NCBI GenBank assembly: GCA_027452205.1 | Contig: DAIDGV010000012.1 | Span: 124,001-188,000, forward strand | Origin: a candidate division FCPU426 bacterium | GTDB taxonomy: Bacteria > Oederibacteriota > Muellerivitia > Muellerivitales > Muellerivitaceae | Reading direction: 5' to 3' | DNA: 64,000 nucleotides | In this document: positions 1 to 64,000 of the stretch, piece by piece | Position numbering within the stretch: position 1 is the stretch's first letter | Layout: each line of letters opens with the position of its first letter | The notes under the pieces: generated by a model | Databases searched by the model: none | The model's input: the letters and a program-made list of their open reading frames with translations, nothing else | Told to the model about the DNA's origin: nothing | Translations under genes and position numbers: made by a program

Positions 1-404
1 AGGATCTCCTGGTCCGGGGCTTGGAACAGTTGGTCGCTGTCGGTTTCCGTGGGGCCCTCGACCCCGTTATAAAGGAGCGCTTGTTTGCGGTCCCCCAACT
101 TGAGCAGTTTACGGAACCGCCGGTCCACCTCGGCCATGTGCGAAAGCAACATACGGTTGTGCTCCAATTCGGTCATGATGGAATTCATTTGGACGCGCAT
201 CTTTTGGTCGTTCAAGGAGGCGAGTTCGTAATTGACGTCCTTGATCATGAGCATGGCGGCCCAGGTCACCAAACCGCCCAGGAGCAGCACCGAGGTATGG
301 AGAATGAACAGGTTGGTCTTGATCTGGATAGGCGATCCCCCGTCGTGCGGGACCACCATGAAGGTCATCTTCTTGCGAAAATAGGTTTTGATCTGCTGCA
401 CCAT
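1..404 (-). CDS. M23-type peptidase, N-terminal part (cut by window edge)
   Basis: Open frame running off the left edge; only the first ~134 residues are visible. The start is the ATG at 404; a GAAAGG stretch lies about 12 bases upstream, so the ribosome site is mediocre. The protein begins with a short cytoplasmic stretch containing FRKKMTFMVVPHDGG, then one membrane segment at about residues 30-54, then a charged heptad-like region (about 58-105) that should form a coiled coil. This layout (MTFMVVPHD near the N-terminus, one membrane anchor, coiled coil) is typical of membrane-anchored M23 metallopeptidases or their degenerate cell-division relatives. The catalytic LytM domain, if present, lies outside the window, so the peptidase assignment rests on the N-terminal layout only. 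Confidence 0.6.
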   Translation of the reverse strand, partial: MVQQIKTYFRKKMTFMVVPHDGGSPIQIKTNLFILHTSVLLLGGLVTWAAMLMIKDVNYELASLNDQKMRVQMNSIMTELEHNRMLLSHMAEVDRRFRKLLKLGDRKQALLYNGVEGPTETDSDQLFQAPDQEI

Positions 405-755
405 GAACAACCGAGCCTTTCAAACACCGGGAGGAACAAAGGAAAAAAGCCGGTTTTTACGACTTTTTCACCTCACTGTAAAATAAGCCGTTCCCGAAAG
501 ACTGTCAATTAGGATGAGTCCGTCCGGCGTTCTTTCACCCGGGGGATTTAGAGCCCCAACAAAAACAACGAAGGGAACAACCGATAGATTTACTGTATTA
601 AAGGCGGGGGAACCACAGATACACACGGATAAACACATATGGGGCTGCAAAACAAATAATGATCGGTGTCCATCCGTGTTCATCTGTGGTTCCAAATGAA
701 CTTAAACCGTAAAGCGTGTCTGTGGTTCCCTTTGTTTCTCGTTTAGGCTTTAAAC
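405..755. other. Intergenic region with palindromic repeat, no gene
   Basis: No convincing coding sequence. It holds an imperfect 28-base inverted repeat (609-636 / 666-693), a third partial arm (tctgtggttcc, 719-729), and a small hairpin at 742-760 (tttagg / cctaaa) that overlaps the end of the esterase gene and could act as its terminator. A stretch at about 441-480 resembles the right half of the AAAAGTCC hairpin element seen near 28.8 and 29.7 kb. Confidence 0.7.
609..693. repeat. Palindromic intergenic repeat (accacagat family)
   Basis: Left arm ggaaccacagatacacacgg (609-628, continuing to 636) pairs with right arm 666-693, which reads as its reverse complement with about four mismatches over 28 bases. 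The spacer is about 29 bases. Similar accacagatgaacacggat phrases recur between genes in many environmental bacterial genomes, as far as I recall; this cannot be checked here. Translation of both strands gives the small spurious ORFs often misannotated at such sites. Confidence 0.75.
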
Positions 756-1490
756 CTAAATCGATTCGCCCTTGGTCTGGATGAACCGGTAGGCCGCCTC
801 GAACACCTTTTCCTTCTCGTAGTCCATGGTGACCACATGGTCCGAGTTGTCCAGGTAAAGCAGGTGTTTATGGGAGGCGCCCAAGGCGTCGTAGATGATC
901 TGCCCGTTAGGCGGGGGCACCATGGAATCCTTCCGGCCTTGCACCACCAAGGCCGGCACTTGGATCTGGGGCAATTCGGGCCGCACCACATCCATTAATT
1001 TCTTCAGCTCGAACAGGTTCTTGGTCGCCACATAGGGATAGGTCACATGCTTCGGAGCGCCTTTATCCAGAATGCCCCCGGTCAGGTTGGACGTGCGCCA
1101 TTGCAGGAACCGGAAAAAGGCGATGCCATTGAAGCGAAAATCGAAGATCTTCACCGGCGTCGCCATGGAGATAACCCCCTCCACCGGGTGGTTGGCCGCT
1201 AAATGCAACGCTTGCAGACCGCCCATGGAAAGCCCGCCCACATACACTTTGGAGCAGCGTTTTTTGATCTCCTCATAGGCTTCGAGAACGCTGACGACCC
1301 AATCTTCCCAGGCCGTCTTGGACAGGTCCTTCGGGTCCGTGCCGTGGCCCTTGAGCCAAGGGGCCAGGATGGAGATGCCCTTTTGGGCCAGATAATTCCC
1401 CAGAGGCTCCACCTCGCCCGGCGTGCCCGTCAATCCATGGATCAATAAGATGCCCGTATCCCCCTGTTTCGACTCGAACCCGATCCTCAT
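756..1490 (-). CDS. Alpha/beta-hydrolase, Est30-like carboxylesterase
   Basis: 244-residue single-domain serine hydrolase. The oxyanion-hole segment LIHGLTG is at 17-23, the nucleophile elbow GLSMGG at 86-91 (Ser88), the likely acid Asp188 in GRKDSMV, and the catalytic His218 in NSDHVV. Length and all three blocks fit the bacterial carboxylesterase family typified by Geobacillus Est30, which hydrolyses short-chain esters and monoglycerides. No signal peptide, so cytoplasmic. The start overlaps the stop of the upstream peroxiredoxin gene by four bases (ATGA), so the two are probably co-translated. The natural substrate is unknown. Confidence 0.88.
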   Translation of the reverse strand: MRIGFESKQGDTGILLIHGLTGTPGEVEPLGNYLAQKGISILAPWLKGHGTDPKDLSKTAWEDWVVSVLEAYEEIKKRCSKVYVGGLSMGGLQALHLAANHPVEGVISMATPVKIFDFRFNGIAFFRFLQWRTSNLTGGILDKGAPKHVTYPYVATKNLFELKKLMDVVRPELPQIQVPALVVQGRKDSMVPPPNGQIIYDALGASHKHLLYLDNSDHVVTMDYEKEKVFEAAYRFIQTKGESI

Positions 1491-2062
1491 GAGGCGCCTC
1501 CCTTAGGAACTCCGGCTTGCATCTGCTTGATCTCAAAAAGCACTTCATCGTCCTTAGGATGATTGTAAGCCTCTTTGGCCGATCGCACATACCGCACGAC
1601 ACCCTGGGGATCAACCACCACCACGCCCACCCGGCTGATATCCTCGCCATGGTGCCCGCCCTTAGGGTCCCGGAACCCGTAAGCATCGATCAAATGGAAC
1701 TCCCCGTCACTGAGCAACGGGAAAGGAAAACGCCATTGGTTATTGAAAATGGCCGAATCATCCACCGGGTCCACGCTGACCGCCGCCACCGCCACGTGGG
1801 CCGCCGTGAACTGGGGAACGTCCCTTCGCAGGTCCAGTAACCAATTCTCGCAGGCTCCGCACCAGGAGCCCCGGTAAAAAAAGAGGGCCAGATAGTAACC
1901 CGGCTGGACATCGGAGGACTTGAACCAATGACCGGAAGCGTCCATCAAGGAAAAGGACGGGGCCTTATCCCCGACCTGCAAGACCTTCGGCGGCGCCGAG
2001 GGACCACAACCCAGCGGGAACAACAAAAGGGAAAGGGCTAAAACCGTTCTAAGATGGGCCAT
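1487..2062 (-). CDS. Lipoprotein peroxiredoxin (AhpC/TSA, thioredoxin fold)
   Basis: I chose the ATG at 2062 (protein MAHLRTVLAL...) over an upstream in-frame start at 2146 because AAAGG sits about 8 bases before it and it yields a clean lipoprotein signal ending in PLGC (Cys19). The mature part has the thioredoxin-fold peroxidase core: FFYRGSWCGAC with a CxxC pair (Cys68, Cys71), VSVDPVDDS, and a terminal beta-sheet VGVVVVDPQG. It probably reduces peroxides at the membrane, with Cys68 as peroxidatic residue. The CxxC rather than a lone Cys resembles the PrxQ-like or peroxiredoxin-like subgroup. It is the first gene of a two-gene unit with the esterase. Confidence 0.85.
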   Translation of the reverse strand: MAHLRTVLALSLLLFPLGCGPSAPPKVLQVGDKAPSFSLMDASGHWFKSSDVQPGYYLALFFYRGSWCGACENWLLDLRRDVPQFTAAHVAVAAVSVDPVDDSAIFNNQWRFPFPLLSDGEFHLIDAYGFRDPKGGHHGEDISRVGVVVVDPQGVVRYVRSAKEAYNHPKDDEVLFEIKQMQAGVPKGGAS

Positions 2063-2132
2063 CTGAAACCTTTCGAGCGGGATCGTCCGTCCATTTTCCA
2101 GCAAGCCGCGGGACAAAGCAACTTGGGCCAAG

Positions 2133-2162
2133 TTGACTTTTTTCATGGGACTTTGCCATTAT
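2133..2162 (+). promoter_or_regulatory. Candidate sigma70 promoter of the metal-uptake locus
   Basis: TTGACT (2133-2138) and CATTAT (2157-2162) with an 18-base spacer, about 28 bases before the first gene of the rightward metal locus. No inverted repeat that I could confidently call a Zur or Fur box overlaps it. Inferred by eye; moderate to weak match. Confidence 0.35.
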
Positions 2163-2189
2163 ACGCCGGTCGTCATTCGAGGAGCCGCC

Positions 2190-2474
2190 ATGCGTTTGCC
2201 TAGCTGGACCAAATTCCTAGCCCTCTTCCTCTTCGCGTCCTTCGCGTGGGTATCGCTGTCCGAGAATTTCGTCCATCACCACATTCAAGAGACCGACGAT
2301 TGCGCTTATTGCCAATTCCACAAGACGGTCTCGAATTCCGACTTCTCCGCCGCTCCGCTGCATTTGATCCCCTTGTTCCTGGTCGTCACCGCCGTTCTTC
2401 GCACGACCCTGATGCCGTCGCGGATCATTCTCGTTGAATATCCTGGCCGGGCCCCTCCCCAAAACCTCCTGTAA
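2190..2474 (+). CDS. Small membrane protein with HHH...CxxC metal-binding-like motif
   Basis: 94 residues starting at the ATG at 2190, preceded by GAGGAG; a longer in-frame start at 2133 lies in the promoter and is rejected. Signal-like hydrophobic helix at about 8-22, then the cluster HHHIQETDDCAYCQFH (about 29-44), then a second hydrophobic helix at about 57-70. The pattern resembles DUF2946-type proteins that accompany zinc or copper transport genes; assignment to that family is tentative. It heads the run barrel-ZnuA-permease, so a role in binding or sensing a transition metal at the inner membrane or in the periplasm is a reasonable inference. Confidence 0.7.
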   Translation: MRLPSWTKFLALFLFASFAWVSLSENFVHHHIQETDDCAYCQFHKTVSNSDFSAAPLHLIPLFLVVTAVLRTTLMPSRIILVEYPGRAPPQNLL

Positions 2475-2523
2475 CGTCTTAGTTGGACCCAGGCCCTCGT
2501 GGGCCAAAATCACAGGAGGAACC

Positions 2524-3636
2524 ATGTCTCGTTTTAAACTGTTTTTATTCATCGGCGCTCTCTTTTGCGTGCCCGTTCTATCCCAAGCCCAAACTCGTTC
2601 GATCATCTCGAACTTAGCCAATCCCGCCATCGGCATGAGCGCCCTTTTCTTGGGCCAAGCCGCGCCCAACCTGAACCAGCCCTATGGAATCCAATTCCAA
2701 GAGGCTGAGCTCAGCGTGATCTCCACCGTGGACCCCTATTGGACCCTCGCGGCCAATTTGGTCTTCGCCGCCGATCCGACCAATGGTGTGCCCGATATCG
2801 TGGAGGCCGAGGAGGCATACGCGACGACCGACAGCATCCCCAACATCCAGATCAAGGTCGGTCAAATGCGGACCACTTTCGGCAAGCATGGCCTGTTGCA
2901 CACCCACGCTTTCCCCTTCATCCAGGCTCCGATCATCATGGGCAACACCATCGGCTTCGAGGGCTTCAAGGACGCGGGATTGGAAGCGGCCTGGTTGACG
3001 CCCCTGCCTTGGTATTGCGAGCTGACCGGAGGCATGTACGCGCCCGTGTCCAACGATATCAACGGGCAAGGCAATCATCCTTTGGATTTCAACTCGAACG
3101 CGCATGACAACATCCCCTATCTGGGTCACTTGAAGAATCTCTTCGACCTGGACGACAACACCACGATGGAACTGGGCGCTTCGGCCCTGACCGGCATGGG
3201 CGACGACAGCCTGCATCACCAGGTCTTGGGCGCGGACTTTACCGTGCGGAACGTGCCCTTGAACCAATCGAACCAAAGGGGTTGGATCCTTCAGGCCGAG
3301 TATTTGAAGAAGGTCTCTTTCAACAGCGCCGTGTACAACCAGGAAACCGATGGTTGGTACGGTTCTTTTCAATACCGTCTTTCGCAGAATTGGTGGACCG
3401 GCATCCGCGGCGAGGAAGCCTTTAACGCCACACCCGACCTGAGCGTGGACCCCACGGAGAATTCCCTGACCGGCCACGTTCAACGCGCCACCGTGGATGT
3501 GGCCTGGCTGGCGTCGGAATTTTCGGAAATGCGTTTGGATTACAGCTTGGCCCGCAATGACGCGGGCACGGTGGACAACCGGGTGATGTTGCAGTTCAAT
3601 TACGTCATCGGCTTCCACCCGCCGCATTCGTACTAA
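2524..3636 (+). CDS. Predicted outer-membrane beta-barrel, metal locus
   Basis: 370 residues from the ATG at 2524 with a strong CAGGAGGA site; a longer in-frame start at 2434 is discarded. Signal peptide at 1-22 ending in SQA. The mature protein shows alternating polar/hydrophobic strands (for example AELSVISTVD, WTLAANLVFA, IQIKVGQMRTTFG) and ends in a phosphoporin-like repeated-strand region. GQMRTTFGKHG resembles the strand-and-loop found in phosphate-selective and related porins. It is flanked by the small His/Cys protein and a ZnuA-like gene, so it probably passes metal ions or complexes across the outer membrane. Family assignment is uncertain. Confidence 0.72.
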   Translation: MSRFKLFLFIGALFCVPVLSQAQTRSIISNLANPAIGMSALFLGQAAPNLNQPYGIQFQEAELSVISTVDPYWTLAANLVFAADPTNGVPDIVEAEEAYATTDSIPNIQIKVGQMRTTFGKHGLLHTHAFPFIQAPIIMGNTIGFEGFKDAGLEAAWLTPLPWYCELTGGMYAPVSNDINGQGNHPLDFNSNAHDNIPYLGHLKNLFDLDDNTTMELGASALTGMGDDSLHHQVLGADFTVRNVPLNQSNQRGWILQAEYLKKVSFNSAVYNQETDGWYGSFQYRLSQNWWTGIRGEEAFNATPDLSVDPTENSLTGHVQRATVDVAWLASEFSEMRLDYSLARNDAGTVDNRVMLQFNYVIGFHPPHSY

Positions 3637-3671
3637 TGCTAATAAGGATAATTTTAAATTCTAAGTTTTAA

Positions 3672-3722
3672 ATTTTGAATGAATGAAATTTCCGCGAAGC
3701 GGAAATCACTCTAATTCAAAAT
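3672..3722. repeat. AT-rich nested stem-loop between barrel and ZnuA genes
   Basis: A perfect 8-base stem with 3-base loop (atttccgc-gaa-gcggaaat, 3688-3706) is nested within outer arms attttgaat (3672-3680) and attcaaaat (3714-3722). It lies in the 138-base gap inside an otherwise tight locus. It could be an RNA processing or attenuation element, or an inserted repeat. No U-tract follows, so a simple terminator is unlikely. Confidence 0.6.
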
Positions 3723-3774
3723 CCATAATTGAAAATTAAAAATTCGGCAAAGACCGGATTCAAGGAGATTAGGA

Positions 3775-4689
3775 ATGAAATACGCAAAAGCATGGATATT
3801 ACTGTTACTGTCGTGGACCCTCACCCTGCCCGCCTTTGCGGACCTGAAGGTGGCCACGTCCTTGTCGGACTTAGCTTCGGTGGCCGAGGCCGTCGGCGGC
3901 AAACACGTATCGGTTATCAGCCTTTGCAAAGGTTATGAGGACCCGCACTTTGTGCCGGCCAAACCCAGTTTGATGAAAGCCATTCAGGATGCGGATATAT
4001 TCGTGTCGGTGGGCCTGGAACTGGACGGCGGCTGGCTGCCCCTGGTCATTCCCGGCAGCCGCAACCCGAAGATCCAACCGGGGTCCAAGGGTTTTGTGGA
4101 CGCCTCCGAAGGCATCAGCGTGTTGGATAAACCCGTCGGTACCGTCAGCCGGGCCGAAGGGGACATCCATCCCCTGGGTAATCCGCATTATTACGCCGAT
4201 CCCATGAACCTGACCATCGTGGCCGACCACTTGGCTGATGTGTTCAGCGACCTGGACCCGGCCAACGCCGCCGATTACTCGGCCAACGCTAAGGATTTCG
4301 ACGGACGGATGGAAAAAGAATTGAAGAAATGGGAAAAGGAACTCAAGCCTTACAAAGGCTCGCCGGTTGTCACTTATCACGAGAACTTCAAGTACTTTAC
4401 CAAGCGTTTCGGCTTGAAGGACTTTGGGACCGTGGAGCCCAAACCGGGCATTCCGCCCAGCCCGAGATATTTGGACGAGACCGCCGCCGCCATGAAGGAA
4501 GCGGGCGTGAAGGTGGTCCTGTACCAGCCCTACTATGACGCCGATACGGCCCAGCAACTGGCCCGCAAGGCGGGGGCCACGGCTTACCTCATCCCCAATG
4601 AGGTCGGCGGGGTGGACGAGGCCAAGGATGTCTTTTCGAAATTCGATTACATCGTTTCGACCTTAGCGAAAGCTTTCGGAGGGAAGTAA
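3775..4689 (+). CDS. Metal ABC transporter substrate-binding protein (ZnuA/TroA type)
   Basis: 304 residues with an AAGGAG site before ATG 3775 and a signal peptide cleaved near PAFA-D (22-23). It is a cluster A-I metal-binding protein: the conserved ligand positions are His58 (EDPHF), His138 (NPHYY) and His202 (TYHENF), joined by the long backbone helix. The His-rich loop common in zinc-specific ZnuA is absent, so zinc versus manganese cannot be settled. It delivers the metal to the permease encoded two bases downstream. No ATP-binding subunit is encoded in the locus. Confidence 0.9.
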   Translation: MKYAKAWILLLLSWTLTLPAFADLKVATSLSDLASVAEAVGGKHVSVISLCKGYEDPHFVPAKPSLMKAIQDADIFVSVGLELDGGWLPLVIPGSRNPKIQPGSKGFVDASEGISVLDKPVGTVSRAEGDIHPLGNPHYYADPMNLTIVADHLADVFSDLDPANAADYSANAKDFDGRMEKELKKWEKELKPYKGSPVVTYHENFKYFTKRFGLKDFGTVEPKPGIPPSPRYLDETAAAMKEAGVKVVLYQPYYDADTAQQLARKAGATAYLIPNEVGGVDEAKDVFSKFDYIVSTLAKAFGGK

Positions 4690-4691
4690 CT

Positions 4692-5516
4692 ATGCATGAA
4701 TTCATCTCGGTGATGGCGCTGCCTTTGTTGGCCTGTGTGCTATTGGTATTGATCCACCCTTCCTTGGGCACGCACGTGCTGGCCCGGGGGGTCATTTTTG
4801 TGGACCTGGCCCTGGCGCAGATCGCCGCGATGGGACAAAGCGTGGCCTTTCTTTTGGGAGCGGAGCCCCATGACCCCAGCGTTTACCTGTGGTCTTTCGG
4901 GTTCACCTTGCTGGGCGCCGCCCTTTTCAGTTTCCTGTGGGACCGGAACCATTCGGTCCTGCAGGAGGCCTTTATCGGCATCGCCTTTTCGCTCTCGACC
5001 GCCGCTTCCCTTTTGCTTTTGGCCAACGCCCCACACGGCGCCGAGCACGTTCAAGGCACCTTGAACGGCGAGGCCTTAGGCTGGGTGACGATGAAGGATA
5101 TCCTCATCATGGGTTTCTTTTATGGGATCGTGGGAGCCTTCTTGTATATCAACCGCAAGAAACTGACCCTCTGTTCCACCGACCCGACCCAAGCGAAGAA
5201 GCAGGGCATCTCGGTGCATCTTTGGGACTTTTTCTTTTACGCGGCTTTCGGATTGGTCGTGACCAGTTCGGTCAAGATCAGCGGCGTTCTGGCGGTCTTC
5301 TCGTTCTTGATCGTGCCCTTGGTCTGCGCCAGCTTGTTAGGCCACAAGGGACCGACCCGGCTCTATTGGGCTTGGGGGATCGGCTTGGTGGTTTCGGTCA
5401 TCAGCGCGGGCTTGTCCTACAACCGGGACTGGCCCATGGGCGCGACCATCGTCTGCGTGTTCGGTTTGGCGGTCGTTTTGGTCTCCATCGGCACCCGCAT
5501 GAAGAACGCCGACTGA
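4692..5516 (+). CDS. Metal ABC transporter permease (ZnuB type)
   Basis: 274 residues, largely hydrophobic with about seven or eight membrane segments. It belongs to the ABC-3 family of zinc/manganese permeases; the block FVDLALAQIAAMG (residues about 36-48) and the C-terminal region VVTSSVKISGVLAVFSFLI are typical. It starts two bases after the substrate-binding gene, which indicates translational coupling, and is followed by a strong terminator. Transport requires an ATPase partner that must be encoded elsewhere. Confidence 0.9.
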   Translation: MHEFISVMALPLLACVLLVLIHPSLGTHVLARGVIFVDLALAQIAAMGQSVAFLLGAEPHDPSVYLWSFGFTLLGAALFSFLWDRNHSVLQEAFIGIAFSLSTAASLLLLANAPHGAEHVQGTLNGEALGWVTMKDILIMGFFYGIVGAFLYINRKKLTLCSTDPTQAKKQGISVHLWDFFFYAAFGLVVTSSVKISGVLAVFSFLIVPLVCASLLGHKGPTRLYWAWGIGLVVSVISAGLSYNRDWPMGATIVCVFGLAVVLVSIGTRMKNAD

Positions 5517-5535
5517 CTTTAATACGCCAGGAAAT

Positions 5536-5573
5536 AAAAAAAGCCGCCTCCCCTCAGGGAAGCGGCTTTTTTA
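5536..5573 (+). terminator. Rho-independent terminator after metal permease
   Basis: GCCGC stem extended by partial pairing, CTCA loop, followed by TTTTTT on the plus strand and preceded by AAAAAA, so it could also work leftward against the convergent lipoprotein gene. Located 20 bases after the permease stop. Confidence 0.88.
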
Positions 5574-5657
5574 TTTCTATGTTAAGCACGGACCGGTTTC
5601 TTCGCGCCAGGCTCCTTTATTCCCTCAGACAACGAACATCAATATCTTCCAAAAATA

Positions 5658-6506
5658 TTATTGGATAAGACTCGTCATACTTTCAGCCGCTGGATTGCTC
5701 GGATTTCCGAACGCCACATGCTGGTTACCTGTCGCGTTCAAGTGAACATCCGCGTTGAAATAGTCGCCGGGGCTTTGATATTCGATCGCGTAAACATCCC
5801 CCAACACGATCCTCGCGTCGGTCACTGCCATCGAGTTGACCAGATCGACCACTTGGGTCCGATAAAAAGTTACCGCTTCCGCCGGGACGACCGGGGCCGC
5901 GGTGCCCAACCCTTCGTTATTTCGGTCCGGGCAGGTGCAAATGACGAGCTTACATTGGGGCCAATTGCTGAGGACCGATTGGGCGATGGTGTTGATGTTC
6001 GCCGCGAAAGCCGCGCCGGTGGCCTGCATCTGGGTGGTCGTTCCCCCGTTGATACAGGAATTACACGCTCCATAGGATTCGCTCAGATCGTTCATGCCGA
6101 AAAAGATCGTGGCCCGAGTGACGGGTCCCGCGGTCACGGATTGAGATAAAGCCTGGGCGATATAGTTATTAAGATACCCCGTAACATAATCTTGGGAAGA
6201 AATTCCGCCGACCCCGAAATTATCGTAGGTCTGATAGGGGTAAGAACTGTTCAAGGTTTGTTGTACCAAATAGGGCCACACCAACGTACATGGATACGAG
6301 GAACAAAGCGCGGACGGCCCCGCCGTCAAGGAATCTCCCAGGTACAGGGTCTGTTGGTTCATCGGCGTGGCTGTCGGTGTCGGCGTAAAAGTGGGAGTCA
6401 TTTGCGGCGTGGCGGTTTGGTTTTGCATGTCTCTATTGACCACAGGATAATTCGGCCGAGAACAACCCGCAGCCAAGGCTATGATCAAAACAACAAGTGT
6501 CCTCAC
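5658..6506 (-). CDS. SGNH/GDSL hydrolase lipoprotein
   Basis: The preferred start is GTG at 6506 (AAAGGTGG just upstream), giving MRTLVVLIIALAAGC with a clear lipobox; an ATG at 6542 would only lengthen the signal. After Cys15 comes a Thr/Pro-rich tether (about 35-48), then the SGNH fold: block I LGDSLTAG (nucleophile Ser59), block II NFGVGG, block III FFGMND and block V ADVHLN. Such enzymes are esterases or acyl-hydrolases acting on lipids, polysaccharide acetyl groups or peptidoglycan; which one is not visible. Its cysteine-rich insert (SLC..YPC, YGACNSC) may form disulfides. Single-gene unit between two leftward genes. Confidence 0.85.
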   Translation of the reverse strand: MRTLVVLIIALAAGCSRPNYPVVNRDMQNQTATPQMTPTFTPTPTATPMNQQTLYLGDSLTAGPSALCSSYPCTLVWPYLVQQTLNSSYPYQTYDNFGVGGISSQDYVTGYLNNYIAQALSQSVTAGPVTRATIFFGMNDLSESYGACNSCINGGTTTQMQATGAAFAANINTIAQSVLSNWPQCKLVICTCPDRNNEGLGTAAPVVPAEAVTFYRTQVVDLVNSMAVTDARIVLGDVYAIEYQSPGDYFNADVHLNATGNQHVAFGNPSNPAAESMTSLIQ

Positions 6507-6612
6507 CAGGCCACCTTTACTTTCCCATTCAACACAGATCAATTCTACATTGCCCAGTAAAACCGTTTCTCAAAAGTCCGTTACTTTTTGCACCTCTGCC
6601 TAAAGGACATCT

Positions 6613-7224
6613 TTAAGACTTCGCCAAAAAGAGTTCTTTCAATTTCGCGTCCAAGGCTTTGAGTTCGTCCGGATTCATTCCATCGAAATAGCCTTCGATA
6701 TGACCCTGGGCGTCGATCAGCGCGATCTTGGAGCTGTGGATAAAATCCGCTTGGAAGTCCCCGATGTCGGGTAAATGGAAACCGTTACGGGCCAGGTCGA
6801 TCATTTCTTGGTTCTTGCCGGTCAGGAAGAACCAATCCTTCGGGTCCGCCCCGGTCTTCTTCGCGTATTGTTTCAAGGCGTCGGGATAGCCCTCCGAATC
6901 CAGGGTGAAAGAGACCAATTGCAGTCCTTTGGACCTCCACTTCTTTTGAAGATCGGCCATGGCGCCGGTCACCATAGGACATTGGGTTGTACAGCGAATG
7001 AGGACAAAATCCGCCAGCCAGATCTTTCCATTGAACTCCCAAAGGCTCGTCTTTTGTCCCGTTGAATTCATGAACGAGAATTCCGGGGCGTCATAATAGA
7101 CCCTGTCGATCTTCTGTTTGTTTCCCCATTTCATCACGAAGGGCAAAGACAAAAGACCTATCATGACCGCTGCCAAGATCCATATGATGCTGGGATCCTC
7201 TAACAATTCGTCTTTAAAGCTCAT
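6613..7224 (-). CDS. SCO1/SenC-family copper chaperone for cytochrome oxidase
   Basis: 203 residues from the ATG at 7224 (AAAGGGG 9-10 bases upstream); the longer in-frame start at 7350 gives an unlikely Cys-rich leader. One N-terminal membrane anchor (about 13-32), then a periplasmic thioredoxin fold with the copper motif CTTQC (Cys78, Cys82) and the third ligand His163 in DFIHSSK. These three residues define SCO1/SenC proteins, which load copper into the CuA site of cytochrome c oxidase. No oxidase subunit lies in this window. Monocistronic by context. Confidence 0.88.
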   Translation of the reverse strand: MSFKDELLEDPSIIWILAAVMIGLLSLPFVMKWGNKQKIDRVYYDAPEFSFMNSTGQKTSLWEFNGKIWLADFVLIRCTTQCPMVTGAMADLQKKWRSKGLQLVSFTLDSEGYPDALKQYAKKTGADPKDWFFLTGKNQEMIDLARNGFHLPDIGDFQADFIHSSKIALIDAQGHIEGYFDGMNPDELKALDAKLKELFLAKS

Positions 7225-7537
7225 CGTAGACCCCTTTGACTTCCCCAAGTCTTTTGACCCATCTGACCAGAACCAACGACAAAAAAATTCATTGCAATCG
7301 TTATAGTCTAAATCACAACGACAACCAAGGCTTGCGGCTCGTCTTACCAACTCGTGGCAGTTGTTCTCCGAACGACCGATCTCGGCGACCTAAGAGCTGA
7401 AAATGAGGGTTTTCATCGGACGAGGACTGATTTCATTTCGGTTGAGAAGAATGACTTTTCAAAAGTTATCTCAGAAAAAAGCTCTCAAATAAAAAAAGCC
7501 GCCTCCCCATGGGGAAGCGGCTTTTTTATCGTTCAAA
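7225..7537. other. Intergenic region, no gene seen
   Basis: 313 bases between the SCO gene start and the tatA stop. It carries the tatA terminator at its right end (7491-7527); the short plus-strand frame that crosses it runs through that terminator and has no ribosome site or family resemblance. I see no other structured signal. Confidence 0.6.
7491..7527 (-). terminator. Rho-independent terminator of tatA
   Basis: Stem GCCGCTTCCCC / GGGGAGGCGGC with an AT loop, followed on the minus strand by TTTTTTT. Very close in sequence to the terminator at 5536-5573, so the stem may be a recurrent terminator type in this genome. Confidence 0.88.
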
Positions 7538-7786
7538 TTAGGTGCGGGCGGCTTTGCGCTTGGCCGGCTTCTTAGCGGCGGTCTTGCGAGGCGCGCGGGC
7601 GCGGGCCGGAGCGGCATGGGTCAAAGCCGGTTGAGCGGCTTGGGCGTTCGAACCTTCTGGATTGGCGGCTTTTTTGAACTCAGTGAAAGCCGTTCCGAGG
7701 GATTTCGCGAAATCCACCAATTTATTGGGCCCGAACAAGATAAGCCCCACGGCCAAGATGACCAACATATCTTCCCAACGGAACAT
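7538..7786 (-). CDS. tatA: Sec-independent translocase TatA/TatE with basic Ala/Lys tail
   Basis: 82 residues. Start at ATG 7786, with AAGGAG exactly six bases upstream; the in-frame ATG at 7801 overlaps that site and is rejected. A short hydrophobic helix (7-17), the FGP hinge (Phe18-Pro20), and an amphipathic helix NKLVDFAKSLGTAFTEFKKA match the TatA/B family, the pore-forming component exporting folded twin-arginine substrates. The C-terminal third is unusually rich in Ala, Arg, Pro and Lys (from about residue 55), like histone H1-type tails. TatB and TatC are not in this window. Confidence 0.88.
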   Translation of the reverse strand: MFRWEDMLVILAVGLILFGPNKLVDFAKSLGTAFTEFKKAANPEGSNAQAAQPALTHAAPARARAPRKTAAKKPAKRKAART

Positions 7787-7865
7787 GAACGACTCCTTCA
7801 AGGAAATGTGAAAGGCATTTTAGGCTTAACTCTCCGGTAATGTAAAGCCCGGGCAAGCTTCTCCA

Positions 7866-8222
7866 CTATTTGAGGTAATGCCTCAAAAGTTCCGGCAGTT
7901 GATCGCGAAAGGCCGCTTTGGGCATCACCTTGTCCGCGCCCAACTCCTTGGCGTCCTGCATCAGGTCCGCCCGGATGGAACTGCCGAAAACGATCAAGGG
8001 GATATTCCGTGTGTGCGGGTCTTGCTTGAGCTTTTCGACCCAAGTCGGGCCATCCAAAAAAGGAACGGCGATATCCAGCAGGATGAATTTGGGGATCTCT
8101 TCGTCAAAGCCCTGAACCAACGATCCCTCGGTATGGAAACAACGGCAAAAAGACCCCTCCGCCTTAGCGGCCCTTTCGATCAACTCCATGAAAGTAGGGT
8201 CGTCAACGACCGCGAAGATCAT
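7866..8222 (-). CDS. Single-domain response regulator (CheY-like receiver)
   Basis: 118 residues making one receiver domain: acidic pair Asp7/Asp8, phospho-acceptor Asp50 (FILLDIA), the Ser/Thr position in FGSS and the conserved Lys in VMPKAAF. There is no output domain. Its ATG shares a base with the stop codon of polA (TAATG), so translation is probably coupled to polA, an unexpected partner. No kinase is adjacent. The cognate kinase and output are unknown. Confidence 0.82.
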   Translation of the reverse strand: MIFAVVDDPTFMELIERAAKAEGSFCRCFHTEGSLVQGFDEEIPKFILLDIAVPFLDGPTWVEKLKQDPHTRNIPLIVFGSSIRADLMQDAKELGADKVMPKAAFRDQLPELLRHYLK

Positions 8223-11023
8223 TAGTGGGCTTCCAGCCAGCTCTTCCCCACGCCCACGTCCACCCGCAAGGGCACCTTGAGCTTCATGGCGTTCTCCATC
8301 TCATGAACGATGATCTTCTTGGCCGCCTCCACCTCATCCTTGGGCGCCTCGAAGACCAATTCATCATGCACTTGAAGGAGCATGTCGGTCTCCATCTTCT
8401 TGGCCTTGAAGACCTCATGCAGCCGGACCATGGCGACCTTGATCAGGTCCGCGGCGGAGCCCTGGATGGGCGTATTGACCGCCATGTGCTCACCGTTGAT
8501 CTTGAGCCCGATATTGGTGGAGTTGATCTCCGGGATCAGGCGTTTGCGGCCCAGGATGGTCGAGACATAGCCCTGCTTTCGGGCCAGTTCGACCTGCTCG
8601 GTGGTGAATTCCTTGATCCCCGGGTATTTGGCGAAATAGTCCTCGATGAATTTTTTGGCTTCCTGCATGGAAACACCGTTCTCCCGGGCCAGACGCTGCG
8701 GGCCCATGCCGTAGATGACGCCGAAATTGATGGTCTTGGCCTGGGAGCGCTGGGCGGAAGTGACCTTGTCCATCGGCACACCGAAAATGAGCGACGCCGT
8801 GCGGGCATGCACATCCTCGTCGTGTTTGAAGGTCTCGATAAGATGCGGGTCGCCCGTCAGGTGGGCCAGCACCCGCAACTCGATCTGCGAATAGTCCGCC
8901 GAGATAAGGACATGTTTGCCGTCCTTGGGCACGAAGGCGCCCCGGATGCGGCGGCCGAATTCGGACCGAATGGGGATATTTTGGAGGTTCGGGTCGTTCG
9001 AGGATAAACGCCCCGTGGCCGCCACCGCCTGGCTGTAGGAGGTGTGGATCCGCTTATCGAGGGGATGCACCAGTTCGGGCAGCACGTCCAGGTAAGTATT
9101 CTTCAGTTTCGAGAGCATCCGGTAATCCAGCACCATATCGGCAATGGGCACGCCCTTGAGGGCTTCCAATACGTCCACATCGGTGGCGTAACCCGTTTTG
9201 GTCTTTTTGACCCGGAACCCGCTCTCTTTTTGGACCTGCAACTTCTCGAAGAGGATCTTTCCTAATTGCTGGGGCGAACCGATGGTGAACTCTTCACCGG
9301 CTTCCTTGAATATCTTTTTCGTCAGCTTTTTGAGCTCATCTTCCGCTTCCTTGGAGAGTTGGTTGAGCAGTTTGACATCGACCGAGATGCCCTTACGTTC
9401 CATGGCGGCCAGGACCAGCACCAGGGGCAATTCCACTTCCTCATAAAGTTTGGTCAACCCTTCCTTCTTGATCCGGGGAGCGAAAAGTTCGTGGATGCGG
9501 TAGGTATAATCCGCGTCCTCACAGGCATATTGGGTGATGTCTTCCAAGGGAACGAAATCCATGGTGATCTGCTTTTTGCCGCTGCCGATAAGAGCTTCCG
9601 TGGGGATCTTGGTGTAATTGAAATATTTCAGGGACATGGCGTCCAGATTGTGCTGGCGGCTGGAAGAATCGAGCAGGTAACTTTCCAGCATCGTGTCAAA
9701 GGCCAGGCCTTGCACCTCGATGCCATGGGTCTTGAATACTTCCCAATCATATTTGCTGTTCTGGCCGCCCTTGGGGATCTTGGGATTCTCCAGGAAGGGT
9801 TTGAGCAGCTTGATGATCTTGTCCTTGGATAATTGCTGGTTGAACGGGATATAGACCGCTTCCTCTTTTTTCCAGCAGATCGAAACGCCGACGATCTCCA
9901 CCGACAAGGGATCCAACCCCGTCGTTTCGGTGTCCACCGTGATCCAATCGGCCTTCGAGGCCGCCGCCAGGGCTTTTTCGATCTCTTCCACCGTCAAAAG
10001 ATGCCGGTATTTTTCGGAAACGATACGGACCTTATATTCGACCGGGACTGGTTTTTCAGCCTTCTCTTTTTTGGCGGTTTTTTCTTTTTTACCCTTTTTG
10101 CCGCCCTCTTCCTGGTTCTCGAGCGCGAAAGGAACTTCCCCGAACTTCTCGGCGTATTCCTCGACCCGGTTCACCGACCGATTGAATTCCAATTCTTTGA
10201 AGAGCTCGCGCAGATCACCCATGTCCGGTTTTTGGACGACCAAGTCCGCCGCTTTTTCTTTCAGCGGCACTTCACAGTGGATGGTGACCAATTCCTTGGA
10301 AAGGTCCGCGAGCTTCTTGTTCTTTTCGAGGGTTTCTTTCAGCTTGGGTTTCTCGATCTTGTCGACATTCTTGAAGAGCTTTTCGAAGGATCCGTATTCT
10401 TGGATGAGGCTGGTAGCGGTCTTTTCGCCGATGCCCGGCACCCCCGGTACGTTGTCCGAAGCGTCGCCCATCAGGGCCAGCACATCGATGACCTGCTCCG
10501 GTTTGACTCCGAACTTTTCCATCACATCCTTCTCATCCGCCATGGACCAGTCATTGGGCCATTTGGGTTTGAACATCCAGACCCCGGGCCCGATGAGCTG
10601 CATGAAATCCTTGTCCCCGGACACGATGACCGAATCGATCTTCTCTTTTTTGGCTTTTTCAACCATGGTGCCGATGATATCGTCGGCCTCGAACCCCGGT
10701 TTGACCAGTATGGGAATGCCCAAGGCCTTGATCATGCGGTAGATATAGGGAAAGGATTTTCCCAGGTCTTCGGGCATCTCTTCCCGGTTGGCTTTGTATT
10801 CTTTGTACATCTTGTGGCGGAAAGTGGGTTCTTTGGAATCGAAGACCACCGCGAAATAGTCGGGGTTCTGTTTTTTGAGGATCATCATGAGCGTGTCCAA
10901 GAAGCCGAACATCGCCGAGGTATTGAGCCCCTGGGTGGTCATCCGGGGATTTTTGATGAAGGCAAAATAGGAACGGTATGCCACCGCCGCGCCATCGAGA
11001 AGGTACAACCGGGGTTTAGCCAT
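8222..11023 (-). CDS. polA: DNA polymerase I
   Basis: 933 residues, full length, AAGGTGG before ATG. Three domains are visible: an N-terminal 5'-3' exonuclease (1 to about 290, with SGDKDFMQL and the helix-hairpin-helix VPGVPGIGEKTA); a 3'-5' proofreading exonuclease (about 340-520) that keeps its catalytic acids in VDTETTGLD and CEDADYTY; and the polymerase domain with motif A DYSQIELR, motif B RSQAKTINFGVIYG and motif C VHDELVFEA (about 884-894). A Lys/Glu-rich linker (KKGKKEKTAKKEKAEK, about 310-325) separates the first two. Functions in Okazaki fragment maturation and repair. Many deep bacterial lineages have lost proofreading, so its retention is informative. Confidence 0.97.
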   Translation of the reverse strand: MAKPRLYLLDGAAVAYRSYFAFIKNPRMTTQGLNTSAMFGFLDTLMMILKKQNPDYFAVVFDSKEPTFRHKMYKEYKANREEMPEDLGKSFPYIYRMIKALGIPILVKPGFEADDIIGTMVEKAKKEKIDSVIVSGDKDFMQLIGPGVWMFKPKWPNDWSMADEKDVMEKFGVKPEQVIDVLALMGDASDNVPGVPGIGEKTATSLIQEYGSFEKLFKNVDKIEKPKLKETLEKNKKLADLSKELVTIHCEVPLKEKAADLVVQKPDMGDLRELFKELEFNRSVNRVEEYAEKFGEVPFALENQEEGGKKGKKEKTAKKEKAEKPVPVEYKVRIVSEKYRHLLTVEEIEKALAAASKADWITVDTETTGLDPLSVEIVGVSICWKKEEAVYIPFNQQLSKDKIIKLLKPFLENPKIPKGGQNSKYDWEVFKTHGIEVQGLAFDTMLESYLLDSSSRQHNLDAMSLKYFNYTKIPTEALIGSGKKQITMDFVPLEDITQYACEDADYTYRIHELFAPRIKKEGLTKLYEEVELPLVLVLAAMERKGISVDVKLLNQLSKEAEDELKKLTKKIFKEAGEEFTIGSPQQLGKILFEKLQVQKESGFRVKKTKTGYATDVDVLEALKGVPIADMVLDYRMLSKLKNTYLDVLPELVHPLDKRIHTSYSQAVAATGRLSSNDPNLQNIPIRSEFGRRIRGAFVPKDGKHVLISADYSQIELRVLAHLTGDPHLIETFKHDEDVHARTASLIFGVPMDKVTSAQRSQAKTINFGVIYGMGPQRLARENGVSMQEAKKFIEDYFAKYPGIKEFTTEQVELARKQGYVSTILGRKRLIPEINSTNIGLKINGEHMAVNTPIQGSAADLIKVAMVRLHEVFKAKKMETDMLLQVHDELVFEAPKDEVEAAKKIIVHEMENAMKLKVPLRVDVGVGKSWLEAH

Positions 11024-11079
11024 GGGCCACCTTAATAGGGATTGATGCCACGCAGTCTAGCAGACAGGACCGTAAAATA

Positions 11080-11114
11080 AAAAAGCCGCTTATCCCGGAG
11101 GATAAACGGCTTTT
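11080..11114 (-). terminator. Rho-independent terminator upstream of polA
   Basis: Minus-strand hairpin AAGCCGTTTATCC / GGGATAAGCGGCTT followed by TTTTTTATTTT. It lies between the small gene at 11147 and polA, so it separates the two transcripts. Confidence 0.85.
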
Positions 11115-11146
11115 CGTCCGAAAATCGAGACTACCCAAGGCGAAAG

Positions 11147-11434
11147 TTAGGACTGGATCCCGTACTTAGCCTTGGCTTCGGCGGACATGTTCTCGATGTC
11201 TTCCATCAAGAGCTTGGCCTTCAAGCCGCCCTTGGCTTTGCTGAGCTCGGTGGCGAAAATCGGTTTTAGTCGGGCGCGCAAAATATCGGAGACTTTGCGT
11301 GGCGCGTAAATATAAATATCGACGCCGTCGTCCTTGTAGTTGGAAAAATCGTTCCGAATGACCGCTTGGGGAGCCAATCGGGCTACTTCGCTTTCCATTT
11401 TTTTGGCGAGGATTTCCGCGGGAGTAATAGGCAC
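11147..11434 (-). CDS. Unrecognised small alpha/beta protein
   Basis: 95 residues starting at GTG 11434 with AAGGAG six bases upstream. The central part DGVDIYIYAPRKVSDILRAR alternates beta and alpha and is followed by a Lys-rich helix; the end (EDIENMSAEAKAKYG) is acidic. No signal peptide, membrane segment or cysteine. I do not recognise the family. It lies 78 bases downstream of parB on the same strand and ends in a terminator, so it may be the last gene of the parAB transcript. The strong ribosome site argues that it is real. Confidence 0.7.
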   Translation of the reverse strand: MPITPAEILAKKMESEVARLAPQAVIRNDFSNYKDDGVDIYIYAPRKVSDILRARLKPIFATELSKAKGGLKAKLLMEDIENMSAEAKAKYGIQS

Positions 11435-11512
11435 TGGACGCTCCTTGATGTGATATCCGTTGAACTACGCTGTTAAAAAGCGAAATTCAATTTATCACAA
11501 CCCAGTTTCTTG

Positions 11513-12373
11513 TCAACGATACCCGGCTTTGCGGAACAGGTTCAGGATGCGGTCCAGATCGTCCAGCGAGTAATAATCGAAAGAAACGCTTCCACGTTGC
11601 CGGCCTGAGGTGCGCACCGACACTTTAGTGCCCAACCAGTGGCGCAAGCTCTCTTCTAATTTCAAGATGTTGGGATCTTTGCCCTTGGATGAGTTTTTTG
11701 TCTTTTTCGTGGGACCTTTTTGATCCTGCAGCCATTTTTCTACTTCGCGCACCGAGAAACCCTCGCGAACGATCTTGTCGGCCCATTTGTGCTGTTCCAG
11801 GGGATTGGTCAGCGCCGCCAGGACCTTGGCGTGACCCGCGGTCAATTTGCCCGACGCGACCAGCGCCTTTACTTCCGGCGTCAGGCGCAACAAACGCAAA
11901 GCGTTGGCAACCGTGGCGCGGTCCTTGCCCACTTTCAGGGCGATCTGTTCTTGGGTCATGTTGAATTCTTCTTGAAGGCGCTGGTAGCCTTCCGCTTCTT
12001 CCAGCGGAGAGAGGTCCGCACGCTGTAAGTTCTCGATCAAAGCCAGTTCCAGGGCTTCCACATCCGAGGCTTGCACCTCGATGGCCGGAACGGTCAAGAG
12101 TCCCAATTTTTGGGACGCGCGGTAACGGCGTTCCCCGGCGATGATCTCCCAGATATCCCCGCGCTTGCGCACCATGATCGGTTGCAGCACGCCCTTTTCC
12201 TTGATGGATTGGGTCAGTTCCTGCAGGTCTTCCGGGTGGAAAGTTTTCCGGGGTTGGAAAGGGTTCGGTTTGATCTTGGAAAGGGGGATCTGCTGGGCCG
12301 CTCCTTTTTTTTCATCCACGGCTTTCTTGGGGATGAGGGCTTCCAAGCCCCGCCCGAGCGCTTTTTTAGTCAT
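11513..12373 (-). CDS. parB: Chromosome partitioning protein ParB
   Basis: 286 residues with the usual three parts: an N-terminal CTP-binding domain with GERRYRAS (80-87) and NPFQPRK (37-43), a central helix-turn-helix (about 140-165, MTQEQIALKVGKDRATVANA) that reads parS sites, and a C-terminal dimerisation domain after a basic linker of about 30 residues. N-terminal GRGLEALIP is the classic ParA-contact segment. Its start overlaps the end of parA by eight bases. I found no TGTTTCACGTGAAACA-like parS in the window. Confidence 0.95.
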   Translation of the reverse strand: MTKKALGRGLEALIPKKAVDEKKGAAQQIPLSKIKPNPFQPRKTFHPEDLQELTQSIKEKGVLQPIMVRKRGDIWEIIAGERRYRASQKLGLLTVPAIEVQASDVEALELALIENLQRADLSPLEEAEGYQRLQEEFNMTQEQIALKVGKDRATVANALRLLRLTPEVKALVASGKLTAGHAKVLAALTNPLEQHKWADKIVREGFSVREVEKWLQDQKGPTKKTKNSSKGKDPNILKLEESLRHWLGTKVSVRTSGRQRGSVSFDYYSLDDLDRILNLFRKAGYR

Positions 12374-13127
12374 GATGGATCAGCTCCTTCGCGAGATTGA
12401 GATAAGCTTGGGCTCCATGGGAGCGGATGTCGTAAAGAATGATCGGCTTCCCGTAGGACGGCGATTCGGACAACTGCACGTTCCGCGGGATGACCGTTTG
12501 ATAGACCTTGTCGCCGAAGAACTTACGGACTTCCTCGGCCACTTGCGACGCCAGCCGGGTGCGGCCGTCATACATGGTCAAAAGGGCCCCTTCGATCTCC
12601 AACTGTGGATTGAAGCTCTCCCGGACCCTCTCGATCGTGTCCATCAAGGAACTGAGCCCTTCCAAGGCATAATATTCACTTTGCACCGGAATGAGCACCG
12701 AATCCGCCGCGGTCAGGGCATTGAGGGTCAAGAACCCCAAAGAGGGCGGGCAATCGATGAGGATGTAATCGAAATGGGGCTTCAAGGTCAGGAGGGCGTC
12801 TTTTAAGCGGTTCTCCCGGTTCTCCAGGCTGACCAGTTCCACCTCGGCGCCGATCAGGTTCCCGTTGGAGGGAACGCAAAAAAGATTGGGTAATTCGGTC
12901 TCTTTCATGGCCTCGTCGATGGTGGCCTCGGCCATGAGCACGTGATAGGAGGTGACCTCGCATTCGTTCTTGTTGATGCCCACCCCGCTGGTGGCGTTGC
13001 CCTGGGGGTCCATGTCGATGAGAAGGGTCTTTTTTTCCGCGGCGGCCAAACAAGCGGACAAGTTGACCGTGGTCGTGGTCTTACCCACGCCGCCCTTTTG
13101 ATTGGTCACGCAGATGATACGGGCCAT
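12366..13127 (-). CDS. parA: Chromosome partitioning ATPase ParA (Soj)
   Basis: 253 residues; a deviant Walker A motif KGGVGKTT at 11-18, switch I LLIDMDPQGN, and Walker B YILIDCPPSLG. Length and lack of an N-terminal DNA-binding extension match chromosomal Soj-type ParA, which moves ParB-parS complexes along the nucleoid. The gene follows a UPF0104 membrane protein by six bases and precedes parB with an overlap. The rRNA methyltransferase genes (rsmG/mnmG) that usually accompany parAB near the origin are absent. Confidence 0.95.
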   Translation of the reverse strand: MARIICVTNQKGGVGKTTTTVNLSACLAAAEKKTLLIDMDPQGNATSGVGINKNECEVTSYHVLMAEATIDEAMKETELPNLFCVPSNGNLIGAEVELVSLENRENRLKDALLTLKPHFDYILIDCPPSLGFLTLNALTAADSVLIPVQSEYYALEGLSSLMDTIERVRESFNPQLEIEGALLTMYDGRTRLASQVAEEVRKFFGDKVYQTVIPRNVQLSESPSYGKPIILYDIRSHGAQAYLNLAKELIHHD

Positions 13128-13133
13128 GTTTTT

Positions 13134-14132
13134 TTACTTTTTCCGGGTCTTGCGGCGGGTAGCGGCCTTAACGGGGGCTTTTTCCTTTTTGAAGAGGAAG
13201 CTCAATTCGATCGGCTTCAAGTAAAAACAGGCGAGACCGATACCGCTAAAAACAATGATGCCGACGAAGAAAAAGAGCATGGAATAGGCCTCCGCTTGAT
13301 CTTGAAGGCCGATTAATTTGAACAAGATATAAATGGCCCCGTCCCGGGTTCCCATCCCGAGGAAACTCAGGAGGGAGACAATGTTGGCAACGGCCACCGC
13401 AAAAGCGTTGTAAAAGAAACTGACTGGAATGCTTAGTGAACGGGCAAAACAGTAACAACCCGTAAAGAACGAGACATAGGAAAGAAAGGTCAGGAAGATT
13501 GGATAAAGGATGGCGGGTTTGTAAAAATCCTCCATTCCCCGGTGGAAATCATCGAAGATTTTGTCCGTCTTTTCCTTGTGGTCTTGTTTCATCAAACGTT
13601 GGAAGACGGCCTTGAGCAGGACGCCGCCGATCTTTTGATTGAAGGCCAGAAGGGTCACCAAGATCAAGAAGACAAAGAAAGCCTTAACCGCGTTGATGAG
13701 ATTGGCGTCCAGTGGCATGGGATAGGCCAGGATGCCGATACAACCCAGTAATAGAAGGCTGTAAAGATCGAAAACCCGGTCCACTAAGGTGGACGACATG
13801 CTCTTGCCCAGGGAAAATTTCAGGTCTTTTTGCAGATAGAGAACCTTGGCGAAATCGCCGGCCCGGCCCGGGGTGAAGTTTCCCATCATGAGGGTGGACA
13901 TGTAGATGAGGAAACAATTCCATACCGAATAGGTGGCGCCCTGCATCTTCAGCAAATAGCTCCAGCGGATGCCCTTGATATAGATCATCAAAAGAAGGAA
14001 GGCCAACCCTGCGATACAATAAATCGGGTCCGTACCGCGCAAATAATCCCAGGTCTTGCTCCAATCCACCTTGAAAAGCAAAGGGATGAAGCAAAGGACC
14101 GCCAAAAGGACCGGGAAAATGCGTTTGAACAT
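13134..14132 (-). CDS. UPF0104 / lysylphosphatidylglycerol synthase TM-type membrane protein
   Basis: 332 residues with about eight membrane segments. The signature blocks GNFTPGRAGDFAKVLYL (84-100) and LVDRVFDLYSLL mark the UPF0104/MprF-like flippase superfamily (YbhN, AglD). Members are linked to lipid or polyprenyl-glycolipid translocation or modification. It lacks the C-terminal aminoacyl-transferase of MprF. The last 18 residues (EKAPVKAATRRKTRKK) are basic. It follows a radical SAM and a GT2 gene, which suggests a role in making or flipping a glycolipid. Confidence 0.82.
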   Translation of the reverse strand: MFKRIFPVLLAVLCFIPLLFKVDWSKTWDYLRGTDPIYCIAGLAFLLLMIYIKGIRWSYLLKMQGATYSVWNCFLIYMSTLMMGNFTPGRAGDFAKVLYLQKDLKFSLGKSMSSTLVDRVFDLYSLLLLGCIGILAYPMPLDANLINAVKAFFVFLILVTLLAFNQKIGGVLLKAVFQRLMKQDHKEKTDKIFDDFHRGMEDFYKPAILYPIFLTFLSYVSFFTGCYCFARSLSIPVSFFYNAFAVAVANIVSLLSFLGMGTRDGAIYILFKLIGLQDQAEAYSMLFFFVGIIVFSGIGLACFYLKPIELSFLFKKEKAPVKAATRRKTRKK

Positions 14133-14174
14133 GAAAAAGATTTCCTTAAAAAATTGACCGACGAAGGACCCGCA

Positions 14175-15593
14175 TTATATCCGAAACATCCTCAGGCCCG
14201 CCTTGGCTTTTCGGTAAAAATCCAAGGGCGTGTGGGTAAAGGTGACGTTTTTCATGACGATTTTGGGCCGTAAATAGAATGATTTATAAGCGTACTTGAG
14301 CAGTTCGATCAGCTCATCCCGCTTCATATGCTCTTCCCACAACTTGGGTTTGAAATCCGGCGTGGGGTTCTTGGCGAACTCCGCCCAGTAATCGTTGTCA
14401 TACATCCCCTCTTCGAGGGCTTTGTAATAAATGGCCGTCGCCGGGAAAGGCGTCAGCACCGAGAAGTGGACGAAATCCGGGTCCAGTTCTTTGGCGAACT
14501 CGATCGTCTTGAGGGCCATTTCCCGGGTCTCGCCGGGATTGCCGATCATGAAATAAGCCAGGGTCTTCATGCCATGCTTGCGGGTCGCCTTGAAGATCTT
14601 CCGCACTTGGTTCAGGTCCAGGTCTTTCAAAAGCGTGGCCAGAACTTCCTCGTTGCCGGATTCGACGCCGTAGTGGATACGGTCGCAACCCGCCGAGGCC
14701 AGTTCCGCCAGCATTTCCTCGTCCATGCGGTCCGCCCGGGCCCGGATGTCGAAGGCGATGTTGAGCTTGCGGCGTTTGATCTCGCCGCAGATCTCGAAGA
14801 CCCGCTTGCGGTTCACGTTGAAGGTGTCGTCGTAAATGAAGAACTCATGGATGCCCAGCTTTTTGCAGGCTTCCATTTCATTCACCACCGCGTCGGCCGA
14901 ATGGCTGCGGAAACGGCGGCCCATGGTGGGTCGGTCGCAGAAAAGGCAGCGATAGGGACATCCCCGGCTGGTGAACATGGTCGTGATGGGATTGTGCTTG
15001 GCGATCAGGGAATAATATTTATTCACCGGGGTCAGTTCCCGGGCGGGATAAGGCAGCGAGTCCAGGTCCTCGATTGGCGGTGCCGGCGGATTGTCCTTGA
15101 TCTGCCCCGTGGTCTTGTCGCGGTAGGCCAGACCGAAGACCTTGTCATAGGTCAAATGCCCTTCCAGGGCCGAAAGCAGTTGGGTAAAACCCACTTCCCC
15201 TTCGCCCTTAATGGCGAAATCAACTTCGGGCATGGCTAGGGTTTCCCGGGCGAAAATATGAACGTGGGGCCCGCCCATGACGACTTTACAATTGGGATTC
15301 GCCCGCTTGGCCGCTTGGGCCACCATGCGCGCGTCAATGATGGTGAAGGTCAGGGCTTGGATGCCGACCACGTCCGGGTTGATCTCCCGGATCCGGTCCT
15401 CGACCTCTTCCTGGGTGACCTCTTCGACCTGGCAATCCATCACCAATATTTGGTGGGGCGTCTTGGCCTTGGCGTAACCGGCCACGTACAAAAGCCCGAG
15501 GGGCGGGTTAAAACCGCGTTCTTCATCGACCACCGACGGAATGTTGGTGGTGATCATGTGCTCTGAAGGTGGATTGATCATCAAAACTTTCAT
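14175..15593 (-). CDS. B12-binding radical SAM protein
   Basis: 472 residues. The N-terminal cobalamin-binding-like Rossmann domain (1 to about 140) contains INPDVVGIQALTF and VVMGGPHVH. The radical SAM cluster motif is CPYRCLFC (Cys212, Cys216, Cys219), followed by a TIM-barrel region with FFIYDDTFNV and YGVESGNEEVL, and a C-terminal extension. Such class B enzymes methylate or rearrange unactivated carbons, often in lipid, hopanoid or antibiotic pathways. It lies two bases downstream of a GT2 gene and before a UPF0104 protein, so a lipid or glycolipid substrate is my inference. AGAGG lies upstream of the ATG. Confidence 0.85.
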   Translation of the reverse strand: MKVLMINPPSEHMITTNIPSVVDEERGFNPPLGLLYVAGYAKAKTPHQILVMDCQVEEVTQEEVEDRIREINPDVVGIQALTFTIIDARMVAQAAKRANPNCKVVMGGPHVHIFARETLAMPEVDFAIKGEGEVGFTQLLSALEGHLTYDKVFGLAYRDKTTGQIKDNPPAPPIEDLDSLPYPARELTPVNKYYSLIAKHNPITTMFTSRGCPYRCLFCDRPTMGRRFRSHSADAVVNEMEACKKLGIHEFFIYDDTFNVNRKRVFEICGEIKRRKLNIAFDIRARADRMDEEMLAELASAGCDRIHYGVESGNEEVLATLLKDLDLNQVRKIFKATRKHGMKTLAYFMIGNPGETREMALKTIEFAKELDPDFVHFSVLTPFPATAIYYKALEEGMYDNDYWAEFAKNPTPDFKPKLWEEHMKRDELIELLKYAYKSFYLRPKIVMKNVTFTHTPLDFYRKAKAGLRMFRI

Positions 15594-15595
15594 GG

Positions 15596-16459
15596 TTAAC
15601 GACCTCTTTTGACCAACAAGTCCGCGAGCAAGCCCAAGGCGGCGACCTGAACTCCTGCGACTAAAAGGAATAAAGTGGAACTGGGTAGATCGGACGAACG
15701 GGTGAAGGCATTCACCATCTGTGCAAAAGCTACTAGGAATATGATACCGCTCATAGGGATAAAAATCTTGAGAGGTTTGAAATACATGACCACCCTTAAA
15801 ACCAGGGAAAAGAAGTTAATTGTGTCCTGAATGGGCCGGATCTTGGACTTTCCCACCCGGGCGGCATAATCAATGGGCCGGTATTTCACGATATAACCGT
15901 GGCATTCCAGGGCCAGGGTGATGGTGGTGGTGAACGAGAAGCCATTGGGAAACAGCCCCTCATAGCGCAAAGCGATCTTTTTACTGAAGACCCGCAGGCC
16001 CGAGTTGAGGTCCGGGATCTTTCGGTCCGCCAGATAATTCGCCCATTTGCCCAGCAGCCACTTGGGGAACTTACGCAGGCTGGGAATGACGACCCCCGGT
16101 TTGGTGCGGGCCCCCACCACCATGTCGGCATTCTGGGTCATATGGATGAGGACGGGCAGTTCTTCGACCGGATAGGTGCCATCGGCGTCGGTAATAGCGA
16201 TGAGATCATACTTGGATTGCCGCATGCCGGCCTTGATCGAGGCGCCGTATCCCCGGTTCTCCCCCATGGGAACAACCTTGGCCCCCGCCTGATAGGCCCT
16301 GAGCGCCGTGTGGTCCGTGCTTCCGTCGTCAACGACCAAGACCTCGTGGACGATCTTGGCCCGGGTCAAGACCTGGCGGACATGGCGGACCACTTCCCCC
16401 ACACCGCCTTCTTCGTTATAAGCCGGGATGATGACCGAGACCGCCTCGGTATGCTTCAT
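15596..16459 (-). CDS. GT2 glycosyltransferase, polyprenyl-phosphate type
   Basis: 287 residues from ATG 16459; a longer in-frame start at 16582 would overlap the upstream lipoprotein gene out of frame and is rejected. Domain: GT-A fold with SVIIPAYNEE, VDDGSTD and the metal-binding TDADGTYPVEE; then a C-terminal pair of membrane helices (about 220-240 and 255-278). This is the layout of dolichyl/undecaprenyl-phosphate sugar synthases (DPM1-like, ArnC/GtrB-like). The donor sugar is not deducible. Starts within the last four bases of the lipoprotein gene. Confidence 0.88.
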   Translation of the reverse strand: MKHTEAVSVIIPAYNEEGGVGEVVRHVRQVLTRAKIVHEVLVVDDGSTDHTALRAYQAGAKVVPMGENRGYGASIKAGMRQSKYDLIAITDADGTYPVEELPVLIHMTQNADMVVGARTKPGVVIPSLRKFPKWLLGKWANYLADRKIPDLNSGLRVFSKKIALRYEGLFPNGFSFTTTITLALECHGYIVKYRPIDYAARVGKSKIRPIQDTINFFSLVLRVVMYFKPLKIFIPMSGIIFLVAFAQMVNAFTRSSDLPSSTLFLLVAGVQVAALGLLADLLVKRGR

Positions 16460-16806
16460 TTGAGTTCGACTTTCATTTCGGTGTAACGGGGCTGGGCGGC
16501 GCCTTCGTAATAAGCGACTCGAACGGTGTAAACCCCGGGCTTCACCCAGGGTGAGAAAGGAATGGTCCCCCGGAAATACCACAAACCTTCGTCGGCGCTC
16601 TTGCGGAAGATCAGTTGGGGGCTGCCAAAGGTCTCGACCACGCCGATCACTTTATCCGCGTCCAAAGGCGCGTTGATCTTGGCGGTGGCTGGTTTGCCCC
16701 GGTTGATAGGCAAGGGCTTGATCTGAAGTTCCAAGCTTTGGTCCCGGACGCCGAAAGTGGCGCAACCGGTCAAAAGAACGAGCGACAAGAAGGCCAGGGT
16801 CTTCAT
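16456..16806 (-). CDS. Small lipoprotein with Ig-like beta domain
   Basis: 116 residues. AAAGGACC precedes the ATG; the signal ends in LLTGC (Cys15), a good lipobox. The mature part looks like a single beta-sandwich: conserved pattern GVVETFGSPQLIF, LWYFRGTIPF and a terminal GVYTVRVAYYEG, like a small Ig-fold extracytoplasmic domain. No family is recognised. It overlaps the GT2 start by four bases and so is co-translated with it, which suggests a role in the same envelope pathway. Confidence 0.78.
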   Translation of the reverse strand: MKTLAFLSLVLLTGCATFGVRDQSLELQIKPLPINRGKPATAKINAPLDADKVIGVVETFGSPQLIFRKSADEGLWYFRGTIPFSPWVKPGVYTVRVAYYEGAAQPRYTEMKVELK

Positions 16807-16851
16807 GAAAGGTCCTTTAAAAAGTGAGGGAAAATGGACCGAACGAACGGG

Positions 16852-17415
16852 TTACTTGGCGGGTTGTTGAGCGGCGGCTTGCTGTTGGGCGGCTTGCCGT
16901 TTTTCCCGAAGTTCCTTGGCTTTCGCCAAGGCCTTCATCCGGATCTTGCGTTCCCTCATTTGTTGATAGACCTCGTCGTAAACGAAGTCATTCGCTTTTA
17001 GCATCATGGTCTCGGTGATGTAAAGACCCACCCCGAAGTTGACAAAGGCCGGCAAAACCGCGGACAGGGCGATCAGGGACAAAAGCCAAAGGCTGTCCGT
17101 TATCTGGGGCGCCCCCAGGACCGGCTTGGCGAACCCGAAATAAAGCACCACGCCCATCAAGGCCAGGATCACGACCAAAAAGAACCCCAAAAGGCGGTAA
17201 GTACCACGTAGTTTCTCGAAGGTCCTTTCCAGGTCATCGGCGAAGTCCTTCATGTTGGTACCGCTGTTCTCGACCATTTCTTTCCATTGTTCGTTCCATA
17301 AGAGAACTTTACGGCGAAGGATGACCCCGAAGACCAGCACCGCGAAGGTGACCGACCAGGTGAGGAAGGACAGGACGATGAAGCCCAGTGAAGAACTGAT
17401 ACCTTGATTGATCAT
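16852..17415 (-). CDS. Unrecognised membrane protein, three to four helices
   Basis: 187 residues with hydrophobic helices at about 11-33, 75-96 and 108-133, a charged helical region between the first two (EQWKEMVENSG...LERTFEKLRG) and a C-terminal coil rich in Arg, Lys, Gln and Ala ending QQQAAAQQPAK. No signal peptide or catalytic motif. Family not recognised. It lies in the nnrE/D to GT2 run with 34-45 base gaps, so it is probably co-transcribed. Confidence 0.72.
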   Translation of the reverse strand: MINQGISSSLGFIVLSFLTWSVTFAVLVFGVILRRKVLLWNEQWKEMVENSGTNMKDFADDLERTFEKLRGTYRLLGFFLVVILALMGVVLYFGFAKPVLGAPQITDSLWLLSLIALSAVLPAFVNFGVGLYITETMMLKANDFVYDEVYQQMRERKIRMKALAKAKELREKRQAAQQQAAAQQPAK

Positions 17416-17449
17416 TGATCCCTAACTCCGTTCCCGAATTTACGTTAAC

Positions 17450-18154
17450 TTATGAATGCATCAATTGGACGGTGGCGTCCAAAAGTTCCAACAGGCGTTG
17501 TTTGACTTCCTGCCATTGGGGTCCGCCTTCCCCGTTCTGCTTGGCTTGCTGCCAGGCCATGACCAATTGGGTCAGGGTATTGTCCCCCTCGGTCATCAAG
17601 GCCATCCGCACTGCTTGCCGGCGGTTGTTTTCCTCACTTTGGAAATCCTCCCGCAGTTTCTCGAACATCTGTCCCTGCGCCGACGGGCTGGAATTTTCCC
17701 GTTCGATGGCCTCACGGATCTCTTTTTCGACCTTTTGACGGATCGAGGATTCCAGGACCTTCAACAATTCGTTTTGGTCCGAGCCAAGGTTGACCACCGG
17801 GGCCGCCACGGAAGCCGGGGCCGCCGGCTGCACCAAATTGATGACCTGGGCCGTTTGCGAGGGAGCCACCGGGGCTGCCGCGGCCCAATCCTCTTCCGAG
17901 GCCAACTCGGTCTTAACACCCCGGGTCGTTCCGAAGATCATCGGCAGGAACTCTTGGACCTTATCTTGATAGACCTTCAGGCCCACCTCGATCTCGCGCA
18001 GGTCGTCCGGGGTCAGGGCATAAACGATCAGGTTATATTTCGTGATCTCTTTAACGCGGCCTACTTTGAGATGTTCGTAGAGCTTCGGCTCGCGGACTTG
18101 GAGGAGCTTGAGGAACGCTTCCCACTGGTTTTGGAGTTCGATGGAGACGGCCAT
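17450..18154 (-). CDS. Unrecognised soluble protein
   Basis: 234 residues starting at ATG 18154 with AGGAG six bases before it. An N-terminal domain (1 to about 75) begins QWEAFLKLLQVREPKLYEHL and alternates helix and strand, a pattern that faintly recalls the C-terminal domain of DnaX tau; I do not assert that. A Pro/Ala-rich linker (about 93-120) leads to a long helical region with charged heptads. The first 94 bases overlap, in another frame, the 3' end of nnrE/D. No membrane segment. Function unknown. Confidence 0.72.
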   Translation of the reverse strand: MAVSIELQNQWEAFLKLLQVREPKLYEHLKVGRVKEITKYNLIVYALTPDDLREIEVGLKVYQDKVQEFLPMIFGTTRGVKTELASEEDWAAAAPVAPSQTAQVINLVQPAAPASVAAPVVNLGSDQNELLKVLESSIRQKVEKEIREAIERENSSPSAQGQMFEKLREDFQSEENNRRQAVRMALMTEGDNTLTQLVMAWQQAKQNGEGGPQWQEVKQRLLELLDATVQLMHS

Positions 18155-19716
18155 AGGGGCTCCTGATTTTCTCTTACTTTCCGTAAGAGTCGCGGCAACA
18201 AAGGTAAAAGATCTCCTGCCAGCGCGCCGTCGGGGCCCAGGTTCTGGCCGACCATCTCTCCCGCCAGACCATGCAAATAGACCGCCGCCGTCGCCGCTTC
18301 AAAAGCCGGGAGCCGTTGGGCCAACAACCCGCCGATCATCCCGGAAAGCACATCCCCTGTGCCGCCTGTCGCCAAAGCCCGGCTGCCCGTTGGATTGACC
18401 CGGACCTCCCCTTGCGGACTGGCGACGATCGTGAACCGGCCTTTTAAAATAACGTGCACATTATAGTCTTGGGCTAATTGCTTCGCAACTTTCAGGCGAT
18501 TCTGTTCGACCGCGGCAATGGTGGATTTGAGCAGCCAGGCCGCCTCACCCGGATGGGGTGTGATGATGACCGGGGCTTGGGCCGACCGAAATATGTCCAT
18601 TTGCCCCCCCAACAGGTAGAGGCCATCGGCGTCGACCACCATAGGCACGGTAAGTTTCGTGACTAGGTCTTTTACAAGCTGTGCGGTATCACGCTGCCGG
18701 CCAATGCCGGGGCCCAGAACGACCGAATTGACGTTCAGGGCCAAATCCAGGATCCGTCCTGTTGCCCGGGAAGAAAGAAAACCGCCTTCCAGTTCAGGAA
18801 CCGGAGCGGTCATGGGTTCGGTCAATTTCACCTCGAGGATCGCGTTCAAGCTTTCAGGGCAAGCCACCGTCACCAGCCCCGCGCCGATGCGTTGGGCTCC
18901 GTAAGCGGAAAGTGTCGCGGCGCCGGTCAACCCCCGGGCCCCCGCCACGATCAAGACCCGCCCCCGGGTGCCTTTGTGGGTGTTCTCGTCATAGACCGGC
19001 AAAGCTTTTCGGACCATGTTCAGGTCCGACAACTCTTGTCGGATGGAAGGCTCGTTCAATAATTTTTCATGAAAACCAATGTTCACGGTCTTTAAAGTTC
19101 CCAAATAGGACGAGGCCGCGGAAGTGTAAAAGCCGATCTTAGGCAGCCCAAAGGTCACGGTCATTTGGGCGGGCAGGACCTCACCCAGGGGCGATCCCGA
19201 ATCCGCCGAGAGACCCGAGGGGATATCCACCGCCACCACCGGTTTCTTCGTGGAGCGGACCATCAGGATCAGATCGCGGTAGAGACCATCCACGGGCCGG
19301 GAAAGTCCCGTGCCAAAAAGACCATCAATGAAAAGATCGCATTCTTCCAGGGCCGTTTGGATAGCCTTGGCCTTTTCCCCGCTATCAAAAAGCAGAACCG
19401 GCACTTTCGCGGCTTTTGCCTTTTGATATTGCTTTTGGGCCTCAGGCGAAAGTTCATCGGCATCCGCGACCAATACAACAACCACACTGATCTTTTTCTT
19501 TTTAAAGAGCCGGGCCGTCACCAACGCGTCCCCGCCGTTATTGCCTCGGCCACATAGGACCCCGACGGTCTTTTTGGAAAGAGGCCCATAGGTCTCTTCG
19601 ACCGCTTTCGCCACCGCCGCGCCGGCTTTTTCCATCAACCCTTCGATGGTCATTCGGTGATCGCTGACCGCCCGCTCATCGATCCTTTTCATGTCCAAAG
19701 CCGTGGCCAGTTTCAT
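18061..19716 (-). CDS. nnr: Bifunctional NAD(P)HX epimerase/dehydratase
   Basis: 551 residues. The N-terminal YjeF_N epimerase domain (1 to about 215) carries GRGNNGGDALV; the C-terminal ribokinase-like dehydratase (about 225-515) carries ITPHPGEAAWLL and the anion-hole motif GGTGDVLSGMIGG. Together they repair damaged hydrated NADH/NADPH. AAGGATCC precedes the ATG. The last ~35 residues are Ser/Lys-rich and correspond to reading the downstream gene out of frame, so the ancestral stop seems to have been lost. Nine bases downstream of a GT-C membrane protein gene. Confidence 0.94.
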   Translation of the reverse strand: MKLATALDMKRIDERAVSDHRMTIEGLMEKAGAAVAKAVEETYGPLSKKTVGVLCGRGNNGGDALVTARLFKKKKISVVVVLVADADELSPEAQKQYQKAKAAKVPVLLFDSGEKAKAIQTALEECDLFIDGLFGTGLSRPVDGLYRDLILMVRSTKKPVVAVDIPSGLSADSGSPLGEVLPAQMTVTFGLPKIGFYTSAASSYLGTLKTVNIGFHEKLLNEPSIRQELSDLNMVRKALPVYDENTHKGTRGRVLIVAGARGLTGAATLSAYGAQRIGAGLVTVACPESLNAILEVKLTEPMTAPVPELEGGFLSSRATGRILDLALNVNSVVLGPGIGRQRDTAQLVKDLVTKLTVPMVVDADGLYLLGGQMDIFRSAQAPVIITPHPGEAAWLLKSTIAAVEQNRLKVAKQLAQDYNVHVILKGRFTIVASPQGEVRVNPTGSRALATGGTGDVLSGMIGGLLAQRLPAFEAATAAVYLHGLAGEMVGQNLGPDGALAGDLLPLLPRLLRKVRENQEPLWPSPSNSKTSGKRSSSSSKSASRSSTNISK

Positions 19717-19725
19717 AAGGGATCC

Positions 19726-21222
19726 TTATCGACCGATCTGGTAAACGACCGAATTAAAGAACTGCGGCTCGAATCGGTAAGCTGTCGCTTGGGTCCGGTT
19801 TTGAAGCCGCATGTCTTGCATAAGATCGGTCAAGATAGGGACAATCAGGCTCGAATCCGCGTAAATGGCCTGGGCCCCGAACCGGGTCGCCATGTTCCCG
19901 CCCACCGTCCCTAACCGGGCGGTATAAAAACTGTGAAGGACCACATAATCGCCTTTTTTAGGGGAAAAGGGATGCTGGGAATAATCCAAGAGTTGAACGG
20001 ACCTACCGGCCCAATACTGGGTTTTGGGGACCTCGTCCGAATAAATGACCGCTCGCGGTGGCAAGGTTTTTAGGAATTCAGCCGACCTTTTGATATCCCC
20101 AAAGGAATCCGAAACATTCCCGATGACCGCCGCAGAAAACAGGGCCGAATAAAGCAGGACGATCGAAAGAACACCGTTCTTGATGAGGTGATAGCCGACC
20201 GATGTCTTTGGATGGCCCAAACCTTCGAAGATGGTTTCCAGCTGATACCCGGCCGCCACGATCAGCACCGGCAAGAAAGGCATCATGTGCCGGTCTTGGT
20301 AAGTGACCGGAACCAACCGCGTAAGGAAAAGCACCGCATAAAGCTGAAAATGGATCTTCCAAAAGGACTCTCCCAGCTCATCCTTCCGCTTTAACATCTT
20401 GGCCAATCCGAATAAAGCGAATAGAAAAACCAGGGGTGTAAAAACGAAAAACGGTTGTGTGCAATAAGCGTAAAAGTGATAGAGAAAATTAGTGATGGGA
20501 AAAGTCTCGTCCACCGGCAGGACTCCCATTCCGACCCCTTCCTGATAGGCCGAAAAAAGCAGAACGATTTTTTCCTTGATCAAGTAGATCGGGCCGCACC
20601 AAAGGGCGAGCAAAAGAACTTTGCGCCACCAAGAACTTTTGCCGCTCAATTGGGTCTCTAACACCAGGATCCACGGCAACAACAGGAACCCTTCGGGGCG
20701 AACGCAAGTCGCCAGAACACCTGCCACGCAAGCTTCCAACCAAGCCTTAGAGCTCTTTTCCAAATAAGCGGTGGTCAAACGTTCCAGCGACCACCAAAAA
20801 AGAAGAAGAAAAGTCGTGTCCGGCATGACCTTAAGGGACCATTGCCAAAGTAACGGCGAGAAGAGAGCCATCAAACAGGTCATGGCCGTCATTTCCACGC
20901 CCATCCATCGACGCGCATAACGCCACAAAGGGATCAAGAACAATAACCCGGACAGACAGGAAACGCTTCGCCCCCACAGGATCCCGCCCCAACCCAGCCA
21001 TTGCCCTATTTGGAGCAGGACCGGATAACCCGGCATGATCACGAATCGCGGAGTAACGACAAAGTCTTTGGAGAAATAAGTCAGGGAGAGGATGCCATCC
21101 GTGCCCTCGGCGGTGAAAACCCCCAATAAAGGAAACCGTGTTAAAAGTGCGATGACCGCGATGAACCAGATCCACTGTTTCTCCGTCAAAACCCGGTTCG
21201 CGTGTTTCCATTCAGTAGTCAT
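19726..21222 (-). CDS. GT-C type membrane glycosyltransferase
   Basis: 498 residues, about 10-12 hydrophobic helices. Residues about 25-110 (TRFPLLGVFTAEGTDG...) hold the first extracytoplasmic loop with acidic residues typical of the PMT/ArnT (GT39/GT83) superfamily, which uses polyprenyl-phosphate sugar donors. Related in layout to the two tandem paralogues at 37.5-41.8 kb. Its start overlaps the stop of acpS by four bases. The acceptor is unknown. Confidence 0.75.
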   Translation of the reverse strand: MTTEWKHANRVLTEKQWIWFIAVIALLTRFPLLGVFTAEGTDGILSLTYFSKDFVVTPRFVIMPGYPVLLQIGQWLGWGGILWGRSVSCLSGLLFLIPLWRYARRWMGVEMTAMTCLMALFSPLLWQWSLKVMPDTTFLLLFWWSLERLTTAYLEKSSKAWLEACVAGVLATCVRPEGFLLLPWILVLETQLSGKSSWWRKVLLLALWCGPIYLIKEKIVLLFSAYQEGVGMGVLPVDETFPITNFLYHFYAYCTQPFFVFTPLVFLFALFGLAKMLKRKDELGESFWKIHFQLYAVLFLTRLVPVTYQDRHMMPFLPVLIVAAGYQLETIFEGLGHPKTSVGYHLIKNGVLSIVLLYSALFSAAVIGNVSDSFGDIKRSAEFLKTLPPRAVIYSDEVPKTQYWAGRSVQLLDYSQHPFSPKKGDYVVLHSFYTARLGTVGGNMATRFGAQAIYADSSLIVPILTDLMQDMRLQNRTQATAYRFEPQFFNSVVYQIGR

Positions 21223-21605
21223 GATTTTCCACTTTCAAAGATGACCGTCGCCGTCGCGTCCCTCTTACTATGGGCGATCGTCAGGTGCATTTTCTCGATC
21301 TTGCGCTCGACCCGGAGTTTTTCCATGATCCCATGGAGCTTCAAAGTCGGTTTACCACTGGGTTCTTTGACCACTTCGATATGGGGCCACTTCCAACGCC
21401 CACCGAACCCATGGCTCATGGCTTTGATGACCGCTTCCTTAGCGGCGAAACGTCCGGCCAAGGACGGATAGGGATCGGATTTCTTCAGGCAATACTTGGC
21501 TTCGGCAGGGGTAAAAAGACGGTCAATGAAGCGCTGCCCATGCTTTAAATGAGCGGCCTTCACCCTTTCGATCTCGATAAGATCCACACCTAAACCCACG
21601 ATCAT
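21219..21605 (-). CDS. acpS: Holo-[acyl-carrier-protein] synthase
   Basis: 128 residues. Signature blocks: GVDLIEIERV with Asp8, and GRFAAKEAVIKA (51-62, Glu57), the two magnesium-binding sites; C-terminal LTIAHSKRDATATVIF. It transfers 4'-phosphopantetheine to ACP for fatty acid synthesis. It is the first gene of a run going left through nnrE/D, a common association (acpS next to nnr is seen in many bacteria). It lies just downstream of the ATP synthase terminator. Confidence 0.95.
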   Translation of the reverse strand: MIVGLGVDLIEIERVKAAHLKHGQRFIDRLFTPAEAKYCLKKSDPYPSLAGRFAAKEAVIKAMSHGFGGRWKWPHIEVVKEPSGKPTLKLHGIMEKLRVERKIEKMHLTIAHSKRDATATVIFESGKS

Positions 21606-21678
21606 GAATTGACCTCAACGTGATTTATACCGTTGTTCATTCTATCCAGGCCCCGGGCCAAAACCAGGTCCAAAAACA

Positions 21679-21712
21679 AAAAAGCCGGGCCCTTCCGGAC
21701 CCGGCTTGAGAA
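21679..21712 (-). terminator. Terminator of the ATP synthase operon
   Basis: Perfect AAGCCGGG / CCCGGCTT stem with a further GTCC/GGGC pairing, then TTTTTTGTTTTTGG on the minus strand. It lies 13 bases after the atpC stop, isolating the atp operon from acpS. Confidence 0.9.
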
Positions 21713-21724
21713 AAGCTCAAAAAA

Positions 21725-22144
21725 CTACTTTTTATAGGCTTTGGCCTTCTCGACGGTGCTCAATCGGGCCACGTTGCGGTCCAGCGCGTGCTTTTCCTTC
21801 GTCAGGTTCACTCCTTCGGCCTTTGAAGTCAACTTTTCCTCGGCTTGCTTCTTGGAAAGTTGGGAGCGTTCCACATCGATGGTCTCGGACTTTTCATATT
21901 CTTCGGCCAGCACGATCACCGAAGTGCCATTCACTTCAGCGTAACCACCGGCGATGAAGTAGAACTCTTTCACGCCGTTCTTGGTCACTTCCAAAGTGCC
22001 CGGCTTCAAGGTCGAGATGAGCGGCATATGGCCAGCCAACACGCCGAACTCTCCCGCCCCACCCGGAAGGACCAAGGCGGTCACTTCTTCGGTCAGGGAA
22101 GGCCGATCCGGCGCCACTAAGTTGAGTTGAAAAGTCTTGGACAT
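21725..22144 (-). CDS. atpC: ATP synthase F1 epsilon subunit
   Basis: 139 residues. N-terminal beta-sandwich with VTALVLPGGAGEFGVLAGHMPLIS and the following YFIAGGYAEVNG (epsilon signature); the C-terminal two-helix region (about 90-135) carries several charged residues. The subunit links the central stalk to the c-ring and can inhibit ATP hydrolysis. Last gene of the operon; nine bases after atpD. Confidence 0.96.
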   Translation of the reverse strand: MSKTFQLNLVAPDRPSLTEEVTALVLPGGAGEFGVLAGHMPLISTLKPGTLEVTKNGVKEFYFIAGGYAEVNGTSVIVLAEEYEKSETIDVERSQLSKKQAEEKLTSKAEGVNLTKEKHALDRNVARLSTVEKAKAYKK

Positions 22145-22153
22145 GACGTTCCT

Positions 22154-23578
<1,425 letters not shown>

Positions 23579-23612
23579 TCAGTTAAAAAATTTTAAGCGG
23601 CTCGGTTCTTCC

Positions 23613-24479
23613 CTATTCTAAAGCTGCGGCCCCGCCGACGATCTCAGCCAATTCCTTGGTGATCATCGCCTGCCGGGCACGGTTAAATTCCAACGTCAAT
23701 CGTCCGATCATCTCGCTCGCGTTCTTGCTGGCGGATTCCATCGCGCTGCGTTTGGCGCCCATTTCCGAGGAAAAGCTTTCGAGCAGCACTCGGTGAAGCT
23801 GGGTCGCCAAATATTGGGACACCAGAGTGTTCAAGATCGTGTCCAGGTCCGGTTCGAATTCATAGTCGCCGCCCACAAGATTCACCTTATTCTCGGCCGG
23901 AGGAAGGTCCTCAAAGCGTAAAGGCAGTAGGGTATTCAACGAGGCGGTTTGTTGGATGACACTCTTAAACTCGGTAAATAACACCAGGATGTTTTTGAAC
24001 TTTTCTTGCAAGAACAGGGTCTCGATCTCGTCACGGATCTCCAAGACCGTGTCATAAGACACGTTCGGGAACACGCCTAGCCACTCCTTGCGGATGGGCA
24101 CATTGCGGCGGCGGAAAAAGTCCCGGCCCTTTTTACCGATGGTCAAGAGCACCGTATCCGGATTCTCTTTCATATAGTTATTGGCTTGTCGGATGATGTT
24201 CACATTGAAGCTGCCGCACAAACCACGGTCCGCGGTGATGACGATCAAAGCTGTCTTGCCTTCGTTACGGACCGCCAAGAGCGGATGGACCTCTTCGCCC
24301 ATTCTCGACGCGAGATTCCTCATCACGTCCGCCATACGGATCGCATAAGGACGCGCGCCCAAGATGCGTTCCTGGGCTTTCTTTAAACGGGCGGTCGCCA
24401 CCATTTTCATGGCCTTGGTGATCTGCCCTATGTTCTTCACGGTCTTAATCCGTGATTTAATTTCTTTGATCTGTGCCAA
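23613..24479 (-). CDS. atpG: ATP synthase F1 gamma subunit
   Basis: 288 residues. N-terminal IKSRIKTVKNIGQITKAMKMV and C-terminal EFNRARQAMITKELAEIVGGAAAL are the two halves of the gamma coiled coil that rotates inside the alpha/beta hexamer; the central Rossmann-like region carries ITADRGLCGSFN. Standard length for bacteria. Confidence 0.97.
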   Translation of the reverse strand: MAQIKEIKSRIKTVKNIGQITKAMKMVATARLKKAQERILGARPYAIRMADVMRNLASRMGEEVHPLLAVRNEGKTALIVITADRGLCGSFNVNIIRQANNYMKENPDTVLLTIGKKGRDFFRRRNVPIRKEWLGVFPNVSYDTVLEIRDEIETLFLQEKFKNILVLFTEFKSVIQQTASLNTLLPLRFEDLPPAENKVNLVGGDYEFEPDLDTILNTLVSQYLATQLHRVLLESFSSEMGAKRSAMESASKNASEMIGRLTLEFNRARQAMITKELAEIVGGAAALE

Positions 24480-24511
24480 TGGTTAAACCCTTTTATCCGC
24501 TAACGCGGGTA

Positions 24512-26017
24512 TCAATAAAACGTCTTGGAGAATTCCTCGATGCCTGTCGTCAGCTTGGCCTTGAGATCGTCCGGCAGGTCGCCCTTTTCCTTGATCTCCG
24601 TCATCACCTTCGAGTGCTTGGATTTCAAGAAAGCGACGAGACCCGTTTCGAAGGCCTTCACTTTGTTCACCGGCACGTTGTCGAGGAAACCGCTGTTCGC
24701 CGCGAAGATCGCCGCGACCTGGTCTTCCATCTCGACCGGAGCGTACTGGGATTGTTTCAAGAGTTCGACCAAGCGGGCGCCACGGTTGAGCTGCGCCATG
24801 GAAGCTTTATCGAGTTCCGCGCCGAATTGGGCGAAAGCCGCCAATTCGTTGTACTGGGCCATGTCGAGTTTCAATTTACCGGCGACCTTCTTGGTCGCTT
24901 TCGTTTGAGCGTTACCACCGACGCGGGAGACCGAGATACCCACGTTGATGGCCGGGCGGATACCCGAGTTGAACAGGTTCGATTCGAGGAAGATCTGACC
25001 GTCGGTGATCGAGATCACGTTCGTCGGGATGTAAGCCGTCACGTCGCCCGCTTGGGTCTCAATGATCGGAAGAGCGGTCAAAGAACCGCCGCCCAACTTG
25101 GCGTTGAGCTTACAAGCGCGTTCCAGCAAACGGGAATGCAGGTAGAAAACGTCGCCCGGGTAAGCTTCACGTCCCGGCGGACGGCGAAGCAAGAGGGACA
25201 ATTCGCGGTAAGCCACAGCCTGTTTGGACAAGTCATCATAAACGACCAAAGCGTGACCACCGTTATAGGTGAACTCTTCGGCTACCGCGCAACCCGCGTA
25301 GGGGGCGATGTACTGCAGCGGCGCCGGATCAGCAGCGGTCGCGGAAACGATGATTGTGTACTTCATCGCGTCATGCTCTTCGAGGGTACGGATGATCTGC
25401 GCCACGGTCGATTGCTTTTGGCCGATCGCCACGTACACGCACATCACGTTCTTGCCTTTGAGGTTGAGGATCGCGTCGATAGCGACGGCGGTCTTACCCG
25501 TTTGGCGGTCACCAATGATCAGTTCGCGCTGACCACGGCCGATGGGGATCATGCAGTCGATGGCCTTGATACCCGTGTGCATGGGTTCCTTGACCGGTTG
25601 ACGGTCGACCACGCCCGGGGCCTTGAATTCCAACCGGCGGCTGGAAGAAGCGTTCAAAGGACCTTTGCCGTCCAAGGGAACGCCCAGCGGATTGATCACA
25701 CGGCCCAAGAGTTCTTTGCCCGTCGGGATCTCGGCGATACGGCCGGTCAAATGCACCGGGTCACCTTCGCGGACCTTTTGGGTTTCGCCCATCAACACCG
25801 CGCCGACCGAGTCGGTTTCCAGGTTGAAGGTGATACCGTAAACATCGTTCGGGAACTTGAGCAATTCGCCGGCCATCGCGTTCTTCAAGCCGTAGATAAC
25901 GGCCACGCCGTCGCCTACCTTGAGAACTTCGCCCACTTGGGTCAGGTTCGCATCGGGTTTGAACTCCTCGATGCGGGACTTGATGATCTTGGTTACTTCG
26001 TCGGCTTGAATGGCCAT
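24512..26017 (-). CDS. atpA: ATP synthase F1 alpha subunit
   Basis: 501 residues. Walker [12 protein letters not shown] (non-catalytic nucleotide site), the alpha signature [14 protein letters not shown], and the N-terminal membrane-proximal helix. TAGGAGATCGAGC precedes the ATG, a good ribosome site. Located between atpH and atpG as in most F-type operons. Confidence 0.98.
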
Positions 26018-26054
26018 GCTCGATCTCCTAATTGATTAAAGAACTAAAAACCTG

Positions 26055-26600
26055 CTATTCGATCTCAACTTTCAACAACCGTTGTTTCATGCGTTCCAAT
26101 TGCCCCAGCACGCTACCGTCCATACGCTGGTCGCCCAGATAGATCATGATGCCGCCGATCAGCCCCGGCTTCACTTCTTCATGTAATTCCACCGAGGTCC
26201 CAAACATTTGGGACAACTTGGCCGTCAAAGCCTCTTTTTGCTGAGCCGAAAGGGGCGTCGCGCTCAAGACCCGGGCGACTGCTTTGCCTTTCATCTCATA
26301 ACAAAGCCGTTCGAAATGCTCCGCCACGGCGTTCAGGTACTTGATCCGCTTCTTTAAAATAAGGAGCATCAGGAAGTTCTCCATCGTACCCGAGAGTTTT
26401 TCTTTCAACCCCCGGCGCAGGGCGTCCAGTTTCTCGACCGCCTTCACCCGGGGATGTTCCAGGGTGGTCTTCAAGGATGGATTGGATTCCACGGTCTTTT
26501 GGATGGTCTGCATCTCAGTCGAGATGGCATCCACCGTCTTTTGGTCCTTGGCCACCTGCAGCAGGGCCACGGCGTATTTTTCAGCGATCACTGATTCCAT
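26055..26600 (-). CDS. atpH: ATP synthase F1 delta subunit
   Basis: About 181 residues, starting at the ATG at 26600 (protein MESVIAEKYA); a GGAG six bases upstream supports this over TTG at 26612. N-terminal six-helix domain and C-terminal beta-domain with VKPGLIGGIMIYLGDQRMDGSV, the OSCP/delta signature. Connects the peripheral stalk to F1. Follows atpF by 42 bases. Confidence 0.95.
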   Translation of the reverse strand: MESVIAEKYAVALLQVAKDQKTVDAISTEMQTIQKTVESNPSLKTTLEHPRVKAVEKLDALRRGLKEKLSGTMENFLMLLILKKRIKYLNAVAEHFERLCYEMKGKAVARVLSATPLSAQQKEALTAKLSQMFGTSVELHEEVKPGLIGGIMIYLGDQRMDGSVLGQLERMKQRLLKVEIE

Positions 26601-26642
26601 CATTAGCTCCAATACTTCGACCCGGGTTCACCCCAGGAACAT

Positions 26643-27131
26643 TTAGTTCTTACGAACGCTCAGCTCTTTCACGCTCTCGTCGATCAACTTGGACTGCGCC
26701 TTCGCGTCCACAGAGGAGCGGATGATCTTCTCGGCGATGGTCACAGCCAAGGCCCCTACTTGCTTTTGGAGGTCTTGAGTCACTTGTTGACGTTCGCTTT
26801 CAATGGCTTTGCGGGCGTCGGCTAGGATCAATTCGGACTCTTTGCGGGCTGCTTGGATGGCCTCATCCCGGCTCTTGGTGGCTTCTTGGCGGGTCCGTTG
26901 CAAGATATCGGCAGTGTTCTGTTCCAGTTCTTTTACTTTTGTTTCGAACCCAATCTTCAGGTTTTCGGCCTCTTTTTGGCGTTGGTCAGCGGTCTTCAGT
27001 TGGTCCTCAATGCGTTTTTGACGGTCTTTCATCCAACCGGTCAAATAAGGGAGAAAAATTTTGGACGAAAGCCACATGCCTACCAAAAAGGTGGCAGCTT
27101 GTAAGGTAAAGAGCGTTACGTTGAATTCCAT
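26643..27131 (-). CDS. atpF: ATP synthase F0 b subunit
   Basis: 162 residues: one N-terminal membrane helix (about 5-23, TLFTLQAATFLVGMWL) and a long polar coiled coil rich in Lys, Glu, Gln and Ala, matching the peripheral stalk b subunit. Only one b-type gene is present in the operon, so the stator is probably a b2 homodimer. GAAGAAGGATA upstream. Confidence 0.93.
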   Translation of the reverse strand: MEFNVTLFTLQAATFLVGMWLSSKIFLPYLTGWMKDRQKRIEDQLKTADQRQKEAENLKIGFETKVKELEQNTADILQRTRQEATKSRDEAIQAARKESELILADARKAIESERQQVTQDLQKQVGALAVTIAEKIIRSSVDAKAQSKLIDESVKELSVRKN

Positions 27132-27195
27132 GACTATCCTTCTTCAAAAAGTAGTCCTGGGGAAGTTACCTCCCCCAGGAACCATTTCACAACGA

Positions 27196-27579
<384 letters not shown>

Positions 27580-27627
27580 TTATTATTAGTATCTCCGGTG
27601 GTCAGCGGGGGCTGGCCGGAGAACCCT

Positions 27628-28485
27628 CTAAATGAGGGTACTGCGCTCTTCATCGACCATTACGACATGGCCCTGCTCGTCGTGCTCCTCATGCTCGTGG
27701 GACTGCACCGCCCCACCGATATAAACCATGGCCAAAAGCATGAATACGAAAGCTTGCACGAAACAAACGAAGACACCGAGAATAACGATCATCACCCGCA
27801 AGACGAAGGGGAAAGCGGCGACCGGCTTCATCGCCGGGGTCATTCCCCAAAAAACCGTAATAAGGAGGACCAATACCGCCAAGAGCTTTTCCTTGGCCAT
27901 CATGTTTCCGAACAAACGAAGGGTCAGGGAGACCGGCTTCACCAGTTCGCCGATGATGTGGATGATGGGCATGAGGATGAGAAGGACCCCTTGGATGACC
28001 ATCATCAAGAGATTCAAGATGAAGTTCGGCCCGTTGGTCGGCAAGGACGGCGGCAGGAAGTGCTCGAAATATTTCAGGCCTTTCTCTTTGATCCCCCAGT
28101 AATGGGTGGAAAGGAAAACGATCAGGGCCATTCCCAGGTTCACATCGACCCGGCTGGTCGGCGAGACCAAGCCCGGAACGAGACCCAACAGATCCGCGAA
28201 GAAGATGAACATGAAGAGAGTGAAGAATAAGGGAAAGAAGAACTCGGCATGCTTGCCGACGAGGGGTTCAGCCATGCCTTGGACGAAATCGATGACCAAT
28301 TCGACGAAGTTTTGAACGCCCGTCGGCACCAGTTGTTTCTTCCTCTTGGCGATGCTCATCAAGAGGAACACAATGGCGAAAGCCACCAAGCTCATCGTGT
28401 AAGGGTTGATCCAATTTTCGAAGCCCATCGAACGGAACAGTTCGGTTTTAAGGACGAGAGGGCTTTCAGCTTGTTCCATGTTCAT
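27628..28485 (-). CDS. atpB: ATP synthase F0 a subunit
   Basis: 285 residues from ATG 28485 (AAAGG upstream); the longer frame to 28557 adds no recognisable sequence. About five to six membrane helices, with the essential Arg in SLTLRLFGNMMA and the helix with VAFPFVLR. C-terminal His/Glu-rich tail (SHEHEEHDEQGH) is unusual. It forms the ion half-channels with the c-ring. First structural gene of the operon. Confidence 0.95.
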   Translation of the reverse strand: MNMEQAESPLVLKTELFRSMGFENWINPYTMSLVAFAIVFLLMSIAKRKKQLVPTGVQNFVELVIDFVQGMAEPLVGKHAEFFFPLFFTLFMFIFFADLLGLVPGLVSPTSRVDVNLGMALIVFLSTHYWGIKEKGLKYFEHFLPPSLPTNGPNFILNLLMMVIQGVLLILMPIIHIIGELVKPVSLTLRLFGNMMAKEKLLAVLVLLITVFWGMTPAMKPVAAFPFVLRVMIVILGVFVCFVQAFVFMLLAMVYIGGAVQSHEHEEHDEQGHVVMVDEERSTLI

Positions 28486-28577
28486 GCGGCAAAGACCTTT
28501 CAAAAGACCGTTGGTAGGGCGTGAAAAAGTGTCGTCGGAAGCGAAAAAACGGGACAAAAGCCCCTAGAGCGGGCGCT

Positions 28578-28606
28578 AGTGTAATGGTGGACCTAGGAAT
28601 GGTCAA
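28578..28606 (-). promoter_or_regulatory. Candidate promoter of the atpB-atpC operon
   Basis: On the minus strand: TTGACC (28606-28601), a 17-base spacer, and TACACT (28583-28578), giving a leader of about 85 bases before the atpB ATG. Inferred by eye from consensus spacing; moderate match. Confidence 0.5.
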
Positions 28607-28662
28607 CCCTTGGGAACTGGAGTATATAGTTTTTTCTGGCGGGAACCACCGGAGCAAATCTC

Positions 28663-28795
28663 GCGGTTGACGGGGTGCATCAAAGGCATTAGCACCCCGT
28701 CAACCGCCATGGGCAGGAGTGGATCAGGCCCTGTTTTCTAAGGGGCGATACACGACCTAAATAAGAAAAGTCCACTTTTAGGACTTTTCAACACA
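28663..28795 (+). repeat. Composite two-hairpin repeat, copy 1
   Basis: Hairpin 1 is a perfect 16-base stem (gcggttgacggggtgc, 28663-28678, with its complement 28692-28707) around a 13-base loop. After 57 bases comes hairpin 2: gaaaagtcc (28765-28773) and ggacttttc (28781-28789), then aacacactgtt. An inverted copy sharing blocks ACGGGGT, ACCCCGTCA, GCCATGGG, CGAC-TAAATA, AAAAGTCC and GGACTTTT lies at 29722-29860. Confidence 0.8.
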
Positions 28796-28798
28796 CTG

Positions 28799-29230
28799 TT
28801 AAAGGCCCGACAGGGGCGTTCTTTTTTCTGGCACCGCCGCCCTTAATCCGGTCCACCCCAGCGCCAAAAGGAACCAGGTATAGCTCGCCAACGCGCCCAA
28901 AAGGCACTCCACTGAGATAGTTAACAAAATTCCCATAATCAGCAAGAAAGAACCCCAGCGTAAAAGGTAATAGACCCGAAAAAGACCGAGCCCCTTGGCC
29001 TCGCCGGCGTTCAAGACCCGGGTGGTGACCGCCCTTAAACCCAGCAAATGAAGGGGAGATAAAAGACCGCCCAAAAAAAGACCCTTAGCTACTTCTGGAT
29101 ACCCCTTATAAATGGCTGCCACCGCCAGGGCCGCCGCTCCGGCCAAACCGATCAAACAGGCTTTCAGTAAGAGGATCCCAGCGGATGGTTTGGGAATCGG
29201 GTCCACAGGATCACTCTTGGGGTGGTTCAT
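28799..29230 (-). CDS. atpI: ATP synthase subunit I-like membrane protein
   Basis: 143 residues from ATG 29230; the longer frame to 29281 lies inside atpZ. Four predicted membrane helices, with the short charged loop ATTRVLNAGEAKGLGLFR between helices 2 and 3, and small residues typical of AtpI, a factor that assists c-ring assembly or Mg2+ supply. It overlaps the end of atpZ by 20 bases. It is separated from atpB by 313 bases carrying a repeat, so it may be transcribed separately from the main operon. Confidence 0.75.
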   Translation of the reverse strand: MNHPKSDPVDPIPKPSAGILLLKACLIGLAGAAALAVAAIYKGYPEVAKGLFLGGLLSPLHLLGLRAVTTRVLNAGEAKGLGLFRVYYLLRWGSFLLIMGILLTISVECLLGALASYTWFLLALGWTGLRAAVPEKRTPLSGL

Positions 29231-29438
29231 TGAGTTTTTTGAGATCTTCGAACAATAGAACATAACTGGAAACAACCCCAAGGATCATCCCCACCACGAT
29301 CACCCAGGTTCCCCAGTGAAATAGCCGATTCAGGCCCCAACCCAGAAAAAGGCCCACAAAGATCGAAAGGGCGAAATTCAGTCCGAGGGTGGAGAGTCGT
29401 AGGAGATTGGCGCCGGTGGATAGTTTTCTCGGGTCCAT
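29211..29438 (-). CDS. atpZ: AtpZ/AtpI-type F0F1 accessory protein
   Basis: 75 residues with two membrane helices (about 16-35 and 42-63) joined by a tight turn containing LGWGLNRLFHWGTW; this fits the AtpZ family, which pairs with AtpI in a Mg2+/Ca2+ channel linked to F0 assembly. AAGGA seven bases before the ATG. Its first 61 bases overlap, in another frame, the end of the DUF3343 gene. Confidence 0.8.
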   Translation of the reverse strand: MDPRKLSTGANLLRLSTLGLNFALSIFVGLFLGWGLNRLFHWGTWVIVVGMILGVVSSYVLLFEDLKKLNEPPQE

Positions 29439-29737
29439 TGGCCGTCCTTTTCGATGTGGAAAGCCGCCTTTATATAGATACCTTCCGGCGGCAGGGCGGC
29501 CTCTACTTTACCACGGTCTTCTTTCACAATGACCAACCCTAACCCACAATCGTCCCGGATATCCCGGGGGCGGGGGATGAGCTTAAAGCGCATCCGTTGT
29601 TCCTTCAGGATCGATTCGGCATGCATGGTTTCGTGGGTGGTATGGAATAGCAGGACAAAATGACGGTCATCCAAGGCCAACCGGCCCGAGGGCTGGGATC
29701 CCGCCACGGGGGCTAGCGGACGGTTGAAAAAGTCCAT
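29378..29737 (-). CDS. DUF3343 family protein (putative Se/S carrier)
   Basis: 119 residues. The core HFVLLFHTTHETMHAESIL and KLIPRPRDIRDDCGLGLVIV (about 27-75) matches DUF3343, including the conserved Asp-Cys (DCG), proposed in other bacteria to carry sulfur or selenium; that function is not proven. The true start is uncertain because the first codons (MDFF) lie inside the repeat hairpin at 29725-29753, so a downstream GTG or TTG start is possible. It overlaps atpZ, an unusual placement next to ATP synthase genes. Confidence 0.72.
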   Translation of the reverse strand: MDFFNRPLAPVAGSQPSGRLALDDRHFVLLFHTTHETMHAESILKEQRMRFKLIPRPRDIRDDCGLGLVIVKEDRGKVEAALPPEGIYIKAAFHIEKDGQWTRENYPPAPISYDSPPSD

Positions 29738-29860
29738 AAAACGGACTTTTTCATATTTAAGTCGCGGATTATTCCTTTTATTTCAAAGGACTCACATCGA
29801 TTTGCTCTTAACCCATGGCCGCTGACGGGGTTCAAATACATAAATAGATACCCCGTTAGT
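29722..29860 (-). repeat. Composite two-hairpin repeat, copy 2 (inverted)
   Basis: Read on the minus strand it repeats the order of copy 1: hairpin ctaacggggt / accccgtcag, then GCCATGGG, a ~70-base spacer with CGACTTAAATA, then tgaaaaagtcc / ggactttttca (perfect 11-base stem, loop of 7, 29725-29753). It overlaps the stop codon of the bifunctional nuclease gene and the first codons of the DUF3343 gene. Together with copy 1 it brackets atpI-atpZ-DUF3343. Confidence 0.8.
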
Positions 29861-30350
29861 GCTCTTGGCCGCCGCCGGTAAAATCCGTCGGCGAAAGGTT
29901 TTCGAGGAACTTTTTGAACTCGCTCATTTCCTCTTTGTACTTCTCTTTATCGACGATGGTGGCGTTGATGACCACTTTTTCGGCCACGAAGATCGGCGAA
30001 TGGGTCCGCAAGGCCAGGGCAATGGCATCCGAAGGCCGCGCGTCGATCTCGAACCTTTCCCCGGTATCGTTCAGTTCCAGCACCACCCGGGCAAAGAAAG
30101 TGTTCTTGTCGATGTCGTTCACGACCACCTTGGCCACCTTGGCACCCAGGGTCGAAATGACGTTCTTGAGCAGGTCATGGGTCATGGGCCGGGGCAAAAC
30201 TTGGTCGTTCAACTGGATGAAGATCGCGGTGGCTTCGGCCACGCCGATCCAGATGGGTAAATAACGCTTTTCGTCGTCATCGGTCAGTATGACGGAAGGG
30301 GTTTTTAGGTTGGGGTCCACCGCGATACCGCGGACTTTCATTTCGATCAT
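29856..30350 (-). CDS. Bifunctional nuclease domain protein (DUF151)
   Basis: 164 residues. The conserved blocks YLPIWIGVAEA, PRPMTHDLLKNVI and DARPSDAIALALR with PIFVAEKV are those of the BFN/DUF151 family (Thermotoga TM0160-like), to which DNase and RNase activity has been ascribed in some plants; bacterial function is unclear. Soluble, no signal. The C-terminal 30 residues are polar with GGGQEH. Monocistronic, with a hairpin overlapping the stop. Confidence 0.88.
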   Translation of the reverse strand: MIEMKVRGIAVDPNLKTPSVILTDDDEKRYLPIWIGVAEATAIFIQLNDQVLPRPMTHDLLKNVISTLGAKVAKVVVNDIDKNTFFARVVLELNDTGERFEIDARPSDAIALALRTHSPIFVAEKVVINATIVDKEKYKEEMSEFKKFLENLSPTDFTGGGQEH

Positions 30351-30434
30351 GGTTTTGAGCTCCGTGAAGAACGACTACATCTATTGTACGCCGAATAATG
30401 AGTCGGGATTATCGGTTTTTCAAGGCTGGGTGTC

Positions 30435-30540
30435 TAGCCGAAAGGAATTCTCTCACACTATTTAACATTCGGCTATTGAGCGGGCAAAACTAATAGGACG
30501 CGGAAAAATGATTTTTTACCCTGTTTGGGACTTTTTCATC
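30435..30540. repeat. Possible third, degenerate two-hairpin element
   Basis: Perfect 8-base arms tagccgaa (30435-30442) and ttcggcta (30468-30475), then about 52 bases later ggactttttcatc (30528-30540), which repeats the right arm of hairpin 2 in the copies at 28.7 and 29.7 kb. The left arm of hairpin 2 is degraded (ggaaaaatg). Sits in the gap between the bifunctional nuclease start and the amrA stop. Confidence 0.45.
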
Positions 30541-30546
30541 ATCCCT

Positions 30547-31116
30547 CTAACGTTTTTTGAGATCCGTCTCACAAAAGATCTGGGCCTCGAAAGCGGTTAT
30601 TTGGCAATCTTTTTTCCAAGCGGTCTTCGGCAATCCCGCTTTCACGCAGGTTTGTTCCAAAAAAGTCATTGGGTCCCAGTGATAATCCATGGCCACTTGC
30701 GGCAACAAAAGACCCGAAGCGTTCCCTTTTTTCACGATCAAGCCATGAACGCCCACTTTGATCTGGTCCGGTTCAATGGGCCGGGGCTGCGTCAATACCG
30801 ATATCTCGATCTCCAGGTGTGAAAGTTCGTTCTCCGCCACGGGAGGAAAACGAAAATCCTGAAAGGCCGCGCTGACCGAGGCCTCCTGCACCGCTTCGAT
30901 CAAGGGTTTCACCGGATATGGAAACCCGATACAACCCCGCAATTCCCCTTCTTTCCATAAAGTCACGAAAACCCCGCGCTTTTGGCGCAAGAGCGGCGAC
31001 AGGGTCTCCACCACCGGTAATTGACGGCCTTTTCGCGCGGTTGTCTGGATCGCGTTGCGGGACAATTGAAGTAAGAGGGCTTGGTCCTTTTCCGGGACCA
31101 TTTCCGCTGGGTTCAA
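30547..31116 (-). CDS. amrA: AMMECR1-family protein (AmmeMemoRadiSam protein A)
   Basis: 189 residues, TTG start at 31116 with AAAGGA seven bases upstream. The family signature LRGCIGFPYPVKPL (59-72) and the flanking DFRFPPVAENELSHLEIEISVL identify AMMECR1. In prokaryotes it occurs beside a Memo-like protein and a radical SAM protein; the reaction is not established. The radical SAM partner (AmrS) is not in this window. Eleven bases downstream of amrB. Confidence 0.9.
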   Translation of the reverse strand: MNPAEMVPEKDQALLLQLSRNAIQTTARKGRQLPVVETLSPLLRQKRGVFVTLWKEGELRGCIGFPYPVKPLIEAVQEASVSAAFQDFRFPPVAENELSHLEIEISVLTQPRPIEPDQIKVGVHGLIVKKGNASGLLLPQVAMDYHWDPMTFLEQTCVKAGLPKTAWKKDCQITAFEAQIFCETDLKKR

Positions 31117-31126
31117 GACAATTCCT

Positions 31127-31960
31127 TTACTGGCAAAAGGCCACCGCCGAATAACCCACTACCCGGGAATGGTCCCCGGTCACATCGCCTGAATTACGGT
31201 AACTCAACAGGCGGATATCAGCCGCCTCCCTGTCCTTGGCGAAACGCAAAAGGACCGAGACCGGCTCTTTCCCACAGTGGGTGCAATAGTACTCCGGATA
31301 GTGCTGGGAGAGGATCAGTTCATCGGTCCGATCCACTACCTTTTCGTCGCCCGTCAGCAGTGAATCCAAGAACTGCCGGTCCGCCCGGACAGCCGTTTCG
31401 TAACTCGGATAATGCGAAAGGTCCGAGGAAGCGACCAACAGGAAAGGTTTTTGTTTTCGCAGCGTCGCCAGGGCCTCGGCCAGGGGACGCACCGCCTGGT
31501 TCTCCCCTTGTCCCATCACCACCGCGACCACTTGGGCTTCCGGGAAATAATGCCGGATCATCGGCAGGTGCACTTCGACCGAATGCTCTTTTTCAAAGGC
31601 CAGCGGCAGGTCCGTTAAATGGGGGCTGAAATCCAAAAGAAAATCCCGGGCCTCTTGATCGACCTGGATATCTCCCAAGGGCGTTTCCAAAAGATCGCCC
31701 GAAAAGACCGAGACCCCTTTAAAAGACACATAGTGGCTGGGGCCGACCACGACCACCGTTGCGGGTTTCTCTTTCAAGGCCCGGTAACCCACCGCCGCGG
31801 TCGTTCCCGAATAGACATATCCGGCATGGGGCAACATCAGGGCTTCGACCGGGCCCGGCACAGCAGGCACCTTGAGCTGTTCAAAGATCTTGAAAAGCCT
31901 TTGAAGCTCCACGGGTTTAGAAGGATAGAATTGGCCGGCCACGACCGGTTTAAGTTTCAT
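31127..31960 (-). CDS. amrB: Memo-family protein (AmmeMemoRadiSam protein B)
   Basis: 277 residues. Conserved metal/active-site residues are present: MLPHAGYVYSG (His45), EKEHSVEVHLP (two His), SSDLSHYP and the C-terminal YCTHCGKEP. Memo proteins are structurally like non-haem dioxygenases (LigB fold) and bind a metal through His and Cys. Paired with amrA as in the AmmeMemoRadiSam system. No Shine-Dalgarno is obvious before the ATG. Confidence 0.9.
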   Translation of the reverse strand: MKLKPVVAGQFYPSKPVELQRLFKIFEQLKVPAVPGPVEALMLPHAGYVYSGTTAAVGYRALKEKPATVVVVGPSHYVSFKGVSVFSGDLLETPLGDIQVDQEARDFLLDFSPHLTDLPLAFEKEHSVEVHLPMIRHYFPEAQVVAVVMGQGENQAVRPLAEALATLRKQKPFLLVASSDLSHYPSYETAVRADRQFLDSLLTGDEKVVDRTDELILSQHYPEYYCTHCGKEPVSVLLRFAKDREAADIRLLSYRNSGDVTGDHSRVVGYSAVAFCQ

Positions 31961-32003
31961 AGGGATACTATAAAACTTAAGGGTCTTCTAAAACAGCCCT
32001 GGC

Positions 32004-33653
32004 TTAAGCCTCGTCCCGCAGGTCCTGCATCAACATCTCAATGGTCTCCAACTCCCCTCCATCACACCAGATGGCGCGGCAATCATCGCCCGTGCAACGG
32101 TCCACGACCACCTGGGTCAGGGCCGAATGGATGCATTTACTCATTGAATTTTGGCAATAGGGACACTTGATCTCAGGAAAGTTGTCCCGGTCCTTTAACG
32201 GTCCTTGCTGGGTATTTCGCCATGTCCGGGCTTTTTTGATCTCGTCCAAACTATATTCTCTTTGTTCCCGGGCGATCATCCGTTCCAACAGTCCGCCGCG
32301 CAACAAATGACCCTGGCAAAAACTGCACTTCTCCACTTCCACTCCTTCCCGTTGATCCTTGAGCAAGGAAACCTTACATCGGGGACAAGCCCATTCCGAA
32401 ACCGCGCCTTGGACCTGTTGTTGGAAGAAAGGCAGGAACTCCGCCACCTCAGAGGCCGGATGAACCTCTTGGCTTCCCGCGGGGCATACCCAAGTAGCGG
32501 GCGTTAGGGTCTTCGTCGCTAGAAGTTGGGGGATCGTATAGGGCCCCGCCCATTGGTCGTTCAGATAGGTCATAAAGGCAGACCCGTCGGCGGCAGGTTG
32601 GTCTTTGGGGGGCTTTTCTTCGGCTTCTTCCTGCTGCACTTGTTTTTGGACCGAGGCCAGGTCGCTCTTGGCCCATTGAAGGATCTTTTGGAGCCGGCGA
32701 GAAACCGGCGGGTGATCGCTGAAAAAACCGGATAAAACCCCATCCTGTTCATCCAGATCCGAATGAGAAGGATTCATGATGAACAGGGCTTTGTAATTAT
32801 CCGGCATATCCCCTCGGTACCGGTGCGAGATCTTATACAAACCGTCGGCCAGGGCCATGGGATCCTTACAGATCTTCACCCCATCCGCATCCGCCAAGTA
32901 CTCTCGTTCCCGGGAAATGGCCATAAAGACCAGCTTGGTCATTAAATAACCCAGCCCCGAAATGACCCAGAGCACCATGGCAAAGATCGTTCCATCCCCC
33001 CGGCTACTGGAATAACCACTGGAATTGGACCGGGAGTTATCGGTCATCACCCGGCTCACATATTCATTCACATCCCCAAAAAAACCGAAAAGAAAGCAAG
33101 CCGTCGTGACCAACCGGGAATCCTCATGCACTAAATGAGCGGCCTCGTGGGCGATCACCGCGGATAATTCGTTGCGGGTTAATTTGGTCAAAATACCCTC
33201 GGTCACCCCGATGGCGGCGTTACCTTGAGTATCCTGGACGGAAAAAGCGTTGCAACCCGAAGTGGATAAGACCACCGGCTGAATATCCCGGATACCCGTG
33301 GCCATGGAAGCCTCCTCCACCATATGGATGAAGGGTGCGTGAAAAGTATCCAGGGGATCAGCGGGGCGGGCTTCCATCTGAACCAAAAGTTCTGTCAGTG
33401 TCTTGCCACGCGCGCTCAAAAAATGGCCTACTGCTAAAACAAAAGCCAAACCGGTACTGAACAATAGAATCGTGGGCAATCCATGGAAGTTGCGATAAGG
33501 AACCCACAATCGAACCAAAAAGAAGAAAGAAACGGCCATCAAGTCGATGAAGAAAACGTAAAGAAGGATCAAAAAGAAAAAAAGAAAGACCGTGGCCATT
33601 TGGGTCCGTCGCTTCACCTCAAAAACGGTTTCGGCGGGCAGACCGTAGAACAT
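32004..33653 (-). CDS. M48 metallopeptidase with GYF-like and zinc-ribbon C-terminus
   Basis: 549 residues. Two N-terminal membrane helices (about 20-75), then an M48 peptidase domain with HEAAH (about 167-171) and downstream EREYLADADG supplying the third ligand. The C-terminal half is unusual: a GYF_2-like segment (DQWAGPYTIPQLLAT...TWVCPAGSQE) and two CxxC zinc ribbons of the zf-TFIIB type (WACPRCKVSLL...CSFCQGHLLRGG and IKCPYCQNSMSK...CTGDDCRAIWCDGGELE). It sits five bases after lemA; LemA-M48 pairs are known. A role in membrane protein quality control, with the ribbons binding partners, is inferred. Confidence 0.85.
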   Translation of the reverse strand: MFYGLPAETVFEVKRRTQMATVFLFFFLILLYVFFIDLMAVSFFFLVRLWVPYRNFHGLPTILLFSTGLAFVLAVGHFLSARGKTLTELLVQMEARPADPLDTFHAPFIHMVEEASMATGIRDIQPVVLSTSGCNAFSVQDTQGNAAIGVTEGILTKLTRNELSAVIAHEAAHLVHEDSRLVTTACFLFGFFGDVNEYVSRVMTDNSRSNSSGYSSSRGDGTIFAMVLWVISGLGYLMTKLVFMAISREREYLADADGVKICKDPMALADGLYKISHRYRGDMPDNYKALFIMNPSHSDLDEQDGVLSGFFSDHPPVSRRLQKILQWAKSDLASVQKQVQQEEAEEKPPKDQPAADGSAFMTYLNDQWAGPYTIPQLLATKTLTPATWVCPAGSQEVHPASEVAEFLPFFQQQVQGAVSEWACPRCKVSLLKDQREGVEVEKCSFCQGHLLRGGLLERMIAREQREYSLDEIKKARTWRNTQQGPLKDRDNFPEIKCPYCQNSMSKCIHSALTQVVVDRCTGDDCRAIWCDGGELETIEMLMQDLRDEA

Positions 33654-33658
33654 CGGGG

Positions 33659-34210
33659 TCAGAGCTTGACCTGGGGTACTTCTTTATCGGTCTCCGCGGC
33701 CTTGAGGAACTCCCGGGGTTGGAAGCCGTAAGGTCCTGCGATCAACGCCCCCGGGAATTGTTGAATGACCGTGTTGTAATTGGCCACGATGTCATTGTAG
33801 TGGCCGCGGGAGTAGGCGATCTTGTTCTCGGTGGAGCTCAACTCCTCTTGCAGTTGGGTGGCATTTTGATTTGATTTGAGGGCCGGATAATTCTCCCAGA
33901 CCGCCATCAAACGACCCAAACCATTGGTGATCTCGTTCTCGGCCTTTAATCGGTCATTGGGATTGCCGGCGCCCAAGGCGTTAGCCCGGGCCTGCATCAC
34001 CTGGCTCAGGGTATTCTTTTCGAATTCCATGACACCTTTGACCGTTTCCACCAAATTGGGGATCAAATCATGACGGCGCTTGAGTTGCACATCGATCTGG
34101 CTCCAGGAATTATCAACTTCCACCCGATAACCGACCAAGTTGTTATAAACGGAGACAAGATAAAGGATGACCACCAGAATGAAAACTAAAAGACCGATCA
34201 AAAAGATCAT
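33659..34210 (-). CDS. lemA: LemA family protein
   Basis: 183 residues from ATG 34210 (GGGAGA upstream; the longer frame to 34228 is not supported). One N-terminal membrane helix (about 2-22) then the LemA helical bundle with VDNSWSQIDVQLKRRHDLIPNLVETVKG and the YNDIVANYNTVIQQFPG segment. Located just before an M48 peptidase gene, the usual partner. The function of LemA is unknown; it is membrane-anchored. Confidence 0.92.
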   Translation of the reverse strand: MIFLIGLLVFILVVILYLVSVYNNLVGYRVEVDNSWSQIDVQLKRRHDLIPNLVETVKGVMEFEKNTLSQVMQARANALGAGNPNDRLKAENEITNGLGRLMAVWENYPALKSNQNATQLQEELSSTENKIAYSRGHYNDIVANYNTVIQQFPGALIAGPYGFQPREFLKAAETDKEVPQVKL

Positions 34211-34261
34211 AGGGCTTCTCCCGACCAAAAAGGATCCGAATACCAGCGTGAAGATTTTACC

Positions 34262-34834
34262 TTAACCGTGGATGACCTTGGTGATCTTATCCCGGGTATA
34301 GGGCCAGGCCCCGTCCGGCAGGACCGCCATGGAACCCGCCGTGAACATGGAGGTTTCCAGGGGCACCCAGGATTTACAACCTTCATAGCTAGGCTTTATC
34401 GGCAGGTCCGAAGGCATGGCCAAAGAATAAACGCGGACGATAAAAACATAAAAACCTTGCCAATCGCCGTAGTTGAAGCGTTTCTCGATCGCCTCGTCGC
34501 TCATCACCGTGAAAGGAATGAGTCGCTTGGCCGCTTCCCAATCAGTGACCTTTTCCACCCGATCAACGATGGCGTAAAGACGGAAATGAACGCGCTTGGG
34601 ATCTTTATTCTCTTTTTCAATGGCCGCCAACCGGGGGCGCCAATCGGGTTTGATCGCTTGGGCGTTCTCATGCTCGAAAGTGGGATAAAGGAAAAACTCG
34701 GAATGTTCGGGTTTGAATTCCCCGCCTTCCTCGGCAATACCACCCTTACGAAGCAGGATCGTTTGCTTCCCTTCTTCAAGGGCTTTGAGCACCACGGCCC
34801 ATTCTTTGAGTGCGATGTTGTTCTGGAGTTTCAT
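34262..34834 (-). CDS. DUF1802 family protein
   Basis: 190 residues. The block ALKEWAVVLKALEEGKQTIL followed by LRKGGIAEEGGEF and EFFLYPTFEH is the DUF1802 signature; the middle holds YAIVDRVEKVTDWEA. Members are soluble proteins of unknown function, common in diverse bacteria. Between lemA and a transporter gene, gaps of about 50 bases. Nothing in the context fixes its role. Confidence 0.85.
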   Translation of the reverse strand: MKLQNNIALKEWAVVLKALEEGKQTILLRKGGIAEEGGEFKPEHSEFFLYPTFEHENAQAIKPDWRPRLAAIEKENKDPKRVHFRLYAIVDRVEKVTDWEAAKRLIPFTVMSDEAIEKRFNYGDWQGFYVFIVRVYSLAMPSDLPIKPSYEGCKSWVPLETSMFTAGSMAVLPDGAWPYTRDKITKVIHG

Positions 34835-34887
34835 AGTGGGTCGATTATGTGAATTTCAGCTTTAACTTTCAAGCTCAAAGGATTTGG

Positions 34888-35760
34888 TCAGTTGGACAAG
34901 GCCATCAAAATGCCGCCCGCCAACGCCAAAAGCGCGCTGCCCAAAACCTTAGGCCATTCGGAAAAGCGCAGTTCCTTGAAAACGAACAAGGACCAAGCCG
35001 CGTAGACCAGCGAACTGGAATTCACAATAGGCACCGCCCGGGAAAGACCCAGCATTTGAATGGACATTAACATTCCCGACATGCCCAAGATCCACAAAAT
35101 GGAGGATGCCAACCCCAAACCAAAGTTGGCGGCTGTCATGTTCTTTGGCTTATGGAAAAGAGGGATCAAAAGGGCTGTCACCGCGCCACCCAAGACCAGC
35201 ACGATCAGCACATCCAACTGGCTGATATTCGTTTGGGCGTCCCATTGGCGCACCAGCGTAATGGGTAGGAAATAAACACCCCAGAAAACCCCGGTCAACA
35301 GGCTCAACCAGACCCCCTTTTTCAGGTTACCTTCTTTGGAAGGGGCCGCGGAGATCATGGTCACCCACAGGGCTCCCGCGCTCAATAAACAAGCGCCGAG
35401 CAAAAGGATACCCAAGGACCGCAGACTGGCCGCCTCATGGAAGATCACCAAACCCAGGACGATATTGAGCAAGGTATTGAAGTTGAAATAGACCACCGCT
35501 TTGGCCAGGCTGATCTCATCCAGCGCCGAATTCGCGGCGATTTGCCCCAAACCCCAAAGAACACCCGACAAGAGCGCTGCCCAGAACCATTGGGGATGGG
35601 CCCAAAGCAGTGTCACGGAATTCCAGCGAAGTAGCACAATCACCAACAATCCCCATCCCATTAAATGAAAGAAAGAGAACCCTTTTGTCGTCGAGAATCG
35701 GATCGGCAGCATGTAACTGCCGATACAACCAAAACCCACCAATGCCCAAAGATAACCCAT
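34888..35760 (-). CDS. DMT-superfamily transporter (GRP/RhaT-like)
   Basis: 290 residues from ATG 35760 with AGGAG eight bases upstream; the longer in-frame start at 36057 lies inside the upstream MFS gene and is rejected. Ten hydrophobic helices in two inverted halves; LSGVLWGLGQIAANSAL and LLTGVFWGVYFLPIT are the repeat cores, resembling glucose/rhamnose transporters. Substrate not predictable. Eight bases after the MFS gene. Confidence 0.78.
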   Translation of the reverse strand: MGYLWALVGFGCIGSYMLPIRFSTTKGFSFFHLMGWGLLVIVLLRWNSVTLLWAHPQWFWAALLSGVLWGLGQIAANSALDEISLAKAVVYFNFNTLLNIVLGLVIFHEAASLRSLGILLLGACLLSAGALWVTMISAAPSKEGNLKKGVWLSLLTGVFWGVYFLPITLVRQWDAQTNISQLDVLIVLVLGGAVTALLIPLFHKPKNMTAANFGLGLASSILWILGMSGMLMSIQMLGLSRAVPIVNSSSLVYAAWSLFVFKELRFSEWPKVLGSALLALAGGILMALSN

Positions 35761-35768
35761 GAAAGCTC

Positions 35769-37049
35769 CTAGTTGAAATGAAGGTGGGATTGTAAGGCAA
35801 TCTTCACCCGGCGCAACAAAAAGAAATCGGCAACCCGGGCCGTCATGAGAAAAAGCACCAGAGCCACCGGGGAAACATGGCCATATAAGAAGGCCGCGAC
35901 GGACCCCAGGACCCAGACCCCCAGTTGAAAGATCGTGGTTGAAACCGCTACCACTTTGGCCCTTTCCCGCTCGCCGATGATATTCATCCATACCGCCGTA
36001 CTGACCGAGTAATAAAAGGAAGAACCCCAACTCGCCAGGATCGCCGAGGCCAGACAAAGGATTAGGGGATTCAACGAGCCATTCACCGGCACCAACAATA
36101 GCGCCAGTGCGGCAAAGCCCAACACTTGGTCCAGCCCCAATAACTTCAGGGACCAGCGGTAGGAAAGGCGGGGCGTAAAAAAGAACAACACAACGCAGGA
36201 AGTATAGGCCGTCACTTGGGCCAATAACGAAAGCGATGTGTCGGGAAGACCCAGGCGTTGGACATAATAAAGCGAGGCATAGATCATCAAACTCGCGAAA
36301 ATGGATTCATCCAGGATCCGGGAAGCCAGGAAAGGGACCGCACCCGTTTTTTTCATCAAGGCCTCGAAGGTTTTCAGGTACTGATCCAACCCCTCTCGGA
36401 ACCCATGCCTCCAGGTGGCCGGCACTTTTTCAAAAGTGCCCGAATGTTGGATATAGACCATCCGTACAGCGATGCCGATAGCGACAAAAGCCAGGAACAT
36501 CCCGAACATCTCATGACTCGCCGTCACCAAACCCCGGCGACCCACCCAATAACCGCCTAAAAGAGGAAAGAACAAAAGGGCTGCGCCGCTATTCACGAAT
36601 TGAAGGACCGAATACATCACCGCCCTTTTGTTCTCGGGCACTCCCTCGTTCAAAAGGCATTGATAGGCCGGACCGGACCCCAAATTGAGGGCGATAAAGA
36701 ACAAGGCCGCCACGCCCCACCACTTATTGGAGGCGAAGGCCATGCAAAAACAGTAGCCACCCCAACTCAGCACATCAAAAAGGAAAAGCGTCTTTTTACG
36801 TCCCCAAACATCGGTCAAATAACCGCCCACCCAAAGGGCCACCAGACCAAAAGGGATGAAGAGAAAACTGTAAAGCCCCACTTCGGTGTTCGATAAGCCG
36901 AGAGAGACCAAATAGAGGCTTCGGTAGGGGCCGACCATCGCCAGGGGGATAAGCCAAAGGATACCGACATAAATGGTCAGGGCCGGGGTGCGCGGCAGGA
37001 CGAACATTTCCTTGATGGCGGCTGAGAACGTTTTTAAATGCTTCCACAT
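35769..37049 (-). CDS. Major facilitator superfamily transporter
   Basis: 426 residues with about 12 hydrophobic helices in two halves. The loop 2-3 signature GLVALWVGGYLTDVWGRKKTL (split here: GGYLTDVWGRKK at about 75-86) is a clear MFS motif A. No substrate-specific motif seen. Downstream of rimI by 28 bases, upstream of a DMT transporter, so the two exporters may be one unit. Confidence 0.85.
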   Translation of the reverse strand: MWKHLKTFSAAIKEMFVLPRTPALTIYVGILWLIPLAMVGPYRSLYLVSLGLSNTEVGLYSFLFIPFGLVALWVGGYLTDVWGRKKTLFLFDVLSWGGYCFCMAFASNKWWGVAALFFIALNLGSGPAYQCLLNEGVPENKRAVMYSVLQFVNSGAALLFFPLLGGYWVGRRGLVTASHEMFGMFLAFVAIGIAVRMVYIQHSGTFEKVPATWRHGFREGLDQYLKTFEALMKKTGAVPFLASRILDESIFASLMIYASLYYVQRLGLPDTSLSLLAQVTAYTSCVVLFFFTPRLSYRWSLKLLGLDQVLGFAALALLLVPVNGSLNPLILCLASAILASWGSSFYYSVSTAVWMNIIGERERAKVVAVSTTIFQLGVWVLGSVAAFLYGHVSPVALVLFLMTARVADFFLLRRVKIALQSHLHFN

Positions 37050-37077
37050 AAAGACAACTTCTTTCCCAAACCCGGTA

Positions 37078-37515
37078 TCAGACCAGATCCTTCAACATCA
37101 CGACCGCGTCCTCTTGATTATCGCTGTAATACTTTTTTCGGATGGCCACGGTGCGAAAATCCATTTTTTCATACAGTTTTTGGGCGGCCATGTTGCTGGC
37201 TCGCACTTCCAGGGTAGCCAACCTGGCACCCTGGTTATAAGCAAAGCGCAGGCAATATTCCATCATCTCGAAGCCCACGCCCTTTTGACGGTAATCCGGC
37301 GTCACCGCCAGGTTGATGATGTGGGCCTCTTGGGGCGCCTCCCAATAGCCCATATAACCGACCACCCGGCCCTTATCCTCCGCCACGAAATAACGGGCCA
37401 GGGACCTTTGCAGTTCAGCCTCGAACAGTTCCTTGGACCAAGGTGAGGGCATAGAGGTTTTCTCGATCTCCACCACCTGGTCGAGGTCTTCTTGCAGCAT
37501 CGGGCGGAAGATCAT
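37078..37515 (-). CDS. rimI: Ribosomal-protein-alanine N-acetyltransferase RimI
   Basis: 145-residue GNAT-fold acetyltransferase. The acetyl-CoA loop is LAVTPDYRQKGVGFEMM (about 88-104), and ARLATLEVRASNMAAQKLYEKMDF is the standard end. It acetylates the N-terminus of S18 in E. coli and is usually encoded beside tsaB; here the neighbour tsaB is separated by two GT-C genes. Overlaps the upstream GT-C gene by four bases. Confidence 0.9.
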   Translation of the reverse strand: MIFRPMLQEDLDQVVEIEKTSMPSPWSKELFEAELQRSLARYFVAEDKGRVVGYMGYWEAPQEAHIINLAVTPDYRQKGVGFEMMEYCLRFAYNQGARLATLEVRASNMAAQKLYEKMDFRTVAIRKKYYSDNQEDAVVMLKDLV

Positions 37516-39635
37516 TTGGAACCTCTCAACGTTTGAAGCATTTTAAGATCGGCGAGGATCGCTTCGCGCTCCGATCCCAGGGTCAAAGCCTTTTTCAATA
37601 TCTTATCCGCCTCATCATAAAATCCTTCCAGCATTAAGACCCGGCCCACTTTTTCATAAGTGTTCGAATTGGGATAACTTTGTTTCAAACAAGCCCTCAC
37701 CATTGAGGCGTAATCGGAATAGCGATTCCGGGCATCTTCAGGGTGAAAGGTCTTTTCAACCATGTAATCGAAAAAGAATTTATCCAAAAAACAGGACTGA
37801 AGGAAAGCATCCCGAGGGATCGCCGGGTAATGATCGGCCATTTCTTTTATCAGGACATAATCCGTCTTTCCGTTCTTGTCGTCGATACGCCGAACATTCA
37901 GATCCATGAAAAAATTGTAGGTTTCTCTCCAGGAAAAAAGGACATCCCTTGTTTTCGAATCGACTGGAACGATCACCAATACGTAGCCGCTATGCCGCCC
38001 AGGAACTTCCGAAGGAAGATAGCTCCATCGAGCGTCCGAAAAACGCCTGACCAACCAAGGAAGATAATCTGCCCGGGAGTAAATGGCGGCCCACCGGGCA
38101 TCGCGGAACGAAAGGCCGCTGTTCCAAGCCGAATTGAAGGAATAGGTCGCCACCGCCAGGGATTCATCCCGACAATCGGGGCACCAATCGGTAAAAACAA
38201 GTCCCGGTCCCCACTGTTGCTGAACCTTGTTCAAAATTTGGAAAGCCTGGTATTTTTCGGGGGACTTTTGGACTTCCGTCAACTGATAAGGCTGGCGAGA
38301 AACATTCCAATAGGGTTCCAACAATCGAAAAACATCGAAACCTCCGACGATCACCAAAAGGAACAAGATCAAATGAACACGCCAAACCGATGATATACCA
38401 AGCAACAACGACCAAGATCCACAAGCAACCGCGAAGAACAAAAAGGGAAGTACCGGAAATATCCGGTTCACTTCGACATCCATGGACAAGAATCCTTCGG
38501 CCATCAAAAGGACGAAGGCTAAAAAGAACCACACAACGAACGACTTTCGGAAACCCCGGCAGATCTCGACGACTCCCCCAAAGAAAAGAGCGGTCAAAAC
38601 TGGGTTCAAGACCCCGCCTAGGACCGGTTCGTAATCCGCCCTATATCCTACAGAACCGAACAGAACGACCCAATAATCGATAAAAACAGATATTTTTTCC
38701 CTGAACCCAGCCGCATTGTTCCATATCCCCGATGCCCAAATATGCTTCCCGAATCCCTCGTGTCTTATCGCCACTAAGAAAGGAAAAGCCGTGAGGATCG
38801 AAAAGAAAATAAAGTAGAACAATTCCCCCGCCCGTTTTTGACGAACCGCTTGCCAAATTACGGTGACCGCGGTGATGCCCGCGATTACGAACCAATTGGT
38901 ATGAATAAAAAAACCAAGACCGGTAGCCAGGCCCAGCAAGCTCGCCCAGCAGCGACCTTTGTTTCCGGGGGCAACTTCCACGAATCGAGCCAAAAGGTAA
39001 AAAACCACGCATTCCCACAGAACCAACCCTGCCGGACCCGCGAATAAGCGGGCTGAGAAAAGAGGCCAATAGGAAACGGCTATTAAAGCCGAAAAAATAA
39101 GGGCAAAAGATTTTGAAAAAAACTGCCTTGCCCCAAAATGAACGACCAGCACCAGCGCCATTGAAAAGACCGCCGAAGGAAGCCAAAGACTCAAAAAGAT
39201 CGACTGCGTGGGCGGATAGATCAACCCGCCCAGCCAATAGATCAGGGGCGGTATCTGGCCGGCGCCATGAAAAAAATCCCAATTCCAATGCCGGACCATA
39301 TCCAAGATCAGTATCCCGACCGAGGCGTCGTCACCGGTGGGCCAAGCGAACAAGGTTGTTAAACGCCAGAACCGAAGCGCAAAAGCGACGAAAATGAGAA
39401 AAAACAAAATCCAAGGTTCGACTGATCCAAATATCTCGATTTTTATCGTTTCTTCTGTTTGCCGCGGAACGACTGGCCCTGCCATTAAAAGGAAAAGAGG
39501 GATCCCGAAACCGAAGATCAATATCAAGATTTTGAGCTCGAGCGAAGACGGTCCAAGGGTCAAGAACCAGCTGGCCGCAAAAAAAACACCCAAACAGAGC
39601 CATTGTTTTTTTTCAACAAGCCGGTTCTTTTTCAA
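37512..39635 (-). CDS. GT-C membrane glycosyltransferase, tandem copy 1, TPR tail
   Basis: About 707 residues. I prefer the TTG at 39635, which has GGGGAGG seven bases before it, over the first TTG at 39680, which has none. About 12 hydrophobic helices; the first loop GDDASVGILILDMVRHWNWDF has the paired Asp expected of PMT/ArnT-type glycosyltransferases. The C-terminal third is soluble and ends with a TPR-like repeat (about 650-700, KVGRVLMLEGFYDEADKILKK...). Closely similar to the next gene, so a duplication. Acceptor unknown. Confidence 0.78.
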   Translation of the reverse strand: MKKNRLVEKKQWLCLGVFFAASWFLTLGPSSLELKILILIFGFGIPLFLLMAGPVVPRQTEETIKIEIFGSVEPWILFFLIFVAFALRFWRLTTLFAWPTGDDASVGILILDMVRHWNWDFFHGAGQIPPLIYWLGGLIYPPTQSIFLSLWLPSAVFSMALVLVVHFGARQFFSKSFALIFSALIAVSYWPLFSARLFAGPAGLVLWECVVFYLLARFVEVAPGNKGRCWASLLGLATGLGFFIHTNWFVIAGITAVTVIWQAVRQKRAGELFYFIFFSILTAFPFLVAIRHEGFGKHIWASGIWNNAAGFREKISVFIDYWVVLFGSVGYRADYEPVLGGVLNPVLTALFFGGVVEICRGFRKSFVVWFFLAFVLLMAEGFLSMDVEVNRIFPVLPFLFFAVACGSWSLLLGISSVWRVHLILFLLVIVGGFDVFRLLEPYWNVSRQPYQLTEVQKSPEKYQAFQILNKVQQQWGPGLVFTDWCPDCRDESLAVATYSFNSAWNSGLSFRDARWAAIYSRADYLPWLVRRFSDARWSYLPSEVPGRHSGYVLVIVPVDSKTRDVLFSWRETYNFFMDLNVRRIDDKNGKTDYVLIKEMADHYPAIPRDAFLQSCFLDKFFFDYMVEKTFHPEDARNRYSDYASMVRACLKQSYPNSNTYEKVGRVLMLEGFYDEADKILKKALTLGSEREAILADLKMLQTLRGSK

Positions 39636-39686
39636 AAACAGCCTCCCCGTTGCACTTAAATGCTCAAATTCTTGCGCCAAAAAATA

Positions 39687-41798
39687 TTAAAACGGCTTCT
39701 TTTGCAGTTCAGCCAGCGCTTTTAGATCATTGAGAACACTGGGATTTCCGGGAATCATTTTTAAAGCTAGATCGAAATAAGCCATCGATTTTTTATATTG
39801 TCCATCCAAAGCGTAAACCAACCCCAATTTTTCATCCACGATCGGGCTGGGATAGGCTTTTTGCGAACATGCGTCGAATATTGGCGCGTAACTCGAGCAC
39901 TGATTCCAAAGATCCTCCGGCCTGAATGTTTTTTCGCCAGAATAATAAAAAATCAGTTTGGTCAAATAACAGGCCTGTAAATAAGGGTCTTGTGGAAAAC
40001 TTGGATAGACCTGGATCATTTTTTCCAGGACCGGTCTTTTCGATTCCCCGTCTCTATCCTCAATTATATGAACATTGATTTCCATGAAGAACCGATAGAC
40101 TTCCCTCCACGCCTCAAAGTGTTTTAATTCATCCGCCGGGATCGGAAAAAAACCCAAAAGATACCCGCTATAAGACCCGGATTCTTGTGACGAAAGCCGT
40201 ACCCATCGGGTTTGGGGAAACCGTTTGGCCAGGAAAGGCCAATAGTCCGCTGGGATAAAGATCGCCGCCCATCGAGCCGTTGAAAACGGCTGATCGGGGT
40301 TCCACAAAGAATTGAAATCATACGTGGCGAAAGGCAAAGTCGCGTCCACATACTCTGGAACGAAATCATCAAAGATCAAACCATTGCCCCACTTTTCGTG
40401 AAGCTCATCGAGGACCTGATATGCCCTATATTTTTCAGGAGACTTTCCTATTACCGCTAATTTTTCAGGCTGATCGGATATCCGCCAACAGAAGGGCATT
40501 AATCGATCGATATCCACCAAAAATGAAAAGACCATGAACAGAGCGCTGATCCACAGCGCTTTGTTCATTGGAAGATAACGGAATAAAGACTCTAAACCAA
40601 CACAGACTCCCAAGATCAATAAGGGAAGTATGGGGATGATCCGAAAAGCCTCGACATCTTTTGATAAAAACCCAGGCGCCAATAGGACAGGAAAGATCAA
40701 GAAGAACCATCGGGTTGCCGCTCGACGCGGACAGCGAAAAGCTTCGATGACTCCTAAGAAGAAAAAGGCGCTGGCAAAAGGGTTCAATATTCCTCCGCCG
40801 ACAGGGGCATAAGCGCCTAGATTCGTGGCCGAGCCAAAAAGGATCAACCAATAATCAGCGAAAGAAGAGAAACGAACCTGGGCGTCACCGACCTCTTTCC
40901 AAGCCCCCACGCTCAAAATGTGCTGGCCATAACCTTCATGAAAAACGCTGAAAAGAAAGGGTCCTAACGCGACACCGAGCGCTAAAAGGAACCCAGCCGT
41001 TTCTCGGTGCCGCTGGCGGCTCCATGTTTGTTTCAAGACAGCAAAAACAACAACCGCTGCCATCACCACCCAAGGCGTAAAGGTAAAAGAACCGAAACCC
41101 GTGGCCAATCCCAGCAAGATGGACCAACCTAAACCTCGGCCCCCTCCACTGGCCCTCAAATAGCGGCCATAAATATAAAGAACGACAAGCTCCCAAACAA
41201 AAAGCAGTACTGGTGGCGCGAAAAGACGGCCCATAAAAAGAGGCCAATAACTGAAAGAAAGCACTGCCGCCACCAGAAGGGAAAAGGACCTGGAAAAGAA
41301 CTGCCTCGACGCCCAATAACCCAATGGAATGGCCACTAAGGAAAGGATCGCCGAAGGAAGGAACACGGAAAGAAAAGCGGACCGAGTGATCCGATAAAAA
41401 AGGACCCCCAAACCGTAGGTCAGTGGCGGCAATTGAGCCAGGCCGTTGAAAAATCTCCACTTTCCATTTCGAACCCAATCTAGGATGGTCAACCCCACCA
41501 TGGAATCGTCGCCGCTGGGCCAAACATGGACCGGGTCCAGCCCCCAAAAGCGCAGCCCTAAGGCCAACCCGCCGATCAAAACGAAAAGCCATAAGGGGAC
41601 ATCTGAGAACATTCCTTGCTGCGCTTGATCGTTCTCTTCCAAGGGATGGAACCAAAAGGCAAAAAGAAGGGGGACGATAAAACCCGCCAAAAACAAAAGG
41701 ACCTTTGCGGTAGTGCCGAACGGAAAATACGTCAGTAAAAAACTGGTGATGAAAAAGATCAAAAAATAAGGCACGGGGTAATAGGCGATTTTTCTCAA
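39687..41798 (-). CDS. GT-C membrane glycosyltransferase, tandem copy 2, TPR tail
   Basis: 703 residues, TTG start with GGGAG eight bases upstream. Same layout as the neighbouring copy: N-terminal helices, first loop SGDDSMVGLTILDWVRNGKW, about 12 membrane segments, then a soluble domain ending in a TPR-like segment (DEKLGLVYALDGQYKKSMAYF). The start overlaps tsaB by four bases. The two copies probably serve the same pathway with different donors or acceptors; function inferred only from the fold. Confidence 0.78.
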   Translation of the reverse strand: MRKIAYYPVPYFLIFFITSFLLTYFPFGTTAKVLLFLAGFIVPLLFAFWFHPLEENDQAQQGMFSDVPLWLFVLIGGLALGLRFWGLDPVHVWPSGDDSMVGLTILDWVRNGKWRFFNGLAQLPPLTYGLGVLFYRITRSAFLSVFLPSAILSLVAIPLGYWASRQFFSRSFSLLVAAVLSFSYWPLFMGRLFAPPVLLFVWELVVLYIYGRYLRASGGGRGLGWSILLGLATGFGSFTFTPWVVMAAVVVFAVLKQTWSRQRHRETAGFLLALGVALGPFLFSVFHEGYGQHILSVGAWKEVGDAQVRFSSFADYWLILFGSATNLGAYAPVGGGILNPFASAFFFLGVIEAFRCPRRAATRWFFLIFPVLLAPGFLSKDVEAFRIIPILPLLILGVCVGLESLFRYLPMNKALWISALFMVFSFLVDIDRLMPFCWRISDQPEKLAVIGKSPEKYRAYQVLDELHEKWGNGLIFDDFVPEYVDATLPFATYDFNSLWNPDQPFSTARWAAIFIPADYWPFLAKRFPQTRWVRLSSQESGSYSGYLLGFFPIPADELKHFEAWREVYRFFMEINVHIIEDRDGESKRPVLEKMIQVYPSFPQDPYLQACYLTKLIFYYSGEKTFRPEDLWNQCSSYAPIFDACSQKAYPSPIVDEKLGLVYALDGQYKKSMAYFDLALKMIPGNPSVLNDLKALAELQKKPF

Positions 41799-42499
41799 CC
41801 AGCACTCCCTTGGGCCCTTTTCTCGTCCACCGCGGGTATCCGCAGATAAAAGGGTTTCAGGTCACAGACCATTGGTTTCTTTCCCGTTTTCCATTGGTGA
41901 TAAGCGATCCGGGCCAAGCTCATCGCGCTAGGTTGATGCAGGGGATTCTCGACCCATTGGCCCTTAGAGACCGTCAATTTTTTGAGCTCGTTTTCATACT
42001 TCAAAGCGCCGGGTCCGACCACCCAGGTCGAGACCGATATTTTTTCAGCGATGGCCGGCAAGTTCAGGATCGCGGCGGGTTCTAGTTCTCGAAAGCTTTG
42101 GGACTCTATCTGGTAATGGCCTGCAAAACATTCACCTCTTTGGGCGTCAATGAGACAAAGCACCTCTCCGAAGATCCCTGCGGTCCTCAAATTTTCCGCT
42201 AAGCCATCCAAGGTGGGGACACCATAGACCGGAAGCGCCTGAGGCATAGCGAACCCTTCCGCGGTGGCCAATCCCACCCGGATACCTGTAAAACTGCCCG
42301 GGCCGACCGCTACTGCCAGCGCGGTGATAGCCGACGCGGTCAAACCTTTTTCCTTGAGGAGACCTTCGAGACCGGGCAACAACGTGACCGAGCTTTCTTT
42401 ATCGGCGGGCAGGACCAACTCGGCCACCGGCATTCCCTTTTCCAGATCGAAGAGAGCAACGCTACATAAACGGGTAGAGACTTCTAAAGAGGCCAGCAA
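41795..42499 (-). CDS. tsaB: tRNA threonylcarbamoyladenosine protein TsaB
   Basis: 234 residues, TTG start. ASKHA-fold: N-terminal LASLEVSTRLCSVALFD, central VAVGPGSFTGIRVGLATAEG. TsaB is the scaffold of the bacterial TsaB-TsaD-TsaE complex that makes t6A37 on tRNAs. Overlaps the downstream half of tsaE by 16 bases and the following GT-C gene by four. TsaD and TsaC are not in this window. Confidence 0.93.
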   Translation of the reverse strand: MLASLEVSTRLCSVALFDLEKGMPVAELVLPADKESSVTLLPGLEGLLKEKGLTASAITALAVAVGPGSFTGIRVGLATAEGFAMPQALPVYGVPTLDGLAENLRTAGIFGEVLCLIDAQRGECFAGHYQIESQSFRELEPAAILNLPAIAEKISVSTWVVGPGALKYENELKKLTVSKGQWVENPLHQPSAMSLARIAYHQWKTGKKPMVCDLKPFYLRIPAVDEKRAQGSAG

Positions 42500-42957
42500 A
42501 GGATGATCTCCTGGACCCGGGATTTGTTCTGCTCGTCCTTGCCCTGAATAATGAGACGACGACCTTGGTCGCTAACAGTGTCAAAAAGCATGTGGATAGC
42601 GTAGGACGGCAATAACTGAGGGAACTTATCCCCCCATTCAACGACCACCACCCCATCCTTGCTCAGCCATTCGGACCAACCCAGGCCTTCCACTTCTTCC
42701 GGTTTGTTCAGACGGTACCAATCAAAATGATAAAGCGGCAACCGAGCGGGATAGATATTCTGCAAGCTGAAAGTGGGCGAAGTGACCGGGGCCTCATAAT
42801 CCAGTCCCTTGGCCATACCCTTCACGAACTGGGTCTTGCCCGCGCCCAAACCGCCGGTCAGGCACCAAACCTCACCCGCTTGGGCGCTCTTTCCGATGGC
42901 CTCGCCCAACTGGAAAGTCTGCTCCGGTGTCTCACATAGAAAACTGGAAGTGACCAT
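42484..42957 (-). CDS. tsaE: tRNA threonylcarbamoyladenosine ATPase TsaE
   Basis: 157 residues. P-loop LTGGLGAGKTQFVKGMAKGL (34-53 region) and the later VTSPTFSLQNIYPARLPLYHFD identify TsaE, the ATPase of t6A synthesis. Standard length. Twelve bases after thiL in the transcript and overlapping tsaB by 16 bases. Confidence 0.95.
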   Translation of the reverse strand: MVTSSFLCETPEQTFQLGEAIGKSAQAGEVWCLTGGLGAGKTQFVKGMAKGLDYEAPVTSPTFSLQNIYPARLPLYHFDWYRLNKPEEVEGLGWSEWLSKDGVVVVEWGDKFPQLLPSYAIHMLFDTVSDQGRRLIIQGKDEQNKSRVQEIILCWPL

Positions 42958-42969
42958 GAAAGGGATGCC

Positions 42970-44013
42970 TTATTTCTTCGAGAAGTGATCGAAACCCTTG
43001 GCCTTCAAGGGCAACCGTTCGCCTTTGCGGGTAATGAGCACGATGCCCTTGACTGCCGGCACCATGCGGCCGATGGACTTCAAGGGCGTTCCCGTTTCGC
43101 CCGGCACCTTTTGAAGCACTTGGGAAATATGGGTCAAAGGCACGGTAAAGAGAAGTTCATAATCCTCGCCGCCGCTCAGGATAAATTCCAAAGGATCGAG
43201 GCCGTGCGAGGCGCAATAAGCCTTCAGGGACGGTGAGATGGGCAGGGCTTCCTCGTGGATCTCCGCGCCCAGTTTGGATTCATCACAAAGGTGATGGACC
43301 TCGCTGGAAAGCCCGTCCGATATATCGATCGCGGCAGTGGCTAGCCGTTTCGTGGAAAGGGCCCGGCCCACCGTAAAACGGGGCGTGGGGTTCAAATGAC
43401 GTTTGACCAATGTAGCCGCCGCGTCCGGGTTGTTCTCCGAGGGATGCTTCAATGCATGCAGCCCCGCGCCCGAATCACCCAGGGTGCCCGTCACAAAAAT
43501 GGCGTCGCCCGCCTTGGCGCCGCTGCGGCGCAAGGCTTTGCCCGACTCCACTTCGCCGATGAGCGCCACGTTCACCACGAATTGGTCGCTGCCGACGGTG
43601 TCGCCGCCAACGATGTGAGCCCCGAAGGATTCGCCCATGCTTTTCATGCCGTCATAAAAGGTCTCTAGGTTCGCGACGGGGTAATTCTTCGGGATTCCAA
43701 GCGAAACCACCGCCACCGTGGGCTTAGCGCCCATGGCCGCGCAATCGCTGATATTGACCGCCATGGTCTTGGCCCCCAATTGCCAGGGCGTGATGAATTT
43801 CCAATCGAAATGGCGGCCTTCGACCAGCATATCGGTCGTAAAGACCAGTTCGTGACCTGAGGTCGGTTTAAAAATAGCCGCGTCATCGCCGATACCGGAC
43901 AAGATGGACTTGTCCTTGGTCTTGAGGGATTGGCGGATCTTTTCGATGAAGCCGAACTCGCCGATGGAACCGATGGTCTTCTTGATGTCTTTCGGATCTT
44001 TCAATTTTTTCAC
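42970..44013 (-). CDS. thiL: Thiamine-monophosphate kinase
   Basis: 347 residues. ThiL motifs: GDDAAIF (42-48), STDMLVEGRHFD-like TTDMLVEGRHFDW, NISDCAAMGAKP and the C-terminal LSGGEDYELLF. It phosphorylates thiamine phosphate to the active diphosphate. No TPP riboswitch is visible upstream because it begins inside the preceding RDD gene (four-base overlap). Confidence 0.95.
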   Translation of the reverse strand: MKKLKDPKDIKKTIGSIGEFGFIEKIRQSLKTKDKSILSGIGDDAAIFKPTSGHELVFTTDMLVEGRHFDWKFITPWQLGAKTMAVNISDCAAMGAKPTVAVVSLGIPKNYPVANLETFYDGMKSMGESFGAHIVGGDTVGSDQFVVNVALIGEVESGKALRRSGAKAGDAIFVTGTLGDSGAGLHALKHPSENNPDAAATLVKRHLNPTPRFTVGRALSTKRLATAAIDISDGLSSEVHHLCDESKLGAEIHEEALPISPSLKAYCASHGLDPLEFILSGGEDYELLFTVPLTHISQVLQKVPGETGTPLKSIGRMVPAVKGIVLITRKGERLPLKAKGFDHFSKK

Positions 44014-44597
44014 TCTTTATTTTTAACAATATCTAAATTTTGAAAATCTCGGATAACCACAGTATCTGCAATTAAATCATGTACAGTTCTATGCTTCTCA
44101 TTTTTAAAAATCATAACTACCGATGCGACGATATAAGAAACCACTAAACTAACCCAAACCAAAGATCCGAGCTCTTTAGAAAAACCCAACAAAGGCATCA
44201 AAAACAAAACCAAAACAAGAAAAAGTTCAGGCAAATATCGCAATAAAACATTTCGCCAAGAGAGTTCCTTGCCATTCAATTGAACGATTTTCGTTTTAAC
44301 AAATAATTTTCCTGGTGTCTGTCCCCAGACTTTCACCATAAATACAAAACCCAAAAGATAAACTGTAAATATCAATAAACCGATTCCAATTCTTATAACC
44401 GGCGTATTGCCTGGAACGTTATCAAATAAAAAATCGAAAACTCTTATAATGATTCCATCGATAAAAACAGCAGCAAACCTCAACTCAATTCCGGCATAAA
44501 TTTTAAATCCACAATTTCCGCAAAAAAGACTCTGTGAATCCAAATTACACTTCGGACATTTCCAAAAACCATTTTCAATAACAGCCCTGTTTTCCAT
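44010..44597 (-). CDS. RDD family membrane protein with N-terminal zinc ribbon, AT-rich
   Basis: 195 residues from ATG 44597 with AGAGGA upstream; the longer frame to 44759 lies inside argJ. N-terminal zinc ribbon WKCPKCNLDSQSLFCGNCGF (about 14-33), then four membrane helices with RDD-like patterns: ELRFAAVFIDGIIIRVFDF, VWGQTPGKLFVKTKIV and HRTVHDLIADTVVI. RDD proteins often participate in transport or envelope processes; role unknown. The gene has only about a third G+C on two 60-base lines I counted, far below its neighbours, indicating likely acquisition by transfer. Confidence 0.85.
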   Translation of the reverse strand: MENRAVIENGFWKCPKCNLDSQSLFCGNCGFKIYAGIELRFAAVFIDGIIIRVFDFLFDNVPGNTPVIRIGIGLLIFTVYLLGFVFMVKVWGQTPGKLFVKTKIVQLNGKELSWRNVLLRYLPELFLVLVLFLMPLLGFSKELGSLVWVSLVVSYIVASVVMIFKNEKHRTVHDLIADTVVIRDFQNLDIVKNKE

Positions 44598-44611
44598 TAA
44601 TCCTCTCAAAC

Positions 44612-45811
44612 TTACGTCGTATATTTTCCGTTGATGTCGATATAGCCGTCGGTCAGGTCGCAGGTATAGACCGTTTCTTTGCCCTTGCCCAACCGCAGGT
44701 CCACCACGATGTTCACGTCTTTTTGTTGAAGGATGGTTTTGAGTTTCGCCCGGGACCAACCCTTGCGGGGCTGTCCGTCATAAAGCGCGTAACCGCCGAT
44801 GGCGACCTTGGCTTTGAACTCATCGACCGCAGCGCCTGAATAACCGACCGCAGTCAGGATACGGCCCCAGTTAGGGTCCGCGCCGAAGATAGCGGTTTTG
44901 ACCAAAGGTGAATGGGCAATGGCTTTCGCGGCTAAAAGAGCGTCCGCATCGTTCTTCGCGGTCTGAACGGTCACGGTCACGAACTTGGTGGCCCCTTCCC
45001 CGTCCCGGATCACGTCCTGGGCCAGGTCGAGGCAAACCGCCTTCAAAGCTTCGAGGAACACTTTATAGTCCGCGCCTACTTTCGTAATGGGCTTCGCGCC
45101 CGAGGCGCCATTGGCCAATACCACCACTGAGTCGCTGGGCGAGGTGTCGCCATCGACCGTAATGCGGTTAAAGCTCCGATTAGTCGCTTCCCGCAGGGCT
45201 TTATCCAGCAAAGGCCGGGAAATGGCTGCGTCGGTCAGGATATAGACCAGCATGGTGGCCATATTGGGATGGATCATGCCGGATCCCTTGGCGAAACCCA
45301 TCATCCAACAAGCCTTGCCGCCCACCATCAGGGGCCGGGCGCTGGTCTTGGTCACCAAGTCGGTGGTCAAAATAGCTTTAGAGAAATCCTCGCCGCCTAA
45401 GGGTGACAGGGCGGACACGCCCAGCTTCACACCCTTTTGGATCTTGGGCCGGGGTACCGGCACGCCGATGACGCCGGTCGAATGGATCAGCACTTCGTTG
45501 GCTTTTACCTTCAAGGCTTGGGCGGCCCATGTGCCCGTGTCGTCCGCGTCCTTATAACCTTGCTTACCGGTCAGGTCATTGGCGTATTTGGTGTTCACTA
45601 CGACGGCCCGCAGAGGGCCTTTGGACTTCAACAAGCGTTCGGTGCGCCGGGCCGGGGCCGACTTGACCGCGTTCTTCGTCACCATGCCCGCCCAAACGGC
45701 AGGATGGGCCGTATAGATAAAACCCATATCAAGCTTGCCCTTGGACTTGAGCCCCGCGTGGATACCCGACGCGAGAAAGCCCAGCGGCAGAGGCAGTGTG
45801 TTCTTGGCCAT
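44612..45811 (-). CDS. argJ: Bifunctional ornithine acetyltransferase / N-acetylglutamate synthase ArgJ
   Basis: About 399 residues from ATG 45811 (AAGGAA nine bases upstream; the longer frame to 45895 has no support). The autocatalytic cleavage region ILTTDLVTK holds the nucleophile Thr, and SGMIHPNMATML, ITVDGDTSPSDSV and IFGADPNWGRI are conserved. It recycles acetyl groups in arginine synthesis. No arginine operator was recognised. First gene of a 13.8-kb leftward run; divergent from a HAD phosphatase. Confidence 0.95.
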   Translation of the reverse strand: MAKNTLPLPLGFLASGIHAGLKSKGKLDMGFIYTAHPAVWAGMVTKNAVKSAPARRTERLLKSKGPLRAVVVNTKYANDLTGKQGYKDADDTGTWAAQALKVKANEVLIHSTGVIGVPVPRPKIQKGVKLGVSALSPLGGEDFSKAILTTDLVTKTSARPLMVGGKACWMMGFAKGSGMIHPNMATMLVYILTDAAISRPLLDKALREATNRSFNRITVDGDTSPSDSVVVLANGASGAKPITKVGADYKVFLEALKAVCLDLAQDVIRDGEGATKFVTVTVQTAKNDADALLAAKAIAHSPLVKTAIFGADPNWGRILTAVGYSGAAVDEFKAKVAIGGYALYDGQPRKGWSRAKLKTILQQKDVNIVVDLRLGKGKETVYTCDLTDGYIDINGKYTT

Positions 45812-45909
45812 AGAAAGTTCCTTGTTGAAGTTATGGCATTCTAGCAGGAGCCCTTCAAATTTTGGCCTCAAACGCTTAGGATGACCGCCATTCAAAACCA
45901 GGAGAACCC

Positions 45910-46563
45910 ATGAAGAGCCCCTTAAAAGTCGTCCTTTTCGATCTGGACGGCACCTTGATCGATTCCGAAAAGGATATCGCCGAGGCGGCCAATTTCACCC
46001 GCCAGCATTACGGCTTAGCCCGGGTGCCTGATTCCACCATCGCCCAATATGTGGGCAACGGGGTTTTAGTTCTTTTGGAAAAGAGCCTGGAGACCCGGGA
46101 CAAATCGAAAATATTGGAAGCCTATGAGGTCTTCAAGCAGCATTACCGGGTCCATTGCGCGGACCACACGAAGACCTTTCGGGGTACTTTTGAATTGTTG
46201 GATCATTTGAAGCATCGCGGTATCCGGATGGGTGTGGTTTCGAACAAACCGCAGGAGTTTACCGACTCCGTTTTAAATCAGCTGGGACTCATGCCTTATT
46301 TCGGCGTGGCCTTTGGCCCGGAAGCCACGGTCAACCGCAAGCCCCATCCCGAGCCTTTGCTGGTGGCCGCCGAAAAACTAGGCGCCTCCGCTTCGGAAAC
46401 TATCATGATCGGCGACTCGGTGGTCGATATCCTGGCCGCCCAGGCCGCTCCCATGCGGGTGGGCGTCCTGACCCACGGCTACGGCACCCGGGAGATGCTG
46501 GAAGCAAACCATCCGGACTGGATCGTCGATTCGCTTTTAGAACTGATCCCTTTTCTGGTCTAA
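45910..46563 (+). CDS. HAD-family phosphatase, phosphoglycolate phosphatase-like
   Basis: 217 residues with ACCAGGAGAACCC before the ATG. Motif I FDLDGTLIDS (Asp11 nucleophile, Asp13), motif II VVSNKP, motif III Lys region HRKPHPEPL and motif IV IGDSVVDILAA. The cap is the Gph type. It dephosphorylates small phosphate esters such as 2-phosphoglycolate; the exact substrate is not fixed. It converges with the Ada-like gene and overlaps its stop by four bases. Confidence 0.88.
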   Translation: MKSPLKVVLFDLDGTLIDSEKDIAEAANFTRQHYGLARVPDSTIAQYVGNGVLVLLEKSLETRDKSKILEAYEVFKQHYRVHCADHTKTFRGTFELLDHLKHRGIRMGVVSNKPQEFTDSVLNQLGLMPYFGVAFGPEATVNRKPHPEPLLVAAEKLGASASETIMIGDSVVDILAAQAAPMRVGVLTHGYGTREMLEANHPDWIVDSLLELIPFLV

Positions 46564-47384
46564 CCCTTCGCTTCTTCCCAACCCAATAGCGCCTTCTTTC
46601 GCGCCGAGCCCCATCGATAGTCCCCTAAAACGCCGCTTTCACGGATGACCCGGTGACAGGGGATAAGATAAGCCACTTTGTTCTGCCCCACCGCGCTGCC
46701 CACCGCCCGGGAGGCTTTTGGTTTCCGGATCCTCCGGGCCAGGTCTTGGTAGGAGCAGACCGAACCTTGTGGGACCTTGAGTAGGGCTTCCCAAACCTTG
46801 AGCTGGAAATCAGTCCCCTTCATCAGCACTTTCACCTTGGACCTTTTACCGGAGAAAATTGACCGGATAGCGCCCGAAGTGCGGACCTGATCTTGAACCC
46901 ATTGAGCCCGGGGCCAGGATAGTTTCAATTCTTTTAGCGCGGCCAAAGCCGGACGCGCATCCAAAAAAGAAAGCCCGCACACCCCGCGGGCCGTCATGGC
47001 GATCAAAGCTTCCCCAAAAAGCGTTGGATGGATACCCCAAAGAATCCGCAGCCCCGCTCCGCCGTTCTTATATTCACCCGGCGTCATGGCCTCGACCGAC
47101 ACCATCAGGTCGTGCAACCGTCCCGGCCCCGAAAGCCCGGCCTCGTAAGCCGTTTCCAGCACCGAGCGGGATCGGGCCAACCTCTCTTTCGCGTGCTGGG
47201 CCGTCAGATAACCCAGGAATTGCTTGGGCGTCACTCCCGCCCAGCGTTTAAACAACTTTTGGAAATGGAAAGGGCTCAGCCCAGCCGTTTGGGCAAGTTT
47301 TTCCAGGGTCGGTTGTTCCTGGAAATGCTTTTCCAAATAACCGATGGCCTTTTCGACACGGTCGTAATCTTGCGAAGGTTTCAT
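46560..47384 (-). CDS. Ada-like protein: AraC DNA-binding plus methyltransferase
   Basis: 274 residues from ATG 47384; the longer frame starting at 47420 is less likely. N-terminal AraC-type helix-turn-helix pair (about 10-105, LEKLAQTAGLSPFHFQKLFKRW), then a C-terminal O6-alkylguanine-DNA methyltransferase with VPQGSVCSYQDLARRI and the active site LIPCHRVI (Cys243). The N-terminal zinc phosphotriester-repair domain of E. coli Ada is absent, so it cannot be activated in the classic way. It repairs alkylated guanine and may regulate. Confidence 0.93.
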   Translation of the reverse strand: MKPSQDYDRVEKAIGYLEKHFQEQPTLEKLAQTAGLSPFHFQKLFKRWAGVTPKQFLGYLTAQHAKERLARSRSVLETAYEAGLSGPGRLHDLMVSVEAMTPGEYKNGGAGLRILWGIHPTLFGEALIAMTARGVCGLSFLDARPALAALKELKLSWPRAQWVQDQVRTSGAIRSIFSGKRSKVKVLMKGTDFQLKVWEALLKVPQGSVCSYQDLARRIRKPKASRAVGSAVGQNKVAYLIPCHRVIRESGVLGDYRWGSARKKALLGWEEAKG

Positions 47385-47471
47385 GGACCAACTATAAGCA
47401 GGAGCAAAAGAGCTAACCACCCGATTCTTGCGGTGGGATCAAAACCACTTCAAAGGTATATTTTCAGGGAT

Positions 47472-48488
47472 TTAGAGGACTGGATAGAACCAGAAAATCA
47501 GGCCGACCAGGGCGATGAAAGTTCCGCTGATGACCTCGCCGTAACGTTCCAAGGCCCCAAATTTCATTTTCTGAAGTCCCTGAGTTGAGTAAACACACAA
47601 GACCACATAGGTCACGATAGTGCTCAAGGCAAAGACCAGGGACATGACCAAAATGAGCCCTACCCCATATTTACCCGCCGCGAAAAAAGCCGGGATACCT
47701 TCCACCATCGGCGAAGAACCCAGGATCAATAAAAGCGCCGTTCGTTGGTTGGTTTTGGGGGCATGATCATGGGAATGTCCGTGGGAATGCTCTTCGTGTC
47801 CATGACCTTCGTGGGAATGTTCATGTTCCTTGAATTCGACTTCATAACTGTGGGAGTGATGGGCGTGGGAGACCGTTATCCGGACCTTGAATTGATGGGG
47901 TTCCGGGATCGGATCGATAGATTGCAGGTACCTGCCCTTGTTCTCGAACTTGAACGATTGTTTTTTTCCGTCGTCACGGATCGTTTCTAACTGGACCCGG
48001 TCTACCGGTATGCCGGTCAGCCGAAAATGAGGCGGCATACCCTGTTCATAAATGGATAACTCAAAAAGGCCGTCATCGGTCCTAACTTGGTGGAATTCAG
48101 GACCATGGATCTCACCCGCCGCCGTATCCATGAAAGTATGCTCGTGATGATGGTGGTGTCCATGGCCGCCTCCCCGCGTTTCCAGCCAAGAGGCAATCGC
48201 GATCCAAAGACCGAAACCGATCAAAGCGACGCTGGAAGCCAGGTCGACCAGATGACCAAAATGCGTCGCCACCGCAACACCCGCGAACCAAACCACCAAA
48301 GCGATCGCCAGGGTCGAAAGGACATGTCCCGTACCCGCTTTAATCGCCGCGCTGATCGTTTCAGTTTTGCTCCACTTTCTTTGTCGGGCGATCAAGGCGA
48401 TCGGGACCCAGTGATCCGGCACGATGGTATGAAGGACACCGACGACCGTCACGGCACTGATCAACAAAAAGGGCGCGCTAAAATTCAT
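47472..48488 (-). CDS. NicO/RcnA-type Ni/Co efflux permease with embedded beta-domain
   Basis: 338 residues. Helices at about 7-25, 50-72, 84-101, then three more at about 250-335. The first carries HTIVPDHW, resembling the HxxxxDH signature of NicO/UreH proteins. Between helices 3 and 4 lies a ~145-residue insert: a His run (HGHHHHHEHT, 109-118), a beta-rich domain (about 135-220, with FELSIYEQGMPPHFRL) like those in some metal efflux adaptors, and a second His-rich stretch (222-242). Encoded 24 bases downstream of a porin and an RcnR-like regulator gene, so nickel/cobalt export is inferred. Confidence 0.82.
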   Translation of the reverse strand: MNFSAPFLLISAVTVVGVLHTIVPDHWVPIALIARQRKWSKTETISAAIKAGTGHVLSTLAIALVVWFAGVAVATHFGHLVDLASSVALIGFGLWIAIASWLETRGGGHGHHHHHEHTFMDTAAGEIHGPEFHQVRTDDGLFELSIYEQGMPPHFRLTGIPVDRVQLETIRDDGKKQSFKFENKGRYLQSIDPIPEPHQFKVRITVSHAHHSHSYEVEFKEHEHSHEGHGHEEHSHGHSHDHAPKTNQRTALLLILGSSPMVEGIPAFFAAGKYGVGLILVMSLVFALSTIVTYVVLCVYSTQGLQKMKFGALERYGEVISGTFIALVGLIFWFYPVL

Positions 48489-48512
48489 TCATTTTCCTTT
48501 TGTTCGATTTAG

Positions 48513-49847
48513 TTATATTTCCAAGTGAGCCCGGCCCGAGACGATACCCACCGGTCCGCGAGCCTGATTATAGGCTGGATTCTGGATTCCCTGAAAGTCC
48601 AGGGTCAAACCCAACACCTTGAAAGGTTTATAGAGGTAATAGACTTCGAATAATTCTTCCGGCCCATAATTCAAGGCCCCGTCCCCGATATTGAAATCGG
48701 TCCCGCCCGCCTCTAAGTAGGCTTGATGCACGCTGGAAATCCCGCTGGCGGCGATCCCCAAACCCACCACATCATCAGGCCGTCCCCAACGATTACCTTT
48801 TAAAGCGGTTCCAAACGAGACATTCTGGTCCACCGCCACGAATTCCCAGGTCTCGGTGGTGCCGTCATTCCATCCGGCCCGGGCGAAAAAGCCCAGGTCA
48901 TCCCCGGCGGCCTGTTCCCATCCCAGTCCGAACCCTATCTTTTGCTCATAAGTACGGGTTGAAACTACGTTCGGATTCACCGGGGATTGGTTTAGCGCGG
49001 TTTGATAGTTACCCATGTTCGCTTGGTTGATGTAGCCCAGCAAACGCAGCTTGCCCGCGTTGTTATCCGCGCCATAGCGCCACTCGAATTCCATGTTCTC
49101 CGAATGGGCTTGGCCGATGTTCCAGTCATAATCCGGGCCATTGGCCACCGTGGAAACCAGCACCTCCGCGCCCCGCAGGGCCCAGGTCTTTTGGTTCAAT
49201 TCGGCCACCACACCCATGGTATAACCATGGGTATCCGCCGCGAAATCCCAGGCCAAATTGTCCACAAAGGTCAGGTTGATGAACTGGGTCCGGGCATCAT
49301 GGGCGTAAGCGTTATTATCAAAATAATCATTCAGGGCGAACTTGCCGGCGGTCAGGGTCAGGCGGGAAATATCCATCTTGGCGGCCACTTGGTTCTGGTC
49401 ATCGTCGATCTTCTCTTGCTCGCCGCCCAACCCCAGGACCTGTTGGAAATAGAACCGCGCGGTGTTGTAGGTCAGGCTGGCGCTGCCCACCTTGGAGATC
49501 TCGCCGTTAGAAAAATCGCCCAAGCCATTCACGCCGCTCAAGCCCGTACCCGCCGGGACTTCCGGGTCATAATAAACAAATCCACCGTCCCAGATCTTGG
49601 CGCCCAGGAAAAGGGTGGCCGTGAAAGAAGTCGCTATCTCCGGATTATTGCTCAGGCTGAAGGCTCCCGAGTAGGCAGCTGGGAAAGACCCGTGATATTG
49701 GGGAATGACGGTCGATTGAAAATGGTAGGTCCAAAGAGCCGGAACGAAGTCAACTGCCGACTCATCGGCCCGGGCCGAAACGCCGGAAAGCGCCAGCGCC
49801 ACCAAAAGGATCGCCTGACCGCCCTTTTTGAATAAGCTTAATTCCAT
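48513..49847 (-). CDS. OprB-like outer-membrane porin in the efflux cassette
   Basis: 444 residues. Signal peptide at 1-26 (VSARA-D), then a 16-18-strand pattern of alternating residues, with early block FHFQSTVIPQYHGSF (as YHFQSTVIPQYHGSFPAAYSG) matching carbohydrate-selective porins of the OprB type. Ends in a terminal strand GRAHLEI. It lies 10 bases after the regulator and 24 bases before the permease, so it may let metal or a metal complex leave the cell. Family assignment is fairly secure, role in metal export is inference. Confidence 0.8.
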   Translation of the reverse strand: MELSLFKKGGQAILLVALALSGVSARADESAVDFVPALWTYHFQSTVIPQYHGSFPAAYSGAFSLSNNPEIATSFTATLFLGAKIWDGGFVYYDPEVPAGTGLSGVNGLGDFSNGEISKVGSASLTYNTARFYFQQVLGLGGEQEKIDDDQNQVAAKMDISRLTLTAGKFALNDYFDNNAYAHDARTQFINLTFVDNLAWDFAADTHGYTMGVVAELNQKTWALRGAEVLVSTVANGPDYDWNIGQAHSENMEFEWRYGADNNAGKLRLLGYINQANMGNYQTALNQSPVNPNVVSTRTYEQKIGFGLGWEQAAGDDLGFFARAGWNDGTTETWEFVAVDQNVSFGTALKGNRWGRPDDVVGLGIAASGISSVHQAYLEAGGTDFNIGDGALNYGPEELFEVYYLYKPFKVLGLTLDFQGIQNPAYNQARGPVGIVSGRAHLEI

Positions 49848-49857
49848 AACTGTCCCC

Positions 49858-50133
49858 TTATTTCAGGTAAGTGCTGACGATCTCCATTAATTGCGCGGCG
49901 GCTTCCGTTTGCGCCCGAGAAGGTTTCTTCTTCGGGTCCAAGACATGGAAATGGATATGCTCATCGATCAATTCGGCCATCAAGGAATTCAAGGCGCCGC
50001 GACAAGCGGACAAATGCTGGAGAATGTGGATACAGTCTTCGTTGTTTTGAAGATGCTTCTCGACGGCCTTCACCTGTCCTGTCAGCCTTCGGGCCCGCAA
50101 AACCAACTTTTCTTTGTCGTGAATGACGTGCAT
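49858..50133 (-). CDS. RcnR-like metal-sensing repressor (CsoR/RcnR family)
   Basis: 91 residues from ATG 50133 (GGGGGAACC upstream); the in-frame start at 50193 lies in the promoter. The four-helix dimer fold holds His2, Cys34, His59 and His63, aligning with RcnR ligands His3, Cys35, His60 and His64, the nickel/cobalt fingerprint; CsoR would have Cys-His-Cys and FrmR would have Cys-Glu. First gene of the cassette, and probably represses it: a palindromic operator sits in its promoter. Confidence 0.87.
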   Translation of the reverse strand: MHVIHDKEKLVLRARRLTGQVKAVEKHLQNNEDCIHILQHLSACRGALNSLMAELIDEHIHFHVLDPKKKPSRAQTEAAAQLMEIVSTYLK

Positions 50134-50145
50134 GGTTCCCCCGCT

Positions 50146-50168
50146 ATTATCAAGGATGCCTTGATAAT
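50146..50168. repeat. Perfect 10-base inverted repeat in rcnR-like leader
   Basis: attatcaagg-atg-ccttgataat, a perfect 10-base stem with three-base loop between the start codon and the operator. On the transcript it is a hairpin of the 5' leader and could influence translation or be a second operator half-site. Confidence 0.8.
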
Positions 50169-50190
50169 ATACCCCCAGGGGGTATGTCAA
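50164..50190 (-). promoter_or_regulatory. Promoter with embedded CsoR/RcnR-type operator
   Basis: On the minus strand: TTGACA (50190-50185), spacer 15 bases, TATTAT (50169-50164). The spacer and edge hold ATACCCCCTGGGGGTAT, a perfect 8+8 palindrome (50169-50185) of C/G tracts flanked by AT pairs, the DNA type bound by CsoR/RcnR proteins, whose genes often sit immediately downstream. Occupancy would block polymerase directly. Confidence is from the match and position; binding is not shown. Confidence 0.78.
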
Positions 50191-50240
50191 CAATCAAAAG
50201 TGTTAATTATGAATTGAATCAGTGTGAACTAAAAGACAGA

Positions 50241-50501
50241 CTAGAATTCCCGCAGGGTCTCAACCGTGCCGAATTGGGGACGGTCCTGTTTGGACAGGGC
50301 TTTGCCCTCGGGCAACTGAAGTACCGTTAATTTGATCTCTTTGAAGGGAAGGTGGATCTCTAAAGCTTCCCCTCCCGCCAGAAGGTGGGAGGGTTTCAAG
50401 GTTTTTCCCGCCAGCCACACCTTGCCCAGGTCGCATAGGTGCTTGGCGGCCATGCGGGTCTTAGTAATGCCCATCAGTTTCAAATAAAGATCGACCCGCA
50501 A
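50241..50501 (-). CDS. S4-domain RNA-binding protein (RqcP/YlmH-like)
   Basis: 86 residues, TTG start at 50501. The S4 fold: MRVDLYLKLMGITKTRMAAK then LCDLGKVWLAGKTLKPSHLL, matching heat-shock S4 proteins and RqcP, which bind rRNA or tRNA at stalled 50S subunits. Last gene in a leftward unit, eight bases after the chaperone-barrel fusion gene. Confidence 0.85.
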   Translation of the reverse strand: MRVDLYLKLMGITKTRMAAKHLCDLGKVWLAGKTLKPSHLLAGGEALEIHLPFKEIKLTVLQLPEGKALSKQDRPQFGTVETLREF

Positions 50502-50509
50502 GGTTCCGC

Positions 50510-52318
50510 CTAGTTCTTGGAGGCCTGACCGCCGCCGCCACTACTGCCGCCGCCACCGCCGCCGCTGTTATCCGGACTGATGAAGAACTTTACGCCCAGC
50601 CGCACTTGGAAACCGGAGAAATCGATCGCCCCGCTGCCGCTGGCGCCGCCCGAATTGGTCAAAGGCGAGGCTTTGAAACCGGGATTGCTGCTGGTAACAG
50701 GGGTGAAAGTAAGGAAACGATAGTCGAGACCCAGGTCCAAGGCTGAGCTTTTCTGGCCGTCCAGGATAAATTCCAACCCCGCGCCCAGTTGGCCGCCCAG
50801 GTCGGTAGCTGAAAGGCTCGTGCCGGTACCATTCAGGACCGAGATGGTCACGCTGGAATCGAGCAGCGTATAGATGCCGCCCGAAGCGTTCAAGGTGAAG
50901 TTCGTGCTCTCATCCAAGGGGATCAATAACTTGAGCCCCAGAGAAGCGCCGACCGCTGTGGAATTCCATTGTTCTACTTGGCCTGAAGCGGTTACCGACT
51001 GGGAGAATTTGCGCAGCACCTCGCCCATCACACCCACTTGCCAGGTCGGGTCCAAGGCGTAGTCCATACCGCCGAAACCCGTTAAACCGAAAGGGAGTCC
51101 TTGGGACGTGTCGGCGCCGTAATATTGGGTCAGATCCGTGGCGTCCGGTAAAAAGCCGGTGACACCGAAATAAGGCAACCAACTGCCGCCTGTGGGCAGG
51201 CTCGGATAACCCTGATTCTTCGTGTTGAACAGCTTCTCATCTTCCGCGGTCATGGTCGCCGGTGCGTTGTTGACCGGGGCAACGGTGTCCGTGGAAGCGG
51301 CTGCGGACAGGAATTCCTTCGAGGAAATGACCTTGCCATCCTCGACGATATAGGCGTCATTCTTGAGCGAGTCGATCCAGGTATTGACCGCGTTGTCCTG
51401 CATTTGCTTTTTCAGGAAGATCTTGATGTCCGCCGCGGCCGAGTCAAAATCGGCCTTCCCGCGGGAAACCACTTTGACCACGTAGATGCCATCCGTAGCG
51501 CGCACCAACCCCGTCCCCGGCGCGGGCAAAGCGAAGACCCCTTCCGCCAGTTTGGCGTCGCCGATCTCGCCGCGTGAGACGGTCCCGATATCCCCGCCAT
51601 CCGCCGCGGACCCCGGGTCCTCGGAATATTTCTTGGCCAGGGCCGCGAAATTAGCGCCTTCCTTCACTTGCTTGAGCAGGCTCCGGGCCTGGGTCTCCAC
51701 TTGCTTGACCTCGCCGGCGGTCGCCTGGGGCGAGACCCGCAGCAGGATGATGGAGAACCGGACACGGTCATAATTGTTCGGGTGCTGGTCGTAATACTTG
51801 CGCGCTTCCTCGTCGGTCACGACGACCGAGCTGGGCAGGTCCATCTGCTTTTGGCGCATCATGTGGGCGGCCTTGATCCGGCGGGTCATCTTGTCCCGGA
51901 TATCCTGTTTCAGGTCGTCCAGGGTGATACCCTCGGCCTTCAGGCTGTCGTTGAATTCTTGGTCGGTGGCGAAGTTCTTCTTCATGGATTGGACCTGGTT
52001 ATCGACCTCCCGGTCCACCTCCCCCTCTTGCAGATCTATCTTTTCACGGTCCGCTTCTTCCGCCAGCAGTACCTCGCGGATGAAAGCTTCCTCCACTTGC
52101 TTCTTGGCCGCGTCATATTCGGCGGTGCCCGGAGGGGCCATTTTGGACTGTTGGGAGGCGAAATAGGATTGGATGGCCTCCTGCAGTTCCCCTTGGGTCA
52201 TGGCGTCTTGGTCCACCACCAGGGCGATGCTATCGACGATCTTGGCCCAGGCAGGCGCGAAGGCCAGTCCCAAAGCCAGTGCCGCCGCGAAAATGAAAAA
52301 ACGTTGGTTATTGCTCAC
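50510..52318 (-). CDS. SurA-type chaperone fused to a predicted outer-membrane barrel
   Basis: 602 residues from GTG 52318 (GGAGG seven bases upstream). Order: signal peptide (1-25, AFAPAWA), SurA N-terminal helical domain (about 26-165), one parvulin rotamase domain (about 185-287, with SEDPGSAADGGDIGTVSRG), a linker with few charges (about 288-410), then a ~165-residue region of alternating residues (about 415-580) that looks like an eight-strand barrel with final strand FQVRLGVKFFI, and a Gly/Ser tail (585-602). SurA proteins escort barrels to the BAM machine; here one chaperone would be tethered to its own barrel. I do not know this fusion from other genomes. Overlaps the preceding gene by 11 bases. 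Confidence 0.85.
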   Translation of the reverse strand: MSNNQRFFIFAAALALGLAFAPAWAKIVDSIALVVDQDAMTQGELQEAIQSYFASQQSKMAPPGTAEYDAAKKQVEEAFIREVLLAEEADREKIDLQEGEVDREVDNQVQSMKKNFATDQEFNDSLKAEGITLDDLKQDIRDKMTRRIKAAHMMRQKQMDLPSSVVVTDEEARKYYDQHPNNYDRVRFSIILLRVSPQATAGEVKQVETQARSLLKQVKEGANFAALAKKYSEDPGSAADGGDIGTVSRGEIGDAKLAEGVFALPAPGTGLVRATDGIYVVKVVSRGKADFDSAAADIKIFLKKQMQDNAVNTWIDSLKNDAYIVEDGKVISSKEFLSAAASTDTVAPVNNAPATMTAEDEKLFNTKNQGYPSLPTGGSWLPYFGVTGFLPDATDLTQYYGADTSQGLPFGLTGFGGMDYALDPTWQVGVMGEVLRKFSQSVTASGQVEQWNSTAVGASLGLKLLIPLDESTNFTLNASGGIYTLLDSSVTISVLNGTGTSLSATDLGGQLGAGLEFILDGQKSSALDLGLDYRFLTFTPVTSSNPGFKASPLTNSGGASGSGAIDFSGFQVRLGVKFFISPDNSGGGGGGSSGGGGQASKN

Positions 52319-53315
52319 GATGCCCCTCCAGGGCGGCCCCAATGACCGGGGCCACATCTTGTTTCACTTTGATCTTTGCTTTCTTCTTGAGGATAAGGAC
52401 CCACTGGTCAAAAGCCTCGTCCTGGGCCCTCTTCAAAAGCTCGTCATGGATCTGGTCCTGGACCTCCGCCAAAGTTCTCATCCGGCGGGGCCGCCACTCG
52501 ATCAATTGGAACAGATGATACCCAAAATCGTCCTTCAAAGGCTTCGAAATCTCCCCGGGCTTCAATTTCGCCAGCGCCGACAGGTAGGCCGGCGGCAGGC
52601 GGTCGGTCTCCATAAAGTGCCAATCCCCACCCTGGGACGAGTCCGGTTCCTGGGAAAAGGTCTCGGCTATTTTTGAGAAACCCTCCCCCTTTTTCAAGGC
52701 GGCCATCACTTGATCGAACCGCTGCTTGCGTTGAACCACCAGGTGCCGGGCCCTCACCGCTTCGGGCATCCAATAGTCGCCCAAATGGGACCAATAGTAA
52801 TCCTCCACTTGCCGGGCCGAGACATTCGTCTTGTCGTTCACTTCCTTCTTCACTAATTTCTGGACCAGTTTTTCCTGCAGCAATTTCCGTTTCCAAGACT
52901 CGACGCTCACGCCCTGGGTGCGCAGGATGACCAGGAAATCATCGGGCATGTCCTTGAACGCGCCGCGGAAAGCATCGTCCACCTCGGCCTGGGTCAGCTT
53001 CAGGCCCAACCGGCGGGCTTCCTGCACCAGGATATGACGGTCGATGACCTGCTCGAAGAGCCGCAATTTGATGGCCCGCATTTCCCCTTCGGACACCGCG
53101 CTGTAGTAGATCTTGATGAGACGGAACTCGTTGTCGAACTCCTCCAGTGAAATAGGTTCCCCATTGACCGTCACCGCGATCTTGGAAGGCTCCACCGGCA
53201 CCGGCGACAGGTCCACCGAGGGCGTGGCGGAACAAGCCGATAAAAAAAGGCCTAACCCCGCTGTCGCGAGGAGGCCTTTTAGGTGGTTTCGGTTTAAATG
53301 ACGGACATCAAACAA
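52308..53315 (-). CDS. Peptidyl-prolyl isomerase lipoprotein (parvulin, PrsA/SurA-like)
   Basis: 335 residues, TTG start at 53315 without a clear ribosome site. Lipobox LSAC (Cys28). N-terminal SurA-like helical region, then a parvulin domain (about 185-290) with FSQEPDSSQGGDWHFMETD and a C-terminal helix. Probably anchored in the outer or inner membrane and assists barrel folding with its neighbour fusion protein. Second of three similar genes in a row. Confidence 0.87.
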   Translation of the reverse strand: MFDVRHLNRNHLKGLLATAGLGLFLSACSATPSVDLSPVPVEPSKIAVTVNGEPISLEEFDNEFRLIKIYYSAVSEGEMRAIKLRLFEQVIDRHILVQEARRLGLKLTQAEVDDAFRGAFKDMPDDFLVILRTQGVSVESWKRKLLQEKLVQKLVKKEVNDKTNVSARQVEDYYWSHLGDYWMPEAVRARHLVVQRKQRFDQVMAALKKGEGFSKIAETFSQEPDSSQGGDWHFMETDRLPPAYLSALAKLKPGEISKPLKDDFGYHLFQLIEWRPRRMRTLAEVQDQIHDELLKRAQDEAFDQWVLILKKKAKIKVKQDVAPVIGAALEGHREQ

Positions 53316-53330
53316 GCTTCACCGCTTCAA

Positions 53331-53354
53331 CGGCGGGGCCTAGGGACCCCGCCG
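53331..53354. repeat. GC-rich hairpin between two chaperone genes
   Basis: cggcgggg and ccccgccg arms around a short loop, 66-base gap between chaperone genes. No U-tract follows on the minus strand, so an RNA processing or stability element is more likely than a terminator. Confidence 0.6.
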
Positions 53355-53381
53355 CGGGATCTTTCCGTTCGACCGGAAGAG

Positions 53382-54170
53382 TTACTTCTTTTTCGGCGCG
53401 CTGGGGGCCGCAGGAGCGGCGGAAACCGCCGGAGCGGGACTGCTTCCCTTGGCGTCCAATACATCCTGGGAAGGAGAAAGGCTATCCAGGTATTTCTTGA
53501 TCACGTCGTCATTGCGGACGATCGTTCCGCTGGCCTGCAATTGGTCCAGGAACTTCTCAGCCTGGATATTCTGCTTGATCTCTTTCTTGATGGAAGAATC
53601 GAGGGAGGAATAAGGACGCATCTTTTGACCCTGGGCCGAGGCTTGGGCCGAATATTGGGTATACCACTTCTGCATGTCCGCTTCGGACACCGGGACTTTT
53701 TCGACTTGGGCTGAGGCGAACCCGCGGGCTAACAGGACCTTCTTATAAGCGTCCTTATAGTCGTTCTCAACGCGCTTGACCGCGGCGATGTCCTGTTCCA
53801 GTTTTTCTTTTTGTTCCTTCACGCGGATATCGGCCTGGATGAGCTTGTTCTTCAGGTACTCATCGAAGTTCGGGTCCGAATAATTGGCCTTTTGGGCCGC
53901 TTGGATGATGAGCTCTTGGTTGATCAGGGTCTCCAGCACTGCCTTCACTTGCTGGGTGTTTTCCGGATCCACCGGGGTATCGAACACGCGAAGCAGGTCC
54001 AACTGCTTCATCCAGTCACCGAAGGTGATCTTATTGCCGTCCACGGTGGCCACCACTTGGCTGTCCGAGATACCGGCCTTGTTGCCGGTGAATTTGTCGC
54101 AAGCCCAACCCGCGCAGAAACAAAGGACAAGGGCGGCGGCGTAAACGGAGTATTTCAAGCGAGAAGACAT
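53382..54170 (-). CDS. SurA N-terminal-like protein without parvulin domain
   Basis: 262 residues. N-terminal signal with a weak lipobox-like end (GWAC, Cys24); helical region (about 40-205) with FGDWMKQLDLLR and ALVETLINQELIIQ is like the SurA/PrsA chaperone core; no parvulin block follows. C-terminal 25 residues are Ala/Pro/Ser-rich (APAVSAAPAAPSAPKKK). First gene of the three-gene chaperone unit, so a holdase for outer-membrane proteins is inferred. Confidence 0.82.
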   Translation of the reverse strand: MSSRLKYSVYAAALVLCFCAGWACDKFTGNKAGISDSQVVATVDGNKITFGDWMKQLDLLRVFDTPVDPENTQQVKAVLETLINQELIIQAAQKANYSDPNFDEYLKNKLIQADIRVKEQKEKLEQDIAAVKRVENDYKDAYKKVLLARGFASAQVEKVPVSEADMQKWYTQYSAQASAQGQKMRPYSSLDSSIKKEIKQNIQAEKFLDQLQASGTIVRNDDVIKKYLDSLSPSQDVLDAKGSSPAPAVSAAPAAPSAPKKK

Positions 54171-54377
54171 AAAGATCCTTTCAAAACGGCGAATAACGGC
54201 CTTTGAGAAGGCGGTAGGATAACAGGGGGGATAGGCTTTCGCAAGGTTCCCAGGCTCCCGAATTCCGGTAAATACCTGCCCTTCCTTGAGAATTTCCCAC
54301 TAAGACTTAAACTTTAAAGAGGGGTTGTTGGGCCCTCAGCGCCTGGGCCGGGGGCATTCGGTTTCAAGGAGGAAGTC

Positions 54378-54806
54378 ATGGCAAAGCTTCTCGTGCTGGT
54401 GGGCAGGTTTTTCTATAGCGCTATCTTCATCATGGCGGGCTACAACCATGTGATGAACACGGACCTCATCAAATACGCCGCGGACGCCGGTGTTCCCTCG
54501 GCCAGCATGCTGGTTCCCGCCGCGGGGCTTTTGGCCTTTTTCGGCGGTTTGAGCGTGCTGACGGGCTACAAGGCCAAATGGGGCGCTTGGATGATCGTGG
54601 CTTTCCTGGTGCCGGTGACCTTGGTCATGCATAAGTTCTGGGGCGTCAGCGATACCCAGGTCTCCATGATGCAAATGACCATGTTCACCAAGAACTTGTC
54701 CATGTTGGGCGGGGCCCTCTTGATCGCCTATTTCGGAGCGGGACCTTACAGCATGGAAAAGGTCATCGATCACATGGGCGACCAGCATCATCCCAAAAAG
54801 AAATAA
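54378..54806 (+). CDS. DoxX family membrane protein
   Basis: 142 residues. AAGGAGGAAGTC precedes the ATG. Four membrane helices with RFFYSAIFIMAGYNHV, GGLSVLTGYKAKWGAW and the third-helix pair HKFWGV; C-terminal His/Lys tail. DoxX proteins are subunits of thiosulfate:quinone oxidoreductase in archaea and unknown in many bacteria, sometimes linked to membrane redox or detoxification. Converges with mfd. Confidence 0.85.
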   Translation: MAKLLVLVGRFFYSAIFIMAGYNHVMNTDLIKYAADAGVPSASMLVPAAGLLAFFGGLSVLTGYKAKWGAWMIVAFLVPVTLVMHKFWGVSDTQVSMMQMTMFTKNLSMLGGALLIAYFGAGPYSMEKVIDHMGDQHHPKKK

Positions 54807-54812
54807 GCTTTT

Positions 54813-57800
54813 TTATAAAAGGTCTTTTCCCAGGTCCTGGAAAAGCTTTTGAACCGCTTCCATCTGTTTTTCCGGGCCTTCGTCACCCTTCATGACACGG
54901 AAAGAGACCGCATTCGGGTCTTGGGGGGCAAAACGAATGCGGGAAGGGGGCCATTGTTTGAACCACTTTTCCACCTTGTCCGAAGAAGGCGTTAGGTCCG
55001 GATGCCACTGCAGGCTCACCCAGCCGCCTTGGGCTTCCAACCGCTGGATCCCCAGTTTCTTGGCCTGGGGACGGAAGGTGGCCACCTTGAGCAGCATTTG
55101 AGCTTCCAAAGGCAAGGGCCCAAAACGGTCAACAAGCTCTTCCTCGATCTGTTTGATCTGTTCGGGCTCGTTCACCTCCGCCAAGCGGCGGTAGAACTCG
55201 ATCTTGACCGTTTCGTCCTCGATGTAATCCTTAGCGAAGTAGGCGGTCACGCCCAAGGATAAGAGCGGCGTGAAGTCGGCGGCGGTCTCTTCGCCCTTCA
55301 TGCGGGCCACTTCCTGGCTGAGCATGCGGCTGTAAAGGTCGAACCCGATCGAATCCATGTTGCCATGCTGCTTGGCGCCTAGCACGTTCCCTGCGCCGCG
55401 AATTTCCATATCTTTCATCGCCACGTGCATCCCCGAGCCGAGAGAGGAGAATTCCTGCAGTACTTCCAGCCGCTTTTGGGCCAATTCCCGCAAGGTGGTG
55501 TGCCGGGGATAAAAGAAATAAGCGTAGGCTTGTCTGTCCGTGCGGCCCACCCGGCCTTTAAGCTGATAAAGCTGGGCCAGTCCAAAGGCGTCTGACCTCT
55601 CCACGATAAGCGTGTTCACGTTAGGCATGTCCAGACCCGACTCGATGATCGAGGTGCAGACCAGGACGTCATATTCCTTATCGACGAAATCCATCATGAC
55701 CGATTCCAGTTCATGTTCCGTCAACTGGCCATGGGCCACGGCCAATTTGGCCTCAGGCACGATCTTGTGCAGGCGGTCCGCGATGCGTTCGATGTCTCGC
55801 ACGTGGTTATGCACGTAAAAGACCTGGCCCTCTCGGTTCATTTCCCGGCGGATGGCCTCGGCTACCAGTCGGTCATCCAGGGGGGATACTTGCGCCGCTA
55901 CTGACAAGCGGTTGCGGGGCGGGGTGTCGATAACGGAAATTTCACGGATGCCCGACAAAGACATGTGCAGGGTCCGGGGAATGGGGGTGGCGGTCAAGGT
56001 CAACACATCCACATCGTGCTTGAGGGACTTCAGCTTTTCTTTTTGGGCCACGCCGAACCGGTGTTCCTCGTCGATGATGAGAAGTCCCAAGTTGGCGAAC
56101 TTCACGTCCTTGCCCAGCAAGCGGTGGGTGCCGACCAAAATATCGACTTTCCCTTCCCGGGCCTGTTCCAAACTCTTCTTGATCTCCTTGGGGCTCTTGA
56201 ACCGCGAGAGCATCTGGATCTCGACCGGGTATTCGGCCATGCGCTCTTTGAAGGTGTTGTAATGCTGTTGGGCCAGGATGGTGGTGGGAACCAGCAAAGC
56301 GACCTGCCGTTTGTCTTGCACCGCTTTAAAGGCGGCCCTCATGGCCACTTCGGTCTTGCCGTAGCCCACGTCGCCGCAGACCAACCGGTCCATCACCTTG
56401 GTGGACTCCATGTCCTTTTTAACGTCCCGCACCGAGGTGTATTGACCGGGGGTCAGTTCATAAGGGAAAGAGTCCTCGAATTCGAGCTGCCAGGGGGTGT
56501 CCGGCGAGAAGGGCCTTTTGTGCAGGACCTGCCGGGTGGAATAGAGCGCCATTAATTCCTGCGCGATGGCTTCGACCTCGCGTTTGACCTTGGCCTTCGC
56601 CCGGGTCCATTGCTCCCCACCCAGTTTGGTCAGGGTCGGCGAACCCTCAGCGCCGATATAGCGCTGGATGAGGGCGATCTGGTCCGAGGGCAGGTAGATC
56701 TTCTCGTTGTCGGCGAACTCGAGTTGGATATATTCCCGGGTGATGCCGTCGATCTCTAAAGGTGTCAGGCCCCGGTAGATACAGATACCCGAGTCGACAT
56801 GCACCGTCCAATCGTTGATGGAGATCTCATTGAGCGAATTGAGCGGCTTGCCGCCCGAAACCGCCCTTGCCCGCCGGTGACGGCGACCCCGGTAACGGCG
56901 GAAAAGATCGTGATCCGGCAGGACCATTAGGTTGATGCCGTCGAAAGCGAAGCCTTGTTCGATCTCGCCCAGGATCATGTGGACCTGGGGATTGTCCTTC
57001 ACCATCACATCCTCATCTTTGAGCAGCTCGCTCAGCCGTTCCCTTTCACCCTTGTTGTGGCACCACAAAAGAACTTGGTATTGGCTGGCCAGGAACCGCT
57101 TCAGGTCGTTGACGAAAGTGGGGAACTTTCCGTAGTAGGGGGACACGGACCGACCCGGCACGCTGTGGCTCGCGGCCGGCGCTTCACCAAAAAGATCTTG
57201 GTCTAATTGCCCTATGGCGATCGCTTGTCCCTTGGACACCGCTTTTTTCACGAACTGGATGTCGGCGAAAAGGTCTTCGGTCGGAAAAAGGTCCGCCTGT
57301 TCTTCCTTGGCTTGTTTTTCACTGGCGGCCAACCGGTCCTGGAACTCTTCCCATTTACGTTCAAAAGCCAGGGGCTCCATCAGGATGAGCCGGGTCTTGG
57401 CGGGCAGATAATCAAACAGGCAGGCTTTTTTCTCTAAAGCGCCAACGGCTTTCCAATGCCAGCCCGGAAATTGATGGGTGGTGCTGAATAACTCCAGCGC
57501 GTCCTTGGCCCAGCGGGAATCCTGACCGGCCTTTTCCTTCAAGGCATGGCGCAGGTTATAGCGGGCCTCATCGTTCATCACGACTTCGTTGGCCGGGAAG
57601 ATGAAGACTTCGTCCAAGCTGCCGCTGGATCTTTGGTTAAGAACGTCCAGGGGCCGCACCGATTCCAGGGTATCACCAAAGAATTCCAACCGCACCGGGC
57701 CCGAGGGTGAGCCCGGCGAGGCGATGTCGAGGATGCCGCCCCGGGAAGCGAACTGTCCCAACCGCACCACTTGTTGCGTCGACTCATAACCCATGGCGAT

Positions 57801-58286
57801 CAACCGCTGTTTGATGTCCGCCGGGGCATCCTGGCCTTTTCGCAGGATCATCACATGACCGATCCATTCGTCCGGCGGCAGGGTCCTTTGCAGGGCCCCC
57901 ATCAGCGGCGCCACCACGATGCAGGCTTCCTCTTGAAGCAGTTGATAGAAGGCTCTTTGCCGCTCCCCGATCAAGCTCGGGTCCGGAACCTCCACGTCTT
58001 GCGGAAGGATCTCCCACGAGGGACAAAGATAAACCGGCACCCCGGGAAGCCAACTCGATAAGTCGTCCTGAAGAAGGACCGCTTCTTCCCGGCTGGGCGT
58101 GAGGATAAGCCAAGGATTTTTTTCGTTGAGCCTTTGGTAGTTCCAGGCCAAGTAAAAAGCCTTCGCCGACCCGGGCAGGCCATGCACCAGGGTTTGGGGC
58201 TTACGGGCTTTTAGGCTTTCCAGCGCTTCTTGGGCCGCGGGCCAGTCGAGTTTCGCGAAATCAAAAGGTAATGTGTTGTTTTCCAT
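54813..58286 (-). CDS. mfd: Transcription-repair coupling factor Mfd
   Basis: 1157 residues from ATG 58286 (GTG 58319 is possible). UvrB-like N-terminal module (1 to about 320), RNA-polymerase interaction domain (about 490-570, with VHVDSGICIYRGL), SF2 helicase (about 600-930: GDVGYGKTEVAMRAA, DEEH in IDEEHRFG, TATPIPRTL, GRVGRTD) and the TRCF C-terminal domain. It removes stalled RNA polymerase and recruits excision repair. A basic linker (RRYRGRRHRRARA) precedes the interaction domain. Standalone gene. Confidence 0.98.
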   Translation of the reverse strand: MENNTLPFDFAKLDWPAAQEALESLKARKPQTLVHGLPGSAKAFYLAWNYQRLNEKNPWLILTPSREEAVLLQDDLSSWLPGVPVYLCPSWEILPQDVEVPDPSLIGERQRAFYQLLQEEACIVVAPLMGALQRTLPPDEWIGHVMILRKGQDAPADIKQRLIAMGYESTQQVVRLGQFASRGGILDIASPGSPSGPVRLEFFGDTLESVRPLDVLNQRSSGSLDEVFIFPANEVVMNDEARYNLRHALKEKAGQDSRWAKDALELFSTTHQFPGWHWKAVGALEKKACLFDYLPAKTRLILMEPLAFERKWEEFQDRLAASEKQAKEEQADLFPTEDLFADIQFVKKAVSKGQAIAIGQLDQDLFGEAPAASHSVPGRSVSPYYGKFPTFVNDLKRFLASQYQVLLWCHNKGERERLSELLKDEDVMVKDNPQVHMILGEIEQGFAFDGINLMVLPDHDLFRRYRGRRHRRARAVSGGKPLNSLNEISINDWTVHVDSGICIYRGLTPLEIDGITREYIQLEFADNEKIYLPSDQIALIQRYIGAEGSPTLTKLGGEQWTRAKAKVKREVEAIAQELMALYSTRQVLHKRPFSPDTPWQLEFEDSFPYELTPGQYTSVRDVKKDMESTKVMDRLVCGDVGYGKTEVAMRAAFKAVQDKRQVALLVPTTILAQQHYNTFKERMAEYPVEIQMLSRFKSPKEIKKSLEQAREGKVDILVGTHRLLGKDVKFANLGLLIIDEEHRFGVAQKEKLKSLKHDVDVLTLTATPIPRTLHMSLSGIREISVIDTPPRNRLSVAAQVSPLDDRLVAEAIRREMNREGQVFYVHNHVRDIERIADRLHKIVPEAKLAVAHGQLTEHELESVMMDFVDKEYDVLVCTSIIESGLDMPNVNTLIVERSDAFGLAQLYQLKGRVGRTDRQAYAYFFYPRHTTLRELAQKRLEVLQEFSSLGSGMHVAMKDMEIRGAGNVLGAKQHGNMDSIGFDLYSRMLSQEVARMKGEETAADFTPLLSLGVTAYFAKDYIEDETVKIEFYRRLAEVNEPEQIKQIEEELVDRFGPLPLEAQMLLKVATFRPQAKKLGIQRLEAQGGWVSLQWHPDLTPSSDKVEKWFKQWPPSRIRFAPQDPNAVSFRVMKGDEGPEKQMEAVQKLFQDLGKDLL

Positions 58287-58426
58287 GGACGAATTTTTTC
58301 TCTTTTTCAGTAAACGCACTAAGGGCTTTCAGTAGACGCCGCGGCGCGGCGAGAACCGAAAACCCTGGGAAACGCTTGAATTGTCCGAGGAGTTTGCCCG
58401 CCCCGTCGGCCCATGTCAATCACAGG

Positions 58427-58468
58427 AATAAAAAAAGCCCGTCCCAGAACAGGGCGGGCTGGAAAAAT
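58427..58468 (-). terminator. Rho-independent terminator of the small zinc-finger gene
   Basis: Minus-strand hairpin AGCCCGCCCTG / CAGGGACGGGCT-type arms (58437-58460), followed by TTTTTTTATTCC. Sixteen to twenty bases beyond the stop at 58484. Confidence 0.85.
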
Positions 58469-58483
58469 TTAAGGAGAAGTGGA

Positions 58484-58639
58484 TCAGTCGGCGTTAAAGG
58501 ACGGCGCCAAGACCATCAGATACACGCATTCCGGACAGAACAACAGGTGCTGGTTCAAATGGGCCTTTTGCTCTTCATTCAATTTCCCGGCTTGATACAA
58601 GGCCATCAACTGTTTGATCTCTATACATTCATGGTTCAT
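58484..58639 (-). CDS. Small putative zinc-finger (anti-sigma-like) protein
   Basis: 51 residues from ATG 58639 (GAGGA upstream); a longer frame to 58789 carries an implausible leader. Pattern HxxxxHLLFCPEC (HxxxH..CxxC, about 30-41) resembles zf-HC2 or anti-sigma zinc-binding segments; N-terminal CIEIKQLMALYQAG. No membrane helix. Ends in a strong terminator. Function unknown; it may bind a sigma factor or simply zinc. Confidence 0.65.
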   Translation of the reverse strand: MNHECIEIKQLMALYQAGKLNEEQKAHLNQHLLFCPECVYLMVLAPSFNAD

Positions 58640-59020
58640 ATCGTCCTCGCTTTCGGACGGTTCAAAGGAAGGTTCCATCCTTTCCGGACCCGTCAAACCA
58701 CCCAAGGCGGTTTCTGTGCTGAAGTGTTGTGTTCGGTATCGCTGACAGGCGGTAGCGTGACTGCTTAATACTTGATAAAAGAGCATCAAGCGTGCCAGTC
58801 GTGAAAGGGCTTTGATTGGGCCTTTTCAGGGTATGACGGATCAAAGGATCTCTAAAAACTTGGTTTCTTCGGGGCCATGTGACGGAAATTGGACATAAAA
58901 GTGATTCATTTTTGACAATATTTTTAAATCCGCAAAAATAGCCCTTTATGAGCCTTCTCATTTGTAAAAGCGCTTCATTATCCGAAGATGAACTTAGAAA
59001 TGAACCAAGAGGAGGATGCC
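58640..59020. other. Divergent intergenic region
   Basis: 381 bases between two small divergent genes. A rightward TTGACA at 58912-58917 has only a weak -10 (AAAATA, 58935-58940) 17 bases on. A DUF2249 gene follows; such genes are often under FNR-type or nitric-oxide regulators, but no full FNR box (TTGAT-N4-ATCAA) is present. Confidence 0.4.
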
Positions 59021-59302
59021 ATGACCACCACTACTGCCCGGCCAGCCTGGGTCGATCAAATCGCGCCTAAAGATGAGATCCGTTTCGATATGTCTTCCAT
59101 GGTGGACCTGGGGTTAGAACCCCTTCCCACCATCAATCGGCTATTGGACGATTTCCGGCCCTGCCAGGCTTTTCATTTGGTCTTTCAAGCGGAACCCAAG
59201 CTGCTATACACCATCCTGGAAGCCAAAGGATTCGAGCGTTATTCGGAATGGAAAAAGGGAGCTTGGAACATCTACTTTCGCAGAGCCCAACCCTGTCCGT
59301 AA
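59021..59302 (+). CDS. DUF2249 family small protein
   Basis: 93 residues from ATG 59021, AGAGGAGGATGCC upstream. Central domain (about 20-85): RFDMSSMVDLGLEPLPTINRLLDDFRP then FHLVFQAEPKLLYTILEAKGFE, and final strand WNIYFRR, the DUF2249 fold. These small alpha/beta proteins often accompany nitrogen-oxide respiration or hemerythrin genes, though none are here. Function unknown. Confidence 0.82.
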   Translation: MTTTTARPAWVDQIAPKDEIRFDMSSMVDLGLEPLPTINRLLDDFRPCQAFHLVFQAEPKLLYTILEAKGFERYSEWKKGAWNIYFRRAQPCP

Positions 59303-59307
59303 AAAGG

Positions 59308-59949
59308 TTAGATCGACACGCCCCAATGGAACCAGGTGACCACCAGCCAGAGAGCGGTGGCCGAACCCAGGGGTACGGTCAAATTGTCGTCCAACTCAAA
59401 GGAAAAAAGCTCGACCAGGGCGGCCGCAACTCCACCTAAAAGGGCGACTTTCCAATCAAAGAACAACATCCAAGCGGTGACAAAGGCCACAAAAAAGAAA
59501 CCCAGGGAACCTTCCAGGGATTTTTGAAAGATGCGGATGCGTCCAAAATTCTTGCCGCTCAATTCCGCCGCCGCGTCCCCTAAGGAAAGGAAGAACATGG
59601 CCGCGATGGCCACCGGCCGGGGAAACAGGAAAATGACCGAGAAAAAAGCCAGGCAAAGGAAGGTGGAGCCGTTGAATTTATCCACTTCGGTACGGCGAAT
59701 GAAGGCCGAGAAGAACTGCATGAACCGGGAATTGAATTGGTGATTGCTGAGGCGCAAAAGGTCAAAAATAAAGGAGATGGCAAAACAGCTCCCTGCCACA
59801 ATCAAGAGCCAATTGTGGGTCTGAGCCACGGTTAACCCAAAGGGCGGGTAGAGATAGGCCAAAGGAAAAAGAGACGAGGCCAAGACGTGATACATCTTGC
59901 GGAACCCTTGGAAAGTTTTCGTTTCAGTAATCTTCTTGCTCACGGCCAT
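59308..59949 (-). CDS. Polyprenol/dolichol kinase-family membrane protein
   Basis: 213 residues with about seven membrane helices. The CTP-binding-like blocks GDAAAELSGKNFGR, KSLEGSLGFF and DDNLTVPLGSATALW match SEC59/phytol-kinase-type polyprenol kinases that regenerate polyprenyl phosphate carriers. It may recycle the lipid carrier for the GT-C and GT2 enzymes encoded elsewhere in the window. Convergent with the DUF2249 gene by five bases. Confidence 0.85.
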   Translation of the reverse strand: MAVSKKITETKTFQGFRKMYHVLASSLFPLAYLYPPFGLTVAQTHNWLLIVAGSCFAISFIFDLLRLSNHQFNSRFMQFFSAFIRRTEVDKFNGSTFLCLAFFSVIFLFPRPVAIAAMFFLSLGDAAAELSGKNFGRIRIFQKSLEGSLGFFFVAFVTAWMLFFDWKVALLGGVAAALVELFSFELDDNLTVPLGSATALWLVVTWFHWGVSI

Positions 59950-60090
59950 TCCTTTACAGTAAAGCTTTTCAACGCGGATAACGTTATCACGGCGTTTACT
60001 TGAATGAAACGGCTTTTTGCCTCAGAGCCGTCTCCTTAACTGATTTAACATTCCCTTAACTTATATTAAGAACTTTTAACAAAAAAACCT

Positions 60091-60204
60091 GTTTCACCAC
60101 TAAGGACACCAAGAACGACAAAAGACAATAATGTTTAAAAGCCCTTTAAATCCGATCTCGTCTTGGCCTTTCTTGGTGATCTTAGTGCCCTTGGTGGTTC
60201 AAAC
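60091..60204. repeat. Palindromic intergenic repeat (caccaagg family)
   Basis: Left arm gtttcaccactaaggacacc (60091-60110, then aaga) pairs with 60171-60204, which reads tcttggtgat...gtgcccttggtggttcaaac, over a loop of about 55 bases, with a gap in the left arm. Another family of accccaccaagg-type phrases familiar from environmental genomes; no gene. Confidence 0.7.
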
Positions 60205-60234
60205 AGCCTTTATTTTGTTAGAGCCCCTGAGACT

Positions 60235-60933
60235 TCACCCGCCCGATTTGGACTTGTCGCCCTTGGAAGATTTCTCCAGGAAATAGGTCAAATGTTCCAG
60301 TTCCGAAGCCAGGTCAACCCCTCGGACCAGCACCGATTTGGGGACCGAAAGCACGCAAGGCGCAAAATTAAGGATGGCGCGGATACCCGCGTCCACTAAC
60401 TCGTCGGCCACTCGTTGAGCTTGGCTGGCGGGTACCGCAATGATGCCGATCTCGATCTTTTTTTCACGCACCACTTGGCGGATGGCCGGGGTCGCCCAGA
60501 TCCGCACCCCTTCCAATTCCCAGCCTACTTTCGAGGGATCCACATCAAAAGCCGCTTCCACCCGGAAACCCGCTTTGAAAAAACCGCCATATTGCAGCAA
60601 AGCCGTTCCCAAATGTCCGGCGCCGACCAGGGCCAGTTTCCAGCCTTTATGCAGGCCCAAGATCTCACGCATCTTGGAATCCAGGGTCTTCACGTCATAA
60701 CCCACGCCCCTTTGGCCGAACTGGCCGAAATAGGCCAGGTCCTTACGGACTTGGGCGGGATTGATGCTGGAGACCGCCGCCAATTCTTTGGAAGAAATGA
60801 CCAATTGGTCCTTTTGGGAAAATTCCGAAAAACTGCGCAGGTACTGAGGCAGCCGGGCGATGGTAGGTTCTGGAATGCTCTTACGTTTGAAGTTGGGTGA
60901 TTTTTTAGCGGCAGCCGACCGTTTCGCGCTCAA
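60235..60933 (-). CDS. rex: Redox-sensing transcriptional repressor Rex
   Basis: 232 residues. N-terminal winged helix (about 25-85: LPQYLRSFSEFSQKDQLVISSKELA, RKDLAYFGQFGQRGVGYDV) and C-terminal Rossmann domain with ALVGAGHLGTALLQYGGF binding NAD(H), then IIAVPASQAQRVAD. It represses anaerobic-respiration genes when NADH is low. The first 25 residues are Lys/Ala/Pro-rich. Start overlaps the response regulator stop by four bases. Confidence 0.96.
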   Translation of the reverse strand: MSAKRSAAAKKSPNFKRKSIPEPTIARLPQYLRSFSEFSQKDQLVISSKELAAVSSINPAQVRKDLAYFGQFGQRGVGYDVKTLDSKMREILGLHKGWKLALVGAGHLGTALLQYGGFFKAGFRVEAAFDVDPSKVGWELEGVRIWATPAIRQVVREKKIEIGIIAVPASQAQRVADELVDAGIRAILNFAPCVLSVPKSVLVRGVDLASELEHLTYFLEKSSKGDKSKSGG

Positions 60934-61406
60934 AGCTCGTCCACCGAGGAATGATTGTGTTGCTCGCGCAGATATTGCTGGCGACGCTGCAGGGCTTCGG
61001 CCACTTTTTCCTTGAGCGCCTTGTTCTTGAAAGGTTTGGCCACGTAATCACAGGCGCCCTGACGCAAGGCCTCGATTCCCACCGAGAAGGAACCATAAGC
61101 GGTCATGAGGATGACGAAAATAGAGCGGTCCCGGGCCTTAAGGTATTGTAGCAATTCAAGCCCGGTCATCTCAGGCATGCGCAGGTCCACCAAGGCCAGG
61201 TCATAAGCGTTCTTGCGTTGCAGGGCGATGGCCTGGGTGGCGCTGATGGCCATATCCACCTTGTAACCGACCTGGTTCAGGATCGTCTGGATCAATTTGG
61301 CAAAATCCGCCTCGTCATCGACCACCAAAAGCCGAGCAGGAGCGATCTTGGGCTTGATCACCTTCATCTTGGTGGAAGCTTTTTTTGGGGGGGCTTTCTT
61401 TTTCAT
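60930..61406 (-). CDS. Response regulator, CheY-like receiver with basic N-terminus
   Basis: 158 residues. N-terminal 24 residues are Lys/Pro-rich (KKKAPPKKA...), then a full receiver domain: acidic pair Asp30/Asp31, Asp74 (LALVDLRMPEM), Thr in MTAYGS, Lys in VAKPF. C-terminal helix ends HNHSSVDEL without output domain. Overlaps both the kinase stop (4 bases) and the rex start (4 bases). Cognate of the neighbouring kinase. Confidence 0.92.
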   Translation of the reverse strand: MKKKAPPKKASTKMKVIKPKIAPARLLVVDDEADFAKLIQTILNQVGYKVDMAISATQAIALQRKNAYDLALVDLRMPEMTGLELLQYLKARDRSIFVILMTAYGSFSVGIEALRQGACDYVAKPFKNKALKEKVAEALQRRQQYLREQHNHSSVDEL

Positions 61407-62809
61407 AGGTCCACATCCTTGGAGATCGACTCGCTTTTATTATAGTAAAAATCCTCCGCGTCGGCATCTTTGCGGGGGCTCGCCTCCTCCACGGGGAAGA
61501 CGAGGGTGAAAGAGGTTCCGCTGCCCGGCTGACTGGTCACTTCGATGGAACCCCGGTGCTCGTCCACGATGCGTTTCACGATAGCGAGACCCAACCCCGT
61601 CCCTTTGCCGAAATCCTTGGTGGAATAAAAGGGCTCGAAGATACGGGACAATTTGTCCTCGGGGATCCCTTTACCGTTATCCCGGATGACCACCTTGATC
61701 TCACCACGCTCGTCCTGGGCGCTCAAACGCATGGACCGGTATTGGAACTTGGCCGACAGGGTGACCAGCCCGCCTTTATCGATGGAATCGATGGCGTTCT
61801 CCACCAGGTTGAGCAACGCCTGAAAGAGACCTTCCGGGTAACCATTGGTCAGGGGCAGGCCCGGGGCCACATCAAGGACCAAATGTCCGCCGACTTTCTT
61901 CAGTTTGGGCTGGACCGCCAGGGCCACCGCTTGGATGATCTTTTCAAAGGATACCGGTTTGATCACCGACATGGTCTGTCGGCCGTAATCCAGGATATCC
62001 CGGACGGTATGGATGGCCCGCTGGACATATTCGTTGATCTGGTCGAGCGCCTTATAAGTTTTGGTCCCCTTCCGGGTCTCCGCGATGAGCAGTTCCAGGT
62101 TACCGGAGATAAGCCCCAAAGGCGTGTTCACCCCGTGGGCGATACGGCCGGTCATCTCCCCCATTTGGATCAAATGCCTTTTCTGTTCCAGGCCCCGCTC
62201 CTTCACCCTCAGTTTCTCTTCCCGAGACCAGACCTGTTTCATGGCCATGGCGACCACGACGATCATCAGGCCGGAAAAGAACAGCCACCGCAGAGTTTGA
62301 TGCCAGTAGATGGACCGACGTATCTCCGGCGGCGAATGTTCCAGGTGGTAGGAAACGAAATTGATCTGGTCCGCGCCGAAAGAAGTTGCCAGGTTCCAAA
62401 GATAATCGATATAGAAAAAACCTAAGAACATCCCCAGGAGCAGCGGCACCACGATCATCGTCGTTCGGGCATTGAGCACCAAAATGGAATGCGCCAGCAC
62501 CAAAAGGAAGAAAGGAGCGTAATAACTGACTGGACCGCCCGAAATACCGATCCAAAGGCAGACAAAGAACCCATCTACCAGAAAAACCACCGGTAACAAT
62601 AGCGACACCAATTTTTGGCTTTTGCCCAGTACCCCAAAGACCAAGCTGAGGAACATGTTGACGAAAAGAAGGTCCCAGCCCGCGGAAACCACCGGTGAGG
62701 TGTGCACATCTTCCGAGGCCAACAATAAAAGGCTCATCAGGACCAAACAGATGGTCCGGATGCGGATGAGGGCTCGAAAACTAAGGGTTCGGGTCTCGGC
62801 GGTGGACAA
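61403..62809 (-). CDS. Sensor histidine kinase, multi-span membrane sensor
   Basis: 468 residues, TTG start with GGAA eight bases upstream. Five to six membrane helices in the first 190 residues (17-37, 45-61, 65-90, 95-112, 115-135, 172-191), an H-box with His225 (IAHGVNTPLGLISGN), and an ATP-binding domain with NLVENAIDS, DNGKGIPEDKLSRIFEPF and GTGLGLAIVKR. Such multi-span N-termini often sense membrane or quinone state. It signals to the adjacent receiver, with rex directly behind; a redox-linked circuit is inferred. Confidence 0.93.
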   Translation of the reverse strand: MSTAETRTLSFRALIRIRTICLVLMSLLLLASEDVHTSPVVSAGWDLLFVNMFLSLVFGVLGKSQKLVSLLLPVVFLVDGFFVCLWIGISGGPVSYYAPFFLLVLAHSILVLNARTTMIVVPLLLGMFLGFFYIDYLWNLATSFGADQINFVSYHLEHSPPEIRRSIYWHQTLRWLFFSGLMIVVVAMAMKQVWSREEKLRVKERGLEQKRHLIQMGEMTGRIAHGVNTPLGLISGNLELLIAETRKGTKTYKALDQINEYVQRAIHTVRDILDYGRQTMSVIKPVSFEKIIQAVALAVQPKLKKVGGHLVLDVAPGLPLTNGYPEGLFQALLNLVENAIDSIDKGGLVTLSAKFQYRSMRLSAQDERGEIKVVIRDNGKGIPEDKLSRIFEPFYSTKDFGKGTGLGLAIVKRIVDEHRGSIEVTSQPGSGTSFTLVFPVEEASPRKDADAEDFYYNKSESISKDVDL

Positions 62810-62863
62810 AGAATGTTCCTTTAAGATCTGGTTCGGCCGGTCGCGAAAACAACTTGATACCCG

Positions 62864-63178
62864 TCAACGCAGACTTTGTTCGATCCACTTCAAATAATCA
62901 CCATTGCCCGTGGCCACGGGCAATGCCAGTACTTCGCATACTTGGTAAGGATGATGGGTCTTCACCCACCGGATCAAGGTAGGCAGTTTGGTTTTGGTTG
63001 TTTTGATAAGGAGCAGTTCTTCTTTCGCCGTTTCCACCCGGCCCTGCCACCAATAGCGGCTGGCGATCCCGGGCACCCGGTTCACGCAAGCGGCCAGCTT
63101 GCCCTCGACCAAGCCCTTGGACAATTTCTCGCTGATCTTACGGTTGGGTGAGGTGACCAGGACCACAAAGGCTTTCAT
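62864..63178 (-). CDS. cutA: CutA1 divalent-ion tolerance protein
   Basis: About 104 residues from ATG 63178 (GAGGA upstream). Trimeric alpha/beta sandwich signature: FVVLVTSPN, LVEGKLAACVNRVPGIASRYWWQGRV, EELLLIKTTK and a final LALPVATGNGDYLKWIEQ. CutA1 is conserved from bacteria to humans; its link to copper or divalent ions is not a defined enzyme function. Two bases after the truncated ATPase gene. Confidence 0.93.
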   Translation of the reverse strand: MKAFVVLVTSPNRKISEKLSKGLVEGKLAACVNRVPGIASRYWWQGRVETAKEELLLIKTTKTKLPTLIRWVKTHHPYQVCEVLALPVATGNGDYLKWIEQSLR

Positions 63179-63180
63179 GA

Positions 63181-64000
63181 TCAATTATCCTCGGGTTCGA
63201 AAAGATTGAAGACCTTCTCGCCGGCCAAGTTGCGGGTCACCTTCACCACGCTCAATGGGGCCTTGTTCTCCTCCGGTGTTTTGGACCCGGGCAGGGCATA
63301 GACCTTGGAGCCATTGACGACCTCGACCATCTCGGCCAGACGGTTCTTAGCCAGCACATCGAAGCGCCGGGCGATGGAGATCATGTCCAATCCCATATAG
63401 GCCTGCAGGTCACTATTAGAGGCTACCGCCCGGCCCGACTTGGCTAAAAAATAGAGCAGTTTGCGGCAAACGTTGTCCAATTTCAGGTGTTCGTTCAGGG
63501 CCTCGAAAACATCCTGGAATTCCACCCGGGCCGCCTTGCGTCGGTAGCCCCGGAACATCCCCTCGGAGAGAAGGTAAAGGAACCGGCGGGGATTGCCGTT
63601 GCACAGCGCCAGACCCAAGATCAGGGCTTCGGGTTCGAAGAATTGGTCCGCGGTTCCGGTATAACCGGCCTTCTGTAACCGCCTTTGGAGCAATCCCTTG
63701 AGCTCGGCCATGGAGAATTTCTCGACCAACACGATGTGGCGGAAAAGACCCAACACCGTCGGGTCCCCGTTTTCTTGGACCACCGACTGCACCTTGCCGT
63801 AGAACTCTTCCTGGAGGGAAATCGCGAAACTGATGTTGGGTAGTTCGAAAAGGGTCTTGATCTCTTCCAGTACCTGTAACGTACGTTCGGACCGGGACAG
63901 ATGCCGGATCCGGTCGTCCTTGATCTTTTCCAGGTCATCGACGAAGACGAGCAGGGGCTTGTCTAATTTGCGGACGATGGAACGAATGAGCGAAAAGACC
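63181..64000 (-). CDS. P-loop ATPase, KAP- or Orc1-like (cut at 5' end)
   Basis: Open frame continuing past the right edge (the internal ATG/GTG candidate at 63792 is not the true start). The visible ~272 residues hold Walker B LLVFVDDLEKI (within the first 30 visible residues), a sensor-like region and a C-terminal winged-helix-like part with LDMISIARRFDVLAKNRLAEM. This suits KAP or Orc1/Cdc6-like NTPases, which act as membrane-associated or DNA-associated regulators; the P-loop lies outside the window. Co-transcribed with cutA. Confidence 0.6.
   Translation of the reverse strand, partial: VFSLIRSIVRKLDKPLLVFVDDLEKIKDDRIRHLSRSERTLQVLEEIKTLFELPNISFAISLQEEFYGKVQSVVQENGDPTVLGLFRHIVLVEKFSMAELKGLLQRRLQKAGYTGTADQFFEPEALILGLALCNGNPRRFLYLLSEGMFRGYRRKAARVEFQDVFEALNEHLKLDNVCRKLLYFLAKSGRAVASNSDLQAYMGLDMISIARRFDVLAKNRLAEMVEVVNGSKVYALPGSKTPEENKAPLSVVKVTRNLAGEKVFNLFEPEDN

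What the first reader, a model, noticed from the sequence alone, without database searches (positions are those of the whole stretch)
50510..52318. SurA-type chaperone joined to a predicted outer-membrane barrel in one protein
The protein has signal peptide, SurA_N and one parvulin domain (about residues 26-287), then a linker and a ~165-residue stretch of alternating hydrophobic and polar segments resembling an eight-strand barrel. SurA normally ferries other proteins to BAM; a chaperone tethered to a barrel could be an outer-membrane-anchored folding device or a self-delivering autotransporter-like system. I do not recall this architecture from known SurA proteins.
Basis: partly seen in the sequence, partly recalled or inferred. 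Interest (0 to 1): 0.66.

Follow-up and report, generated by a model that had tools for sequence, protein, structure and literature searches.

The report
SurA chaperone fused to membrane barrel
One family of soil bacteria (candidate phylum FCPU426) makes its only SurA-type outer-membrane-protein chaperone as a single protein joined through a flexible linker to an eight-stranded outer-membrane barrel, so the chaperone is probably anchored where it works, much like chimeras that were built artificially in the laboratory.

Summary
The ORF at 50510-52318(-) (602 aa) has a signal peptide, SurA N-domain, one parvulin domain and the SurA C-helix. A 42-residue linker follows, then an OMP_b-brl barrel (Pfam 31.1 bits, cut-off 28.7). 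AlphaFold with six orthologues gives eight strands, matching OmpA/OmpW/OmpX.

It is not an assembly artefact: all seven complete orthologues in the GTDB family (four genera) carry the fusion. A sister family has the same mfd-g3-g2-g1 operon, but g1 stops after the chaperone. The barrel's nearest relatives are TPR-linker-barrel proteins of the same clade, so the barrel is a reusable outer-membrane module that was added to the chaperone gene in the family's ancestor.

No other SurA-type gene is seen in this genome, and both active-site histidines of its parvulin domain are missing. Best reading: a barrel-anchored, probably non-catalytic SurA held on the inner face of the outer membrane near BAM. 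The design matches laboratory SurA-OmpX/SurA-EspP chimeras (Fenn et al. 2024), including a linker of about the length that let EspP finish folding. Function is inferred; no experiment exists.

The parts
52244..52318 (-). GTG start and signal peptide, residues 1-25 (likely cleavage after PAWA), start overlapping the end of the upstream PPIase gene by 11 nt
   Evidence: sequence; conserved GTG start and overlap in L006, L007, L008, L009, L010
51839..52237 (-). SurA N-terminal chaperone domain, residues about 28-160
   Evidence: Pfam SurA_N_3 and SurA_N; PDB SurA 1m5y E 1.7e-18
51464..51805 (-). single parvulin (rotamase) domain, residues 172-285; both catalytic-type histidines replaced (Ile, Tyr)
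   Evidence: Pfam Rotamase_3 1.8e-18; alignment to E. coli SurA; histidines absent in all 7 orthologues
51335..51457 (-). SurA C-terminal helix region, residues 288-328 (QDNAVNTWIDSLKNDAYIVEDG)
   Evidence: aligns with the E. coli SurA C-terminus; conserved, 54% mean pairwise identity over 288-332
51209..51334 (-). non-conserved linker, residues 329-370 (42 aa here, 50-70 aa in orthologues)
   Evidence: 22% mean pairwise identity over residues 333-368, no invariant column
50579..51208 (-). eight-stranded outer-membrane beta-barrel, residues 371-580, with a near-invariant periplasmic turn (PLDESTNF; S is G once) and a terminal beta-signal-like strand
   Evidence: Pfam OMP_b-brl; AlphaFold model; Foldseek to OmpA/OmpW/OmpX; 51% mean pairwise identity among orthologues
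50513..50578 (-). Gly/Ser-rich C-terminal tail after the last strand, only in this genome (orthologues end a few residues after the strand)
   Evidence: alignment
52308..53315 (-). upstream operon gene g2: lipoprotein-type SurA_N + parvulin PPIase that keeps both catalytic-type histidines
   Evidence: Pfam; sequence: LSAC lipobox, RARHL and FGYHL motifs
53382..54170 (-). upstream operon gene g3: SurA_N-like chaperone domain without parvulin, with a conserved N-terminal Cys (AGWAC)
   Evidence: Pfam SurA_N_2 2.4e-10; Cys conserved in relatives
54813..58319 (-). mfd, first gene of the conserved cluster
   Evidence: ORF; same order mfd-g3-g2-g1 in relatives

Best explanation
The protein is the SurA-type chaperone of this organism, anchored in the outer membrane by its own C-terminal eight-stranded barrel. 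It is secreted by Sec; the barrel is folded and inserted by BAM like any small outer-membrane protein, leaving both its N- and C-terminus in the periplasm. The SurA core then hangs on a flexible 42-70 residue leash on the inner face of the outer membrane, where it can reach BAM and receive unfolded outer-membrane proteins in trans. Because its parvulin domain lacks the catalytic histidines, it acts as a holding chaperone rather than an isomerase; catalysis may come from the neighbouring lipoprotein PPIase g2. Shown by computation: domain anatomy, conservation of the fusion, relationship of the barrel to a modular barrel family, no other SurA-type gene detected in the genome. Inferred: membrane insertion, topology, proximity to BAM, service in trans, lack of isomerase activity.
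For: Domains and barrel fold. Fusion in all 7 complete family members, with the linker unconserved (22% identity) but chaperone (60%) and barrel (51%) both conserved, so both halves are under selection while the spacer looks like a mere leash. The orthologous operon without the barrel exists in sister family G013 (mfd-g3-g2-g1, g1 318 aa), followed by argC/argJ and not by a barrel gene: the barrel was added to a complete SurA gene. Nearest barrel relatives carry TPR domains in place of SurA, so the barrel acts as a general carrier of periplasmic modules. Only three rotamase genes in the genome: g2 with a lipobox, this protein, and a PpiD-like protein with an N-terminal membrane segment. One BamA with five POTRAs is present to insert the barrel and take clients. 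In E. coli the SurA core docks on POTRA-1, a SurA-OmpX chimera is accepted by BAM, and with EspP's 76-residue spacer the barrel completes folding while still joined to SurA (PMC11366764).
Against: No experiment. The barrel model is moderate (pLDDT 69, six sequences) and full-length modelling from one sequence failed, so no contact between chaperone and barrel could be assessed. The predicted extracellular loops are as conserved as the strands (49% against 50%), which a mere anchor would not require. Two Skp-like proteins are present, so this need not be the main OMP chaperone.
Confidence: 0.62

Rival explanations
1. Cis-chaperone: the SurA part serves mainly the folding of its own barrel, which has the real function (surface contact, envelope stability, small-molecule passage).
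For: Extracellular loops are unusually well conserved. In an E. coli SurA-OmpX chimera the SurA core holds its own attached barrel (PMC11366764).
Against: Paralogous barrels of the same family exist without a cis chaperone (TPR-barrels). It sits in the ancestral SurA operon as the only SurA-type gene, and losing trans service would leave the cell without SurA.
Confidence: 0.15
2. The fusion is a permanent part of the BAM machine: the barrel sits beside or docks on BamA as an accessory barrel and the chaperone domain is a fixed delivery arm.
For: Near-invariant periplasmic turn PLDE(S/G)TNF and conserved loops suggest a specific partner. SurA core binds POTRA-1 in E. coli (PMC11366764).
Against: No direct test; the shared barrel family with TPR paralogues argues for a general module. 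The P-L part of the turn is partly shared with TPR-barrels.
Confidence: 0.13
3. The chaperone is released by proteolysis in the disordered linker, giving a free SurA and a separate barrel.
For: The linker is low-complexity, variable and rich in Ala, Ser, Thr and Pro.
Against: No conserved cleavage motif in the linker; nothing obvious would then keep the fusion in seven species.
Confidence: 0.06
4. Artefact: two genes merged by an assembly or frameshift error.
For: None found.
Against: Same fusion, same start and same gene order in relatives from different assemblies.
Confidence: 0.01

Closest known systems
SurA (E. coli, PDB 1m5y, 2pv3)
   Same: Signal peptide, N-domain, parvulin domain and C-terminal helix in the same order; sequence match E 1.7e-18 over the core.
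   Different: One parvulin domain instead of two, catalytic-type histidines absent, and a linker plus outer-membrane barrel added at the C-terminus; E. coli SurA is soluble.
Engineered SurA-OmpX and SurA-EspP chimeras (PDB 8qpv, 8qp5; PMC11366764)
   Same: Same order, SurA then barrel; OmpX is also an eight-strand barrel; the EspP version has a 76-residue spacer comparable with the natural 42-70.
   Different: Man-made to trap a folding intermediate on BAM; the natural protein is conserved, and its barrel is presumably meant to finish folding.
TPR-linker-barrel proteins of the same bacterial family (L062, L063, L064, L065, L068, L070, L087)
   Same: Homologous barrel (E 1e-27 to 1e-41 with the SurA-barrel profile), N-terminal periplasmic domain, flexible linker.
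   Different: One to two TPR pairs in place of the SurA part; end at the terminal aromatic residue or very close to it.
Known outer-membrane barrels with N-terminal periplasmic domains (PgaA, BcsC, Slam with TPRs; BamA with POTRAs; FapF) - from general knowledge
   Same: Periplasmic module before a C-terminal barrel.
   Different: Larger barrels that export or insert something; none carries SurA.
OmpA
   Same: Eight-strand barrel with a periplasmic domain on a linker; best fold match.
   Different: OmpA has the barrel first and a peptidoglycan-binding domain last; none is found here.

Membership tests
SurA chaperone | SurA N-domain after a signal peptide | tested here: met
   Pfam SurA_N 35.5 bits (cut-off 30.8) and SurA_N_3 43.3 (27.2)
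SurA chaperone | at least one parvulin domain followed by the C-terminal helix that completes the core | tested here: met
   Rotamase_3 at 172-285; alignment reaches the SurA C-terminus
SurA chaperone | two parvulin domains, P2 catalytically competent (E. coli type) | tested here: not met
   one domain only; both histidines replaced in all 7 orthologues
SurA chaperone | NCBIfam equivalog PRK10770 (SurA proper) | tested here: not met
   65.8 bits against a 394 cut-off: a SurA-type protein, not the proteobacterial equivalog
SurA chaperone | binds unfolded OMPs and delivers them to BAM | not testable with these tools
   needs experiment
OMP_b-brl / eight-strand OmpA-OmpX-type barrel | family profile above curated cut-off | tested here: met
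   PF13505 31.1 bits against 28.7
OMP_b-brl / eight-strand OmpA-OmpX-type barrel | eight antiparallel transmembrane strands, fold match to solved barrels | tested here: met
   model with 8 strands; OmpA, OmpW, OmpX hits; moderate confidence
OmpA proper | C-terminal OmpA-like peptidoglycan-binding domain | tested here: not met
   no such Pfam match in the protein
Autotransporter (type V secretion) | C-terminal autotransporter barrel family and secreted passenger | tested here: not met
   no autotransporter-domain match up to E 1; N-terminal part is a SurA-type periplasmic chaperone
TPR-linker-barrel family of this clade | homologous barrel | tested here: met
   align over nearly all of 232 profile positions
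TPR-linker-barrel family of this clade | N-terminal TPR repeats | tested here: not met
   SurA domains instead

The most novel reading that the evidence does not exclude
A natural, membrane-anchored SurA: the chaperone for outer-membrane proteins is itself an outer-membrane protein, permanently stationed near BAM, so delivery works by local capture at the membrane and not by a diffusing chaperone. The barrel module is exchangeable between TPR and SurA domains.
Probability: 0.5. Interest if true: 0.72.

Novelty: new variant of a known kind. Interest (0 to 1): 0.6.

Why it matters
How SurA finds BAM and how long it stays during barrel insertion are open questions, and informative structures needed artificial SurA-OMP fusions. 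Here evolution has kept such a fusion, with a spacer, in a whole bacterial family. It offers a ready-made test of whether SurA can work while tethered to the outer membrane, and it suggests that the periplasmic chaperone step can be built into the membrane itself.

Tried and rejected
Gene-merging artefact: rejected, seven genomes carry the fusion. Fusion by read-through into a neighbouring barrel gene: no support in the sister families where downstream sequence could be read; argC/argJ follow g1 directly in three (L089, L090, L093), L091 has other genes before them, L092 has unrelated genes, and no barrel profile hit was found in those loci. Autotransporter: no family match. Same fusion elsewhere: among the listed matches in 289 genomes only the family's own members matched the full profile (the list was cut at the weak end); four long SurA-like ORFs elsewhere were read and proved to be an upstream reading-frame extension (L083), two-parvulin SurA (L084, L086) or a SurA with a C-terminal extension not resembling a barrel by eye (L085). 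Structure of the full protein from one sequence failed (pLDDT 38). First scan of genome contigs with the single sequence found nothing; the alignment found six family loci. One alignment call was a wrong input and is not used. Literature searches gave no natural fusion.

Full report
What is there. The ORF at 50510-52318 on the minus strand encodes 602 residues from a GTG codon. It has an ordinary Sec signal peptide, a SurA N-domain (Pfam SurA_N_3 30-146, SurA_N 28-144), one parvulin domain (Rotamase_3 172-285) and an OMP_b-brl barrel match (403-578, E 3.2e-7, above the curated cut-off). Against the PDB the chaperone part finds E. coli SurA (1m5y, E 1.7e-18), and the alignment runs on to the SurA C-terminal helix. 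So a complete one-parvulin SurA comes first, then a linker, then the barrel.

The barrel is well supported. AlphaFold on the C-terminal part with six family sequences gives eight strands (16-25, 47-57, 62-80, 83-105, 108-128, 138-154, 161-171, 205-214 of the segment; mean pLDDT 69, pTM 0.66; the lowest confidence lies in loops and the tail). Foldseek places it with OmpA (E 2.4e-7; TM-score by target length 0.70-0.77), OmpW and OmpX. The strand order gives short periplasmic turns (DP, DEST, DGQKSS) and mostly longer outer loops, and puts both ends of the barrel in the periplasm, which is what a periplasmic chaperone domain would need (inference from the model).

It is conserved. All seven members of that family whose gene is complete, from four genera, carry the same fusion (593-654 aa open frames); the eighth is cut by a contig end inside the chaperone. 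Mean pairwise identity is 60% in the SurA and parvulin domains, 51% in the barrel, and 22% in the linker, which varies from 42 to 70 residues. The gene order mfd - g3 (SurA_N only) - g2 (lipoprotein-type PPIase) - g1 (this gene) is kept in the relatives whose flanks could be read.

Where the barrel came from. In sister family G013 the operon is the same but g1 is a plain 318-residue SurA; in other sister families g1 is likewise a chaperone only, mostly 320-370 residues. Where the downstream DNA could be read, arginine genes (argC/argJ) or other genes follow, and no barrel gene is near. The nearest relatives of the barrel domain (E 1e-27 to 1e-41) are seven proteins of the same family of bacteria with TPR repeats, a linker and this barrel; three are in this very genome. 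More distant relatives in the phylum look like barrel-only proteins. In a tree of 21 barrels the seven SurA barrels form one group (support 94/98), so one fusion event in the family's ancestor is the simplest account. Some nearly complete relatives (G005, G006) have the SurA-barrel and no TPR-barrel.

How common. Among the listed matches in 289 genomes searched with the full-length profile, only the family's own members matched across both parts. Four long SurA-like ORFs elsewhere were read and are not SurA-barrel fusions. This samples bacteria thinly and would miss a fusion to an unrelated barrel if the ORF were not among those listed.

How it probably works. No other SurA-type gene was seen in this genome; the other two rotamase genes are g2, with a lipobox, and a PpiD-like protein with an N-terminal membrane segment. 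So every parvulin found here appears to be membrane-bound. One BamA with five POTRA domains and two Skp-like proteins are present. In this protein and its orthologues the two histidines that mark active parvulins are replaced by Ile and Tyr, and some sister g1 proteins lack them too, so a holding rather than an isomerase role is likely and probably older than the fusion; g2 keeps both. I infer that BAM inserts the barrel, after which the SurA core stays leashed at the inner face of the outer membrane and serves other outer-membrane proteins near BAM.

The closest precedent is artificial. [quoted passage not shown] coli SurA; the barrel engaged BAM but could not complete folding, and they state that extra linker would be needed. 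With EspP, whose 76 residues before the barrel act as a spacer, the barrel did complete folding (PMC11366764). The natural protein has the same order, the same barrel size class as OmpX and a spacer of 42-70 residues.

What is not shown. No experiment bears on insertion, topology, contact with BamA, or service in trans. The conserved outer loops (49% identity, equal to the strands) hint at some function beyond anchoring.

Noticed in passing
L062, L063, L064, L065/L087, L068, L070: A clade-specific family of TPR-linker-eight-strand-barrel outer-membrane proteins, in tandem arrays in G004 and G002 (one array member in each has a different barrel behind the same TPR part); function unknown.
   Followed up: partly
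window 52308-54170: Two further SurA-type genes in the operon: g2 a lipoprotein PPIase with catalytic-type histidines, g3 a SurA_N-only protein with a conserved N-terminal cysteine; with g1 they could form a relay from inner to outer membrane (speculative).
   Followed up: partly
window 50513-50578: Gly/Ser-rich tail after the last barrel strand, only in this genome; the open frame of a short S4-domain-like protein (sub-threshold Pfam match) follows directly and may overlap the end of the gene.
   Followed up: no
window 47472-50193: Metal-sensitive repressor (CsoR/RcnR type, Pfam Trns_repr_metal), OprB-type porin and a His-rich membrane protein without Pfam match lie together; relative L036 has a similar membrane protein beside an RND-type efflux gene. 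Looks like a metal-handling cluster.
   Followed up: partly
G008 (same order, other family): A 97% complete genome with no hit at E 0.001 to the SurA part of this protein.
   Followed up: no
L085: SurA-like protein of a distant genome with an unrelated ~190-residue C-terminal extension.
   Followed up: no
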